From Actinomycetota bacterium (GTDB lineage Bacteria > Actinomycetota > Actinomycetes > Nanopelagicales > Nanopelagicaceae): a stretch of 64,000 nt of DNA. Below are positions 1 through 64,000 of the stretch, piece by piece. The stretch covers positions 1 through 64,000 of the forward strand of contig WLIT01000003.1 of assembly GCA_009726125.1 (NCBI GenBank), read 5' to 3'. The position numbers were made by a program, and so were the translations under genes. Each line of letters opens with the position of its first letter. Within the stretch, counting starts at the first letter, position 1. Below the pieces are notes generated by a model that searched no databases, was not told the origin of the DNA, and was given only the letters and a program-made list of their open reading frames with translations.

Positions 1-220
1 CACCATCGTCAAGTGAGCTCTCTAGCGACGCTAACATCCAAGCCGAGAGCACTCTTGGGTTAACGGATTCACTTAAATCGCTTAGGCAGCGATAGCGAAA
101 TCAGTGCGATTTGCATCTGCACTTATGTTTTGCGCGGGTTTCATGGTTTACGAGATCATCCCGGCTTCCTCGGCCCGCTTCACCTGACTCAACACCTAAA
201 GTCGAGACCGTTCACCCCCA
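1..220 (-). ncRNA. ssrA: tmRNA (partial; 3' part lies beyond the left edge)
   Basis: Reverse complement begins GGGGGTGAACGGTCTCGACTTT, the typical tmRNA 5' end. It contains a tag frame GCA GAT GCA AAT CGC ACT GAT TTC GCT ATC GCT GCC TAA (ADANRTDFAIAA*), at 82-120, and lies next to smpB. Confidence 0.93.
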
Positions 221-371
221 TGATGGTTGTGGAACATGAAGCATTTACTTTTCTATATTTAGTTTTTTTATGCTAATAATTATCTCTATTGAGAAAATCA
301 CCAGTGGTTAATTGTAAGGTCTCGCACTGTTTAAAGATAATTGCCGCTTAAACTTTAGATTAACCTCTTGA

Positions 372-863
372 TTAGCGCTCGGATTTACCTGAGCTGCGCC
401 TTGAAAGTTCACGGGTAATTTCGCGGTTTGCTTGCTGTTCCATAAGTGTGGCCCGCTTGTCATGGCCCTTCTTGCCTTTAGCCAGAGCCAATTCAATCTT
501 GGCTTTACCGTCTTTAAAATAAATAGAAAGAGGCACAAGTGTTAAGCCACCTTGCTTTGTTTCAGCGGCTAATTTCTCGATCTCCTTCTTGTGAAGAAGT
601 AATTTACGTTCACGACGTGGGGTGTGGTTATTCCAAGTTCCCTCTGTGTATTCCGGAATATGAACTCCGCTTAGCCAGAGCTCCCCGTTATTCACCATCG
701 CGAAACCATCGACAAGTGATGCACGTCCGGCACGAAGTGATTTAACTTCAGTTCCACTTAAAACTATTCCACATTCAAATACTTCTTCAATGAAGTAGTC
801 ATGGCGAGCTCGCTTGTTCTGTGCTATTAACTTCTGACCTAACTCTTTAACCATATTGACCAC
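372..863 (-). CDS. smpB: SsrA-binding protein SmpB
   Basis: Protein motifs [40 protein letters not shown]; adjacent to tmRNA. Confidence 0.96.
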
Positions 864-973
864 CCCATTTCCTTATCTAATTTAAATAGTTTGAAGTATT
901 TACATTAGTAAGGATACGCGAGTTGTAAGCCATCAAGTTACAGAAAGCAGCAGACTCGCATTTATTAGGTGCG

Positions 974-2119
974 CTATTTGGCTATTGCGGCAAGACCGCC
1001 CAGAACTAAGAGCGCTTTCTTAATCTCTTCCCCTTCAGGAACAAGTAGATCTGGAGCAATTCCAACTTGGTCAATAACTCTGCCGTTTGGAGTGCGGAAT
1101 TTTCCAACTGTTATTTCAATCTTTGAGCCATCTACTAATTCCATTATTTCTTGAACGGTTCCCTTGCCATAACTCTTTTCGCCAATAATTACTGCGCGGT
1201 TACGATCTTGTAGTGCACCTGCAATAACCTCGGCAGAACTCGCGGTCGATCTATTTATCAGCACGGTCATAGGTGCAACATCAACAATCTGGTCAGTGGA
1301 TTCAAGAACGACGGGTGAATCATTCTTTCTAGAATATGAAACGATTGTTCCCTTATTTAAAAATAGAGATGCTAAATCAACAGCGACATTTAATAGTCCA
1401 CCTGGATTATCACGGAGATCTAAAACAACTCCACTTTGGTGCGGGTACTTGTTAAGCGCAACTGCAACATCAGTTGCTACTTGACTCGTGATTGATGAAA
1501 TCTGAATGTATACAACCTTCGTCGCCAATTGATAGGCAACTACATCGCCATTAAGAATTGATTCTCGGGTTATCTCAAACCTAATCTGCTCTTGATTGCG
1601 TTCAACTCCTAATTGCAATTTAGTGTTTGGTGCTCCGCGAAGTGCGGCCACTGCGGTTGCAAGTGATGCGCCGTCCATAGCAACCCCATTGATATCAATT
1701 AAGGAATCCAGAACCTTGATTCCAGCTCTAGCAGCCGGAGATTTATTTTGAACGCTAGAAACTTCTAGTACGCCAGATTTGCTCTTGCGAAGCCAAATTC
1801 CAATTCCGCTATAACGACCTTCAAGAGTCTGATTTAAATTCTTAACGCTTTCTTGGGGAAAATAGTTTGCCCATTGATCGCCTGACGCTTTAAGCGCCGC
1901 TTCAATCGCTGCTTGTTCAAGAACGCTTCGTTTGAGTGGTGTTGGATTTTTTGTAAGTATTTTTGAAATTGATTGCTCTACTGGTGAGGCTTTTCTAGCT
2001 TGTCCCACATAATCACCGAGCGCAAAAGCCAAAATAATTGCAAGAGATGTGATTGCGGCTGTCGCATTAAATCCCGCGCTACGAAAGCGAGCAACTATCG
2101 ATTGCCATGGGGAAAGCAT
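974..2119 (-). CDS. C-terminal processing peptidase, S41 family (PDZ + Ser protease)
   Basis: PDZ region and S41 motifs DLRDNPGGLL, STASSAEVIAGALQD, EKSYGKGTVQ. Confidence 0.92.
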   Translation of the reverse strand: MLSPWQSIVARFRSAGFNATAAITSLAIILAFALGDYVGQARKASPVEQSISKILTKNPTPLKRSVLEQAAIEAALKASGDQWANYFPQESVKNLNQTLEGRYSGIGIWLRKSKSGVLEVSSVQNKSPAARAGIKVLDSLIDINGVAMDGASLATAVAALRGAPNTKLQLGVERNQEQIRFEITRESILNGDVVAYQLATKVVYIQISSITSQVATDVAVALNKYPHQSGVVLDLRDNPGGLLNVAVDLASLFLNKGTIVSYSRKNDSPVVLESTDQIVDVAPMTVLINRSTASSAEVIAGALQDRNRAVIIGEKSYGKGTVQEIMELVDGSKIEITVGKFRTPNGRVIDQVGIAPDLLVPEGEEIKKALLVLGGLAAIAK

Positions 2120-2181
2120 TGGCGAATTCTCCTAGCAAAGGAAGAAATTGGCAAAGTTAGACGGGATATTGCCTTAGGCAG

Positions 2182-3084
2182 TTAAACCTTTAGGTATTTA
2201 CGCAAGGTAACAATTGAAGCAACAGTTGAAACTACAAATCCAGTTAGAAGAAGGATTCCTGAAGCAACCCAAACATCCGACCAAGTGAAGAACTTGGTAA
2301 AGCTAAGCAGCGGTGCAATTCGAGAATCTACTAATAATTTGAAGGCAGATAAAAGACCAGTAGAGAAAATCCAGCCGACAATTGCCGAGAAGATTCCTTC
2401 AAGTAAGAAAGGCAATTGAATGGAGAAAGAAGAGGCGCCAACTAACTTCATCACGCCGGTTTCTCGACGACGATTAAATGCCGCGATTCGAAGCGTGTTG
2501 CTTATTAGAAGTGCGGCAGTTAAAACACTTGCCAGACCAATTGCAAGAGCGCCATCTCGAAGTACACCTAATAATTTAAAGAATTTCTCTAAAATACTCC
2601 GCTGGTCTTGGACTGAATCCACACCGGGTCTTCCTGCAAAAGCGCTCTGCATTACTGCAAATTTTGTTGGATCTTTTAACTTAACGCGGTACGACTCAGG
2701 TAATTGATCCTGTGTCACATTCTGGGCAATTGCAGATCCTTTAAATCTCTCTTGAAAATGTATGAAGGCTTGAGATTGTGATTCGTAATAAACCTTATCT
2801 ACAACAGGAAGCGCTTCAATATCTGATTTGATTGAGTCGCGTTGCTCCTGTGAAACCGGACCACTTGCACAAGAAGATGATTCAGAAAGTGAACCACAGA
2901 GAAAAACAGAAACTTCAATCTTGTCATACCAATAATCTTTCATAACTCGAACTTGTGAGTTAGCAAGAAGTCCGATACCCAGCAGGGTCAAGGAAATAGC
3001 TACGGTAATCATCACCGCGAATGTCATAGTTAAGTTTCGGCGCAGACCAATTCTTACTTCACTAAAAAGAAATCCAGTTCTCAT
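2182..3084 (-). CDS. ftsX: Cell division protein FtsX (permease)
   Basis: FtsX-like N-terminal TM and extracellular domain; directly downstream of ftsE. Confidence 0.94.
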   Translation of the reverse strand: MRTGFLFSEVRIGLRRNLTMTFAVMITVAISLTLLGIGLLANSQVRVMKDYWYDKIEVSVFLCGSLSESSSCASGPVSQEQRDSIKSDIEALPVVDKVYYESQSQAFIHFQERFKGSAIAQNVTQDQLPESYRVKLKDPTKFAVMQSAFAGRPGVDSVQDQRSILEKFFKLLGVLRDGALAIGLASVLTAALLISNTLRIAAFNRRRETGVMKLVGASSFSIQLPFLLEGIFSAIVGWIFSTGLLSAFKLLVDSRIAPLLSFTKFFTWSDVWVASGILLLTGFVVSTVASIVTLRKYLKV

Positions 3085-3093
3085 AGTCCGCCC

Positions 3094-3783
3094 CTATCCT
3101 GCGTATCCATAAACACCGCGAACTTGGTCGCGAATAACATGCCCACCCTCGAGTTCAATTACGCGCTTGCGCATTGAATCCACAATTTTGGAATCGTGTG
3201 TTGCCATAACGACGGTTGTTCCTTCACGATTAATCCGGTCTAGAAGTTTCATAATTCCAACACTAGTTGCAGGATCAAGGTTTCCGGTTGGTTCATCTGC
3301 AATAAGAATTGCAGGCCGACTTACATAAGCACGGGCAATCGCAACTCTTTGTTGTTCTCCACCTGAAAGCTCGGATGGCTTGCGATCAGCCTTCTCTTCA
3401 AGCCCGACTAGTTCAAGTACTTCTGGGACTTCACGATCAATTTCTTTCTTGGAATATCCGAGAACGTGAAGTGTGAAAGCAACATTTTCAAAGACGGTTT
3501 TGCTTGGTAATAAACGGAAATCTTGAAATACCGTTCCGACTTGTCTGCGAAGCTCAGGAATTTTATGGGCCGCTAAAGTATTTAATTCTTTTCCAGCAAC
3601 AATGATGTCACCAGATGTTGGGCGCTCTTCGCGAAGTACAAGTCTAAGGAAGGTTGATTTACCCGATCCGGAAAGTCCAACGAGAAAAACAAACTCACCC
3701 TTTAAAATATCAATATTTACTGAATCAAGTGCTGCGCGATCTTGCTTCGGGTACATCTTCGTGACATTTTCAAAACGAATCAT
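3094..3783 (-). CDS. ftsE: Cell division ATP-binding protein FtsE
   Basis: Walker [10 protein letters not shown], signature [14 protein letters not shown], Walker [14 protein letters not shown]; paired with ftsX. Confidence 0.95.
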
Positions 3784-3974
3784 GAACGCCTCCTCGTGCT
3801 TCCTAATCTCAATCTAAATCTGAACAGGCGTGCGCTATTCACACAACTTGAGCCTATGTGGGAAGTTTAGAGAGGAATCGAGGTTCAACAGCGGAAATAC
3901 GCGCGAAAAAGGCTGAGAGATTTCCAATATCCGAGCCCACTTGTGCGTGCAAATTCTTTAATCGGTGGACTTCT

Positions 3975-5078
3975 TTAATCGGTGGACTTGCGCCACTTAA
4001 TCCCGGCTTCAATGAAGCCATCGATTTCGCCATCTAGAACGGCGGAAGGATTTCCAACTTCAAAATCTGTACGTAAGTCTTTTACCATTTGATACGGCGC
4101 TAATACATAAGAGCGCATCTGATTTCCCCAAGATCCAGAGTTATCGCCTTTAAGTGCATCAAGTCTTGCGCGTTCTTCCTGACGTCTCTTAGCCAATAAT
4201 TTAGATTGCAGAACAGCCATTGCAGTTGCTTTATTCTGGATTTGAGAGCGCTCATTCTGACAAGAAACAACAATTCCAGAAGGCAAGTGAGTAATGCGAA
4301 CTGCAGAATCAGTTGTATTAACCCCTTGACCCCCTGGGCCAGATGAGCGATAAACATCAACCCGAAGTTCTTTCTCATCAATTTCAATGTGATCACTCTG
4401 TTCAACTACAGGTACAACTTCCACGCCAGCAAAAGATGTATGGCGGCGTGACTGCGAATCGAATGGTGAAATTCGAACTAGTCGGTGAGTTCCTTGTTCA
4501 ACTGAAAGCGTTCCATATGCATAAGGTGCGTGGACTCTAAATGTTGTTGATTTGATTCCGGCTTCTTCAGCATAGGAAGTTTCAAGCACATCCACCTTAA
4601 AACTGTGGCGCTCGCAGTAACGAAGATACATTCGCATCAACATTTGCGCCCAGTCGGCCGCTTCGACTCCGCCTGCTTCAGATCGAATAGTTATCAAGCA
4701 ATCTCGATCGTCATACTCACCGCTCAATAAAGTTTGTACTTCTAATTCACGTATCGCTCGGGTCACATCATCTAGTTCATTTCCAGCATCCGTGATCGCA
4801 CTTTGATCTTTTTCACCTTGCGCAAGTTCAAGTAACAAAGGGATATCTTCAAGCCGGCGGCGAATTGTGTTTGATTTGTTTAACGTAGATTGAACTCTAG
4901 AGAGTTTGCTCGTTACAACTTGAGCCTTTTCAGGATCGTCCCAAAGATTCGGTGCGCTCGCTTCTTCCTCAAGTATTTTAAAATCCGCCTCGAGTTTCGG
5001 AAGATTCAAAACTTGCTCAATAGCCGAAAGAGTTACGCGAAGTGCGCTTACTTCTTCGAGATATTCGCGTGCTGCCAT
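3975..5078 (-). CDS. prfB: Peptide chain release factor 2 (start moved to the internal Met, [10 protein letters not shown])
   Basis: [23 protein letters not shown] motif; RF2-like; single continuous frame. Confidence 0.95.
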
Positions 5079-5156
5079 GGGATAAGCGTAATGGCACATT
5101 AAATGACTAGTCGCATGTAATAGAGTTTCCCAAAGCTGTTTAACTAAGGAGCCCGG

Positions 5157-5546
5157 ATGAAAATCACTGATTCGTTCTATGAAAGATGTAGAACCGCTGC
5201 TATTTGGCTGCTCCGGTTCGAGTCATTGATATTGGTTGGGCTTGTGATTTATTTGTTAGTGGCGACGGTGTTCTCAACCGCGACCTGGCCTTCAGCGCTA
5301 ATTGGTGAAGTTGTTTTTGGAACTGTTGGGGCAATGGGACTTTATTTCGCTTCGACAGGCTTTGCTAGAAACCGATCTTATGGTCGGGCACCTGCAGTCC
5401 TTGCAAATCTAATTGCCATGGGGGTTGCGTACTACATGATTTCTGGGGACTTATTAATAGTTGGAATTCCTCTTGCAATAGTTGGGGCTGTTACTTTTCT
5501 TTGTGCCCTCTTTGGGTATCGCGAGAATTCTAAAGAAAATTACTAG
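5157..5546 (+). CDS. Small multi-pass membrane protein of unknown function
   Basis: ORF with GGAG-type RBS and several hydrophobic helices. Confidence 0.7.
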
Positions 5547-6287
5547 TTACCAAGGTATTACAACTTGGTCTTCCCAAAATAAACCAGTTTGATCTTTTCC
5601 AACTTCAAAATTTCTAGTCGCAAGCCAAATTGCAGTTGCGGCTCCTTCTTCTGCAGAGCGCGGTGCATCGGGCCCACCCATATCTGTTCTGCTGTGATTT
5701 GGGCATGTTGCATCAACTAAAAAACCACGACCGCCCTGAAGAGTTTCATGGGCAAGATTTCGCACCAGCGCATTAACGCCCGCTTTGCTAATTCGGTAGG
5801 GCGCTAGTCCACCAGTATTTCCAGGACCTGACATTCGACCAAGGCAAGCAGTGAAAATAATTACTCGACCATTACGAGCATCAGCCATTGCCGGTGCAAT
5901 TGTATTAATTGCTATAAACACAGAATCTAAATTAATAGCCATAACTCGGCGCCACTCTTTAGTTGTAGTTTTCAATGTTTTAGACATCTTTTCACTCATA
6001 ACGCCATGGGCTAAAACTAAAGTTGTCGGGGTCCCATATTTGGAAATAATCTCTTCAAATTTTTCTTTAGTTGCATCTAGATCTTCGAAATCAACCGTTT
6101 CAAAGTCGCATCCAATTTCGGCGGCGCTATTTTTCGCGCGATCGTGATCTTTGCTCACTATCAAGACTTGCTGTCCGGCAGCTTTTAACGCTTTTGCAAC
6201 TACAAAGCCAAGCCCTCGAGATCCACCTGTAACGATGGCCAAAGGTTGGGTTGTAGCGCTCGAATTCATGGGCGTAACTTTGCCCAA
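5547..6287 (-). CDS. Short-chain dehydrogenase/reductase (SDR)
   Basis: VTGGSRGLG dinucleotide motif, YRISK active site. Confidence 0.9.
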   Translation of the reverse strand: MGKVTPMNSSATTQPLAIVTGGSRGLGFVVAKALKAAGQQVLIVSKDHDRAKNSAAEIGCDFETVDFEDLDATKEKFEEIISKYGTPTTLVLAHGVMSEKMSKTLKTTTKEWRRVMAINLDSVFIAINTIAPAMADARNGRVIIFTACLGRMSGPGNTGGLAPYRISKAGVNALVRNLAHETLQGGRGFLVDATCPNHSRTDMGGPDAPRSAEEGAATAIWLATRNFEVGKDQTGLFWEDQVVIPW

Positions 6288-6420
6288 GATTGTGAGAGAT
6301 TTCCTTCTGAATTATGGAGTTTGGGGCTTTTATCACAGCCCAATTTCCATACCTATGCCTATTTTTAATAGTACCTGGCCCTCACTGCTATTAGACTCAT
6401 ATAGGAATTTCACGTAACAC

Positions 6421-9400
6421 ATGGAATCGGGAGCATCGCGAGTGTCTGCATCTGGGTCGAATACACCGGCAAATCACTTTGGTGGATCATTTGGTCCCAA
6501 TGAATGGCTCGTTGACGAAATGTTTGAAAAATACTTGGTAGATCCAAATTCTGTTGATGCTGCATGGGTTGATTTTTTTGCAAACTACAAGCCCAATGCG
6601 AATGGCGCATCTGCGCCAGTTATTCCAACTTTGGATAATGCCCCTAAAGGTGGAACTCCACCACTTCCAAAAAAGACTATTGATCCAACTGCTCTGCAAG
6701 TTCCGGTGGCAGCAACCCAGGTTGGCGCACCCGTTGCACCCGTTGCGCAAGCAACACCCGTTGCACCCGTTGCGCAAGCAACACCCGTTGCACCCGTTGC
6801 ACCCGTTGCGCAAGCAACTCCTGCGGACCCAATTGTTAAGCCAATTCCAACTTTGGTAACTCCAAGTGCTTCAACACTTGAACCAATTCGAGGTGTAAGT
6901 GCTCGCGTTGTTCAAAGCATGGAAGCTTCGCTCACTGTTCCAACTGCAACAAGTGTGCGCGCACTTCCAGCAAAATTAATGATCGATAACCGAACCGTTA
7001 TTAACAATCATTTAAAGCGCAGCCGTGGCGGCAAGGTTTCATTTACTCACATAATCGGTTACGCGATGATTAGTGCGATTCGCCAGATGCCAGAGATGAA
7101 TGCTTTCTTCGGTGAGATTGAGGGCAAACCCGCAATCGGCAAGCCAGAACATATCAATCTTGGAATTGCAATTGACTTGGCGAAGCCAGATGGTTCGCGT
7201 CAACTATTAGTTCCATCAATTAAGGGTTGTGAATCCTTAGATTTCGCGCAATTCTGGGCATCATATGAAGAGACGGTTCGCAAAGCTCGGGGTGGATCTC
7301 TTACTGTTGAAGATTTTGCAGGAACAACAGTTTCATTAACTAATCCCGGAACTATCGGAACTGTTCACTCTGTTCCGCGCTTGGTGCAAGGTCAAGGTTT
7401 AATTCTTGGTGTTGGAGCTATGGATTATCCAGCCGAATTCCACGGTGCCAATGAAGAGACGCTTGCTGAATTAGCGATTAGCAAAGTTATTACTCTTACT
7501 AGTACTTACGATCATCGAATTATTCAAGGTGCGCAATCAGGTGATTTCTTAAAGCGAATTCATGAATTACTTCTCGGTGAGAATGGCTTCTATGACGAGA
7601 TTTTCGCCGCCCTTCGCATTCCATACGTTCCAATCCGTTGGGTCGTTGATATGCGATCTAGCAGCGTTGGTCAGGTCGGTAAGACCGCGCGCGTTCAACA
7701 ATTAATTAACGCCTATCGCACAACTGGCCACTTGATGGCAGATATTGATCCCCTTAAATATGTGCAACGTTCGCACCCAGATTTAGATGTTGTAACACAC
7801 GGGCTTTCACTCTGGGATCTTGATCGAGAATTTGCTACTGATGGTTTTGGTGGCAAGCCAGTCATGAAGTTGCGAAGGATTCTTGGAACTTTGCGCGATT
7901 CTTATTGCCGCACAATCGGTGTGGAATATATGTATATTGAAAATCCAGAAGAACGTGCATGGATTCAAGAGCATGTAGAAGTTGGATCACCTAGATTGCC
8001 GCGTGAAGAGCAACTTCGAATTCTCTACAAATTAAATAGCGCTGAATCATTTGAAGCTTTCTTGCAGACAAAATATGTTGGACAGAAGCGCTTTTCACTT
8101 GAAGGCGGCGAAACTTTAATTCCGCTTCTAGATGCAATTATTTCAGCAGCTGCAGATCGCGGTCTCGATGAAGTTTGTGTCGGTATGCCACACCGCGGCC
8201 GGTTAAATGTCCTAGCAAATATTGCAGGAAAGTCTTACGGCCAAATTTTCCAGGAATTTGAAGGACATTACGCCGAGAACCAAGTCCATGGATCTGGCGA
8301 TGTTAAGTATCACCTTGGAACTGCTGGAACATTCACAGCAATATCTGGTGCGACTACAAAGATTTATCTAGCAGCAAATCCTTCACACTTAGAGGCTGTG
8401 AACCCAGTACTCGAGGGAATTACGCGAGCCAAGCAAGACAAGTTGAATTTAAAAGAGATCTTCTCAATTCTGCCGATCTTGATGCACGGCGATGCCGCAT
8501 TTGCTGGTCAAGGCGTTGTCTCTGAAACTTTGAATCTCTCGCAACTAAAGGGTTACCGAGTTGGTGGAACTATTCATATCGTTGTGAATAACCAAGTTGG
8601 TTTCACAACATCACCACATGCTGCGCGCTCTTCAAGGTATTCCACAGATATCGCAAAGATGATTCAAGCACCGGTCTTTCATGTAAATGCTGATGACCCA
8701 GAGAGCGTTGTAAGGGTTGCGCGAATTGCATTTGAATACCGCCAAAAATTTAATAAGGATGTCGTAATCGACATGATTTGCTACCGTCTTCGTGGTCACA
8801 ACGAGGGCGACGAACCAAGTTTCACCCAACCTATGATGTATAAATTGGTGGAAGCAAAACGTTCTACTCGCAAGCTTTATACCGAAGCGCTTACTGGCCG
8901 CGGCGATATAACTGTCGAAGAAGCCGAAGATGTATTGCGTGATTACCAAGCACAACTAGATGCTGTTTATAACGCGGTTCACAATAATGAACCAGAACAC
9001 GATGAAAGCCTCGTTGTTCCAATAGCACCTCCTCCGGAGAGCGTTGATACTTCGGTTGATGAAGCGACTTTACGAAAGATTGTTGCTACGCAGAGCGCTA
9101 TCCCAGAAGGATTCTTGCCTCATGCAAAATTAACTCCGCAACTTGCAAAGCGCGTTGATATGTTGGATGAAGGAACTGTTGATTGGTCTACCGGTGAATT
9201 ACTTGCAATGGGTTCACTCTTACTTGAAGGCTATCCAATTCGTTTAGCCGGACAAGATGTTAAGCGTGGAACATTTAGTAATCGCCATGCCGTTGTTGTT
9301 GATCAAAATAACGGATCTGATTGGACACCACTGCGTTCACTAATTTCTGATGAGAATCAATTCTTTGTATTCGACTCTCTGCTCTCTGAATATGCAGCAA

Positions 9401-10191
9401 TGGGCTTTGAATATGGTTACTCCGTAGAACGTGAAAGCGCTCTTGTTATGTGGGAAGCGCAATTCGGTGACTTTGCCAATGGCGCCCAGACCATCATTGA
9501 TGAATTTATTTCATCGGCCTTACAGAAGTGGGGCGAGCGTTCATCGCTAGTGCTTCTACTTCCACATGGTTATGAAGGCCAAGGTCCTGACCATTCATCT
9601 GGTCGAATTGAACGCTTCCTAGCGCTCTGCGCAGAGCTAAACATGACTGTTGCGCAACCATCTTCTCCTGCTTCTTATTTCCACTTACTTCGCTGGCATA
9701 TGAAGAATCCAGCAAGACGTCCACTAATTGTCTTTGAACCAAAATCTATGTTGCGTTTAAAAGCTGCAGCATCTGGAATGAAAGATTTCACGACTGGAAC
9801 ATTCAGACCTTTGATTGATGATGCAACTGTTGCTAATGCAACAAGAGTTATCTTCTGTTCTGGAAAGGTTTTTCACGACCTAGTTGCAGAGCGCACAAAG
9901 TTAGGTGAAAGCTCGACTGCAATTATTCGCCTCGAACAACTTTATCCATTCCCAACTGAACAATTTAGCGCGGTTGCTGCCAAGCATCCGAACGCAAATC
10001 TTCTCTGGGTACAAGATGAACCAGCAAATCAAGGTCCTTGGCCATTTGTTTCATTGACCACTAGTGAATTCCTTGATGGTCGCACATTACGTCGCGTATC
10101 GCGCCGCGCAACTGCAAGCCCAGCAACAGGTTCACATCATTTGCATGAAGAGGAACAGAAGGCGTTAATGATGGAAGCCTTTACTCGTTAA
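6421..10191 (+). CDS. kgd: Multifunctional 2-oxoglutarate decarboxylase/dehydrogenase E1 with E2-like acyltransferase domain
   Basis: 1256 aa; N-terminal FGPNEWLVDEMFEKYLVDPNSVD, acyltransferase motif TYDHRIIQGAQSGDFL, E1 motifs HRGRLNVLANI and GDAAFAGQGVV. Confidence 0.96.
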   Translation: MESGASRVSASGSNTPANHFGGSFGPNEWLVDEMFEKYLVDPNSVDAAWVDFFANYKPNANGASAPVIPTLDNAPKGGTPPLPKKTIDPTALQVPVAATQVGAPVAPVAQATPVAPVAQATPVAPVAPVAQATPADPIVKPIPTLVTPSASTLEPIRGVSARVVQSMEASLTVPTATSVRALPAKLMIDNRTVINNHLKRSRGGKVSFTHIIGYAMISAIRQMPEMNAFFGEIEGKPAIGKPEHINLGIAIDLAKPDGSRQLLVPSIKGCESLDFAQFWASYEETVRKARGGSLTVEDFAGTTVSLTNPGTIGTVHSVPRLVQGQGLILGVGAMDYPAEFHGANEETLAELAISKVITLTSTYDHRIIQGAQSGDFLKRIHELLLGENGFYDEIFAALRIPYVPIRWVVDMRSSSVGQVGKTARVQQLINAYRTTGHLMADIDPLKYVQRSHPDLDVVTHGLSLWDLDREFATDGFGGKPVMKLRRILGTLRDSYCRTIGVEYMYIENPEERAWIQEHVEVGSPRLPREEQLRILYKLNSAESFEAFLQTKYVGQKRFSLEGGETLIPLLDAIISAAADRGLDEVCVGMPHRGRLNVLANIAGKSYGQIFQEFEGHYAENQVHGSGDVKYHLGTAGTFTAISGATTKIYLAANPSHLEAVNPVLEGITRAKQDKLNLKEIFSILPILMHGDAAFAGQGVVSETLNLSQLKGYRVGGTIHIVVNNQVGFTTSPHAARSSRYSTDIAKMIQAPVFHVNADDPESVVRVARIAFEYRQKFNKDVVIDMICYRLRGHNEGDEPSFTQPMMYKLVEAKRSTRKLYTEALTGRGDITVEEAEDVLRDYQAQLDAVYNAVHNNEPEHDESLVVPIAPPPESVDTSVDEATLRKIVATQSAIPEGFLPHAKLTPQLAKRVDMLDEGTVDWSTGELLAMGSLLLEGYPIRLAGQDVKRGTFSNRHAVVVDQNNGSDWTPLRSLISDENQFFVFDSLLSEYAAMGFEYGYSVERESALVMWEAQFGDFANGAQTIIDEFISSALQKWGERSSLVLLLPHGYEGQGPDHSSGRIERFLALCAELNMTVAQPSSPASYFHLLRWHMKNPARRPLIVFEPKSMLRLKAAASGMKDFTTGTFRPLIDDATVANATRVIFCSGKVFHDLVAERTKLGESSTAIIRLEQLYPFPTEQFSAVAAKHPNANLLWVQDEPANQGPWPFVSLTTSEFLDGRTLRRVSRRATASPATGSHHLHEEEQKALMMEAFTR
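6724..6820 (+). repeat. In-frame tandem repeat encoding the APVAPVAQATP linker of Kgd
   Basis: Repeated cacccgttgcacccgttgcgcaagcaa units visible in sequence. Confidence 0.9.
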
Positions 10192-10194
10192 CAA

Positions 10195-10509
10195 TTAAGC
10201 TTTGCGGTATCGAAGGAGAAGTTTTCCGATAACTTCAGCGCTTGGGATTGCGCCCCAACTTCTTGAATCAGTTGAGCTCTCTTTGTTATCTCCCTCTACC
10301 CAAACACTTGCACCATCAATTCGGATTGCACGTTTGATCGCAAGGAAATCTGAGCCTGCGCCTGATGTGCGGCGGATCAAAACAACTTTTCCGACCAAGG
10401 ATTCCAAGTTAGAGCGAAGCCCTATAAAGAGCAGCCAATCGCCCTCGTTAAAGGTCGGCGCCATAGAATCTCCGCGGAGTTCAACTGCCTTGAAATGCAT
10501 ACGCCTCAT
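10195..10509 (-). CDS. sodX: S24/S26-type peptidase, probable Ni-SOD maturation protease
   Basis: GDSMAPTFNEGDWLL signal-peptidase-like motif; divergent from sodN. Confidence 0.85.
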   Translation of the reverse strand: MRRMHFKAVELRGDSMAPTFNEGDWLLFIGLRSNLESLVGKVVLIRRTSGAGSDFLAIKRAIRIDGASVWVEGDNKESSTDSRSWGAIPSAEVIGKLLLRYRKA

Positions 10510-10580
10510 AGGCGTAGTAGTGTCGCACCATAAATCCGGTAAATCCAGAGCACATAATCAACAGTTAGGAAATAAATTCT

Positions 10581-10997
10581 ATGACAACACTAACCTCGAA
10601 GATTAAGGGCCTTATTGCTCCAAGTGAATTCGCATTTGCACATTGCGATCTACCTTGTGGAGTTTACGACCCAGCACAAGCAAAGATTGAGGCGCTTTCA
10701 GTTAAAGCGACAATGGAGAAGTACGCAGCATCAAGTGATGCAGATTTCAAATCTCGCGCTGTTGCAATTAAAGAAGAGCGTTCAGAATTGGTTAAGCACC
10801 ACCTCTGGGTTCTATGGACTGATTACTTCAAGCCAAATCACTTTGAGGCCCACCCACAACTTCACGTTTTATTCAATGAGGCAACAAAGCTTGCCGGCGC
10901 TGGTGGAACTAAAGGTTCAAATGATGTTGCAGTTGCAGATAAGTTGATTGCAAAGATTGATGAAATTGCCGAGATTTTCTGGGCAACAAAGAAGTAA
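10581..10997 (+). CDS. sodN: Nickel superoxide dismutase
   Basis: Nickel hook HCDLPCGVYDPAQAKIEA after a short propeptide. Confidence 0.96.
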   Translation: MTTLTSKIKGLIAPSEFAFAHCDLPCGVYDPAQAKIEALSVKATMEKYAASSDADFKSRAVAIKEERSELVKHHLWVLWTDYFKPNHFEAHPQLHVLFNEATKLAGAGGTKGSNDVAVADKLIAKIDEIAEIFWATKK

Positions 10998-11008
10998 AAA
11001 TAGATTAA

Positions 11009-11413
11009 TTAATCTTTGGACATTGATTCGGCAGCAATACGCGCCGCAAATGAGACTCGATCAACCATTTTTCGATTAACACTGCCTGATGCAATTAATT
11101 TATTTATATGATGAACCTCAATATTAAATTTACAGACTTGCCCTTCTACTTCTATACAAGTTGCATGGGCTTGAATTTCGCCACCAACACCAACTGAGGC
11201 GTGGACAGTTATCACAAAATCTGTTGTTACAGATGTTTCCCCGGTACCAAGATGCTCAGCTAATGCCGCTGTGCAGGCGCCTTCAAAAATACTTAGGAGC
11301 GTTGGTGTTGCAAGAATTGGCAGATCATTTAGCGCTTGTGCAACTGAAGTATCCGCTGGGCGCACAGTCATAGCGGCCATCCCGATGGCTCCGCGAACTG
11401 ACTCCAAATTCAT
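11009..11413 (-). CDS. Hotdog-fold thioesterase (fluoroacetyl-CoA thioesterase-like)
   Basis: TPTLLSIFEGACTAAL and HASVGVGGEI motifs. Confidence 0.75.
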   Translation of the reverse strand: MNLESVRGAIGMAAMTVRPADTSVAQALNDLPILATPTLLSIFEGACTAALAEHLGTGETSVTTDFVITVHASVGVGGEIQAHATCIEVEGQVCKFNIEVHHINKLIASGSVNRKMVDRVSFAARIAAESMSKD

Positions 11414-11418
11414 AACCG

Positions 11419-11793
11419 CTAACTTAGTGGGAAATCGCGCCTAATCTCCTGAACCGTTTCAATTTCAATGTGTGTTTCGCCGTTGATTGTGGTTTCAGTT
11501 CGGCGGTATTCGGTAATGATCTGGGTCGGGTTAAACATTTGTGAGGCAAGCAAGGCGGTCTGCTGAGCAATTCGTGAATTTAAATCTTCCGGTGCTTGCT
11601 CGCAACATTCATCAGACAAGAGAGATTTCATTCGAGTAAGCACTTGGCGCTCGTGCTCCATCTCGCTCAGGCATTGTGGGCATTGTTGGAAATGGCTTTG
11701 GAAAATTTCAACTTGAATCTCGTCGTGAATTTCATCATCTATAAAGAGAATTAAGGCAAGCATGACATCGCTACATTCCATCTGATCCTCCAA
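11419..11793 (-). CDS. rsrA: Zinc-finger anti-sigma factor (RsrA-like)
   Basis: HxxxCxxC (HFQQCPQCL) anti-sigma zinc motif; overlaps the end of the ECF sigma factor. Confidence 0.82.
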
Positions 11794-12412
11794 ACCCTCT
11801 ATCTTTTGCGTAATCCGCTAGCAATACTCGCAAGAGTTTGCGACCGCGATGGAGCCGAGACATCACAGTTCCTGCGGGAATTCCTAAAATATCTGCAATC
11901 TCTTTATACGAATATCCTTCAACATCTGCATAGAAAACTGCGAACCTAAACTCTTCCGGAATTTCATGGAGAGCGCGCTTCACATCGCCATCGGGTAAAT
12001 TTTCTAAGACTTCATCTTCTGCTGATTTGCCTTGGTCGCTCGTGTGACTTGCGGCCGACGCTAATTGCCAATCCTCAACTTCGCCATCAGAAATTAGCGG
12101 ACGGCGTTGATCTTTGCGATAGGTATTAATAAATGTGGTTGTAAGAATTCGATATAACCAAGCCTTCAAATTTGTGCCAGGTTCGAATTGGTGGAAAGAG
12201 GTAAATGCCTTGGCATATGTGTCTTGTACTAAATCTTGGGCGTTGTGTGGATTTTTTGTATAACGCATTGCTGCTGCATAAAGTTGATTTGTGTATTGCA
12301 TTGCATCTCGCTCGAATCGGGCAGTTCGCTCAACAACAGTCTCCGTCGCCAATAATTGCGCGGGAGTTTTAGCCTCGATTTCTGATGACATCGGGAGTAA
12401 GGCTACTGCCAA
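11771..12412 (-). CDS. sigR: ECF RNA polymerase sigma factor (SigR/SigH-like)
   Basis: Sigma-70 region 2 ([14 protein letters not shown]) and region 4 ([26 protein letters not shown]); followed by the anti-sigma gene. Confidence 0.9.
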
Positions 12413-12510
12413 GAGTTATCTCCTTTTTGAAAATAAACTGAATATAGATTGAGAGTAATTACATATCAGTATGAACAAGCGCCTTGAGCACTTTATTCCT
12501 GGTGAGAGGG

Positions 12511-13242
12511 TTAAAAAAGGGTACGGGGCTCGCTCACATCGATCTCGACTATCAAATCTGGACCGGTGTTTCTTGTGGCATTTACTTTGGTTGAAACGGG
12601 ATGAGCCTGCAATCCCCGCGCCGGTTCATCAAGCTCCATTAGCGCGCGTATCTCTTCAACTGAATTTAACTTCGGGTCGAGCCACGAGTCCCATCGATCT
12701 TCGGGTAAAAACGTGGGCATACGGTGATGAATGGTTGCTAAGAAATCAACTGCCGGTCTGGTAATTAGCGCTGCACTTTCAAATATTTCACCACTTGGAT
12801 CTATCCACCGATCATAGATTCCAGCAAAGGCTAGTGATTTATTCGCTACTTGCGATTGAATATAGAAGGGCTGTTTGCTCTCATATTTTCCAAGTTCTGT
12901 CGCCCATTCGTAATAACCAGAAGCAGGGATTAAACATCTGCGAGATTTAAATGCACTTCTAAATGTGGGCTTCTCGTGAACACTTTCACTTCGCGCATTT
13001 ATAGCCTGTGATTGTGAACGTACTGCTTCGGTTCGATCTTTACTCCATGGCGCAATAAGCCCCCAAGAGAGCGTTGCTAATTCCCGCTGATTACTTACAT
13101 TTGATTCTCTGACAATATAGATTTCACGGGTAGGTGCGATATTCCAATCCGCAGGAATTGATTGCGGAATTGAATTAGCCGTGATTTCAAATTCTTCGAT
13201 TAATTCACCAGCGGACTTAACAAGGGCAAATCTTCCGCACAT
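12511..13242 (-). CDS. SOS response-associated peptidase (HMCES/YedK family)
   Basis: Start reassigned so that catalytic Cys is residue 2 (MCGRFALV); GYYEW motif and HHRMP. Confidence 0.92.
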   Translation of the reverse strand: MCGRFALVKSAGELIEEFEITANSIPQSIPADWNIAPTREIYIVRESNVSNQRELATLSWGLIAPWSKDRTEAVRSQSQAINARSESVHEKPTFRSAFKSRRCLIPASGYYEWATELGKYESKQPFYIQSQVANKSLAFAGIYDRWIDPSGEIFESAALITRPAVDFLATIHHRMPTFLPEDRWDSWLDPKLNSVEEIRALMELDEPARGLQAHPVSTKVNATRNTGPDLIVEIDVSEPRTLF

Positions 13243-13277
13243 AACGGCAACAATACCTGCTGAGGTAGGCTTGCGCA

Positions 13278-14606
13278 GTGAGCGAAAAAAGTGAGTTATG
13301 GTCTGCGCCCTTTCGTGGCAGCAATCCAATCTCAGCATCTATAACTATTCCGGGCTCAAAGTCAGCGACCAATCGGGCGCTAATTTTGGCCGCACTAGCT
13401 ACAACTCCTTCGCTACTTCGTAAACCATTGCACTCGCGTGATTCCGCGCTAATGATTGCTGGGCTCAAGGCAATTGGTTGTGGAATAACTGAAGATGCAA
13501 ATGGGGATTTACGAATTACCCCTGGAAAATTACGCGGTCCAGCAAGTGTTGATGTTGGAAATGCCGGAACTGTTATGCGTTTCTTGCCACCGGTTGCGGC
13601 TCTTGCAACTGGGCTTATTCATTTCGATGGTGATGCTAGATCTCATGAGCGACCAGTTGGTCCAGTAATTAACGCACTTGAAGAGTTGGGTGTAACGATT
13701 GAACATGGCAATAAATATTCGCTACCGCTAACTATTAATGGAAGCGGCGCAATTAAGGGCGGAACACTTGAGATTGATGCCTCTGCCTCTAGCCAATTTA
13801 TCTCGGCGCTATTGCTAATTGGCCCAGCAACCCAGAATGGAATTACGGTAAAAGATATTGGTAAGTCACTGCCTTCTATGCCACATATCGAAATGACAAT
13901 TGCGATGCTTAAGGTTTTTGGGGCAAAAGTTGAAAGTAGCGTTGATCAAAGTGGTCGCCGCGAATGGCGCGTTGCACCTGGTGCATTGCAAGGTAAAGAT
14001 TTAGTTATCGAGCCCGATCTTTCTAATGCCGCGCCCTTCATGGCAGCCGCAATGATTTCTGGTGGTGAAGTATTAATTACTGATTGGCCAAAGCAGACAG
14101 CGCAACCAGGTGATCAACTTAGAAGTATTTTTAGCAAGATGGGTGCAAAGATAGAGTTCGAAGGAACTTCTCTTAAAGTTTGTGGGACTGGGAAAATTCA
14201 TGGCATTGATATTGATTTGCACGATGTTGGTGAATTAACTCCTTCTATCGCTGCTGTTGCCGCACTCGCTGATTCGCCATCTTCGCTACGTGGAATTGGC
14301 CACCTGCGCCTTCATGAAACAGATCGACTTGCTGCACTTGCCGCAGAGTTAAATGCATTGGGTGGCGATGTAGATGAGGAAGAGAGTGCGCTTCATATTT
14401 CACCATCCCCATTACATAGTGGAACTTTTCATACTTATGATGATCACCGATTAGCAACGGCTGGCGCCATGATTGGGCTAGCAATTAATGGCATTCAAGT
14501 TGAAAACATTGCTACGACTCAGAAAACACTCCCAGATTTTCCTGGTGCCTGGCAAGAGATGCTTAACTCAACTAGTTCTTCTAACTCCGTTAGCGTGAGT
14601 AAGTAA
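13278..14606 (+). CDS. aroA: 3-phosphoshikimate 1-carboxyvinyltransferase
   Basis: PGSKSATNRALILAALA, GNAGTVMRFLPP, RLHETDRL motifs. Confidence 0.96.
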   Translation: MSEKSELWSAPFRGSNPISASITIPGSKSATNRALILAALATTPSLLRKPLHSRDSALMIAGLKAIGCGITEDANGDLRITPGKLRGPASVDVGNAGTVMRFLPPVAALATGLIHFDGDARSHERPVGPVINALEELGVTIEHGNKYSLPLTINGSGAIKGGTLEIDASASSQFISALLLIGPATQNGITVKDIGKSLPSMPHIEMTIAMLKVFGAKVESSVDQSGRREWRVAPGALQGKDLVIEPDLSNAAPFMAAAMISGGEVLITDWPKQTAQPGDQLRSIFSKMGAKIEFEGTSLKVCGTGKIHGIDIDLHDVGELTPSIAAVAALADSPSSLRGIGHLRLHETDRLAALAAELNALGGDVDEEESALHISPSPLHSGTFHTYDDHRLATAGAMIGLAINGIQVENIATTQKTLPDFPGAWQEMLNSTSSSNSVSVSK

Positions 14607-15616
14607 TGGTCGAACCACGTAACTTCAGTGAGTTTGATGAAGATGACGTTCGTTCCCGCCCAGCCCGCAGTACAAGACCACGTACCAAAGATCGCCCTGA
14701 TTATTCAGAGGCGACTGAAGCTTTTGTAACTGCAGTTGATCGCGGTCGCGTAACTTGTTTGATTGCTTCGCGAATTGGATCAAATCAAATTCCAGAGATA
14801 ACTGCGATGAAATCCCGCGAACTTGGTAAGAAATCTGTAGTTGTCGGGGATGCCGTTGGTTTAGTTGGCGATATCTCAGGTGAAGAAGGAACCTTGGCAC
14901 GAATTGTTACGGTAACGGAGCGCAAGAATGCACTGACTCGAACAGTTGATGATGATGCAGAACAAGAGCGAATGATCGTTGCCAATGTTGATCAAATGGC
15001 AATAGTAATCGCATCTGAAAATCCAGAGCCTCGCCATGGATTTGTGGATCGCGCATTAGTAGTTGCATATGACCAGGCGATTACGCCAATTATTATTATG
15101 ACTAAATGCGATTTATCTGATGGTAAAGAATTTCTTAAAGCATATAAAGATTTAGATATTCAGATTATTAAGACTCAAGTCAAAAAGCATAAGGGTAAAG
15201 AGCTAGATGAAATTCGCAAAGCCCTCGCTGGAAAGCGAACGGTATTGCTTGGACATTCTGGAGTTGGAAAATCAACTTTAGTAAATGCGCTAGTTGAGAG
15301 CGCAGATCGCGCAACTGGTTCTGTTAACGATGCAACTGGACGTGGTCGCCACACTTCATCTTCTGCGATAGCACTCGCTCTTGAGTTCGGTGCCGAAAGC
15401 GGATGGATTATTGACACACCCGGTGTTCGATCCTTTGGCGTTGCGCATGTTGATAGCAAACGGGTAATTGGCGCCTTTGGAGAATTTAGTGAAGCCATCG
15501 AACATTGCCCAAAGAATTGTTCACATAATGAAGAGAGCTGCGCGCTAAATTCATGGGAGCTAGATGAAAGAAGTAAGTCAAGGTTAGAAAGTCTGCGCCG
15601 CCTGCTTCGCGCCTGA
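14606..15616 (+). CDS. rsgA: Ribosome small subunit-dependent GTPase A
   Basis: Circularly permuted GTPase: GHSGVGKSTLVNAL, DTPGVRSFG, C-terminal Cys/His cluster. Confidence 0.94.
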   Translation: MVEPRNFSEFDEDDVRSRPARSTRPRTKDRPDYSEATEAFVTAVDRGRVTCLIASRIGSNQIPEITAMKSRELGKKSVVVGDAVGLVGDISGEEGTLARIVTVTERKNALTRTVDDDAEQERMIVANVDQMAIVIASENPEPRHGFVDRALVVAYDQAITPIIIMTKCDLSDGKEFLKAYKDLDIQIIKTQVKKHKGKELDEIRKALAGKRTVLLGHSGVGKSTLVNALVESADRATGSVNDATGRGRHTSSSAIALALEFGAESGWIIDTPGVRSFGVAHVDSKRVIGAFGEFSEAIEHCPKNCSHNEESCALNSWELDERSKSRLESLRRLLRA

Positions 15617-15630
15617 AGTAGGATTCCGAT

Positions 15631-16431
15631 ATGTCAACCGGTGCACGCAATTTAAATTCTGATTTAGATTTAGCGCTTCGCCTTGCTGATCTCGCAGATC
15701 AAATTTCACTAAAGCGATACCAAGCACTTGATCTTGTAATTGAGACTAAGCCAGATTTATCACCAGTAACTGATGCCGATAAGGCAGTTGAAAGCGCAAT
15801 TAGAGAGGAGATTAATAAATATCGGCCAGAAGATTTAGTCGTTGGTGAAGAATTTGGTAGTCCAGATTCATTGGCTGGCAAGTATTACTGGGTAATCGAT
15901 CCAATTGATGGCACGAAGAATTATTTACGTGGCGTACCTATCTGGGCCACTTTGATAGCACTTATTGATCCAACTGGGAAAGTTGTTGTTGGAGCGGTTA
16001 GCGCACCTGCACTTGCGCGACGATGGTGGGCAGCGGATGGACTTGGTGCAAAAACTCAATTTAATATCGGTGCTAAAGAGATTAAATCAATTAACGTCTC
16101 TAAGGTTGCAAAGTTAAGCGACGCCTCTATTTCACATTCAGATTTAATTGGTTGGGGGGCGCACAAAGATAAGTTCCTTGCACTCCAAGAGCGAATTTGG
16201 CGAACTCGAGGACATGGTGATTTCTGGTCGCACATGTTAGTTGCTGAAGGCGCGGTCGACCTTGCAGTTGAACCCACACTTGCCCTCTGGGATATGGCCG
16301 CTCTGGATATTATCGTTCGCGAAGCCGGTGGAAAATTTACAAATATAAAGGGTGAAGATGGTCCTCATGGTGGCAGCGCAATTTCAAGTAATAGCTTGAT
16401 ACATGCTGAGTTCATAACGGAAATTAATTGA
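15631..16431 (+). CDS. hisN: Inositol monophosphatase family; probable histidinol-phosphatase
   Basis: DPIDGTKNYLRGVPIWATLIAL motif; location after rsgA. Confidence 0.9.
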   Translation: MSTGARNLNSDLDLALRLADLADQISLKRYQALDLVIETKPDLSPVTDADKAVESAIREEINKYRPEDLVVGEEFGSPDSLAGKYYWVIDPIDGTKNYLRGVPIWATLIALIDPTGKVVVGAVSAPALARRWWAADGLGAKTQFNIGAKEIKSINVSKVAKLSDASISHSDLIGWGAHKDKFLALQERIWRTRGHGDFWSHMLVAEGAVDLAVEPTLALWDMAALDIIVREAGGKFTNIKGEDGPHGGSAISSNSLIHAEFITEIN

Positions 16432-17111
16432 TGCCAAATATGACGCAAGCCCTTGGTTCGGTGGAGATTGCTGGCCGCATTTACACGAGTTCACAGGTAC
16501 AACTAGCGCTCTATATATTGGTTGGGTTGATTGCGCTAATTCTCTTAGGGTTAGTTATTAGCGTAATTCGCAAGAAAGGTGGCGGCAACAATAAGAAGCG
16601 AAAAACGAAAAGTGAGCCGCCAGCCCCGCAGTATGAAGAGATATTCGAAATTGAAAGTGAGATCTTCGAAACCAATCCTTACAAGAGCGATCCAGATACC
16701 CACTTCGAAGAGCCAATCTTAAGGACCGTAACCCTGACTTTAATGATTGGGTTGCGCGAATATCTTGCAAAGCTGGCTGAGAATCCATCTGATCAACACA
16801 AATCTATGTCGGCGATCGCAACGCAATTAGAGGCTCGCGGAGTAACTCCAATTGCATATACCCAGTGGAATCAATCTTCGATTCAAGGAGTTGCGGCGCG
16901 GATTATTTTGAGCGGTAAATCACGCACTGCCCTATTTGGCCCAAGTGTTGCAATGGCAAAGGCCAGCGCTAAATTTCCGGATGAGATTTCACTTGCAATT
17001 GAAAGCGCACACGCAGCCGGACATAGTGTTTTTGTTTTAGCGATTGATGGACTGGCTTATGGAGTGTTTAGCGTTAGCCACAGGCTGCAATTAATTGCAG
17101 CCACTTCATGA
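16428..17111 (+). CDS. Hypothetical protein with N-terminal TM helix
   Basis: 4-bp overlap with the upstream gene; one hydrophobic segment. Confidence 0.7.
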   Translation: MMPNMTQALGSVEIAGRIYTSSQVQLALYILVGLIALILLGLVISVIRKKGGGNNKKRKTKSEPPAPQYEEIFEIESEIFETNPYKSDPDTHFEEPILRTVTLTLMIGLREYLAKLAENPSDQHKSMSAIATQLEARGVTPIAYTQWNQSSIQGVAARIILSGKSRTALFGPSVAMAKASAKFPDEISLAIESAHAAGHSVFVLAIDGLAYGVFSVSHRLQLIAATS

Positions 17112-17112
17112 T

Positions 17113-17189
17113 TGGTAGCGGGGACAGGATTTGAACCTATGACCTCTGGGTTATGAGCCCAGCGAGCTACCGAGCTGCTCCACCCCGCG
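17113..17189 (-). tRNA. tRNA-fMet (CAU), CCA encoded
   Basis: CGCGGGGTGGAGCAGCTCGGTAGCTCGCTGGGCTCATAACCCAGAGGTC...CCCCGCTACCA; 1-72 mismatch and GGG/CCC anticodon stem of initiator tRNA. Confidence 0.97.
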
Positions 17190-17247
17190 TCGGTTCGGCA
17201 ATCTTATGCCGAAAGGTTTAATAACCCAAATTACTTCAGTACTGCTT

Positions 17248-20139
17248 TTACTTCTGTGCCGAAATAGCAGCAGCAATAGCCGCTTTCAGGCGATCTTGCG
17301 CCTTGCCATATGCAGTGAAGTCGCCCTTCTTAAGTGCTGCTTGTGAATCTGCAAGAGCAGATTGTGCACTAGCAAGAGCAGATTTAAGCGAACTACTCAT
17401 GTTTGTGTTTCCACCTGAAGTTGTTCCACTAGTTGATTGTGAAGTGTTATTCAAAACAGTTCCAGAATTTCCACCGAAGACTTGGTCAAGGGCGCCCTTT
17501 AGCGTGTTATCAAAACCGATTACATCACCGAAGGAGACCAGAACTTTTTGCAACAATGGGTATGCCGAATTATTTGCAGTTGCTCGAACATAAACCGGCT
17601 GAACATAAAGTAAGCCGCCGCCAACTGGAAGAGTTAACAAGTTACCAAGAACAACATCCGAACCGCCTTGACGCAATAGTGATAGCGCTTGTGCTACCTC
17701 TGGTTTCGCTTCAAAGTTTGAGGCAACTTGTGATGGACCAGAAATATTTGTGGAACGTGGAAGTTGCAGCACTGAAATCTTTCCGTAGTCCGGCCCGTTA
17801 TCTGAATTAACGACAGCAAATGCCGTTAAGTTCTGGCGATTTCCACGAGGCACAAAGGAGGTTGTAAGTGAGAATGCAGCCTTTTCTTGGCCGGGAAGTT
17901 TAAGTGTCATGTAATAAGGAGGTTGAACTCCCGCATTTGCACCCAATGAAGATGGGTCTGTTGGTACGCGCCAGAAATCTTGCCCGCCGTAAAACGCATC
18001 AGCAGTCTTAACGTGATAAGTGCTTAATACATCTCGTTGAACCCCGAAGAGATCTTCCGGATAGCGAATGTGTTCAAGTAGCGACTTAGTCATTGCGCTC
18101 TTTGGTGTCACAGTTCCTGGGAATGACTTGCTCCATGTAGCAAGTACCGGATCCTTGGTATCCCACTGATAAAGCTTTACGGTGCCATCGTAAGCATCGA
18201 CGGTGGCCTTAATTGAGTTACGAATATAGCTAACGTTTCTACTCGCTAGTGAGGCAACAGCTGTTGTGCTTGTGGTTATAGAGTTAGTTGTTGCATCTGC
18301 CAAGTTTGTCTTCTTTGAATATGGATATCCGTTACTGGTTGTGTATCCATCAACTATCCATAAAATCCGACCATCGACAACTGCAGGATAAACGTTTCCA
18401 TCTAGCGTGAGCCATGGCGCAACTTTTGCAACGCGCTCACTTGGATTACGGTTAAAGAGAATCTTGGAATCTGAGTTAATTAAGTTTGAAAGAACGATGC
18501 GCTGTTCTTGATACTTAATTGCGAATAACAAGCGGGTAAAGAGTGATCCCATTGGGACTCCACCCTTGCCGGTATAAGTGAAGTTCTTCTGACCATTTGC
18601 AGATTTATCATCTGGATAATCAAGCTCTGTTGGCTTGCTTGTTTTTGCGCCACCAATGATTGAGTAATCAGGTACGTTCTCACCGAAATAAATACGTGGC
18701 TCAAACTTACCGAGACCAGATGTTGGTGGAATATTGCCAACGCTAAATGTTGGCTTGCCATCGGTGTCAATTGTGTTTCCAAATGCGGATACAAAGCCAA
18801 AGCCGTGGGTGTATACCAAGTGATCATTAATCCAATTACGAGCCGGGTTGCCCTCGATATTTAATTCGCGGACCGCAACTACTGAATCACGCTTTACCCC
18901 ATCGATTGTGTAGCGATCTACGTCAAGTGAATCAGCAAAGTTGTAATAAGGCTTAATTTGTTGAAGCTGACGGAAGGTTGAAGGAACAACGCTTGGATCT
19001 AAAAGTCTGATATTCGAGATTGTCGCTTCATCATTCTTTAGTTGACCAGCGGATGTTGCAATAGTTGCCTCATAATCTTTTACTGTTACATCGCTCAAGC
19101 CGTAGGCAGCACGTGTAGCTTCAATATTGCGCTGGATATATGGCGCTTCCTTCGAAGATTCACTTGGCTTTACTTGGAACTGTTGAATCGCTGCTGGATA
19201 AATACCAGAAATCAAAAGCGATGAGATTACAAGAAGACTAAGTCCGGCTGCGGGGAGTACCCAGGAGCGACGAATTATGTTCGCGAAGAAAAGTAATGCG
19301 CAAATTAATGAAATGCCAGCCAATATAGCCTTTGCCGGAAGTAGAGCGTTTACATCGGTGTAGGAAAGTCCTGTGATAAGTCTTCCCTCTTTAAGTTCAA
19401 GAGCATAGCGATCAAACCAATATGCAACGGCTTTAATTAAAACCAGAATTCCAAGAAGAACAGAGAGTTGAATTCGTGCTGCAACAGTGGTCTTATCTTC
19501 CGCTGCTTGCAATCTAATTCCACTATATAGATAGTGAACAGCGGCCGCAGCAATAATTGTTAAAATTAAAGTTGAGATAGCCCAAGCGATTAGCGCTTCA
19601 TAGAACGGTAATTTGAATACGAAGAATGAAATATCTAAACCAAATTGTGAATCTTTAATCCCAAATGAGGTTGAATTTTTAAACTGTAACCAAGGTTCCC
19701 AGAGGGCCATTCCTGATGTTCCAGCGAAATAGAAGAAACCAACTGCGATTGCTACTAAGACCCAGCGACGAATAGGTTCTAATTGGCCGCGGTATCTTTC
19801 AAGATTGTCAGCTTCAATTGATACGGGAACATATATTGGTCGCGTTCTAAATGCAAGATAAACATTTGTGGATATAAAGAGTGAGGTAACGAGTCCAAAG
19901 ATTATAAATAGTGAAATTTTTGTGGTAAGAACCGTGCTCCAAACTGAAACAAAATCAACTGATCTAAACCAAAGTAAGTCGGCGTAGAAACCACTCAAGC
20001 TAATCATTATTCCGCCGAGAATTACCAGGGCAATAATTGTTAAAGCAAGTGGACCTGGACGCTTTGGTCGCATTGGATTTTGTGGGCCTGATGAACCGGA
20101 GAAGGGATTGCCTGGAAACTGGAATGAACTCATGTCCAT
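17248..20139 (-). CDS. UPF0182 family membrane protein
   Basis: About 960 aa, 7 N-terminal TM helices, long extracellular domain; syntenic with mycobacterial Rv3193c. Confidence 0.9.
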   Translation of the reverse strand: MDMSSFQFPGNPFSGSSGPQNPMRPKRPGPLALTIIALVILGGIMISLSGFYADLLWFRSVDFVSVWSTVLTTKISLFIIFGLVTSLFISTNVYLAFRTRPIYVPVSIEADNLERYRGQLEPIRRWVLVAIAVGFFYFAGTSGMALWEPWLQFKNSTSFGIKDSQFGLDISFFVFKLPFYEALIAWAISTLILTIIAAAAVHYLYSGIRLQAAEDKTTVAARIQLSVLLGILVLIKAVAYWFDRYALELKEGRLITGLSYTDVNALLPAKAILAGISLICALLFFANIIRRSWVLPAAGLSLLVISSLLISGIYPAAIQQFQVKPSESSKEAPYIQRNIEATRAAYGLSDVTVKDYEATIATSAGQLKNDEATISNIRLLDPSVVPSTFRQLQQIKPYYNFADSLDVDRYTIDGVKRDSVVAVRELNIEGNPARNWINDHLVYTHGFGFVSAFGNTIDTDGKPTFSVGNIPPTSGLGKFEPRIYFGENVPDYSIIGGAKTSKPTELDYPDDKSANGQKNFTYTGKGGVPMGSLFTRLLFAIKYQEQRIVLSNLINSDSKILFNRNPSERVAKVAPWLTLDGNVYPAVVDGRILWIVDGYTTSNGYPYSKKTNLADATTNSITTSTTAVASLASRNVSYIRNSIKATVDAYDGTVKLYQWDTKDPVLATWSKSFPGTVTPKSAMTKSLLEHIRYPEDLFGVQRDVLSTYHVKTADAFYGGQDFWRVPTDPSSLGANAGVQPPYYMTLKLPGQEKAAFSLTTSFVPRGNRQNLTAFAVVNSDNGPDYGKISVLQLPRSTNISGPSQVASNFEAKPEVAQALSLLRQGGSDVVLGNLLTLPVGGGLLYVQPVYVRATANNSAYPLLQKVLVSFGDVIGFDNTLKGALDQVFGGNSGTVLNNTSQSTSGTTSGGNTNMSSSLKSALASAQSALADSQAALKKGDFTAYGKAQDRLKAAIAAAISAQK

Positions 20140-20169
20140 ACTCTACCTAGTGCAAATATTTGGGCAAAC

Positions 20170-20952
20170 TCAGAGGGGGCAGCGCAACTTTTGAGCAATA
20201 TCTGTACTCAACAAGCCGTGAAATGCCTGTGAAAGATTTGATACCGCTATCACCTGCAGGCCTTCGGTTTCGACAGTTATGTCGCGGCAATTCGCTCGGG
20301 GTATCACAACAATTGTTACAGCGGCCGCTTTTGCAGAAATTAATTTCTGATCTATTCCGCCAATGCTTCCAACTTTGCCCGCTTCATTAATTGTTCCTGT
20401 TACTGCAACTTTACGACCATCGATTAGCTCTGGAGATTTTAATTTCGTCAGTAACGCAAGTGAAAATGCGAGGCCGGCACTTGGACCACCAACTTTCTTC
20501 ATAGCAAATTGGATATCAGATGCCTGCCAATTTAACGGCTCATTTGGATTTAGCTTCTTTAAGAAATTTGCAGCAGCAATGGCCGCCGTTGCCTCGGAGG
20601 TGCGCATTTCCTTCTTCGCATTTTTGTCTGCAGATTTAGTGGTTTCGCCCGCTTCGTAAACAATCTCATGTGGCAGAACTACGACATCGCCATCTAGCCA
20701 GGCTTTGAGAATATATATTCCTGGTGGCTTGCTATCTGGATTATTTACAAAGACCGAAAGTGAATAGAGCTTGCCTGAAGTTTCTAACTCTTGGCCGCCA
20801 CTTATCGTGACACCTTTGCTTAAAAGATCAGTAACGGGGCCCGGAGAGATAATCGCAAATGGCGCTGGCAGGCTTAATGTGAAAACTAAGGTGAGGGCTA
20901 GAAAATAGAGAGTGGGCCGCGAGAGGTATTTAGGAATTGGGTGTGGTGTCAT
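20170..20952 (-). CDS. PDZ/Lon-type (S16) serine protease-like protein (YlbL family)
   Basis: GGPSAGLAFSLALL and TGTINEAGKVGSIGGIDQK motifs; N-terminal TM; start set at MTPHPIPKYL. Confidence 0.85.
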   Translation of the reverse strand: MTPHPIPKYLSRPTLYFLALTLVFTLSLPAPFAIISPGPVTDLLSKGVTISGGQELETSGKLYSLSVFVNNPDSKPPGIYILKAWLDGDVVVLPHEIVYEAGETTKSADKNAKKEMRTSEATAAIAAANFLKKLNPNEPLNWQASDIQFAMKKVGGPSAGLAFSLALLTKLKSPELIDGRKVAVTGTINEAGKVGSIGGIDQKLISAKAAAVTIVVIPRANCRDITVETEGLQVIAVSNLSQAFHGLLSTDIAQKLRCPL

Positions 20953-21244
20953 TTTTAGTTTCATCACGGAAACTGTGTTGGAAACTCTGAAACTTATCTA
21001 CTGAGCGATTGGTCTCATTTGCATATTTATCTTTGAACTTAGAAACCCAAATTACGTAAATAATTGCGCCAAGGACAGCGAAGAATGGGACAAGCCACCA
21101 AATCAAAGCGGCAAAAGCCGGGTTGCCTGTAGCTGCAGCCTGAGCTGTGGCCTCTTGAAAAGCGCCTACCAGAAACATCTTTGAATCCCAATCCCTCATT
21201 AAGTAGCCCACCTTAACAAATTGCGCTGAGAAATACCTGCTCAA
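20930..21244 (-). CDS. Hypothetical membrane protein
   Basis: ORF with a TM helix; start uncertain. Confidence 0.5.
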   Translation of the reverse strand: MSRYFSAQFVKVGYLMRDWDSKMFLVGAFQEATAQAAATGNPAFAALIWWLVPFFAVLGAIIYVIWVSKFKDKYANETNRSVDKFQSFQHSFRDETKNDTTPNS

Positions 21245-21339
21245 CTCGGGAAGAAAGATTCAAACAGTTTGGTTAAGTTAAATATGGTTTACTTCTTAGC
21301 AGTAGAAAATATTTGTAGGACAAGAGTGGAGGTTGGGCG

Positions 21340-22632
21340 ATGAGTGGAAACTTTGGTTTCGGTCCTAATGATCCCAATGATTCAAGCGATCCAAACGATC
21401 CCAATAACCCAAATTTCAATGAGCTATTTGCTCAGCTTTCAAACTTTGGTTTAAATCCTGCGACACTTTTTGCCGCCGCAAATAGCGCAGGTTCTGTTGG
21501 TCCACTTATTTCAACTGACATTCTCCGTGATGTCGCCCGTAAATTTATTTCAAGCCAAGGAGAACTTCCGATTGGCTCGCAAGATATTGCTGATGCGCAA
21601 GTTGCGTTAGATATTGCAAATACCTGGCTCGATGAGGCAACCAATTTTCCTGCGCTATCTAGATCAAACCTTCCGGCATGGAGCAGACGCGACTGGTTAG
21701 ATTCCTCGGTAGCAAATTGGGCAAAGATGATTGAACCCCTTGCTGATGGAATGGCTAGCGCGCTAACAAATGTATTGAAGCAAGGGCCGACTGAAGGTCC
21801 GACTGAAGGTCCAGAACTTGCGGCGATCGCCCCAATCATGCGGGCCTTTATGGGATCTCTCATCGCAAGCCAGCTTGGAACTTCGGTAGGCCAATTAGCA
21901 GTATCAATCACTGGCTCTAATGATGTTGCGATTCCACTTTTCACGCAGAGTGAAGCGCGGCTAATCCCCCAAAATATTACGGCTTGGGCGCAAGGCCTAG
22001 ATATTCCAAGCGATGAGGTTCGAATCTTTCTAGCAATCCGTGAGGCCGCAGCATCGCGCCTCTTCTCGCACACCCCTTGGCTATCGAATTATATTCAAGG
22101 CGCAATTACCGCTTATGGCGCAGGTATAAAAATAGATATTGATTCAATTCAAGAACAGGCAGAACGTGCGTTGGAAACCGGTGAATTAGATATCAATAAT
22201 CCTGAATCGATTTCAGTAGCAATTAGCGCTGGCCTCTTTAAACCTGAGCAGAGCCCTTCGCAAGATGCTGCGCTAGCAAAGTTAGAGATGGCGCTGGCTT
22301 TAATTGAAGGTTGGATCGATTATGTAACGACAAAAGCTGTAGGCGATCGACTTCCTTCATACCCAGCGCTCAGTGAAACTCTGCGCCGACGTCGTGCACT
22401 TAAATCACCAACGCAACAATTATTTGCAACTCTCTTAGGGCTAGAAGTTTCACCAAGAAAAGCGCGCGAATGTGCACAATTTTGGTTTGAAGTTGAGAGC
22501 GAAATTGGGTTAGCAAATCGTGATCAACGCTGGGAAGATCCTGCGTTCTTGCCGAGAGCAGAAGAGTTGGCAGATGTTAAGAAATTCTTGGATAGCACTA
22601 GCGTTCCCGATGACCTCTCCGGGTTAATTTAA
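21340..22632 (+). CDS. Zinc-dependent metalloprotease-like protein (DUF2342 family)
   Basis: Similarity in organisation and synteny to Rv3195; GGTTGGGCGATG start region. Confidence 0.82.
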   Translation: MSGNFGFGPNDPNDSSDPNDPNNPNFNELFAQLSNFGLNPATLFAAANSAGSVGPLISTDILRDVARKFISSQGELPIGSQDIADAQVALDIANTWLDEATNFPALSRSNLPAWSRRDWLDSSVANWAKMIEPLADGMASALTNVLKQGPTEGPTEGPELAAIAPIMRAFMGSLIASQLGTSVGQLAVSITGSNDVAIPLFTQSEARLIPQNITAWAQGLDIPSDEVRIFLAIREAAASRLFSHTPWLSNYIQGAITAYGAGIKIDIDSIQEQAERALETGELDINNPESISVAISAGLFKPEQSPSQDAALAKLEMALALIEGWIDYVTTKAVGDRLPSYPALSETLRRRRALKSPTQQLFATLLGLEVSPRKARECAQFWFEVESEIGLANRDQRWEDPAFLPRAEELADVKKFLDSTSVPDDLSGLI

Positions 22633-22955
22633 CTCTCAAATAAAAAGCGAAGTTCCCGGGCGCACGATTCTTTGTTTGCCTTCCCCTTGCAAACAATGAA
22701 CGGTTATCCGAGAACTTCGTGAATAAAACTTAAAGTAAAGAGGGGGCATAATCAACTCCTATCCGCCTGAGCCACGCCAGATATTTTTGTAAATTGCTGT
22801 AAATATTTTTCGACTCATTCAATTGCTGCAATGAGTTAATTTTGATCGCGCCAATCGCCCCTAAATATGAAAGATATTTGAATACCTGTTGATAAACTTG
22901 TGCATAAGCGGTTGATAACTCTTGAAATCTGGGGAAAAGCGAGGTAATTACAACG

Positions 22956-23627
22956 GTGAGTTTTACTCCGAGTAGCGATAGCGCCAATTCCGTGGAGAAC
23001 TTTATTCAAGGTGAAATTTTTGCCGATACCTTCCCGAATATGCCTGCGCTAATTCCGAAAAAATCGATAAAGCAAGAACATGAAGAGCTTTTATCAAGAC
23101 TTCCAGAATTTAGGGTCATCAGAAGTTCACGGAGAAAGCGGACGCTCAACGCCTTCCGCCAAAATGGGGTGATTGAAATTCATATTCCTGACAGATTGAG
23201 TCGTCGTGAGGAGTTTGCAATGATTCCAGAGATGATTGACCTGGTTTTAAAGCGTGAGAACCGGCTGCGCAAGAGCGATAACGCGTTGTTGGAGTTAAGT
23301 GATCTAATTTTGGCCGAGTATCTGCCAGATTTTAGCGAGCGCCCGATATCTGTTACTTGGCGAGTAATGCGCGAGCGCTGGGGATCTTGCACAACGGTTG
23401 ATAAGACCATCAGAATTTCCGAAAGGTTAAATGGCGCCCCTGATTACGTAATTCGATATGTCCTATTCCATGAGTTGATTCATCTGAGGATTGCTGGCCA
23501 CGGAGATGACTTCTATGAATTCTTAGCCCGCTACCCCGAGAAATTGCGGGCTGAAGCCTTTTTAGAGGGATATGAGGCGGGATCTGTGGGAACTCCTGAG
23601 GAAATCTTGGAGTTGCCCCCAATTTAG
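22956..23627 (+). CDS. YgjP/M48-like metallopeptidase
   Basis: VLFHELIHLRIAGHGDDFY (HExxH-like) and SWRVMRERWGSC motifs; exact start uncertain. Confidence 0.85.
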   Translation: MSFTPSSDSANSVENFIQGEIFADTFPNMPALIPKKSIKQEHEELLSRLPEFRVIRSSRRKRTLNAFRQNGVIEIHIPDRLSRREEFAMIPEMIDLVLKRENRLRKSDNALLELSDLILAEYLPDFSERPISVTWRVMRERWGSCTTVDKTIRISERLNGAPDYVIRYVLFHELIHLRIAGHGDDFYEFLARYPEKLRAEAFLEGYEAGSVGTPEEILELPPI

Positions 23628-23735
23628 GCGTGAAATCCCCGTTTGTGAGCGTGTTCGGGGGTATGGTGAGCGCATACGCACGCAGAGCTCGGGATACTCC
23701 CAAGCTTTTGAGAGTGCGGCGATTGGAGGGTCATA

Positions 23736-23894
23736 ATGGCTGAAGAATATAAAGGTGAGGCCTACTGCGTTAAGTGCAAAGAGAAGCGTGCTTTTGAAGG
23801 TCACGTAAAAGTCTCTGAGTCTGGTCGCCGTATGGCACAAGGCATCTGCCCAGTGTGCGGAACAAAAGTAAACCGTATTCTTGGTAAGGCTTAA
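23736..23894 (+). CDS. Small zinc-ribbon protein (DUF5679-like), 52 aa
   Basis: MAEEYKGEAYCVKCKEKRAFEGHVKVSESGRRMAQGICPVCGTKVNRILGKA*; two CxxC; GGAGGG RBS; absent from the supplied ORF track because short. Confidence 0.92.
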   Translation: MAEEYKGEAYCVKCKEKRAFEGHVKVSESGRRMAQGICPVCGTKVNRILGKA

Positions 23895-23926
23895 TTAACA
23901 CCAAATAAAACCAAATAAAATTGAAC

Positions 23927-23959
23927 CGCCCCTTCGCGAAAGCGCGGGGGCGTTTTTAT
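23927..23959 (+). terminator. Intrinsic terminator
   Basis: CGCCCC-ttcgcgaaagcgcg-GGGGCG followed by TTTTTATT. Confidence 0.85.
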
Positions 23960-24087
23960 TGGGCTTCCAAACTGTGGGCTTCCAAACTGTGGGCTAATGA
24001 ATACCGACAGGTGAAATAAACAGGCCTGCTCCACAATTAAGCGCCAATCAATTTCACTTGCAAGTCGACTGCTAAATACTCGCGATT

Positions 24088-25233
24088 ATGACTTCTCTTA
24101 AATTTGATATTGCCTTCAGCGCTGCCAGCTTCCCCAGACTTAGATCTGGGGTAAATTATTTTGCGGTTGGTAATGAATTCAACCCCTGTATGTACGCTGG
24201 ATTTAGCCACCGTGGCGTTGAATTGGAATCACAAATAGCAAAGTATCTCCTGCAACTTTTAGATGGCTCACATACCTTAGAAAGCATCTATCAATTGCTT
24301 GCCGGAAATTTAAAGGAAGTTGCTGAGATTTTGAAGGTACTAGATCGAGAGCAATTAATTGAATTTCGAACTTCCAAATTGGTTACATTTGTTGAAGGCG
24401 AATTTGCGCCGGTTAATTTAATTAGTTTTACAAATAAAATGCGGGCTGAGGAGAACCTTTATTGCTGGCACCCCGCAATATCTATTGATAGAAGTTCAGA
24501 ATCACTGATAAATAGCCGACGCAATTTCGCGATTATTATCTTTGGTCGAAATCGCTTGGCGCTCTCCCTGTTTAGTATCTTGCAGGCAAGTGGATTTAGC
24601 CAAGTAAAGATTATCGACCGGAGCATCTCCTCTTCATCTGCTGAATCAGTTCAGATCGCACCGGAGGAGGTTTGTGGTCTTGCGATTCGAGGCAGCGATG
24701 TTGGCATGCGAAAAGCCTCAGTAATCGCCGATTTGGCACGGAATTCGCAATTGTTTCCAGCGCAAGATTTAGCTTTTCCGACTGTTCCAGATTTCATAAT
24801 CTCGACCGAAACAATCCCCCAAGAAACGTTACAGCGATGGATGAGTGAAGCGACTCCACATCTGGCAATCTCAAATTTAATTGAGAATAGAGTTGAGATT
24901 GGTCCGATAGTTCTACCCGGAAAGTCACCTTGTTTAAACTGTTTAAGCCTTTGGCGATCCGAACAATATCCCCATCATAAGGAGTTCGAATTAATTGCAG
25001 CTTTAGATGGCACGCAAGTAAAAAGTTTGGAACTTCCCTCCGCGCAAGTCGCGCTCTTGTCGGGGATTATTGCTATTCATGTGATCGAGTATTGCGCTAA
25101 TCAATTTCAACCTAATCAAAATGTGTCCCAATTAGTTGGGGCGACCCAGAGCACAAATTTATTTGAACCCCAAGGCGCTGAAGTTAGATACTGGCAACCA
25201 CATATTGCTTGTGGCTGCCAGCGTCTTATCTGA
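24088..25233 (+). CDS. E1-like/ThiF-fold protein with PqqD-like peptide-binding N-domain (TOMM cyclodehydratase partner-like)
   Basis: N-terminal winged-helix-like region (HRGVELESQIAKYLLQLLDGSHTLESIYQLL); CLNC...CGC zinc cysteines. Confidence 0.7.
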   Translation: MTSLKFDIAFSAASFPRLRSGVNYFAVGNEFNPCMYAGFSHRGVELESQIAKYLLQLLDGSHTLESIYQLLAGNLKEVAEILKVLDREQLIEFRTSKLVTFVEGEFAPVNLISFTNKMRAEENLYCWHPAISIDRSSESLINSRRNFAIIIFGRNRLALSLFSILQASGFSQVKIIDRSISSSSAESVQIAPEEVCGLAIRGSDVGMRKASVIADLARNSQLFPAQDLAFPTVPDFIISTETIPQETLQRWMSEATPHLAISNLIENRVEIGPIVLPGKSPCLNCLSLWRSEQYPHHKEFELIAALDGTQVKSLELPSAQVALLSGIIAIHVIEYCANQFQPNQNVSQLVGATQSTNLFEPQGAEVRYWQPHIACGCQRLI

Positions 25234-25245
25234 TTAGTAGAGAAA

Positions 25246-25593
25246 CTAGCTAGCTAGCTGCACTTTTTCCTTTTCGAGCGCATTTATTCGTGGTCGGCCA
25301 GCAGTGCGCTTTGCTTGAATAACTTTGCCATCCTCGAATAACTCACCACCCCAAATGCCGCAGGGTTCAGCGCGAGATAACGCACCTTCTAAACACTTGG
25401 CGCGCATTGGGCATTCACCACACAAAGCCTTGGCATAGGAAATCTCGGCTGGGCTCTCGGCGAAGAAGATTTCTGGATCTGCCTGATGGCAGGGAAGCTT
25501 CGTTGCTGAATCCGCAAAGGCGGTCACACCAATCTTTGCATCTGGGCCTTCGGCCCATCCGGGTACTAATAGTTCGCTGAAGAGAACAGTCAC
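25246..25593 (-). CDS. whiB7: WhiB7-like transcription factor (Fe-S, AT-hook)
   Basis: Four Cys (LPC, LCGECPMRAKC), GIWGGE turn, C-terminal AT-hook RTAGRPR; next to uvrD2-nudC-adnBA as in mycobacteria. GTG at 25593 is 8 nt after GGAGG; the supplied ORF start at 25602 overlaps the SD. Confidence 0.9.
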   Translation of the reverse strand: MTVLFSELLVPGWAEGPDAKIGVTAFADSATKLPCHQADPEIFFAESPAEISYAKALCGECPMRAKCLEGALSRAEPCGIWGGELFEDGKVIQAKRTAGRPRINALEKEKVQLAS

Positions 25594-25679
25594 TGTTCTC
25601 ACCTCCGTCTTTTCTAGGTTTGGCTTTCTCTTGTTGGGTTAGTTGGTTAGTTAGTTGGGTTAGTTCTTTGGACTAGGAA

Positions 25680-25720
25680 AAGCAAAAGGGCCGCGAATCC
25701 TTTGAAAGGATTTGCGGCCC
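25680..25720 (-). terminator. Intrinsic terminator / candidate whiB7 attenuator
   Basis: RNA GGGCCGCAAAUCCUUUCAAAGGAUUCGCGGCCC then UUUUGCUUUU; 20 nt after the stop of the 73-aa ORF and upstream of whiB7. Confidence 0.85.
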
Positions 25721-25739
25721 TGGGGCTTTTAACTATCGA

Positions 25740-25961
25740 TTAGCCGATAGTGCTCCAGGATCCGCTCTTTGCAAAGGCTGCATTGGTTGCATAATTAGCA
25801 GCGAAGGCAAAGCGCTTATGTGTTGATGGCTTGTTAGTAGCTGTATTAGCTGCTGCCCCAACGAAAGATTTGCGCCAAGTGTTTGATACTGCTGAAACAG
25901 CAGAATTAGACGCAGCGGCTATACCGCGAGCGCCTGTAACTTGAGCGAATCGTTGTGACAT
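25740..25961 (-). CDS. 73-aa Ala/Ser/Thr/Asn-rich ORF, candidate whiB7 leader uORF
   Basis: ATG 7 nt downstream of a -10-like TACCCT, no Shine-Dalgarno (leaderless configuration); followed by an intrinsic terminator. Confidence 0.55.
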   Translation of the reverse strand: MSQRFAQVTGARGIAAASNSAVSAVSNTWRKSFVGAAANTATNKPSTHKRFAFAANYATNAAFAKSGSWSTIG

Positions 25962-25968
25962 GTAGAGA

Positions 25969-26010
25969 AGGGTAACTCACGCCACAATGGCGACGCAAGT
26001 TAATTAAATT
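25969..26010 (-). promoter_or_regulatory. Candidate whiB7 (auto)promoter: AT-rich block + TTGCGT (-35) + 18 bp + TACCCT (-10)
   Basis: Minus strand AATTTAATTAAC-TTGCGT-N18-TACCCT-N7-ATG; the AT-rich block touches the -35, as in WhiB7-dependent promoters. Confidence 0.55.
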
Positions 26011-27655
26011 AGAGAATCCCCTGCAAGAAGGGGCTGGGGCTTCCTGAATATGAGAGATGAAGTTCGCTCTTTGCCCGCGTAAGGCCCACATAAAAGAGCC
26101 TGCGCTCCTCTTCAACATCGTTTCCCATCGGCAGGACGCCATCGCTAACGCCGGCTAAAAAGACGTGGTCCCACTCCAAACCTTTTGCGGCGTGAAGGGT
26201 TGAAAGCACTACACCGGGCAGGGTTGGTGGATTGTTCTGTTCGGCCCGATCCTCAAGTTCACGAAGATAAGTTCGTAAGGTTGGAGCGCCATCTTCCTGC
26301 ATCGACTTACCCAGGCCAAGGAAGGCGTGAACATAATCCGTCTCTCCAAATGGGCGCAGAACATCTACTAAATCGATATACCAGTTGCCGCCTTCACTTG
26401 GCAGAACTGATGCACTGCGAATAACGCGCATCGCATCTCGCACATCAATTCGCTCGAAGAATTTCTCGGAACTCTTAATTTGAGAGTCAATTCCTGCAGC
26501 GCGGAGTTCACGCTCGAAAATATCTAATTGCGCATTTGTTCTAGTTAAAATCGCAACTTCAACTCGGTCGCCAGATTTTGCGCGAAGTTCAGCAATTTTC
26601 TTGGCGATGAAATTCGCTTCGCTAGCGTTTGAATCGAATTTTGCAATCTCTGGTTTGGCGCCATGTTCATTCATCGACGCTAACTCGTGACCATGCTCGC
26701 CAATCATTCCGCCTTGACGCAAAATTGCATTTGCAGTTCCAATAATTTCTGGAGTAGAACGATAGCCGCGAGATAGCCGGATTACTTGGGCTTTAGGAAA
26801 GCGCTTGGTAAATCCAAGTAAGAATGAGGAGCTCGCACCAGCGAAGGAATAGATTGTTTGAGCAGCATCGCCCACAACGCAAATATCTTCGCGATTACCA
26901 AGCCATAAGTTAAGCAGACGTTGTTGCAACGGTGAAACATCCTGGTATTCATCAACCGTGAAGTAACGGTATTGGTCACGAATTCGCTCTCGAACATCGC
27001 GATCTTCTTCCAACATACCAACTGTAAGGAGAAGAACATCTTCAAAGTCAATTGCACGCTCTTGTTGTTTCAAAGTTTCATATGCTTGATAAACCTTTGA
27101 GATATCTTCAAAATTTGCTTTATCTGGCTTATTGTTTGGAATTCTAAGGCTGCGTCCTGCGCCAAGAGCAGATTCAACATATTCATCTGGCGAAATTTCT
27201 AAGACTTTAGCCCACTCAATCTCACTTGCAATTTCCCGAAGCGTAGAAGTTTGTGGCGCTAGTGAAGCATCTGTACGAGTTAGCGCTTCAGCGATTGCGC
27301 CAGATTTCATCGTTAGAAGTGAGGGAAAGGCGCCACCAAATGAATAGGGCCAGAAATACATCAACTGCTTTATCGCAGCAGAGTGAAAAGTTCGAGCCGT
27401 TGCATTTGGGATTCCCAAACCGCGAAGGCGGGCGCGCATTTCACCAGCCGCTCGTGCAGTGAAAGTTAGGGCCAAAGTTTTGCTTGGGTCAGTAACTCCA
27501 ATTGCAATTGCATATGCGATGCGGTGGGTAATAACTCTGGTCTTGCCGGTTCCGGCTCCTGCAATTACACATACTGGGCCACGAACTGCGGTAACAACTT
27601 CACGTTGCTCGGGATCTAGGGCCTCAAGTATCTGATCTGCGCCTGCTGCAACCAT
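26009..27655 (-). CDS. uvrD2: UvrD/PcrA-type superfamily I DNA helicase (UvrD2-like)
   Basis: GAGTGKTRVITHRIAYAI, VDEYQDVSPLQQRL, VGDAAQTIYSFAGA, STLHAAKGLEWDHVF, LFYVGLTRA. Confidence 0.92.
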   Translation of the reverse strand: MVAAGADQILEALDPEQREVVTAVRGPVCVIAGAGTGKTRVITHRIAYAIAIGVTDPSKTLALTFTARAAGEMRARLRGLGIPNATARTFHSAAIKQLMYFWPYSFGGAFPSLLTMKSGAIAEALTRTDASLAPQTSTLREIASEIEWAKVLEISPDEYVESALGAGRSLRIPNNKPDKANFEDISKVYQAYETLKQQERAIDFEDVLLLTVGMLEEDRDVRERIRDQYRYFTVDEYQDVSPLQQRLLNLWLGNREDICVVGDAAQTIYSFAGASSSFLLGFTKRFPKAQVIRLSRGYRSTPEIIGTANAILRQGGMIGEHGHELASMNEHGAKPEIAKFDSNASEANFIAKKIAELRAKSGDRVEVAILTRTNAQLDIFERELRAAGIDSQIKSSEKFFERIDVRDAMRVIRSASVLPSEGGNWYIDLVDVLRPFGETDYVHAFLGLGKSMQEDGAPTLRTYLRELEDRAEQNNPPTLPGVVLSTLHAAKGLEWDHVFLAGVSDGVLPMGNDVEEERRLFYVGLTRAKSELHLSYSGSPSPFLQGIL

Positions 27656-28591
27656 TTACTTACCGGACAAATCTCGAACATCTGCGCCGCTTTTCTCATA
27701 CCAAAATTCAATCATCTTGCGTGCAACGCTCATGCTCGGTGGCAGGGTTAGCGATTGATCTGCAATTGCTTCACGCATCGCTTCGCGAGTTAGCCAGCGA
27801 ATCTCTTCAATCTCTTCACCATCCGCTTTTGCTGAATCTGGATTGGTAGCAAGCGCCGAGAATGAAATCATAATTGAAGCTGGAAATGGCCAAGGTTGCG
27901 AACCAAGATAGGTAATTGCATCTGCTTTAATCCCGGACTCTTCAAATACTTCACGCATTACTGTCTGTTCAAATGATTCACCAGGTTCTACGAAACCAGC
28001 GAAGCACGAGAATCTCTTCTCTGGCCAAATCTTCTGGCGACCGAGAAGAACGCGATCAGCTTTATCTTTTACTAAAACAATTACTGCGCCATCTGTCCGT
28101 GGGTAATGTTCGGAACCATCTGATGTGCATTTGCGGAGTGAACCACCATTTGCGCTCTCGGTTGGTGCACCACATCTTGCGCAAAATTGGTGTGTGTGAT
28201 GCCAATTCGCAATTGCCTGCGAATGAATTGCGAGACCCATTTCAAGTTGTGGCAGATAATCTCCCAAAGTTCTAAGGGTCTGATAACTTTCAAGTAGCTC
28301 AAAACTTTCAAAATCATGGGCATCACTGCACCAAGCAAAATAAGCAATTCCCTTATCGATGCCAAGAAATAACTCTTCACCGATGGCGAATTTATTACCA
28401 GCGCGAAGTTCTGAAATCTGATTGGCGCTCTGAAAATCTAATTCAAAATTTGCTTTAACTAGAAACTTGCCCGATGCAAAGTGCAGAATTCGAGCCTCTT
28501 GCCAGAGCCTTGATAACTCATCTGGTTTCAACCGAAGCTCGCCCGAGCGGTCGACCGCCTCGCTAGCCAATGGGAGCTTTAAAACATTCAC
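27656..28591 (-). CDS. nudC: NAD(+) diphosphatase (NADH pyrophosphatase)
   Basis: Zn ribbon CARCG and Nudix box GFVEPGESFEQTVMREVFEESG plus SQPWPFPASIM. Confidence 0.95.
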   Translation of the reverse strand: MNVLKLPLASEAVDRSGELRLKPDELSRLWQEARILHFASGKFLVKANFELDFQSANQISELRAGNKFAIGEELFLGIDKGIAYFAWCSDAHDFESFELLESYQTLRTLGDYLPQLEMGLAIHSQAIANWHHTHQFCARCGAPTESANGGSLRKCTSDGSEHYPRTDGAVIVLVKDKADRVLLGRQKIWPEKRFSCFAGFVEPGESFEQTVMREVFEESGIKADAITYLGSQPWPFPASIMISFSALATNPDSAKADGEEIEEIRWLTREAMREAIADQSLTLPPSMSVARKMIEFWYEKSGADVRDLSGK

Positions 28592-28654
28592 CTGCAGACC
28601 CTACTAGCCAGCGCAACTCACAGCGAGATGGGCGTAAATCCCTTATAAAGTGCG

Positions 28655-29461
28655 GTGATGCGACTGACCTCTTGGAATTTATTACATGGTCAAGGTGCGG
28701 AAAATATGCGCGCAATTGCCAGTGATTTGGCGGTTGGCAATTCCGATTTTGTAATTGGAGTTCAGGAAGTCGACGCTTATCAAGATCGTTCAGATCAAGT
28801 TTTTCAGGTTTCAGAAATAGCAAGTGAATTAGGTGCCAAGTATTTTGGATTTGTGCGCTGTGTAATTGGAACACCAGGTTTTAGTTGGCGCAAAGTCCGG
28901 AGCGATGAGGCAATTTTAATTACCGACGTGCTTGCGCAGAACGATGATAATCCCCCTTCATACGGAATTGGCTTGATAACCAATATTCCAGTTCTCAAAT
29001 GGGAAGTATTGGCGCTAGGAAAATCAATTATTGGTTTGCCGCTGGTATTTCCCGATGCAGCTGCTGGGGAGAGCGTTAGACCTAAAGTTAAATTTATCTA
29101 CGTTAAGGATGAACCGAGATATGCGATTGCCGCACAACTTGAAAATGGCTATACAGTAGTTAATATGCATCTCTCCTTTGTGCCATTGGTAAATCTCTAT
29201 CAACTTTGGAAAGTGAAACGTTGGTTGGCCAAGATGCCTGGCAAACATATCCTGCTTGGAGATTTCAACCTACCCTTTGATATTCCAGTAAAATTCTCAA
29301 AGTGGAAATCTCTAGCGGCAATAGCGACTTATCCAACTTGGCAACCCAAGATTCAATTTGATTACATACTAAGTAATAGCGTAGAACAGAGCGAAGTTAA
29401 AGCTATTTACTTGGAGAGTAAAATTAGTGATCACTTGCCAGTAACAATTGAAATTAATTGA
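28655..29461 (+). CDS. Endonuclease/exonuclease/phosphatase family protein
   Basis: TSWNLLHGQG, LLGDFNLP, SDHLPVTIEI motifs. Confidence 0.88.
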   Translation: MMRLTSWNLLHGQGAENMRAIASDLAVGNSDFVIGVQEVDAYQDRSDQVFQVSEIASELGAKYFGFVRCVIGTPGFSWRKVRSDEAILITDVLAQNDDNPPSYGIGLITNIPVLKWEVLALGKSIIGLPLVFPDAAAGESVRPKVKFIYVKDEPRYAIAAQLENGYTVVNMHLSFVPLVNLYQLWKVKRWLAKMPGKHILLGDFNLPFDIPVKFSKWKSLAAIATYPTWQPKIQFDYILSNSVEQSEVKAIYLESKISDHLPVTIEIN

Positions 29462-32400
29462 TCTTCACTAAGTAAATCTGCTGGACGTACAGTCTCATTT
29501 GAACCTATATAGTGAAAAGCTGCACTGATTTTCGATAGTGGAATCCCGTACAACTTCGAATAAGCCAAGCGATACATCGCCAATTGAATTGCCGCGGCCG
29601 CTAAATCATCTCCGCTCTTACTTTTGCCGGTCTTCCAATCAACAACTTCATAAGTGCCATCAGCCTCATAAACCGCATCAATTCGCCCTCTAAGCAGTAC
29701 GCCGCCAAGAACAGTTTCGAATGGCACTTCAATGCCACCTGGTGCTGGATCTCGCTTCGCCCAACTGCTGGCAAGCCACTTCGCTTTTAACTCCTCTAAA
29801 GGCAAGCCATCTGGATCTGCGCTGGAAATATCTAGAACATCTTCATCCAATACTTGTGGATCTTTATATTGCGCTTCGACCCAGAGGTGGAAAGCAGTTC
29901 CACGTCTGGCATATTTATCAATGTGGTTTGGCATTGGACGGCGAATATTTAACGCAAGCTCATCAGGATCTTTGGCGAGATTTACCAGAGTTGAAACTGA
30001 CATCCGAGTTGGCAGATTCACACTTAAATTCTTCTTTCCCTCTCTGCTCTCCACTATTAGCGCTATTGCATCACTAGCCAAACTAATCTCTTCTAGCGAT
30101 TTAGCGGCGCTAAGCAATTCTTCAGGTGTTGCAAAGGCGGGGATAGTTGAGACATATGCAACCGACTTTGCAACCTGTTCCGCACGAGCGGATCGGACTG
30201 GCCAACTTCCACTTCGCGGATTAGTTCGCGTTGGATTTTCGGTAGTTGGTTTGGTCATCTCAAAAATCTTATTCTTGGAATCGACTGAATCAACTACAGC
30301 CTCAACTAAGTTATAAAGAGCGCTGGCCTCAACGGAATTCATTCCATTTCCAAACCAAGATGCGGTTGCCAACAAATTAATTTTTGCTCGGGTAAATGCG
30401 ACATATGCCAGCCGCCACTCTTCCTCTTCGCGCCGCTTCTTCCAGGATTCTTTAACAACATCTAGGGCTTTTCGCACCTCAACATGTTTTGGCGATCCAG
30501 CTGGAAATTCAAAGTCATCAAATTGTTTAGCATCACCACGAAGTGAGATTGGTAGCGCTGCTGAGTTTGAAGTCCAGAGATCCAGGTTCTTGCCTGAACT
30601 TGGAAAGTTATCTGTAACTAAACCGGGTACTGCAACGAAATCCCATTCCGAGCCCTTTGCTGCATGGATTGTGAGAATCTGAACAGCGTGCTTATTGGCG
30701 GCGACAGATACTGGTTTTAGACCTCCCTCTTCGGAATCGGCAATCTTTAACCAATCAAGGAAGGTGGAAATAGTTCCGCCATTTCGTTGGAATTTACCGG
30801 CCTCATCTAAGAAGGCGTCTAAATGTTTGCGACCTTGGGCAAAACCATCACGAACCATAACTTCAGTATCAAGAAATAAGAATCGCTCGGCCTCCATGAT
30901 CGCATCCGTTATTGAGCCAGTTAAATATCTGCGAAGTTCGCGCAACTCCTTGGAAAATTTAAGTAATCGTTCGTACCCTATCTCCGAGAAGTTCGCTCGT
31001 GGCGCCTTTTCAAATACCTCTAAGGCTTCGATTGCACTTCCAATAGCAAAATCTTCCGCCTCCATAACTTCAGCGTTTGCGCTCTCCATTATTTTGCCGA
31101 CAGTCTTGCTAAGTGATTGGTCATAATTTGCGACAAGGGAACGAGCAAATTTACCTAGCGCTGCTAAATCTTTAGGACCTAGCGCAACTCTTGGCCCAGC
31201 AAGCAAACGCATAAGTGAACTGCCATTATCCGGAAAGGTCAAGGTACGAAGGAGCGCCAAGATATCGGCAATCTCTGGAACATGGATTAGCCCACCAAGT
31301 CCAACAACCTCAACCGGAATATTCTTAGATCTAAGGGCCTGTTCGATCTCACTTATATATTTACGGGAACGAACTAAGACTGCGAAAGTTTGTGGTTCTT
31401 CTAAATCGGCAGTGCGTTCTGGTGCGAACCAATACTTCTCAAAATGTTCGGCGATACCATTGGCTTCCATTGCAAGGGTTTCATATTGACCGCAGAGCAA
31501 AGTTCCAGTTCCAGCACTTGGGCGAAGTTTCAGCCGTTTCACACTTGCCGCTTTGCCACCGCGTCCAACAATCAACTCGCCAATTTTATCTACCGCTTGA
31601 TTTGCAATCTCTAGAATATTTTCATCATTACGCCAAGTTGTGAGCAAATTATGTTCAATACATGTTCCTTGTGAGCTACCGATAAAGCTCTTTCCGAAGG
31701 TATCAAGAGTCTGGGCACTTGCGCTGCGCCACCCGTAAATGGCTTGGTTTGGATCCCCAACGGCAGTCACGGCATGTCCATCGCCAAAGAGAGCTGATAA
31801 GAATTTAACTTGGCTTACAGAGGTATCTTGATATTCATCTAGCAGAACGACTTTATATTTAGCGCGTTCAGCGGAGATTATTTCCGCAGTAAATTCGGCA
31901 CCGCCTGTCTCACCACTTACTAGCTTTGCCACTAGCGACATCTGATCATTGAAGGTAAGAAGCCCGCGTTCTAAGCGATATCTTTCATACTCATCAACCA
32001 TCGGCAGAATTGCTAGCCGTTCCTTAAGTGAAGAGTGAAGATCTCGTACTGGATCATTTGATTGGGTATCTGAAATAGTTGAAAATTTCTCAAGAATCGA
32101 TTCGCAGAAAGCGCGTACATCAGTAGTTGTTTTCCCGTGCTCACCAAGTGCCGCTGATAGGCCCATTACTTTATCCACGATTGTTTTCGCGGCATGAGAA
32201 ATATCGCTGCCGTTTGTGGCCTCACTTGTAAAATTATTGACAATATTATTTGCAATCTGCCAAGCCGCAGCCTCGCCAATTGGATCTGCTGTTGCATCTA
32301 CACCCATCCGGATTGCATGTTCGGATAAAACTCGACCGGCATATGAGTGATAAGTAGAGACTGTAACTGCAATATCTATCTCAGATTTGCTGACGCTATC

Positions 32401-32721
32401 AATCGGTAGTAAACCAATTTTACGAAGTTGACGGAGGCGTTTACGAATTCTAGAAGAGAGCTCACCAGCCGCTTTTCTGGTAAACGTTAGCCCGAGAATT
32501 TCATCTGGTCGAACAATCCCATTTGCAACTAACCAGAGAACACGGGCGCTCATGGTTTCGGTCTTTCCAGAACCTGCGCCAGCAATTACAACGGTTGGCC
32601 CTAAGTGATGTGATTCAATAATAGGAATCTGTTCCGGACTTGGACCCTTGAATTTTGGATCAATTGTGCGAAGTGCGTTTCCAATATCTTCCGCCGAGTA
32701 CTTAATCTTTTGCTCGCTCAT
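29431..32721 (-). CDS. adnB: UvrD-type helicase-nuclease (AdnB-like)
   Basis: GAGSGKTETMSARV, LLDEYQDTSVSQ, AVGDPNQAIYGWRSA; C-terminal nuclease motif VVDWKTGK; paired with an adnA-like gene next to nudC. Confidence 0.9.
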   Translation of the reverse strand: MSEQKIKYSAEDIGNALRTIDPKFKGPSPEQIPIIESHHLGPTVVIAGAGSGKTETMSARVLWLVANGIVRPDEILGLTFTRKAAGELSSRIRKRLRQLRKIGLLPIDSVSKSEIDIAVTVSTYHSYAGRVLSEHAIRMGVDATADPIGEAAAWQIANNIVNNFTSEATNGSDISHAAKTIVDKVMGLSAALGEHGKTTTDVRAFCESILEKFSTISDTQSNDPVRDLHSSLKERLAILPMVDEYERYRLERGLLTFNDQMSLVAKLVSGETGGAEFTAEIISAERAKYKVVLLDEYQDTSVSQVKFLSALFGDGHAVTAVGDPNQAIYGWRSASAQTLDTFGKSFIGSSQGTCIEHNLLTTWRNDENILEIANQAVDKIGELIVGRGGKAASVKRLKLRPSAGTGTLLCGQYETLAMEANGIAEHFEKYWFAPERTADLEEPQTFAVLVRSRKYISEIEQALRSKNIPVEVVGLGGLIHVPEIADILALLRTLTFPDNGSSLMRLLAGPRVALGPKDLAALGKFARSLVANYDQSLSKTVGKIMESANAEVMEAEDFAIGSAIEALEVFEKAPRANFSEIGYERLLKFSKELRELRRYLTGSITDAIMEAERFLFLDTEVMVRDGFAQGRKHLDAFLDEAGKFQRNGGTISTFLDWLKIADSEEGGLKPVSVAANKHAVQILTIHAAKGSEWDFVAVPGLVTDNFPSSGKNLDLWTSNSAALPISLRGDAKQFDDFEFPAGSPKHVEVRKALDVVKESWKKRREEEEWRLAYVAFTRAKINLLATASWFGNGMNSVEASALYNLVEAVVDSVDSKNKIFEMTKPTTENPTRTNPRSGSWPVRSARAEQVAKSVAYVSTIPAFATPEELLSAAKSLEEISLASDAIALIVESREGKKNLSVNLPTRMSVSTLVNLAKDPDELALNIRRPMPNHIDKYARRGTAFHLWVEAQYKDPQVLDEDVLDISSADPDGLPLEELKAKWLASSWAKRDPAPGGIEVPFETVLGGVLLRGRIDAVYEADGTYEVVDWKTGKSKSGDDLAAAAIQLAMYRLAYSKLYGIPLSKISAAFHYIGSNETVRPADLLSEDQLISIVTGK

Positions 32722-35700
32722 TGATTAATCACCGACCGACCCTGGGGCTGGATGGGACAAAGCCCTTTAACGGCGCAGGTTCTGCAGCGATCGTTCACGG
32801 TGGCGATGAATTCATTGGCTGACATGGCATCAGCTGCGGCGATAACTTCCGCCTTTATAAGTTCGTGCTCTTTAACTGGTTGTGGTTTTGCTGATGCAGA
32901 TTTGGTATCAGTACCTAAAAATAGAAGTTCGGCGCCGGCGCTCAACTTGCCTGGTGGCTCGCCAGTAAAGGCCTCTTCATAAACTGCGAGTTGATAACCA
33001 GCAAGTTGTTTATGATCTTCAGCCTTCTTCTTTGTGATATCCGGAGCGCCAGTTTTCAAGTCAACAATGTAGACCCGACCTTCTTCATCGATTTCAACTC
33101 GGTCAACGCTGCCATTAAATAGCGCACGGCCGATAGTTTTTTCAAATTCTGCTTCCACCGCAAATAGCGTTCGCTTCGATTTATTTTCGGAGTGCCATTT
33201 GTAGAATTTTTCCAACTTTTCCAGCGCCTGATTAAATTGATAATCCCGAACCCAACCCTTATTTCCATCAATTAACTGCCAACCGCTCTCTAGCCGAGTA
33301 GCAAGTTCTTCGTAAGATAGACCGGGTTCACTCTTTAACATCGCAGCAAGTGAGTGAATTGCAATACCGAGTAATTGCGCAGTCGAATCGCCATCGCGAC
33401 CACCGCTCTTTTCGATAAACCATTTAAGGCCACATTCCGAGAATGATTGAAGATTGCTTGGTGAGACCGAAACCTGAGCGCCTTCTGGCAGAACAGGTTC
33501 ATCGCTACTTAGTTTTAACGAACCCAACCAATTCTCACTCTTTGCACTTTGAATCTCATTTGCCGCCAAAGTGTTAAGTAACTTTGCTGCGAACTCTTGC
33601 TTGCTGGAATTTGTGCCATCGAGGTCGCGACGTAGCGTTGACACTAAAGCCTGTGGGGTTAGCGATCTTGGAAGTTCAATGTTGTCAGAATCAATAGATG
33701 AAGTGCCATGAATGAATTCATAAATATCTTCGAAGTATTGCGAAGGTTCTGAGTCATCTTCTTTGGAGTAGGCAGTTACAACTAGCGCCCGTTTTGCCCT
33801 AGAAATAGCCACGTTTAGCAGCCGTCGCTCATCTTCAATCAGCGCGCTTGCGGCACTTGCTTCAATTTCGCGGCGCGCAGTTAATTGGCTTCGCTGTGAT
33901 TCAACTAGGCGTTCACTGCCAAGAAGGGAGCCGCGTTGTCGCAAATTTGGCCAGACGCCTTCTTGCAGACCAGTGATCGCAACTAAATCCCACTCCAAAC
34001 CCTTTGCGCTATGAACCGTTAAAACACTTACAACTTCACCACGTTGCCCCCGGGCTGCGATTGCATCAGATTGAATTGATTCACTTAGTAATTGATCTAA
34101 GAAGAGTTGTGGATCAGAACCAGGCATGCGTTCTGCGAAGCGACGAGCAGATTCAAAGAGTGTGATGACGGCATCTAAATCGCGATCTGCCGCGGCGCCA
34201 CGAGCACCACCTTTTAGTGCGCGATTGCGCCAGGTCGTAGCAAGTGAATCGCCTTCATAATTCTTCGCAGTATTCCAGATGGCCCAAATCAAATCTGCGA
34301 TATCAACTTTATTATTACCTTTGGAGTTCATGCGCACAACTTTTCGCGCTTCGGCAATTACATCTGCAACTCGCTTTAGCGAAAGTAATTGCTCCCAAGG
34401 AAGCGGCGCATCATTGTTATCTAAAATTTCAAGAATCACTTGTGTCGAAGGCTTAGCCTCATCCCCTGATTCACGAATTTTTCCGAGATCAATTCGCATC
34501 TGACGCAACGAAAGCGCATCTGCGCCACCGAATTCTGAGAAGAGAATCTCTTCGATTAAGCCCCAATTACTTGGAACTAATTTAATTTTGCCGAGGGCGA
34601 TTTGGGCGATAGTTAGAATTGGTTTTATCGCTGGGTTTTCACCAAGTGCAAGTGCGCCTGAATCAATTTGAATAGGAATATTGTTTAGGGCAAATGCTCG
34701 GGATATCGCAGAAACTCCGGCACCAGGTGAGCGAAGAATTACCGCCATCTCTGACCAAGCAATTCCATCTCGCAGGTGCGCTGTGCGAAGCGCATGAGCA
34801 ATGTAATTGGCGCAATCGGATTGGCTGGCCAGCTTCGCCACATCTATGGCGGAAGTAGCGTTGTTAGCGGGGTTTAGCGGCTTGCTTGGATTTCGAAACT
34901 TGGTCGCAATCGCATTGCTTAGCTCAGTAATCGAAGCCGGTGTACGAATTGCCGATGTTAAGTGCAGCTCTTGATAGCTATTTGTATCTGTATATGCGCG
35001 CACGCCTTCGGGATCTGCGCCTCGGAACTGACCGATTGCAGATTGCGGGTCGGCAAATAATATGACTCGATCACTAGCTAATAAATTTAGGAGTTCCCGG
35101 TGTGAGTTATCGCTCTCTTGAAATTCATCAACAATGATTAGCTTAAATTTATTCTGAAAAGAGTTGCGAATATCGGGCTTGGAGTTCAAATCTGAAATAG
35201 CCTGCGAGATTATGGAACTTGAATCTATCCGCTTGGCCGATCCAGAGATAAAGCCATAACGAATAGCTAGAACTTCGTCATAGATCTTCCAGAAATTTGC
35301 TGCGGCTTCCCACCAAGGTTCATTAAGCAAGCGCCCACTTTCGATTAACTGCTTATATGTAAAGTTACGCTCACTTGCTCGAAGAATTAGATCGCGAAGT
35401 TCGCGAGCAAAACCCTTAGTTGTTAGAGCCGGTTCTAACGCCTTTGGCCATTTAACTTGTGGTGAGTACTCAGGATTCGCTAATAGTTCACGGATAAATG
35501 AATCTTGTTCGGCGCCAGAGATTAATACATATCCCGGTTCGCTCTCATCTCGCTTCGTATTTATTATTGAGAAGGCTAGTGAATGAAAGGTACGAACAAT
35601 TGGTTCGAAGGCGCTAGCACCAGATTGAATAACTATTTGATCTCGCAACTCTGATGCGCGTTCGCGACCATAAGTTAAAATTAAAATTGAATTGGGATCA

Positions 35701-35897
35701 AAACCCGATTTAATTTGGGCAACAACACTCTCAATCAGCGTTGCACTCTTTCCGGTTCCGGGCCCACCGTAAACAATGAGCCGTGGAACTTTGGAATCGA
35801 TAACCGAGGCCTGTTCAGCGCTCGGTACGAAAAGTGCAGAGGCGACGACAGGACGCAACAACTCAATCTTGCGAGCTGTTTTCTCGTTTCGGGCCAT
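32718..35897 (-). CDS. adnA: UvrD-type helicase-nuclease (AdnA-like)
   Basis: GGPGTGKSATLIESV, VTVHSAKGLEWDLVAI, nuclease VDLKTGAPD and Fe-S-type Cys cluster CRTCAVKGLCPIQ; 4-bp overlap with adnB. Confidence 0.9.
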   Translation of the reverse strand: MARNEKTARKIELLRPVVASALFVPSAEQASVIDSKVPRLIVYGGPGTGKSATLIESVVAQIKSGFDPNSILILTYGRERASELRDQIVIQSGASAFEPIVRTFHSLAFSIINTKRDESEPGYVLISGAEQDSFIRELLANPEYSPQVKWPKALEPALTTKGFARELRDLILRASERNFTYKQLIESGRLLNEPWWEAAANFWKIYDEVLAIRYGFISGSAKRIDSSSIISQAISDLNSKPDIRNSFQNKFKLIIVDEFQESDNSHRELLNLLASDRVILFADPQSAIGQFRGADPEGVRAYTDTNSYQELHLTSAIRTPASITELSNAIATKFRNPSKPLNPANNATSAIDVAKLASQSDCANYIAHALRTAHLRDGIAWSEMAVILRSPGAGVSAISRAFALNNIPIQIDSGALALGENPAIKPILTIAQIALGKIKLVPSNWGLIEEILFSEFGGADALSLRQMRIDLGKIRESGDEAKPSTQVILEILDNNDAPLPWEQLLSLKRVADVIAEARKVVRMNSKGNNKVDIADLIWAIWNTAKNYEGDSLATTWRNRALKGGARGAAADRDLDAVITLFESARRFAERMPGSDPQLFLDQLLSESIQSDAIAARGQRGEVVSVLTVHSAKGLEWDLVAITGLQEGVWPNLRQRGSLLGSERLVESQRSQLTARREIEASAASALIEDERRLLNVAISRAKRALVVTAYSKEDDSEPSQYFEDIYEFIHGTSSIDSDNIELPRSLTPQALVSTLRRDLDGTNSSKQEFAAKLLNTLAANEIQSAKSENWLGSLKLSSDEPVLPEGAQVSVSPSNLQSFSECGLKWFIEKSGGRDGDSTAQLLGIAIHSLAAMLKSEPGLSYEELATRLESGWQLIDGNKGWVRDYQFNQALEKLEKFYKWHSENKSKRTLFAVEAEFEKTIGRALFNGSVDRVEIDEEGRVYIVDLKTGAPDITKKKAEDHKQLAGYQLAVYEEAFTGEPPGKLSAGAELLFLGTDTKSASAKPQPVKEHELIKAEVIAAADAMSANEFIATVNDRCRTCAVKGLCPIQPQGRSVINQ

Positions 35898-35932
35898 AGG
35901 GATATCTAACCCAAGGTCACCGACAAAATCGG

Positions 35933-37843
35933 TTATTCAGCGTTCTGATTAACCTTCTTGGCGCGACCCACGTTACGTGCTCGCTCATTTTGATCAAGAA
36001 TGGTCTTGCGAACTCGAACGTGCTTTGGAGTTACCTCAACACACTCATCTTCGCGACAGAATTCAAGAGCTTGCTCAAGGTTTAGCAACCTTGGCGGAAT
36101 AATTCGGTTGGCATCGTCAGCACCAGATGAACGCATATTTGTAAGCTTCTTTTCGCGAACAATATTTACATCCATATCTTCGGTACGTGAATTCTCGCCA
36201 ACAATCATTCCTTCATAAACTTCAGTTCCTACTTCAAGGAAGATAACGCCACGCTCTTGAACACCATCAACTGCGTAAGCAGTGACAGTTCCACGACGAT
36301 CGGCAACAAGTGATCCGCTAAGTCGTGTGCGAATTTCACCATTCCAGTTCTCGTAACCATCAAATACGTGGTGAAGTAATCCAGTTCCGCGAGTTTCAGT
36401 TAAGAATTCGGTACGGAATCCAATGAGGCCTCGTGATGGAACTTTGTAATCCATACGGATCCAACCAGTTCCATGATTAACCATTTGCTCCATGCGGCCC
36501 TTACGAAGTGCCATAAGTTGAGTTACAACTCCAAGATAATCTTCTGGAATATCAATTGAAAGTCGTTCCATTGGCTCTTGAAGTTTTCCATCAACCATCT
36601 TCACAACTACTTGTGGCTTACCAACAGTTAATTCGAAACCTTCACGACGCATGATTTCAACTAGTACTGCAAGTTGTAATTCGCCTCGGCCTTGAACTTC
36701 CCAAGTATCAGGACGCTCAGTATTAAGAACGCGAAGTGAAACGTTACCGACTAATTCGGCATCAAGACGGTTCTTAACTTGGCGCGCAGTAAGAAGCTTT
36801 CCTTCTTGTCCGGCAATCGGTGAAGTATTGATACCAATTGTCATCGAAATTGATGGTTCATCAACGATGATCAGTGGAAGTGCATATGGCTTTTCCAGAT
36901 CTGCAAGCGTTTCGCCCAGGGTAATTGTTTCAATTCCCGAAATTGCGACGATATCTCCAGGTCCAGCCTCAAGTGCAGGAACGCGCTCTAGGCCATCAGT
37001 AATAAGAAGCTCTGCGATCTTTACGCGTTCGCTAGTTCCATCAGTCTTCATCCACATTACGCTCTCGCCTTTTTTGATTACGCCTTCGCGAATTCGGCAG
37101 AGTGCAAGACGGCCAAGATAAGGAGATGAGTCGAGGTTCGTAACGTGTGCTTGTAGTGGCGCACCTTCGTGATAAACCGGAGCAGGAATCGTCTTGAAAA
37201 TAACTTCGAATAACGCATCCAAGTTTTCGCGATCTGGCATTACGCCATTTTCTGGACGGTTCATTGATGCGCGACCAGCTTTAGCTGATGCGTAAACAAC
37301 TGGAAATTCAATTTGATCATCATTTGCATCTAAATCCATGAATAAGCCGTAGGCCTCGTCAACAACTTCTGGAATACGTGAATCGGGGCGATCAACTTTA
37401 TTGATTACCAAAATTACTGGAAGGTTCTTCTCTAACGCTTTGCGGAGCACGAAGCGGGTCTGTGGAAGTGGTCCTTCAGATGCATCTACAAGAAGAATTA
37501 CGCCGTCAACCATTTCAAGTCCGCGCTCTACTTCGCCACCGAAGTCGGCGTGGCCTGGAGTATCAATAATGTTAACAATCTGGTTGCCGCGATGAATTGA
37601 GGTGTTCTTCGCAAGAATGGTAATTCCTTTTTCGCGTTCGAGATCCATCGAGTCCATAACACGGTCGCGGTTCTCTCCCTCTTTCTGGTGCTCGGAAAAC
37701 GCACCTGATTGCGTCAACATCGCATCGACCAATGTGGTCTTACCATGGTCCACGTGAGCAATGATTGCTACGTTACGGAGTTCATCACGCTTCTTGAGTT
37801 CGCCAGTTAAATATGGGCTTTTCTCGTATCTTATTTTTGTCAT
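35933..37843 (-). CDS. typA: Translational GTPase TypA/BipA
   Basis: [36 protein letters not shown]. Confidence 0.96.
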
Positions 37844-38928
37844 TAGTTATTAAACCTAAATTCCACTACATCGCCATCGGACATTACATATTCCTTGCCT
37901 TCCATTCGAACCTTGCCGCGGGCCTTGGCTTCCGCCATAGAACCTGCGCCAATTAAATCGTTAAATGCAACGATTTCAGCCTTAATGAAACCTTTTTGAA
38001 AATCGGTGTGAATTACACCGGCCGCTACTGGTGCGGTATCTCCCTTGTGAATAGTCCAAGCGCGTGTTTCTTTTGGACCCGCAGTTAAATAAGTTTGCAA
38101 ACCTAAAGTATTAAATCCAACTCGCGCCAAAGTTGAAAGACCTGGCTCTTCTAAACCAATTGCGGCTAACAACTCCATTGCATCGGCATCATCAAGTTCG
38201 GCAAGTTCGGCCTCAGTTTTAGCATCTAAGAATATTGCTTCTGATGGCGCAACCATGGCAGCTAATTTTGTGCGAAGTTCGGCATCGGCAAGTTCTGCGG
38301 CATCAACGTTGAAGACATATAAGAATGGTTTTGCAGTCATTAGATGAAGATCAGCGATTAAAGTTAAATCAACCTTTGAGCCGTAAAGTAATTTGCCGGC
38401 ATTTAATATCTCTTGTGCTTGCTTTACCGCTTCAAGAACTGGCGCAACTTCCTTCTTAATGCGCACTTCTTTCTCTAATCGGGGAACTGCTTTTTCAATA
38501 GTCTGTAAATCTGCCAGGCCAAGTTCGGTATTGATAACTTCGATGTCAGAAGCTGGATCAACAAATGCTGCGGCTCGTTCACCTTCGCGCATTACATTCT
38601 CATCATTGAAAACTCGGATGACCTGACAGATTGCATCGGTCTCACGAATGTTTGCAAGAAATTTATTTCCAAGTCCAGCGCCTTCAGATGCGCCCTTAAC
38701 AATTCCAGCGATATCTACGAAGGAGACAACGGCTGGCAGGATTTTTTCTGAGCTAAAGATTTCGGCAAGTTTAGGCAGGCGGGTATCGGGCACGCCCACC
38801 ATTCCAACATTTGGCTCGATGGTTGCGAAGGGGTAGTTCGCGGCCAGAACGTTGTTCTTGGTTAGAGCGTTAAAAAGGGTCGATTTGCCCACATTTGGCA
38901 GTCCAACAATTCCAATAGAGAGGCTCAC
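37843..38928 (-). CDS. ychF: Redox-regulated ATPase/GTPase YchF
   Basis: [33 protein letters not shown]-like C-terminal domain. Confidence 0.96.
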
Positions 38929-38979
38929 AAGGAGTAGAGCCTACGGGGGTTTGTCAGTGCTTCCTGCCACGATACGGGC

Positions 38980-40134
38980 ATGGATGTAATTTTGGGCGTA
39001 ATAATCGGACTGGCTGTTGGGATTCTCATTGGATTTCTCGTAAAAAGTGGGAGATCTAATCCGGATTCGGCTGATAATCCACTAATTAAAGATCTTAAAT
39101 CAGAGTTAGAACGCGAGCGAAATTCGACTGCTGCCGCAACAAAGTTAACTGATGAGTTAGAGACGATGAAGAAGACCGTTGAAAAATTAACTGAAGCTGC
39201 GGGAGCCGCAGATCTGCGCCGAGTTCGTGCCGAAACTGAGATTACCGAACAAGTTAAATCAATGGCATCACATAATGAAAATTTAGTTAAGCAGACGCGC
39301 GCTATTGCCGGCGCTCTTGCAAGCTCTCAGACTCGCGGAAAATTTGGCGAGGCCCACCTTGAAAAATTATTGGAGAGTGCAGGTCTAATTGAAAATGAAC
39401 ATTTCACGAGACAATCAGCATCTGAAAAAATTGGTGACTCTGGCGCTATCCCGGATGTAACAATAAATATGCCTGGTGGCAGCGTTATCTATATTGACTC
39501 GAAATTTCCCTTCCAAAGATTCTATGAGGCCTTCGAAACCGAAGATGATGTTCTGCGCAAAGAGTTATTGGTTGAGCATTCAAAAGATTTGTTGGCGCAT
39601 ATCCAAGCGCTCTCAAAGCGCAATTATGCCGAGCGCGGGCCATCGCCAGATTTCGTAATTCTTTACGCCCCAATCGATGCAATTTTTATCGAAGCGGTCA
39701 AAGCAATTCCCGACTTTCTTGAAACCTCATTTCGATTAGGTGTAACTATCGCTACCCCAACATCAATGATGGCGCTGCTTCGTACCGTTGGTTATTTGTT
39801 TAGTCGAAATCGCGTTGCGGCAAATGCTGAAGAGATTCAGAGCCTGGCGGTTAAATTCTTGCGCGATGTTTCATCGCTCCACGACAAAATTGTGACTGTT
39901 GGCGATCGGCTAAAGAGCACGCTTAAGGCTTACAACGACATGATTCCTACCGCCGAGACCACGGTGCTAAGTGCAGCGAAGAAGATGAAATCACTGGATG
40001 TTTCTGGAAAACCGCTAAAGGCTTTTCCTGAGGTATCCGAAAATTTGCGAGCACTTGAGAGTAAATTAGCCTTGGATGCACCAGAGGATTTTATTGAAGT
40101 CGAAGAGATTTCAGATGAGGATGACGAGAAATGA
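38980..40134 (+). CDS. rmuC: DNA recombination protein RmuC
   Basis: N-terminal TM, coiled coil, RGKFGEAHLEKLLESAGL and IDSKFPFQ. Confidence 0.93.
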   Translation: MDVILGVIIGLAVGILIGFLVKSGRSNPDSADNPLIKDLKSELERERNSTAAATKLTDELETMKKTVEKLTEAAGAADLRRVRAETEITEQVKSMASHNENLVKQTRAIAGALASSQTRGKFGEAHLEKLLESAGLIENEHFTRQSASEKIGDSGAIPDVTINMPGGSVIYIDSKFPFQRFYEAFETEDDVLRKELLVEHSKDLLAHIQALSKRNYAERGPSPDFVILYAPIDAIFIEAVKAIPDFLETSFRLGVTIATPTSMMALLRTVGYLFSRNRVAANAEEIQSLAVKFLRDVSSLHDKIVTVGDRLKSTLKAYNDMIPTAETTVLSAAKKMKSLDVSGKPLKAFPEVSENLRALESKLALDAPEDFIEVEEISDEDDEK

Positions 40135-40541
40135 GTAGCTCCTTAAATTCAGTTAGATCAAAGGCGGTTAAAGGGCGAGGCCTTACCGTGCCTGGTGTGG
40201 TTATCCTGCAATCTCTACTTATCTTTAGCTTTGAAGTTCTTGAATACACAGTTACAAAAGTTGGCTTCGTTACCGGTCTTGCAATCTTGCTTTCATCTCT
40301 AGGTGGTCTATATCTAGGGCGTCCTGGAACTTCATATGCAAGCGCGGTAAATCCACCAATTGCCTTCCTATTTTCAACGCTAATCATTATGGCAACAATT
40401 GGCGGCACCGGTTTCGCACCTTCGAAGGTTGGACTAGAACTTATTACGAATCTATCGGCTGTGGCTCCCTGGTTGATTACCGGAGCAGTGATTGCCTGGG
40501 CCTCACACTTTGCACTTTTGCGCAAATACTCGCGCAAATAG
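40131..40541 (+). CDS. Small membrane protein (DUF6542-like)
   Basis: Four hydrophobic segments; 4-bp overlap with rmuC. Confidence 0.65.
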   Translation: MSSSLNSVRSKAVKGRGLTVPGVVILQSLLIFSFEVLEYTVTKVGFVTGLAILLSSLGGLYLGRPGTSYASAVNPPIAFLFSTLIIMATIGGTGFAPSKVGLELITNLSAVAPWLITGAVIAWASHFALLRKYSRK

Positions 40542-40557
40542 TTAGAGTTTTTGCGCG
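40531..40557. terminator. Candidate bidirectional terminator hairpin overlapping two convergent stop codons
   Basis: CGCGCAAA-tagttagagtt-TTTGCGCG; loop contains TAG (plus-strand gene) and TTA (ispH stop, minus). Confidence 0.6.
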
Positions 40558-41498
40558 GCTTTTAAATCCTTACGAAGCTCTGGTGGAATCGAAAATAATA
40601 GATGCTCTTCCATTGCAGTAACAGTTTCAACATCACCGTATCCGCGCTTTGCTAGCTCTTTTAATAAATCTTGAACTAAAATCTCTGGAACTGAAGCGCC
40701 GCTAGATACGCCAATTATTTCAACTCCATCAAACCATTCATCTTTAACTTCCGCGGCGTAATCAATTAGATATGCGGCTTTTGTGCCATATTCGAGGGCA
40801 ACTTCAACTAAGCGAACAGAGTTTGAAGAATTCCTAGAACCAACAATCAAAACCAAATCCGCTTTAGGTGAAATCTCTTTTATCGCGACTTGACGATTCT
40901 GAGTCGCATAGCAAATGTCATCACTTGGTGGATCTATCAAATTTGGAAAGCGCTTCTTAAGGGCTGCCACAGTTGTTAGGGTCTCATCAACGCTTAACGT
41001 AGTCTGGGAAAGCCAAGCCACCTTATTTTCATCTGGAACTTTTATATCTTTAATGCCATCAACGCCATCAACTAAAATAATTCGATCTGGTGCTTCGCCA
41101 GCAGTTCCCTCAACTTCTTCATGGCCTTCATGGCCAATTAACAAAATAGTTAAATCCTCGGCTGCAAATCGTTTAACCTCATGATGAACCTTTGTTACTA
41201 GTGGGCAGGTTGCATCTATAGTTTTTAAATTTCGTTGGGCAGCGCTCTCATGAACTGCGGGTGAGACGCCATGGGCGGAGAAAATTACGGTCTGACCCTC
41301 GGGAACTTCATCATTTTCAGATACAAAGATTGCGCCGCGGGCTTCAAGAGTTGAGACCACATGCTTGTTGTGGACAATCTCTTTGCGGACATATACCGGG
41401 GCGCCATAAAGGTCCAAGGCTTTCTCAACTGTGATAACTGCGCGATCAACTCCTGCGCAATATCCGCGAGGAGCCGCCAGCAAGACCCGTTTTCCCAT
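40542..41498 (-). CDS. ispH: 4-hydroxy-3-methylbut-2-enyl diphosphate reductase
   Basis: [47 protein letters not shown]. Confidence 0.97.
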
Positions 41499-41536
41499 TT
41501 CCCAATCCTAATTGGTAAGCCGATTACTATCGACTC

Positions 41537-42751
41537 GTGCCAGATCCATCACAATCTTCTTTTACTTCCGTGACGCCATTTAGCGTTCGTGCCATATCTG
41601 AACGCATTGGAGCCATCGTCGATTCCCTTGATGAGGTCTGGATCGAAGGTGAGCTCTCTGAAATAAATGTAAGGCCAGGTTCACCAACAATTTTTATGCG
41701 CCTTCGAGACACCAGTGCGGATATGAGTATTTCAGTTCGCTGCTTCAAAAACGTATTTGATTCAATTGCACCGCTCGAGCAGAACGCGCGCGTTGTTATT
41801 CGTTCAAAGCCAACCTGGTGGACTAAAAATGGTTCGCTCTCATTTAATATTTCTGAAATTCGCCAAGTGGGTGTTGGTGAGTTAATGGCGCGCTTGGAGG
41901 CGCTTAAGAATTTATTAGCGGCAGAAGGTCTCTTTGATTTAGGACGGAAGAAGCCACTTCCTTTTCTACCAAATGTGGTTGGACTTATATGTGGTCGCAA
42001 TAGCGATGCCGGTAAAGATGTAGTGGAAAATGCAAAACGTCGCTGGCCGTCTGTGCAATTTGAAATACGTGAAGTTGCAGTTGCAAATGCGGCAGCGGTT
42101 TCTGAAGTGAGCGCCGCTCTTCTTGAACTTGAAGCCGATCCAAACGTTGATGTAATTATCATTACCCGAGGTGGTGGCTCCTTTGAAGATTTACTTCCAT
42201 TCTCTGATGAATCGCTTCTCCGGCTAGTTGCTAGTTGCCAAACTCCAATAATTAGCGCAATAGGCCATGAAAAAGATTCACCGCTCCTCGATTTAGTTTC
42301 AGATTGGCGCGCTTCCACGCCAACAGATGCCGGAAAACGAGTAGTGCCAGATATGGAAGAAGAGTTATCTCGAATTTCTAATCTGCAAGATCGCGCTAAT
42401 CGATTTATCCAAAACCGAATTGATTTTGAAATTTCAAGAATTAAGGGCTTCATGGAGCGCCAGATAATGCGTGAGCCCCAAACAATAATTTCCTCCCGCC
42501 TTGAAATTATTAAGGGGTTTGTCGCCCGATCACATCGCGCAATGAGCGGGGCGCTTGCAATCGCAGGTGAAGAAATTAGCGGCCTTCGAACTCAAGTTCG
42601 CACCCTCTCGCCGCAAGCAACCTTGGACCGTGGCTATTCGGTAGTCCAGAAGAGCGATGGCTCTGTTGTTCGTACTGCAAGTGAATTAAAGTCCGGCGAC
42701 AAACTTCGATTGCGATTGGCGCATGGCGAAGTTAACGCAATTACGGAGTAG
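41537..42751 (+). CDS. xseA: Exodeoxyribonuclease VII large subunit
   Basis: VWIEGELSEI, GGGSFEDLLPFSDE, AIGHEKDSPLLDLVSDWRASTPTDAG. Confidence 0.96.
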   Translation: MPDPSQSSFTSVTPFSVRAISERIGAIVDSLDEVWIEGELSEINVRPGSPTIFMRLRDTSADMSISVRCFKNVFDSIAPLEQNARVVIRSKPTWWTKNGSLSFNISEIRQVGVGELMARLEALKNLLAAEGLFDLGRKKPLPFLPNVVGLICGRNSDAGKDVVENAKRRWPSVQFEIREVAVANAAAVSEVSAALLELEADPNVDVIIITRGGGSFEDLLPFSDESLLRLVASCQTPIISAIGHEKDSPLLDLVSDWRASTPTDAGKRVVPDMEEELSRISNLQDRANRFIQNRIDFEISRIKGFMERQIMREPQTIISSRLEIIKGFVARSHRAMSGALAIAGEEISGLRTQVRTLSPQATLDRGYSVVQKSDGSVVRTASELKSGDKLRLRLAHGEVNAITE

Positions 42752-42760
42752 ATTACGAAT

Positions 42761-42973
42761 ATGGCCGTAGCTAAAGACCCGAAAAAATTAAGTTATGAAG
42801 AGGCCCGCGATGAATTAGCCGAGGTTGTCTCAACCCTAGAGTCCGGTCAATCAACTCTTGAAGAATCGTTAGCGCTCTGGGAGCGTGGTGAAGTTCTTGC
42901 CAAGATTTGTCAGCAATGGCTTGATGGCGCCAAAGCGAAACTTGCAGCAGCAAAGCCAGAATCGGAAAAGTAG
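42761..42973 (+). CDS. xseB: Exodeoxyribonuclease VII small subunit
   Basis: [35 protein letters not shown]. Confidence 0.94.
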
Positions 42974-44626
42974 ATGCCAGAATTTAATTACAGCGATCTT
43001 CTGCCAATTGGGCCAGATAAAACGAAGTATCGCTTGGTTTCAACCGAAGGCATATCGACTTTTACCGCAGAAGGTATGGAATTCCTAAAAGTCACACCAG
43101 AGGCCTTAGAAAAATTAACTGCTGAAGCAATGCACGATATAAATCATTATCTGCGCGAAGAGCACCTAACTCAGCTTGCTTCTATCTTGAAGGATCCGGA
43201 GGCATCGCCAAATGATCGCTTCGTTGCCCTAGATTTATTAAAGAATGCAAATATTTCAGCAGGTGGAGTTCTGCCAATGTGTCAGGACACTGGAACTGCG
43301 CTGATTATGGGAAAGAAAGGCCAGCGCGTTCTAACTTCCGCCAACGATGCCGAATCAATCTCAAAAGGCGTTTATGACGCATACACAACGCTAAATCTCC
43401 GCTATTCACAATTAGCGCCAATTAGTACTTGGGAAGAGAAGAACACTGGAAACAATCTGCCAGCACAGGTGGAAATTCATTCAGATTTCGAGCGTTCAGA
43501 TGAATACAACTTCCTCTTCATCGCCAAAGGTGGCGGCAGTGCAAATAAATCATTCCTATATCAAGAGACGAAAGCGGTCTTAAATCCAACATCATTTATA
43601 AATTGGTTGGATGAGCAACTTCGCGCCATCGGCACTGCTGCTTGTCCGCCGTATCACTTAGCGATTGTTATTGGTGGAACCAGCGCCGAGCACACTGTTA
43701 AAACGGCAAAGCTTGCCAGCACGCATTACTTAGATGAGCTACCACGCAGCGGTGATGCGAAAACCGGCCATGGCTTCCGCGATGTTGAATTAGAAGAGAG
43801 AGTGCTTGAACTAACTCGCACCTTAGGAATTGGCGCGCAATTTGGTGGTAAATATTTCTGTCACGATGTTCGTGTAGTCCGGCTTCCCCGTCACGGCGCA
43901 TCACTTCCAATTTCAATTGCGGTTTCCTGTTCAGCAGATCGCCAGGCCAAGGCCAAGATCACTAAAGAGGGCATCTTCCTTGAAGTACTAGAGCGCGATC
44001 CTGCCCACTTCTTGCCAGAAACAACTGATGAACATCTCGATGATAACGTCGTGAAAATTGATTTGAATAAGCCAATGGCAGAAGTTCTGAAAGTTCTCTC
44101 CAAGTATCCAATCAAGACTCGCCTCTCCTTAAATGGAACTTTGATTGTTGCTCGCGATTTGGCGCACGCCAAGATAAAAGAGCTATTGGATTCTGGCAAA
44201 GAACTTCCGCAATATTTAAAGGATCACGCCATCTATTACGCAGGTCCAGCCAAGACTCCTGCTGGTTATGCCTCTGGTTCATTTGGTCCAACAACTGCAG
44301 GTCGCATGGATTCATATGTCGATCAATTCCAGAAGGCTGGAGCCTCAATGATTATGTTGGCAAAGGGCAATCGCTCTAAGGCAGTTACTGAGGCCTGCAA
44401 AAATAATGGTGGCTTCTATCTTGGATCTATCGGTGGACCAGCCGCAAGACTTGCTCAAGATTGCATTACCAAGGTCGAGGTTTTGGATTATGCCGATCTT
44501 GGAATGGAAGCGATTTGGAAGATTGAAGTAAGAGATTTTCCAGCATTTATTGTTGTTGACGATAAAGGAAATGATTTCTTTGCTGAGGTTTCAAAGCCAA
44601 TAAGTATTGGTAGAGCTCCTAAGTAG
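42974..44626 (+). CDS. Class I fumarate hydratase (Fe-S type)
   Basis: [53 protein letters not shown]. Confidence 0.93.
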
Positions 44627-44648
44627 TTTTCACTCTTTACGCTAAAAA

Positions 44649-45239
44649 TTAGTAATAATTGGAGCGCTGTTTTTTCCAGAGCGCATTACAAGGGGTCTGG
44701 TATCTGGCCTTAATGTAGGAAAGGCCCCACTTGATCTGGGTGACCGGGTTGGTCCGCCAATCTGTCGAGATGACCTCCATCTTTACTGCTGGCAACGCTT
44801 GTGGAATTCCATGGGCACCACTTCGATAATTGTGGGCTTGGAAATTCCAGTGGCTCTCGCCATTCCAGAGTTTGGTAAGGCAGGTAAATTGTCTGGTGTT
44901 ATCCCACTTTTTATATTTAGAGGTCGAACTTGAAATCAACTCTTTGGCAACGCGTTTAGCGCCGCTAGGGCTCTTTGCCATTTCAACTTGGCGGGCAGCC
45001 AGGGAAACTAGCGCGATTGCACTGGCATCTACTGAAGTCACACCATTTAGATCGAGAGTGATTCCATTTTCAGAAGGGGCTGGGTTTTCAGGGGCAACCG
45101 TTAGCGCCGGCAAGTTATCTGGAACCGAGACAAATTGGTCGAAATTTCCTTGGGCATACGTCGTATCTACAGACCCGATGAAGACAATAAAGAAGGCGGT
45201 GCTAAGAACCAGCCTGGTCGATCTAAAAATCTTGTTCAT
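44649..45239 (-). CDS. Secreted lytic-transglycosylase-like protein
   Basis: Signal peptide; CLTKLWNGESHWNFQAHNYRSGAHGIPQALPAVKM transglycosylase-like motif. Confidence 0.8.
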   Translation of the reverse strand: MNKIFRSTRLVLSTAFFIVFIGSVDTTYAQGNFDQFVSVPDNLPALTVAPENPAPSENGITLDLNGVTSVDASAIALVSLAARQVEMAKSPSGAKRVAKELISSSTSKYKKWDNTRQFTCLTKLWNGESHWNFQAHNYRSGAHGIPQALPAVKMEVISTDWRTNPVTQIKWGLSYIKARYQTPCNALWKKQRSNYY

Positions 45240-45508
45240 CTCACCCCTCCTTTCTCACCTAATCAATACCTGCCAATAAAACTCTTGCCTTTTCAGACCT
45301 TTTCAGACAAGAAGCACCCGCCCGACGCGGGCTAGTAACTTGGGGGAAGAACAAAACCATCGCATCCCAAAAGAGCTCGGGCAAATTTAAAGGCGTGTGA
45401 GTCGGAAAAAAGATATTAATCACAGTAATGGGACTATCTAAAAGCGCAGGTCGGACAGGGTAATGTCCGATATATCTGTTATATCCGTTACCTAATTTTG
45501 CCGGCTTT

Positions 45509-46831
45509 TTACTGGCTGAAGTTGACCGGCTCCTCCAGCATTTCAGTCACCAGGGCTGCAATTGGCGAGCGCTCTGACCTGGTCAGAGTGATGTGGGCGA
45601 AGAGTGGGTGTCCTTTTAGGGACTCGACAACGGCGACGACACCGTCATGACGGCCAACTCGCAAGTTATCTCGCTGTGCGACATCGTGCGTCAGGATCAC
45701 TCTGGAGTTTTGGCCGATCCGAGAGAGGACTGTAAGCAGAACTCCCCGCTCTAGCGACTGGGCTTCATCGACAATCACGTAAGAGTCATGAAGAGAGCGG
45801 CCACGGATATGGGTAAGGGGCAGAACTTCGATTAGTCCGCGATCAATAATTTCATCTATGACCTGTTGGCTAACCAAGGCGCCCAAAGTATCGAAGACTG
45901 CTTGGGCCCAAGGCGACATCTTCTCGTTCTCACTGCCCGGAAGGTAGCCAAGCTCTTGGCCACCGACAGCATAAAGCGGGCGGAAGATTAAAACTTTCTT
46001 ATGTTGTCGCTTCTCTAATACCGCTTCCAAGCCAGCGCTAAGTGCGAGCGCGCTCTTTCCAGTTCCGGCCCTACCGCCCAATGAAACAATCCCAACGTCG
46101 TAATCTAGAAGTAGGTCGAGTGCTACTCGTTGTTCAGCACTTCGACCATGGAGACCAAATGCGGAGCGATCTCCCCGAACTAGTTGTAGTGATTTATCTG
46201 GAGTTACTCGGGCAAGTGCGCTGCCCTTATCGGAGTGAAGAACAATTCCGGTATGACATGGATACTCTTTCCCTAAATCATGAGCGACCTTGCCGCCTTC
46301 ATACAACGAATCAATAACGTTGCCGCCAACGGTTGCTTCAACCATCCCAGTCCAGCCACTTGTTAGCGCAAGTTCGGCGCGGTACTCCTCAGACTTAACG
46401 CCAACTGATGAGGCCTTAACTCGAAGCGGTAGATCCTTTGTAACTAGAACTACATCTCTCGATTCAGCCATCATATTTCTGGCGATCGAAAGAATCCGCG
46501 AGTCATTTGAACCATCTCGCAAGAAACCAGATGGCAGTGATGAGGAATCCGAGTGATTTAACTCGACTCGGAGAGTGCCACCTGAATCATTTAATTTAAT
46601 ATCTTCATCTAATCGGCCGTGTTCCACCCGCAGATCATCAAGGGTACGAAGAGCGGCGCGGGCAAAGTAACCAAGTTCGGGATGGTCGCGCTTTGTTTCT
46701 AACTCACCAATTACCGTGATTGGAATAATTACTTCATGTTCGGCAAATCTTGTAAGTGCCGCGGGGTCTGCGAGTAATACGCTGGTATCTAATACATAGG
46801 TCATGCGCGGATTACGGGCAGAATTAGCCAA
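45509..46831 (-). CDS. PhoH-family protein with N-terminal PIN domain
   Basis: [16 protein letters not shown] motif; [25 protein letters not shown]. Confidence 0.93.
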
Positions 46832-46933
46832 TTGGCGCTCGCATTCTGTTTAGTTTTTATTGGGGGTACTTATGGTTAAAAGGTAAAACCTTGCGCCGAT
46901 AGAACCCTTGCGACACGCTTGTTTAAAAGTGAA

Positions 46934-47740
46934 TTACTTACCAAATCTTCGGTTGCGTTGGGAAAAGGCGCGAAGGGCTCGGAGAAAATCAATCCGGCGA
47001 AAATCTGGCCAATAAGCTTCACAAAAATAGAATTCTGAGTGGGCGCTCTGCCAAAGCAAGAAACCACCAAGGCGTTGCTCACCGGAAGTGCGAATTACTA
47101 GATCAGGGTCGGGCAAACCTGCCGTATATAAATGACGGCTTATCTCATCAACGTTAATTGAGTTGGCAATTTCAGAGGCGCTCTTGCCGGAATTTGCAGG
47201 TGAGTTAATTAGAGATTTAACGGCATCTGCAATCTCACTTCGCCCGCCATATCCGATGGCTACATTTATGACGACGCCTTTAATCCCCTTGGTCTTAGCC
47301 GCGATATCAGTTAATTGCGCCGCCAGCTCTTTTGGCAGGAGCTCCATGGAACCTACTGGTCGAATTTCCCACCGTCTGCGATTAGCTAAATCATTGACGG
47401 TCTCCCCGATTATTTTGAGAAGTGGCTCGAGTTCATCGGCCGGCCGAGTTAGATTCTGATTCGACAAAAGCCAGATAGTTAAGACTTCAACCTTGCTCTC
47501 TTCACACCAATCAAGTAGATCGATAATTTTCTCAGCCCCTGCTTTATGACCCCGAGAGGTTGAGATATCTCCATCGGTTGCTGGATTGGCCTTTGACCAT
47601 CTGCGATTTCCGTCGAGAATGACTCCGATATGACGTGGGGTTTGCGCGAAATCTAACTTAGAAAAAATCCGGCGTTCATAGAGCGGATATAGAACCGATT
47701 TAATGACGGGCTTTATTAGCCCCTTAATTGAATTAGCCAT
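46934..47740 (-). CDS. uppS: Isoprenyl (Z-polyprenyl) diphosphate synthase
   Basis: HIGVILDGNRRWSK, GHKAGAEKI, DLVIRTSGEQRLGGFLLWQSAHSEFYF. Confidence 0.95.
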   Translation of the reverse strand: MANSIKGLIKPVIKSVLYPLYERRIFSKLDFAQTPRHIGVILDGNRRWSKANPATDGDISTSRGHKAGAEKIIDLLDWCEESKVEVLTIWLLSNQNLTRPADELEPLLKIIGETVNDLANRRRWEIRPVGSMELLPKELAAQLTDIAAKTKGIKGVVINVAIGYGGRSEIADAVKSLINSPANSGKSASEIANSINVDEISRHLYTAGLPDPDLVIRTSGEQRLGGFLLWQSAHSEFYFCEAYWPDFRRIDFLRALRAFSQRNRRFGK

Positions 47741-47758
47741 GAAGTTAAATTATGGAAC

Positions 47759-48094
47759 TTAATTAAGAGCTTTAAATTCTCTTACTGCGCGGCGTTCTGC
47801 AACAAAAGATGCGATGGGCAGAGTTCCGGCCAGTATCAAGAGAATGGTGCTAGTCAGCGACTTGCGGGCCTTTATGCAGTAATGAAATGCCGCTAAAACA
47901 TAGATTGGATAGGTAAAGCCATGTAGAAGTGAAATCCAACTTAAGTATTGATATGCGTCTTTAAAAATTAGGTAATGGGTTGGAATACTTACAAACCAGA
48001 GAAGTAGTGACATAACACCGGCATAGATCGCCATGATTCGAAAGCGGGTCATCGCTCCGTTGAGCGCGGCCTGGCGTGGGTTTAATTGGCTCAT
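47759..48094 (-). CDS. DUF3817-like integral membrane protein
   Basis: Small 3-TM protein, RFRIMAIYAGVMSLLLWF...HGFTYPIYVLAAF. Confidence 0.75.
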   Translation of the reverse strand: MSQLNPRQAALNGAMTRFRIMAIYAGVMSLLLWFVSIPTHYLIFKDAYQYLSWISLLHGFTYPIYVLAAFHYCIKARKSLTSTILLILAGTLPIASFVAERRAVREFKALN

Positions 48095-48810
48095 GTCCGA
48101 ACTTTACCGCCACTTTCTCGCTCTTTCATCGAATTATAGAAAGGCGCGAGCAGAACTAAGAACGCCATTAGCCACCAGACAAAGACATATGAGATGTGCT
48201 GCCAATAGTTCCCGGGAACTTTTGATTTAAGTTGTGGCGCCGGAATTCTGCTAGTCAAGATCTCTTGCCCGAACTTCGTTGCTTCAGAGGTAGCGATTAT
48301 GAAGCCATCGAAAAGTTCTAACTTGCTTCTGCTGACAATTAGCGCAGGATCAATCCGCGAGAGTTCGCCATTGATCGCTCGAGTCGCATCAGAAGTCTGT
48401 CTTGGATAAAGCCGACCGTTAACTTTTACCTCACCAATAATTTCTTGATCTTCCAAGCTCTCAATCCCACGCACAACTAATATTCCACGATTGCCTGGAA
48501 GCTCTAACAATCTAACTTCTAGATTTACAAGTGACTTCTTATTACCTGAAGTTAAGGGTTGTTTGGGTGCGAAGAATATTTCGCGATATTTTCCAGAAAC
48601 ACTAACTAAACGATTAATCGCATCTGGCGCTAAGTTCGAATCAGACGTTGCAATCTTTTCTAGCGAAATTCTAGGGCTATCTGGAATAAATTGTTTTGCA
48701 ATCTTTACATCATGTGCCCGATTTAATTGCCAATTACCCAACCCAATAAATGTTATTGAAATCAAGATGGCCACAACAAGTTGGGCGATGAATCCTTTAC
48801 TTATCTTCAT
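48091..48810 (-). CDS. SURF1 family protein
   Basis: GNWQLNRAHDVK, GRLYPRQ, HISYVFVWWLMAF. Confidence 0.87.
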   Translation of the reverse strand: MKISKGFIAQLVVAILISITFIGLGNWQLNRAHDVKIAKQFIPDSPRISLEKIATSDSNLAPDAINRLVSVSGKYREIFFAPKQPLTSGNKKSLVNLEVRLLELPGNRGILVVRGIESLEDQEIIGEVKVNGRLYPRQTSDATRAINGELSRIDPALIVSRSKLELFDGFIIATSEATKFGQEILTSRIPAPQLKSKVPGNYWQHISYVFVWWLMAFLVLLAPFYNSMKERESGGKVRT

Positions 48811-48934
48811 TACGGTCGGATAATCTTTTAAATCTGCGATAAAAGTTCACGAGAAGCAAGGTAACTGCAATGGTCAGAATAATCATGGTTATCGAGCCCA
48901 CAATTCCAACATCAATCGTATTTCTACCGTTCAT
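48797..48934 (-). CDS. 45-aa single-TM protein (not in ORF track)
   Basis: MNGRNTIDVGIVGSITMIILTIAVTLLLVNFYRRFKRLSDRNEDK*; overlaps the SURF1 start by 14 bp. Confidence 0.55.
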   Translation of the reverse strand: MNGRNTIDVGIVGSITMIILTIAVTLLLVNFYRRFKRLSDRNEDK

Positions 48935-48970
48935 GTGCAGATTATATTGAGAATACGTAGACTTGTACCT

Positions 48971-49372
48971 ATGACCGAGCCGTTTGAAAGCGACCCATAT
49001 CTAAGAAATCGTTATGGGATTGCCGAGCGCCGTTCTCCTAAGTGGCTAGTCACCGCTATCGCCTTTGCAGTGATCGGTGGGAGTTGGTTAATCTGGAGCG
49101 CAAACCATTTCTCTAATCCAGAGATTAGATCAACTCTTATCTCCTTTAGGGAAGTCGATGCAAAGAGTATTGAGATTCGTTATTCGGTGGAGATTAAGAA
49201 CCCAAAGAGTGAAGTGATCTGCCGATTGAGCGCCCGGGATTTTGGCTTAAATATTGTTGGTCAGATTGATGATCCAATCCCGAAGGGCGCCACAAGTGTG
49301 ACGCGAATTGTTCAAATCCCTACGCGCCTTGCTGCAGTAAATGCCAAGATTGAATCCTGTACGACTATCTAA
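48971..49372 (+). CDS. DUF4307-like single-TM protein
   Basis: MTEPFESDPYLRNRYGIAERRSPKW; TM then beta-rich domain; upstream of greA. Confidence 0.8.
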   Translation: MTEPFESDPYLRNRYGIAERRSPKWLVTAIAFAVIGGSWLIWSANHFSNPEIRSTLISFREVDAKSIEIRYSVEIKNPKSEVICRLSARDFGLNIVGQIDDPIPKGATSVTRIVQIPTRLAAVNAKIESCTTI

Positions 49373-49402
49373 AGCTGATTTAAGTTGTAAACTCCTCATC
49401 AT

Positions 49403-49888
49403 ATGGCTATCGAACCTACACAGACCTGGCTTACCCAAGAGGCTGCTGACCGCTTGAGTGCGGAAATGGCAGAACTTGAAGGGCCGCGTCGTGCTGACAT
49501 TATTAAGAAGATTGAAGCTGCCCGCGCCGAGGGCGATCTAAAAGAAAATGGCGGATACCACGCAGCAAAAGATGAACAAGGAAAGACCGAAGCCCGAATT
49601 CGTCAACTAAAGCACATGTTAGAAAATGCACATATCGGAAATCCACCGGTAGGTGAATCAGGTGTTGTTGGACTTGGCATGTTGGTAACAGTTGATATCG
49701 CTGGTGATGAGATGAAATTCCTTCTTGGTTCACGAGAAATTGCTAGCGGCGATGTCGATATCTATAGCGAAAAATCACCACTTGGCGCCGCAGTTCTTGG
49801 ATCAAAGATTGGCGAAACTGTTACCTATACAGCGCCAAATGGCCGGGAAATCAACGTTGCCGTTCTAGAAGCCCAGAACTTCTTTTAA
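49403..49888 (+). CDS. greA: Transcription elongation factor GreA
   Basis: GDLKENGGYHAAKDEQGKTEARIRQL. Confidence 0.96.
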   Translation: MAIEPTQTWLTQEAADRLSAEMAELEGPRRADIIKKIEAARAEGDLKENGGYHAAKDEQGKTEARIRQLKHMLENAHIGNPPVGESGVVGLGMLVTVDIAGDEMKFLLGSREIASGDVDIYSEKSPLGAAVLGSKIGETVTYTAPNGREINVAVLEAQNFF

Positions 49889-49892
49889 TCTC

Positions 49893-50687
49893 CTACTTAC
49901 TAACCTTTACATATTTACGCACGCTAATTGGTGCAAAGATCGCAACAAGTAAGAACATATAAATAAGCGACATCAAAATTGGATTCTGACTTGGCCATGA
50001 ATTAGCAGTAGCACCAAAAACATTTTCCGTGCCAAAGAGTTCGCGACAAGCCGCCACCATCGTTGAGACTGGGTTCCATTCGGCAAAATATTGCAGAATC
50101 TTTGGCATTCCTGTTGTTGGCGCAAAGGCATTTGATAGGAAGGTCAGTGGAAATACCGTCATAAAAACTAAATTCTGAGCAACGCGCTCTTCGCGGACCG
50201 AGAGTCCAATTATTACTCCAATCCAAGACATGGAATATCCAAAGGCAAGAAGGAATAAGAAGCCGAGAAAAATTTTTACAGGACCGCTGCTTGGCCGCCA
50301 ACCGACTAGGAAACCAACTAAACCCATAACAATTAGCGTTACAACGTTCTGCAAGGTATCGCCAACCGTGCGACCTATAACTACTGCAGAGCGAGATATT
50401 GGAAGAGATCTGAAGCGATCTATCAAACCCTTCTGCATATCTGCGGCTAGTCCAACTGCAGTAGCCGCAAGGGTAAATGCAACAGTTTGTACAAAGATTC
50501 CGGGCATCAAAAGTTGAACATAGCCACCTTCAACACCAGAATCGATAGCACCTCCAAATACATAGCGGAAGAGAAGTACAAACATCGCCGGCTGGATAGT
50601 TGCAAAGATTAAAACTTCAGGAATACGAATCATCTGAAGCAGTTGACGCTTAGTTATAACAAGGAAATCACTTACGCTTTGCAGCAT
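49893..50687 (-). CDS. ABC-2 type transporter permease (DrrB-like)
   Basis: PAMFVLLFRYVFGGAI, FRSLPISRSAVVIGRT. Confidence 0.9.
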   Translation of the reverse strand: MLQSVSDFLVITKRQLLQMIRIPEVLIFATIQPAMFVLLFRYVFGGAIDSGVEGGYVQLLMPGIFVQTVAFTLAATAVGLAADMQKGLIDRFRSLPISRSAVVIGRTVGDTLQNVVTLIVMGLVGFLVGWRPSSGPVKIFLGFLFLLAFGYSMSWIGVIIGLSVREERVAQNLVFMTVFPLTFLSNAFAPTTGMPKILQYFAEWNPVSTMVAACRELFGTENVFGATANSWPSQNPILMSLIYMFLLVAIFAPISVRKYVKVSK

Positions 50688-51657
50688 TTTTTCCTCCTAC
50701 TTCAGGTTCAACAACTACTTCGGCAACATGCCCGGTCAGTGAGATAAATACATCATCTAGCGATGGCCGCTTAAGTCCAATATCGAGTGGATGAATTTTC
50801 GCTTCATCTAACAAGCGAAGAACTTGAATCAAAGATGCGCTGCCATTACTCACCGGGGCAGAAATCTTACGAATTCCAGGATCAACGCTTGGTTTTGCAC
50901 CGGAAACTTGTTCTACCAGCCTTGTTGCCTCAGTAATTTGATTCTCCTCAACGGTAATTTCTAGCCGCTCACCACCGACTTGGTTCTTTAACTCATCTGC
51001 AGTTCCGCGCGCGATTACCTTTCCAGAATCGATAACTGCAATTGAATCGGCGAGGTGATCCGCTTCTTCCAAATATTGAGTAGTGAGCAGAAGTGTTACG
51101 CCGCCTTTAACAAGTTCATCTATAACGCCCCACATCTCCATGCGACCACGTGGATCGAGTCCTGTCGTTGGCTCATCTAAAAATAAAACTTTTGGCTTAA
51201 CAATTAATGAGGCCGCTAAATCCAAACGTCTGCGCATGCCACCAGAGTAAGTTTTGATTGGGCGACGAGCAGCATCGGTAAGTGAAAACTTTTCAAGTAA
51301 CTCTTCAGCACGTTTTTTCGCGCTACTTGAATTCAAGTGATACAGCCGGCCAAACATTGTTAAGTTATCCCAACCAGTTAACGTTTCATCGAGCGCCGCA
51401 TATTGCCCTGATAGCCCAATAACTTTTCTAACTTCATCAGGGTGTTTCAAAACATCAATTCCAGCAACTATTGCACTTCCAGAATCTGGAGTTAATAGAG
51501 TTGCAAGTACGCGAACTGTTGTTGTTTTTCCAGATCCATTTGGTCCTAGGAGTCCAAGAACTGTTCCCTCTTCAACTTCAAGGCTTAAGCCATCGAGAGC
51601 TTTTACCGCCCCTTTGTCATACGTTTTAAGCAATTCATGCGCGATGATCGACTTCAT
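50668..51657 (-). CDS. Daunorubicin-resistance-type ABC transporter ATPase (DrrA-like)
   Basis: GPNGSGKTTTVRVLATLL, YSGGMRRRLDLAASLI, FLDEPTTGLDPRGR; 20-bp overlap with permease. Confidence 0.93.
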   Translation of the reverse strand: MKSIIAHELLKTYDKGAVKALDGLSLEVEEGTVLGLLGPNGSGKTTTVRVLATLLTPDSGSAIVAGIDVLKHPDEVRKVIGLSGQYAALDETLTGWDNLTMFGRLYHLNSSSAKKRAEELLEKFSLTDAARRPIKTYSGGMRRRLDLAASLIVKPKVLFLDEPTTGLDPRGRMEMWGVIDELVKGGVTLLLTTQYLEEADHLADSIAVIDSGKVIARGTADELKNQVGGERLEITVEENQITEATRLVEQVSGAKPSVDPGIRKISAPVSNGSASLIQVLRLLDEAKIHPLDIGLKRPSLDDVFISLTGHVAEVVVEPEVGGKNAAKRK

Positions 51658-51707
51658 AGCCTCACCTTATTACTTGATTACTTGAGCTGCATAGTAAACT
51701 CACAAAC

Positions 51708-53315
51708 ATGTCTAATAAAAAAAATGAAGCCCCTAAAGCACTTACTCATAAAGAAATCATGTTTGTCCTCAGCGGACTTATGGTCGGAATGTTGCTCGCT
51801 GCACTTGACCAAACAATTGTCTCAACCGCACTAAAGCGCATTGTCGAAGATTTTGATGGCCTAGAACATTACACCTGGGTTGTTACCGCTTATCTTCTAA
51901 CTTCAACTGCATCGACTCCGCTATATGGAAAAATCTCAGATCTTTATGGTCGCCGGCCAGTATTCCAATTCGCAATTATTACTTTCTTAATCGGCTCATT
52001 CGCTGCTGGCGCCGCTACAAGCATGACTCAACTAATTGCCTTCCGCGCAATTCAAGGACTTGGCGCAGGTGGCTTAATGTCACTTACCTTCGTAATTATT
52101 GGTGATCTAGTTTCACCTCGCGAACGCGGAAAGTATCAAGGTTATTTCGGAGCAGTTTGGGGGCTCTCATCTGTTGCTGGTCCACTGCTTGGTGGATATT
52201 TCTCAGATCACGCGCAAATTCTCGGCGTAACTGGCTGGCGTTGGATTTTCTACATCAACCTACCTTTCGGAATTGCCGCACTAATTATTACCTCAATTTC
52301 ACTTCATATTCCTAAGGTAAAGCGCGAACATAAAATTGATTACCTCGGTGCTCTGCTTTTAGTAACAGGTGTCTCAGCACTACTTCTCGGAATTTCAGTT
52401 TATGGACCGCAAGATGGTTGGACAACTTCAAAAACTATTTCTTCGCTATCCATTGCTCTGGTATTAGTGCTTCTATTCTTATATCAAGAGAGCCGCACGC
52501 AAGAGCCAATTTTACCGCTCACACTCTTTAAGAATCACACCTTCACCGTTACTTCAATTCTTGGTTTAGTTATTGGTGCCGGAATGTTCGGTGCAATTGT
52601 TATGTTGCCACTTTATTTACAGGTTGTTAAGGGCGATTCCGCAACATCGGCTGGCTTGAAATTGATTCCATTTATGATCGGTATTGTTTCAATGTCAATT
52701 ACTAGTGGAAAATTGATCTCAAAACACGGACGCTACAAGCGCTATCCAATTCTCGGTCTTGCACTTATGACCGTTGGACTCGCACTTCTCTCAACACTTA
52801 CTGAAAACACACCTTTCTGGAAGCTCTCAATTTACGCAATCCTTATCGGTGCGGGTCTCGGTCTTTCAATGCAGACCATTGTTATTGCGCTGCAAAATTC
52901 AGTTGACTTCAAGGATCTGGGTGTTGCCACAAGTGCCAATACTTTCTTTCGCTCAATCGGTGCAACTATCGGAGTCGCGCTATTTGGAACGGTATATGCA
53001 AGCCAGTTAACGCATAACTTGCCAATTGAAATCGCAAAATTAAAGGCCAGCAATCCTGCAGCCCTTATCGGTGCTACACCTGAAAAATTTGCCGCACTCA
53101 AAGAGAACACGGCTGTGCTTCAAACCTTCACTCCAGAACTACAAGTCGGGATTGTTCATGCCTTTGTGAACTCTTTCCACACGGTCTTCTTAACTGCCGC
53201 ACCAATTACCGCAGTTGGATTCTTGGTTGCATTCTTGCTCCGTGAGACCCCACTTCGTACAAGTGCAGCGCACCACGCGGCTAAAGAAGAGGCTTCGGGC
53301 GAGGCAATTGGTTAA
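51708..53315 (+). CDS. MFS drug transporter, DHA2 family (14 TM)
   Basis: LAALDQTIVSTALKRIVEDF, GKISDLYGRRPVF, RAIQGLGAGGL. Confidence 0.93.
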   Translation: MSNKKNEAPKALTHKEIMFVLSGLMVGMLLAALDQTIVSTALKRIVEDFDGLEHYTWVVTAYLLTSTASTPLYGKISDLYGRRPVFQFAIITFLIGSFAAGAATSMTQLIAFRAIQGLGAGGLMSLTFVIIGDLVSPRERGKYQGYFGAVWGLSSVAGPLLGGYFSDHAQILGVTGWRWIFYINLPFGIAALIITSISLHIPKVKREHKIDYLGALLLVTGVSALLLGISVYGPQDGWTTSKTISSLSIALVLVLLFLYQESRTQEPILPLTLFKNHTFTVTSILGLVIGAGMFGAIVMLPLYLQVVKGDSATSAGLKLIPFMIGIVSMSITSGKLISKHGRYKRYPILGLALMTVGLALLSTLTENTPFWKLSIYAILIGAGLGLSMQTIVIALQNSVDFKDLGVATSANTFFRSIGATIGVALFGTVYASQLTHNLPIEIAKLKASNPAALIGATPEKFAALKENTAVLQTFTPELQVGIVHAFVNSFHTVFLTAAPITAVGFLVAFLLRETPLRTSAAHHAAKEEASGEAIG

Positions 53316-54510
53316 TAACAAAAGTTCTAAAGCGCTACTACCGAGAGAAGTTTATGTTCTCTCGGTAGTAGCTTTTTTTGTCGCACTTGGCTACGGAATG
53401 ATCATTCCAGCTATTCCGCTTTTTGCTAAAACTTTTGAGGTAAATAATGCCCAAATTGGTGCAATTATTTCTGCCTTCGCACTTGCAAGATTTGGTATGG
53501 GACTTCCTGCTGGAAAGTTAATTGATTTATTCGGTGAGCGTCGTGTTCAAACTACTGGACTGCTAATTGTTGCGATCTCAACTTTCGCATCTGGTCTTGC
53601 TGACTCTTACTGGCAATTACTAACTTACAGAGCACTTGGCGGAATTGGTTCGGTGATGTTCTCGGTTTCAGCGAGCTCGCTCTTAATGAGATCTGTAGAT
53701 GATTCAATTCGTGGCCGTGCGCAATCCACATTTAATGGTGGATTTCTCATCGGAGGTATTGCAGGTCCCGCCGTTGGTGGAATTCTTTCGGTAGTTTCGC
53801 TACGAGTTCCATTCTTCGCTTACGCCTTCACGCTTGTCTGTGCCGCTTTTGTAACTTCATTCTTCTTAGCCGAGAATCGACTTGGTAAATCAATAACTAA
53901 CAAACAAGATCCTGCTGATCGAATTCTCTTGAGAGATGCGCTAAAGAGTTATCCATATCTAGCCGCAATGGCGATTTCTTTCTTATCGAATTGGGTTCTC
54001 TTCGGGCTCCGAAACTCTATTCTTCCGCTCTTTGCCACAGAGAATCTTGGTGCATCAAACACAACCCTTGGCCTTGGTTTTACTATCGCTGCTGTCGTTC
54101 AAGGCGCTGCCCTGGTTTATGTTGGAAAGCTCTCTGATTTTCGAGGTCGCAAATTTGCACTAATGCTTGGCTCATTCACACTTCTATCTGGTGTTGCAAC
54201 AATAATAATTTCATCACACTGGTGGTATTACTTCCTTGCGATGGTCTTCTTCGGAATCGGTGGCGCATTTGAGGGAACTGCTGCATCTGCAGTGGTTGGT
54301 GACTTATTTGGTGGCAAAGGTGGACGCGTAATTGCGCTATTCCAAATGGCCGGAGACTTTGGAAATATCATCAGCCCAGTTCTACTTGGCTGGTTAGTTG
54401 ATGCTCATTCTTATCGCCCAGCATTCATAGCAACAGCAGCAGTGTTTTCATTAACACTGCTGCTGTCAGCAAAGATGCCCGAGACTAGAAAATTGAAAGA
54501 TATTAACTAG
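53308..54510 (+). CDS. MFS transporter (12 TM); probable TTG start overlapping the upstream stop
   Basis: ORF in the 53215 frame; first TM is VYVLSVVAFFVALGYGMIIPAIPLF, so the start must precede about 53355; candidate TTG at 53308. Confidence 0.82.
   Translation: MVNNKSSKALLPREVYVLSVVAFFVALGYGMIIPAIPLFAKTFEVNNAQIGAIISAFALARFGMGLPAGKLIDLFGERRVQTTGLLIVAISTFASGLADSYWQLLTYRALGGIGSVMFSVSASSLLMRSVDDSIRGRAQSTFNGGFLIGGIAGPAVGGILSVVSLRVPFFAYAFTLVCAAFVTSFFLAENRLGKSITNKQDPADRILLRDALKSYPYLAAMAISFLSNWVLFGLRNSILPLFATENLGASNTTLGLGFTIAAVVQGAALVYVGKLSDFRGRKFALMLGSFTLLSGVATIIISSHWWYYFLAMVFFGIGGAFEGTAASAVVGDLFGGKGGRVIALFQMAGDFGNIISPVLLGWLVDAHSYRPAFIATAAVFSLTLLLSAKMPETRKLKDIN
53334..53379 (+). terminator. Canonical intrinsic terminator embedded in the 5' coding region of the second MFS gene
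   Basis: GCTACTACCGAGAGAA-gtttatg-TTCTCTCGGTAGTAGC-TTTTTTT: 16-bp perfect stem, 7-nt loop, T7. Confidence 0.85.
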
Positions 54511-55295
54511 TTGCGGCGAAGAATTGAGATCAAACGCAATACTTCTAGGTAAAGCCAGACGACTGTAACCATTAGTGCAAAACCAGCACGCCATGATTGT
54601 TCTTGTGGTGCGCCACTTGCGATCATCTTTTCGATCTGGTCAAAATCCAGAACGAGGAAAAATGTTGCAAGTGCTACTCCTGCAACTGCAAGCAGTGGGC
54701 CAAAGCCAGATAGACCATAAAGGCCCATTCCATTGCCAAGTCCAAAGAACGATCCAATAAAAGAACCAACAGCAAGAATTAAATAACCAAAAAGAGCACC
54801 CATCATTACGCGAGTGAACTTAGGAGTTACGCGAATTCTCTTGCTCTTATATGCCCACAACACTCCAGCAATTGCAGCCATTGTTGCAACAAGTGCTTGT
54901 CCAACAATTCCGTCATATGCAGCTTCATACATTTGGCTAAGTGTTCCGAGTGCTAAACCTTGAAGAGCAGCATATGTGATTATTAAAGCTGGCTTAACTT
55001 TCTGAGTAAATGAAAGATATAAACCGAGTCCCATAGCGCCAAGAAAACCAATTAGAAGTGCTCCACCACCAAGTTTTAAAGTCCATGCGACACTTCCTAC
55101 GCCAACTAGAACAGCGAATAGAAGTGCGGTGCGAGCAACAACATCATCTATTGTCATGCGACCTGTGCGCAGTGAAGATGCAGCAGGTGCGTTATAAAGG
55201 CTATTTAATTCATCTGTTGATTGCTCAACGACTGTTCCGCCACGATTTTCGATAGCGGCATATCCGCGTTTGAAAACTGGGTTCGAACTCTGCAT
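54507..55295 (-). CDS. Bax inhibitor-1/YccA family membrane protein
   Basis: 7 TM; GAMGLGLYLSFTQKVKPALIITYAALQGLALGTLS. Confidence 0.9.
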   Translation of the reverse strand: MQSSNPVFKRGYAAIENRGGTVVEQSTDELNSLYNAPAASSLRTGRMTIDDVVARTALLFAVLVGVGSVAWTLKLGGGALLIGFLGAMGLGLYLSFTQKVKPALIITYAALQGLALGTLSQMYEAAYDGIVGQALVATMAAIAGVLWAYKSKRIRVTPKFTRVMMGALFGYLILAVGSFIGSFFGLGNGMGLYGLSGFGPLLAVAGVALATFFLVLDFDQIEKMIASGAPQEQSWRAGFALMVTVVWLYLEVLRLISILRRN

Positions 55296-55462
55296 TATTT
55301 CTCCTGTTAGCTAGATGGTCGGATTGGATAAACCCGTGCGTTAAGGATAAACGGATATTTAGGCTTCGCTATTCCAGCCACCCGGAGCGTTGCGTAATTC
55401 CACGCTCACTAACTTAAAGTTTCCTTAAAATCACGGCTCGAAGGGATTAGATTTATCCAACC

Positions 55463-55885
55463 ATGAGCCGCCAAGACCAACCCTGGATTCAAGCCACCAA
55501 GAAGTGCTGGCAAGAACTCAATGTGGAGCTCTTCCTCACAAGTATTGGCGCGGATTTCAATTCCAACTTCATAGAACCTATTTCAAACTCAAACTTAACG
55601 GCCGACCCATATTCAAATTCGATCTGGCAAATAGTTCCACACTCTCTTGTTTCGCAAGGAGTTCTTCATTGCTATCCCAAAGAAGTGGCTTCTGAAAAAG
55701 TTATTTGGGAAGAGTGGTTCTTGATGGATAACGAGATCCACCACCATATTCTTTCAAACCAACCATTTGCTTCAGCACAAGGAATCTGGACCCCAGAACC
55801 AAACGACATCGATCACCCTATTGAAGTACTTGGTAGAAGTTGGCACTATGAAAAGTCTAAAGATTTAAAGCCAACTCTTTATTAA
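55463..55885 (+). CDS. Hypothetical protein
   Basis: ORF of 140 aa; no recognised domain. Confidence 0.5.
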   Translation: MSRQDQPWIQATKKCWQELNVELFLTSIGADFNSNFIEPISNSNLTADPYSNSIWQIVPHSLVSQGVLHCYPKEVASEKVIWEEWFLMDNEIHHHILSNQPFASAQGIWTPEPNDIDHPIEVLGRSWHYEKSKDLKPTLY

Positions 55886-55899
55886 TTGGGTTTTAACTT

Positions 55900-55975
55900 T
55901 GGTGCCCCCGGTCGGACTCGAACCGACACTGGAAGGATTTTAAGTCCTCTGTCTCTGCCATTGGACTACGGGGGC
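55900..55975 (-). tRNA. tRNA with UAA anticodon (nominal Leu) but class I short variable loop; CCA encoded
   Basis: GCCCCCG TA GTCCAATGGCAGAGAC A GAGGA CTTAAAA TCCTT CCAGT GTCGG TTCGAGT CCGAC CGGGGGC ACCA; 76 nt. Confidence 0.9.
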
Positions 55976-56149
55976 CAATTAGGAAGTGGTCAGTCTACTA
56001 CGCGTAAAAACTGAATTCTGACACTAGCCTAAGCCTCAATTCATTCTAGATATGCAAAATGTGTATCCATTTTGTATCCACGCTAAAAGTCAACTCTCTT
56101 ATCACCTTCCACAATGGCATTCGCCATTGGTATTTGGAATGGAATTGAT

Positions 56150-57274
56150 ATGTCAAAGAAAGCAAACGGTCAGGGTTATACATTCAAGGTAGGCAGTTCT
56201 TTCAGAACTGTAATTAAACATAATGGTTATGTTGTTACTGCAATGGCAAGAACCGCTCAAGAGTCTAGGCAATTGGCTAAAGCCAAACTCTCACAACTAC
56301 CGAGCATAAAGCGAACCCAAGATTCTGAAAGTCTTGAGAAATTGAAGCTGGCTGATTACTTATTGAATTGGTTAGATAACGAACATAAACACAATATTGC
56401 CCATTCAACTTATAAGCGCTATCACTCTCTATCTGTAAATCATATAAATCCATTAATAGGTAATTACCAAATTGGAAAGTTGACTCCCAAGATAATTACT
56501 TGGCTTTTATCCCAGATGCGAAATTCTGGTCAGAGTGTTCGCTCTCTCCAGCAGGCAAGAGCCTTACTTTCTATTGCTTTAGGCGAAGCTGAAAACCTAG
56601 GCTCTATTCAGTCCAACCCAGTTAGGAAAGTTAAGAATCCCCAACTCACAGAGCGCCAAATTAGTCCGCTAACTCTGGAAGAAGTTAAAAGGTTACTTAA
56701 AACATATGAAGGAACATATCTATCTGCCCGATTACATATGGCACTCATCTGTGGCTTGAGACAGGGAGAGGCTTTGGGTTTGCGTTGGCAGGATGTTGAT
56801 TTAGAGACTGGGCTAATTCAAATTAGAACACAGATTCAAATTATTGATGGGAAACAAGCGTTTTCAAGCCTTAAGACAGAACGCTCTAGGCGAAGCCTGG
56901 TTCTTACCGAGTTGACTAGAAACGCATTGCTTACCCACAAGAGTCTTGTTGAAGAAATGTTTGCTAAGGCTGATGGTGATTGGGAAGATTGGGATTTAGT
57001 TTTTCCTAGAAATAATGGAACACCACGTTCTGCTCAAACTGATTATGACGATTGGCAGAAAGCACTAAAACTCTGTGGGATTACCCCTAAACGACTTCAT
57101 GATGCCCGTCATACGGCTGCAACTATTATGTATTCCCAAGGTATTGGAATTGAAACCATTAGCAGGTCCCTTGGACATTCATCAAGTGCCATAACATCAA
57201 GGCTTTACGTTCACTCGGCTGAAGAACCAATGAGAGACGCCGCTGAAAGGGTTTCAAGAGCATTGCAAAATTAG
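56150..57274 (+). CDS. Tyrosine recombinase/phage-type integrase
   Basis: ALICGLRQGEALGLRWQDVDL, RLHDARHTAATIMYSQGIGIETISRSLGHSSSAITSRLYVH (R-HxxR-H-Y); ORF extends upstream to 56114 but MSKKANGQGY is the likelier start. Confidence 0.93.
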   Translation: MSKKANGQGYTFKVGSSFRTVIKHNGYVVTAMARTAQESRQLAKAKLSQLPSIKRTQDSESLEKLKLADYLLNWLDNEHKHNIAHSTYKRYHSLSVNHINPLIGNYQIGKLTPKIITWLLSQMRNSGQSVRSLQQARALLSIALGEAENLGSIQSNPVRKVKNPQLTERQISPLTLEEVKRLLKTYEGTYLSARLHMALICGLRQGEALGLRWQDVDLETGLIQIRTQIQIIDGKQAFSSLKTERSRRSLVLTELTRNALLTHKSLVEEMFAKADGDWEDWDLVFPRNNGTPRSAQTDYDDWQKALKLCGITPKRLHDARHTAATIMYSQGIGIETISRSLGHSSSAITSRLYVHSAEEPMRDAAERVSRALQN

Positions 57275-57445
57275 TACCTATAAGTGTTTAAACGGTTGAG
57301 TAAAAAAGTTGTTTTAGAGACACCGCGTGTCCTCAAGCACCAATATTCAAGGCGATGTAACTTTCGCACGCATCGGCGAAAGAGACCGCTTAGCCCCTGG
57401 TCTATTAATTTTATTAACCGTTTACACAACTAAGAAGGATTTCTA

Positions 57446-57946
57446 ATGCAAAAAATAGACAAAAAAACTGGTGAAATCCACACCATAAGAATAAAAGGGT
57501 TATGGGCACCACTTCCAATTCCAGCATTTCAGGTATTAGCTCGCCAAAAAGAATGGCAAGCACAGAAAGTGCTTGTCTGCTTAGTTTCTTTTATTGGTAA
57601 TGAAGGATATTGCGTATTCCCCTCATACATAACGATTGCAAGGGCCTGCGGCATAGGACAGAACGGAATTAGGAAGGCGCTTGACGTTCTTGAGGAGAAT
57701 GGCTTCATCAAGATTCACAAGTTTTACGAAGGAAAAAAAGCTAGAAATAAATATTATTTTCAAGACTGCTGTTGGGATTCTGGAAAGATGAATAAGAAAG
57801 CATCTCAATTTCTTAAGCGGACTCATATGTGCCTAGATTGTAAAAAGCATATTGATGGCGGCGGTTATGGCAAAGGTCCCGCAGGTAAGGTTCATTGGGG
57901 GTGCGGAGGTCCAGTAATCAAGATTGGAATACCTAAGGCCGTCTAA
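57446..57946 (+). CDS. Winged-helix (HTH_36-like) protein with C-terminal Cys cluster; candidate element replication/regulatory protein
   Basis: FPSYITIARACGIGQNGIRKALDVLEENGFI (wHTH), CLDCKKH...CGG; AAGGAT RBS. Confidence 0.7.
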   Translation: MQKIDKKTGEIHTIRIKGLWAPLPIPAFQVLARQKEWQAQKVLVCLVSFIGNEGYCVFPSYITIARACGIGQNGIRKALDVLEENGFIKIHKFYEGKKARNKYYFQDCCWDSGKMNKKASQFLKRTHMCLDCKKHIDGGGYGKGPAGKVHWGCGGPVIKIGIPKAV

Positions 57947-58002
57947 TGGTAACTACTTACAGTCTCTGTAGCGCAGTGGTGCCTCCAGAGGCTGGCTAAG
58001 TA

Positions 58003-58035
58003 GAAGCCCCAATCTGCCTCCGGCATTGGGGCTTC
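58003..58035. other. Strong hairpin in a non-coding gap (no adjacent U-tract on either strand)
   Basis: GAAGCCCCAA-tc-TGCC-tcc-GGCA-TTGGGGCTTC. Confidence 0.6.
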
Positions 58036-58361
58036 GTGTCACAAAAAGTAACCTGCTTGCAATCTGGCATAAGCACACGTTTGTCTGCAATCCTGGAGTT
58101 CAAAGCGAAAGGATTGCGAATACTAGGGGCAGCCCTAGCAAACTTTTGAAACAAGATACACATAAATGACACCGCACTTGTATTTAAATACCTGGGGTCA
58201 AACATTAGTTGACCTGCGTTTAAACAGAAAAACTAAATTGTTGACAATGATTTAGAATCCAATTGGTTTCTAACTTGTGTAGTTTTCTAGCCTAGCAATT
58301 AAGTGCTAGCTGACTAGCAAATTTCTATTGCATTTTTGATAGCCATAAATAGACTTTGAGC

Positions 58362-58571
58362 ATGAAACAACTAAACATTGCTATCTTCAATCTAATCAAG
58401 TCATTGCTCGCACGCCCGGTAAAGCCCAAGGAGCAGTCTCTCCATTGGGTCAAAGCTGATAAGCCTGTAGATGATATGACCCCTGAGGAAAGAAAGAAAT
58501 TTGCCATCAAATTAGCAGAAGAAATTTTCTCTCAGAACGGGATTAAGGCACCTCCTCCAACTCAGGATTAG
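58362..58571 (+). CDS. Small hypothetical protein (69 aa)
   Basis: ORF MKQLNIAIFNLIKSLLARPVKPKEQSLHWVKADKPVDDMTPEERKKF...; weak RBS. Confidence 0.45.
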   Translation: MKQLNIAIFNLIKSLLARPVKPKEQSLHWVKADKPVDDMTPEERKKFAIKLAEEIFSQNGIKAPPPTQD

Positions 58572-58639
58572 GCTCAATTAAAAGAAGTCGGACATATTTT
58601 AAATACCCAAATGTCGTAGCCATCGGATAATCTACTGGA

Positions 58640-59593
58640 GTGATGTATTTACAATTCCCAAAAAGGGTAGGGCTAGCCTTAATTTTTGCATTGCTAAGTG
58701 TTTCGCTAGCTGGATGCGGTGAACCAGATAAAATGCCAACTTCTAAAATTGATATATTTGTGCTGGATTTATCTGGGTCAAATGATAAAGCGAGCCAGCT
58801 GAGTAGGCTCAATGAAGATTTTCAGCAATCCTTAATTAATGACCCACTTGGAGTGCCGAAATCAGGGAGTAAAAGTATTTCGGGGCCTGCTACCACCTTA
58901 TTTACCTTCATAGAAGGTGTAGCGGCAAAAGCCCCAACTTTCAAAATTCAAGATTCAAAATCAACAGTTGATTTATGGAACTCCGAATTTGCAAAGGATA
59001 AACAACGAAATACGCGCTCATGGGAGGTAACCTCAAGTATTTACGACAATTATTTGCGAACAAGTCTGGAAATGGGCCCAGGCTTCTCTATATCGGAATG
59101 CCTTAATTTTGTTGATAGTAAACTTGAATCATTATTTAATTCTGAATCTAAACGAAATCTAATTGTCACACCTCTATGCCAAAAAATTGAAGAAATAGTA
59201 AATTCATATTTCAAAATGGTTGATTACATTCAATTGACGAAAGCTCCCGCATCAGATGTTTTTGGCGCCCTGGCACAATTGGATAGATTAGTAAACCAAA
59301 TTCATAAGGATGAGCCTGATGCGAAAATAACTGTGAATATTGCTTCGGATATGCAGCACCAAACCGGAGATAATCGTGATATTCCAGTGAGACTTAAGGA
59401 AGCCAACTTTGAGGGAGCGCAAGTCTGTGAAATGGCAATAATGGATAGAAAACAAAACGGATTTAGTTTTGATGAAATTGCTGTTGTAAAAGTAAATGGA
59501 ATAGGTAATGCAAAAAAAATATCTGCTCAAAAAGGCACTGCATTAATTAGATATTGGGAATGTTTCTTCAATACTTCGGCCGAAATTAGATAG
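58640..59593 (+). CDS. Lipoprotein with VWA-like MIDAS motif
   Basis: Lipobox LSVSLAGC; DIFVLDLSGSNDKAS (DxSxS); later NIASDMQHQTGDN. Confidence 0.7.
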   Translation: MMYLQFPKRVGLALIFALLSVSLAGCGEPDKMPTSKIDIFVLDLSGSNDKASQLSRLNEDFQQSLINDPLGVPKSGSKSISGPATTLFTFIEGVAAKAPTFKIQDSKSTVDLWNSEFAKDKQRNTRSWEVTSSIYDNYLRTSLEMGPGFSISECLNFVDSKLESLFNSESKRNLIVTPLCQKIEEIVNSYFKMVDYIQLTKAPASDVFGALAQLDRLVNQIHKDEPDAKITVNIASDMQHQTGDNRDIPVRLKEANFEGAQVCEMAIMDRKQNGFSFDEIAVVKVNGIGNAKKISAQKGTALIRYWECFFNTSAEIR

Positions 59594-59602
59594 GGAGTAA
59601 AA

Positions 59603-60763
59603 ATGAATCTTTCACTCGCGAACAATAGGGTTGTTAATATAAAAAATGTAAATAGCATGGCTAAATTAAAAGGACGGCGGGATGGAAAGGCAGAGAAGCC
59701 CGCAGAATCTTGGGGAAAGGATTCCGTTCCCTTCATTTCACAAGCTCATGCAATATTTAGTGCAGAAGCAGAAAATAGAATTTCGCTTACACGTAAAACA
59801 TTAAACGACAGAGTATATGAAACTTTAGAGCGAGAAGAGCAAATAATTCTACTTGAATCTCAAAAAGAGGGACTAAAAGGAAAAATTGCTGAAGCTGAAG
59901 AACGAGTGAAATTTTTTAAATCTGAAATTGATGGATATAAAGTAGAGAATCCGATGGGGCGCTTTGCGCGGACAAGACTCATACATGACGACATCTATTG
60001 GCTTGTCTTAGGGATTTTAATTGCTGGCGAAATTTTGGTAACAGCGCCTGCGCTTGTTCAACTCTTTGGTGAAGGAAGTTGGCAATCTTGGGTTATCGCA
60101 ATTGCAGTTGGCTTTCTTCCAGTTGCTGGTGCACACCTCTTGGGAACTTTCTTAAAATCTAGGCTAGACCGTCAAAATCCACAAGAAGGTTGGATAAAGA
60201 AACTTTTCACCTCGGTTTTTATAGTTTTATTATTTGCAATAGCTTCCTTAGCTGTTTTGCGAGCCGGAATCACTGAAGGTAATCTCTTAAATTTCAATAT
60301 AGTTCCTAAAAATCAGACCAAATCTTTTTTAATCCTATTTTTTGCTGCAATTCAATTAGCATTCTTTAGCGTTGCCATTGGTCTTGGATTTCTACACCAC
60401 TCTCCAGCTGCTGATTCCTTAAGAGACGCCAAAAAGGAATTAAAGAAATTGAAATTGGAGGAAACAGCTATTGCTGACCCCCTAAAGAAATACAAGTCAA
60501 AAATGGGACTTACTGAAGATGAGGTGAAGGCTAAAATTAACGCGTTATCATCTCAAGTTGAAGTTCTCGGTAAAGAGTTGGAAATAGCTGTAGCAACTTA
60601 CAGAGAAGCAAATATTCATTCTAGAAGGGATGAAATCAATGGAGGTCACACTTCTCTTCAAGCTCCTGATTTCATAATTGATTTGGATAAATTCAAGGAC
60701 ATTTTTGCATCACTTGAGCCTGTGATGAGGTCTCCAGAGAAAACAAGCTTCCAAAGCAGCTAA
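59603..60763 (+). CDS. Membrane protein with about 4 TM helices flanked by coiled coils
   Basis: GGGAG RBS; N-terminal coiled coil (LEREEQIILLESQKEGLKGKIAEAEERVKFFKSE), hydrophobic core, C-terminal coiled coil. Confidence 0.7.
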   Translation: MNLSLANNRVVNIKNVNSMAKLKGRRDGKAEKPAESWGKDSVPFISQAHAIFSAEAENRISLTRKTLNDRVYETLEREEQIILLESQKEGLKGKIAEAEERVKFFKSEIDGYKVENPMGRFARTRLIHDDIYWLVLGILIAGEILVTAPALVQLFGEGSWQSWVIAIAVGFLPVAGAHLLGTFLKSRLDRQNPQEGWIKKLFTSVFIVLLFAIASLAVLRAGITEGNLLNFNIVPKNQTKSFLILFFAAIQLAFFSVAIGLGFLHHSPAADSLRDAKKELKKLKLEETAIADPLKKYKSKMGLTEDEVKAKINALSSQVEVLGKELEIAVATYREANIHSRRDEINGGHTSLQAPDFIIDLDKFKDIFASLEPVMRSPEKTSFQSS

Positions 60764-60794
60764 TTTTTGATGTAAATTCTCTGAGCCTAATTAA

Positions 60795-60980
60795 TTATTT
60801 CCATCTGGCTCTAGCTCCGTCAGCAACACACTTAAGCCCAGTGTGTTTGTGTCCAATTGCATCTTTCGGACAGAACTGACCGCGCTTAGGAGTCTTATGA
60901 ACCACTCCATTATGTGCAAGGGCTGGGGTTGAAACTAAAATAAGACTAGATGTAAGAATCACACCAATTAACTTTTTCAT
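60795..60980 (-). CDS. Small secreted Cys-containing protein with FC...C...RWK C-terminal module
   Basis: Signal peptide MKKLIGVILTSSLILVSTPALA; GQFCPKDAIGHKHTGLKCVADGARARWK*. Confidence 0.65.
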   Translation of the reverse strand: MKKLIGVILTSSLILVSTPALAHNGVVHKTPKRGQFCPKDAIGHKHTGLKCVADGARARWK

Positions 60981-61041
60981 TTTTGAATCCTACTCTCCTC
61001 TTCTGTTTATACCTAGATGTTTGCAAGCAGCTTGACTTTAA

Positions 61042-61401
61042 CTATTCGTAAGAAGGGTCAATCTGCATTCCACACCAACTCCAATTGGAGTCAAACCCAT
61101 CGGCAAGGTCACTGAGATACTCAAAACCTTCATACTCGGACATTTGAAGCGCAAGATATTCCCCAATTCTGAAAGCGGTGTCATAATGATTTTGAACAAG
61201 GTCTGAATCCTTTGAATAACCTTGGTCAAGAAATTCTTCCGCTGCAGATATTTCAGAACAAGCCCGACTCAGTTGCGCATCAACTTCTCCCTCCGACATA
61301 GGTGGAGTGCTCCCACACGCTGTCAAAGTCAGGCAACTTACAGCAATTAGGAAACAGATGCCAGGCAATCCTTTTTTTACTTTGAGAGTCATTGCCTCCA
61401 C
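61042..61401 (-). CDS. Small lipoprotein
   Basis: Lipobox CLTLTACGS; overlaps upstream gene by 13 bp. Confidence 0.6.
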   Translation of the reverse strand: MEAMTLKVKKGLPGICFLIAVSCLTLTACGSTPPMSEGEVDAQLSRACSEISAAEEFLDQGYSKDSDLVQNHYDTAFRIGEYLALQMSEYEGFEYLSDLADGFDSNWSWCGMQIDPSYE

Positions 61402-62273
61402 CTGTTCCTAGTATCAGTATCTGAAGTCTTGCAGGTATAGATAACACCTTTAGCGTTTTGTCCCTTTACGCCTGCAGGAGCGCAGAATGCACCAGCAGTT
61501 ATCAAGGGGTAACTGGTTGGCTGAGTGGCACTTGGTGTTGGTGTGGCACTTGGTGTTGGTGTGGCACTTGGTGTTGGTGTGGCACTTGGTGTTGGTGTGG
61601 CACTTGGTGTTGGTGTGGCACTTGGTGTTGGTGATGATTGATTAGCTTGATAACTAAATCCAGGTAAAACTGAAACTTTTAAATCACCGAATTTACAGGT
61701 ATCAAAAAATCCCTGAACAGCCGTTGCTTCTCTGTCATCATATGTAAGGGAGTAGCGCAACTTAATCACAATCCAGTTTGCAACATATCCGCAGACATTT
61801 TTTGCTGGCAACCAATTAGCAATATCCTTATCGGACTTTGAGCGATTAGTAGATAGTGTTACTGCAATTAATGCGCGAGAATCTTCTAAGTCGTTTGCAT
61901 ATTGTTGACGTTGCGTAGCAGTCCAAGCCCAAGCACCAGAGCGCCAAGCTTCTGCAAGGGGAACTAAATGGTCTACGTCCAACTTTGATGCATTAGTAAT
62001 CGTTTTACCATCATATGCACTGAACCACTTACCACCTGTAAGTTTGCACTTAGTTCCTATTTTTGGTTTTACAAGTGCCTCTGAAATTAAAACCTCGGAA
62101 CGAGTAGTGCAACCATTTCTATCTGCATCAATCCAATTCCCAAAAAGAATACGGTCATAATCCTCCATATAGTCGGGTGAGACTTGCGGTGTAACGGAAA
62201 GTGCATTCGTAACTGGAGGTATAGAAAAAGTTAAAATAAAGACAGTTAGAATGCCGAGTAAAAACTTTTTCAT
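61389..62273 (-). CDS. Secreted HNH nuclease-like protein (DUF1524/GmrSD-C-like) with PSATPT linker
   Basis: Signal peptide; LDVDHLVPLAEAWRSGAWAW, NRSKSDKDIANWLP; C-terminal FC...YTC...RNRWRQ. Confidence 0.8.
   Translation of the reverse strand: MKKFLLGILTVFILTFSIPPVTNALSVTPQVSPDYMEDYDRILFGNWIDADRNGCTTRSEVLISEALVKPKIGTKCKLTGGKWFSAYDGKTITNASKLDVDHLVPLAEAWRSGAWAWTATQRQQYANDLEDSRALIAVTLSTNRSKSDKDIANWLPAKNVCGYVANWIVIKLRYSLTYDDREATAVQGFFDTCKFGDLKVSVLPGFSYQANQSSPTPSATPTPSATPTPSATPTPSATPTPSATPTPSATQPTSYPLITAGAFCAPAGVKGQNAKGVIYTCKTSDTDTRNRWRQ
61525..61632 (-). repeat. Six perfect 18-bp tandem repeats encoding PSATPT
   Basis: gtggcacttggtgttggt x6 on the plus strand. Confidence 0.95.
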
Positions 62274-64000
62274 TTCTTCACCTTACTCAACTCTTCTACC
62301 TTAATCCAAATAGTTGCTAGGTCTATTTCTGATGCATCTAGCGTTTCTGTATGACCACCTTGAGGCATTTGGTCTGAAATTAAATACTGTGGAATTCTCA
62401 TTTCCAACCTGAGCCATTCAAGAACTTGCTCTTCAAGGGCGTAAGCCTCTTCACCTGTATCTAAATCCTTTACTGCATATTCACTCCAACCTAATCTTTT
62501 GTGTCGTTCCAGTCTGTTTACTGTTGCCCCGTGACCACTAATGCCCACTTTATGTGAATTCAATTGAGAATTAGTAATTAGATAGAAATAGGCAGGTGCA
62601 ATCAAATTTACTAATGAAGTGCTGCAATATTTGCATCCACCACTTACTCTTAGTGAGCTCCAAGTTGGTGTTACTTCACGACCACAAACTAAATGAATGG
62701 ATTTCATAGGACTTCTAGCATTTTTAAATGGTTCAATTGGCTTAAATCCTCTGGACCTGAAGAACTTGTTTGCTTGTGCCGATGTAATTGGTTTAGTTCC
62801 AGCACAAAAACTGCAACCTACATTCCCACTTCTCAAATATGTAGCTCTAACTTCAACCTTGGTCCCACACACCTCGTGGACACACATCCAAGGATTAGAA
62901 CCACCTGGAAATTCACCTATTGGTGTGTAACTATTTTTCTTTAGAAGACTATAAGCCTCAGTTTCGCTAACCATATTCTTTCCGCAAGCCTCACAGCCCT
63001 TTTGCCCGCCTCGCAAAGACTGATAGGTGGGAGATACTTCATTGCCACATTTAATATGAAGGCACTTCCAAGGAGTTTTACTATCTTTGTAAGGCTCTAA
63101 GGGTTTCAATTCCAGTTTTTTCATTAGAACTCTGACTTCTTTCATATCTACTCTATTGCCTGCACAATATGCGCAACCGCTTCCCCCTTGTTGAACACTT
63201 GCCCATTGAGGTGAGACTTTATGTCCGCATTTAGTGTGAATGGATTTCCAAGGATGGTGGGGTCCTTTAAATGCTTCTTGTGGCTCTAAATCGTGGCTTC
63301 TAAAAAATGCAAATGCTTTTTCTTGCGTGATAGGAACAGTTCCTGCACAAATTAAACATCCTGTTCGCCCACTTTTTATATGTCCATATCTTGGCTTTAT
63401 CTCGCTGCCACAAATTAGGTGGATTGATTTCCACGGGATTGCAGAGCCAGGATATGGAACGAGGGGTTGCAGGTCCTTACTCAAGAAAAATTGATATGCC
63501 TCATTTGGGTCTACGTAACCATCTCCACAATGTTTACACCCACTACTCCCGCCAGTTTGAATGATATTAAATTTAGGGGAAACTTCACGACCACAAGGAA
63601 TGTGTATAGATTTCCACGGAATCTTATTTCCACCAGGATAGGGGACTAGTGGTTTCAATCCGTTATCAAGGAAAACTTTTTCCGCGTCTTTCGGTAAAAC
63701 GGCGACTCCAGAGCAATACTTACAAGGACCCTGCCCTCTTTTAATTGCCAAATAAGAAGGACTGACTTCGCGACCACAAGGAATATGAATAGATTTCCAC
63801 GGGACTTTATTTCCTGGATAACCTGTGAGCGGTTTTAACTTGGCTTTATTAAATAGTTTTTCGGCATCAATTGGGTCAACGCGTGTCTCTGCACAATATG
63901 CGCAACCACTCCCTCTTGATTTAACTAGCCCAAAGTGGGGCGAAACTATTTTTTTACACTTTAGGCAACGTGATTTCCAAGGAGTATTACTACTTTTGTA
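62270..64000 (-). CDS. Repeat Zn-ribbon protein with C-terminal GIY-YIG-like nuclease domain; 5' end beyond the right edge
   Basis: Frame stays open from 63751 to 64000 (YKSSNTPWKSRCLKCKKIVSPHFGLVKSRGSGCAYCAETRVDPIDAEKLFNKAKLKPLTGYPGNKVPWKSIHIPCGREVSPSYLAIKRGQG...); 8 copies of PWKSIHxxCGxxVSP...GCxYC; C-terminus YFYLITNSQ...KVGISG...RLERHKRLGW...GGHTET. Confidence 0.8.
   Translation of the reverse strand, partial: YKSSNTPWKSRCLKCKKIVSPHFGLVKSRGSGCAYCAETRVDPIDAEKLFNKAKLKPLTGYPGNKVPWKSIHIPCGREVSPSYLAIKRGQGPCKYCSGVAVLPKDAEKVFLDNGLKPLVPYPGGNKIPWKSIHIPCGREVSPKFNIIQTGGSSGCKHCGDGYVDPNEAYQFFLSKDLQPLVPYPGSAIPWKSIHLICGSEIKPRYGHIKSGRTGCLICAGTVPITQEKAFAFFRSHDLEPQEAFKGPHHPWKSIHTKCGHKVSPQWASVQQGGSGCAYCAGNRVDMKEVRVLMKKLELKPLEPYKDSKTPWKCLHIKCGNEVSPTYQSLRGGQKGCEACGKNMVSETEAYSLLKKNSYTPIGEFPGGSNPWMCVHEVCGTKVEVRATYLRSGNVGCSFCAGTKPITSAQANKFFRSRGFKPIEPFKNARSPMKSIHLVCGREVTPTWSSLRVSGGCKYCSTSLVNLIAPAYFYLITNSQLNSHKVGISGHGATVNRLERHKRLGWSEYAVKDLDTGEEAYALEEQVLEWLRLEMRIPQYLISDQMPQGGHTETLDASEIDLATIWIKVEELSKVKK

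Follow-up and report, generated by a model that had tools for sequence, protein, structure and literature searches.

The leader that precedes whiB7 on the minus strand of the analysed window (the whole stretch of DNA, 64,000 nucleotides, to which all positions refer), from a freshwater actinobacterium with a small genome, is a translation sensor of the kind known from Mycobacterium and Streptomyces; the observation is real, and conservation of the leader is very strong. Comparison of leader sequences across the family makes it very probable that whiB7 is controlled by a ribosome-dependent, translation-sensing attenuation of transcription, together with autoactivation by WhiB7. The attenuation leader proposed in the earlier, sequence-only reading was borne out by the identity of WhiB7, the AT-rich box with its promoter, the coding upstream ORF (uORF), the covarying terminator and the covarying antiterminator. 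The whole architecture between uvrD2 and whiB7 was recovered in 79 non-identical leaders when they were aligned across relatives, as that reading had suggested.

The 360-nt leader folded with a z of -5.2, and 0 of 100 shuffles were as good. A covariance model, built from such leaders with this one included, scored it at E = 1.4e-19 in its own genome. A scanner for consensus promoters and terminators listed neither the whiB7 promoter nor the hairpin; the promoter has no close match to TTGACA/TATAAT and the terminator hairpin contains an internal mismatch. No Rfam family matched this leader. Elsewhere in the window, a partial tmRNA (RF00023) was observed at 1-219 (minus strand), running off the window start.

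Identification of WhiB7 and its translation start

whiB7 was placed at 25246-25593 (minus strand; 115 codons), with GTG 25593 as its probable start, based on Pfam, PDB and start-codon comparison. Its product matched the Pfam WhiB domain (E 9.9e-16), and the best PDB chain was Mtb WhiB7 (7kif, E 1.5e-25), with a lead of fifteen orders of magnitude over WhiB1 (7e-10). The alignment to Mtb WhiB7 extended past the WhiB domain through the C-terminal GRPR AT-hook. The genome encodes four WhiB proteins. The listed ORF (25602-25246, minus strand) opens with GTG 25602, an unlikely start because it overlaps the Shine-Dalgarno (SD) sequence GGAGG (GGAGGTGA, 25602-25606, minus strand). The codon equivalent to 25593 is ATG and GTG in 63/80 and 17/80 leaders, respectively, and the comparison thus points to GTG 25593, rather than 25602, as probably the true start. 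Low-complexity CCAACTAAC-type repeats were observed at 25620-25675, between the terminator and whiB7; across relatives, this A-rich spacer (44% A) shows only weak structure, and one of them (L033) carries several copies of the unit CCCGACTAGATAA there.

Promoter and AT-rich box

On the minus strand, the order of an AT-rich block, TTGCGT, an 18-nt spacer, TACCCT, 7 nt and ATG 25961 with no SD agreed with what had been read previously. The AT-rich box TAATTTAATTAA (26000-26011, minus strand) overlaps the uvrD2 stop codon and lies directly upstream of the -35 element TTGCGT (25993-25998, minus strand) of a primary-sigma promoter, whose -10 element is TACCCT (25969-25974, minus strand). The promoter was located by pattern in 69 of the 79 leaders, with spacers of 15 to 21 nt allowed. 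TTG was present in 69/69 as a part of the search pattern, while the following C and the spacer length were not fixed by it; the spacer was 18 nt and the -10 element TA[CT][CT]CT in all 69 (TTGC..-18-TAYYCT). The 10 nt before the -35 element were 90% A+T over these leaders, against a window background of 55%. In mycobacteria, the AT-hook of WhiB7 acts at an AT-rich box upstream of the -35 element (PMC3905903); by analogy, the box here, which sits at the place of that site, is a putative autoactivation site.

Coding constraint, length and composition of the uORF

The 73-codon uORF runs from ATG 25961 to TAA 25742-25740 (25740-25961, minus strand), the same coordinates as in the earlier reading. 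Within the genus, the pooled dN/dS was 0.48, as compared with 0.86 and 1.05 for the other two frames of the same alignment, and all the internal gaps in the alignment were multiples of three. The stretch between promoter and terminator is therefore under coding constraint and presumably translated. The last 14 codons showed zero synonymous differences within the genus, though some amino acids change; since amino acids vary there without any synonymous difference, the RNA of the uORF tail appears to be constrained. Over the uORF tail, another frame (25733-25861, ..RADPGALSANR) was also open in many relatives and is probably a by-product of the frozen RNA.

Coding constraint, followed by a strong terminator of the gene-end type, would also suit an independent gene for a small protein that ends in a terminator of its own, whiB7 being expressed from a separate promoter after that terminator. 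Such an arrangement is very improbable, because no sigma70-like promoter was found between terminator and whiB7 in any of the 79 leaders, and the last codons, frozen at synonymous sites, pair with the terminator. The sequence-only reading had named conservation as an independent protein away from whiB7 as evidence against an attenuator; the uORF protein was found only in the genus, beside whiB7 or at contig ends, and had no Pfam or NCBIfam match. Two weak matches outside the genus (E 0.003-0.005) were rejected as chance, the one lying within a 1205-codon open frame and the other containing stops.

The frozen tail bears in the same way on a sequence-specific arrest peptide, in which the C-terminal G[ST]WSxIG itself, rather than general slowing, would stall the ribosome. 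Many genera conserve this motif in the peptide, and uORFs of other families have W[SG]PPV ends. However, the uORFs of other members of the family end in GGSTR, GASIE, TPGGYIG or GSFE and still pair with the terminator, and the amino acid changes without synonymous ones within the genus point to the RNA; an arrest peptide is thus very unlikely.

The uORF had been described as much longer than that of mycobacteria, a claim that did not hold: the length in 45 family representatives was 47-81 codons (mean 60), in other families 43-71 codons or more (with uncertain starts) and in a Mycobacterium-like leader (L214, with a WhiB7 that shares 90% identity with the Mtb fragment) 45 codons, so that 73 codons is ordinary for the family and the class. 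The uORF contains 25% Ala, which exceeds all 1505 72-residue windows of neighbouring proteins, and lacks Asp, Glu, Leu and Cys; across the family, Ala averages 18.8% versus a background of 9.8%, with Asp and Glu about fivefold depleted, and the uORF of the Mycobacterium-like leader is also Ala-rich. According to the citing passages of PMC10727445 and PMC13236596, whiB7 of mycobacteria responds to alanine starvation, a response that the Ala-rich uORF fits by analogy. The uORF might then mainly sense a shortage of Ala (or Ala/Ser/Thr), with the antibiotic response being secondary, which would be a variant of the attenuation model and no alternative to it. This variant is possible but doubtful, in that the uORF has its alanines scattered along its length and lacks an Ala run just before the antiterminator, the low complexity may simply avoid structure, and many ribosome inhibitors trigger the published system.

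Probable leaderless start of the uORF

In this leader, ATG 25961 follows the -10 element by 7 nt and has no SD. The first in-frame ATG lies 6-9 nt after the -10 element with no SD in 40/69 leaders, including all the scorable ones from this genus, and in the other 29/69 the 5' leader is longer (17-79 nt), with an SD-like motif in 16 of these 29. GTG/TTG starts upstream of the -10 element in some relatives were rejected because they lie inside the promoter. Because the short distance from -10 to ATG is fixed in many relatives, there is good evidence that the uORF is leaderless, with its start codon predicted to form the 5' end of the transcript. A quick tree of the UvrD2 tail and WhiB7 requires at least four changes of the leaderless/leadered trait, a rough count since the tree has long branches. 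The main oddity of this system seems to be a sensor peptide whose translation would begin with the first nucleotide of the RNA.

Terminator and predicted antiterminator

The strong intrinsic (Rho-independent) terminator noted earlier between the uORF and whiB7 was confirmed as the hairpin AGGGCCGCAAATCCTTTCAAAGGATTCGCGGCCCT (25687-25721, minus strand; 15 pairs, -24.3 kcal/mol), which begins 18 nt past the uORF stop and is directly followed by the T-rich tail TTTTGCTTTT (25687-25678, minus strand). Nowhere else in the 64 kb of the window did this strand carry a hairpin of equal score. When the 45-row alignment was folded with RNAalifold, only 6 terminator pairs were returned, and therefore the named structures were counted instead. 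Over 45 dissimilar leaders, the covariation score of the terminator was 0.159 versus 0.113 for shuffled controls, and also went beyond slid controls.

The search for antiterminator pairing, likewise proposed earlier, was positive. An antiterminator (25714-25765, minus strand) made of overlapping uORF and terminator sequence is predicted in 79/79 leaders on the grounds of pairing, folding and covariation. Its 5' arm in the uORF tail (25765-25752, GCGGATCCTGGAGC) pairs with the terminator 5' arm (25726-25714, GCCCCAGGGCCGC), GCGGAUCCUGGAGC being joined to GCCCCAGGGCCGC around an apical hairpin (25751-25732, minus strand) that contains the uORF stop codon. The 36 nt before the uORF stop paired with the terminator 5' arm at a mean of -24.0 kcal/mol; mononucleotide shuffles gave -13.9, the mean weakened to -20.2 when tails were exchanged among species, and the tail was the best-pairing window of its own uORF in 78/79 leaders. 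Elsewhere in the class, 48 leaders from other families with the same layout gave a tail pairing of -25.4 versus -17.9 in this test, and the tail was best in 34. The antiterminator covariation score was 0.133, compared with 0.088 shuffled and at most 0.064 slid (45 dissimilar leaders); counted by column, the pairs are kept in only 69% of cells, since the position of the arms varies from clade to clade. As related leaders are not independent, these pooled statistics are optimistic.

In folding predictions, the antiterminator form reached -30.5 kcal/mol before the terminator 3' arm was transcribed, the finished leader RNA preferred the terminator form (-39.2 in total), and with a ribosome at the uORF stop only the terminator could form. 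Since the terminator form is the minimum of the finished RNA, read-through would need kinetic, co-transcriptional folding.

Proposed mechanism and possible targets

In the attenuation model, RNA polymerase would start with the A of ATG 25961 or with a base beside it, and the leaderless 5' end would be loaded with a ribosome. During normal translation, the ribosome reaching the stop would cover the antiterminator 5' arm (25765-25752) and block the antiterminator, so that the terminator (25721-25687) could fold and transcription would stop. When translation is inhibited, or slowed within the Ala-rich uORF, the uORF tail would be left free, the antiterminator could form and the polymerase would read through; the WhiB7 made would then boost its own promoter via the AT-rich box.

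The strict WhiB7-promoter pattern occurred in the genome at whiB7 and at two other places, which were rejected as WhiB7 promoters because both lie inside genes (purA and nadK by reading). A looser pattern gave 63 matches versus 39 for a reversed control, from which no regulon can be read. At L159:1501-1537 (plus strand), the whiB7-type promoter pattern was matched with one mismatch. The gene that follows 66 nt downstream resembles those for substrate-binding proteins of branched-chain amino acid ABC transporters; it is a possible WhiB7 target, by a match that is not significant on its own.

A bolder extension, which we regard as rather unlikely, is that the output of an attenuator driven by a leaderless uORF would also depend on leaderless (70S-type) initiation, the start mode having been switched at least four times in the family with promoter and terminator constant, and that WhiB7 in these streamlined genomes would perhaps have few targets beyond its own gene and serve mainly as an amino-acid/translation-stress switch.

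Distribution of the leader in the family

The order uvrD2-leader-whiB7 was found at 107 loci with 80 non-identical leaders; their sources are freshwater MAGs and genomes with labels such as Nanopelagicales and Planktophila. In Mycobacterium, too, uvrD2 is the neighbour of whiB7. The covariance model of uORF tail and terminator matched in 119/121 family genomes, in 76/76 near-complete ones and in 17/17 genera. The matches in G008 and G013 were weak and may be chance. In these two genomes and in G046, only a paralogous WhiB match was observed (best E about 1e-11), and whiB7 seems to be missing from these few family members or from their assemblies. As for further matches of the model in relatives, the three strongest of those inspected were rejected as ordinary gene-end terminators, and others are the palindrome read on the opposite strand. 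The whiB7 attenuator is hereby extended to the abundant freshwater actinobacteria of the Nanopelagicales type, where its near-universal retention among near-complete genomes survives strong genome reduction.

Comparison with known systems

Actinobacterial whiB7 genes typically have a uORF and a terminator upstream, and stalled ribosomes permit an antiterminator formed from overlapping uORF and terminator sequence (PMC10727445; PMC13393426, PMC11550727 and PMC4128351 agree in substance on whiB7 attenuation). What is new here is the lineage, the explicit antiterminator pairing and the leaderless form, the kind of attenuator itself being already known; among the papers covered by our literature search, none links Nanopelagicales with whiB7. 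The explicit antiterminator pairs can be tested, and the leaderless and SD-led forms of one attenuator provide a natural comparison.

Among the closest known systems is the whiB7 leader of Mycobacterium (M. tuberculosis, M. bovis, M. marinum, M. abscessus and M. smegmatis), which has the AT-box, SigA-type promoter, uORF, terminator and AT-hook WhiB7 in common with the present one. The distance from the transcription start site to whiB7 is about 350 nt in Mycobacterium (PMC4128351) and about 370 nt here, taken from the predicted start site. The Mycobacterium-like leader reads TTGTCA-18-TACCCT with an Ala-rich uORF; its 45 codons compare with 73 here, and the pairing letters differ. The mycobacterial uORF has a consensus SD before its start (PMC4128351), whereas the ATG here follows the -10 element at 7 nt with none. 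The Streptomyces wblC leader, as described in papers that cite Lee, Lee and Roe (2022), likewise has a uORF, a Rho-independent terminator and an antiterminator and responds both to inhibitors of the ribosome and to starvation for amino acids, but its C-terminal codons and terminator arms differ from those here. The attenuators of Streptomyces ABC-F genes, vmlR and msrD, which control resistance genes, also combine these three elements, with stalled ribosomes acting as the switch; unlike here, the controlled gene encodes a resistance ATPase and there is no WhiB7 autoactivation, and the Streptomyces ABC-F uORFs are very short (MLV, MVGDDDISG), as compared with the 73 codons of the present uORF.
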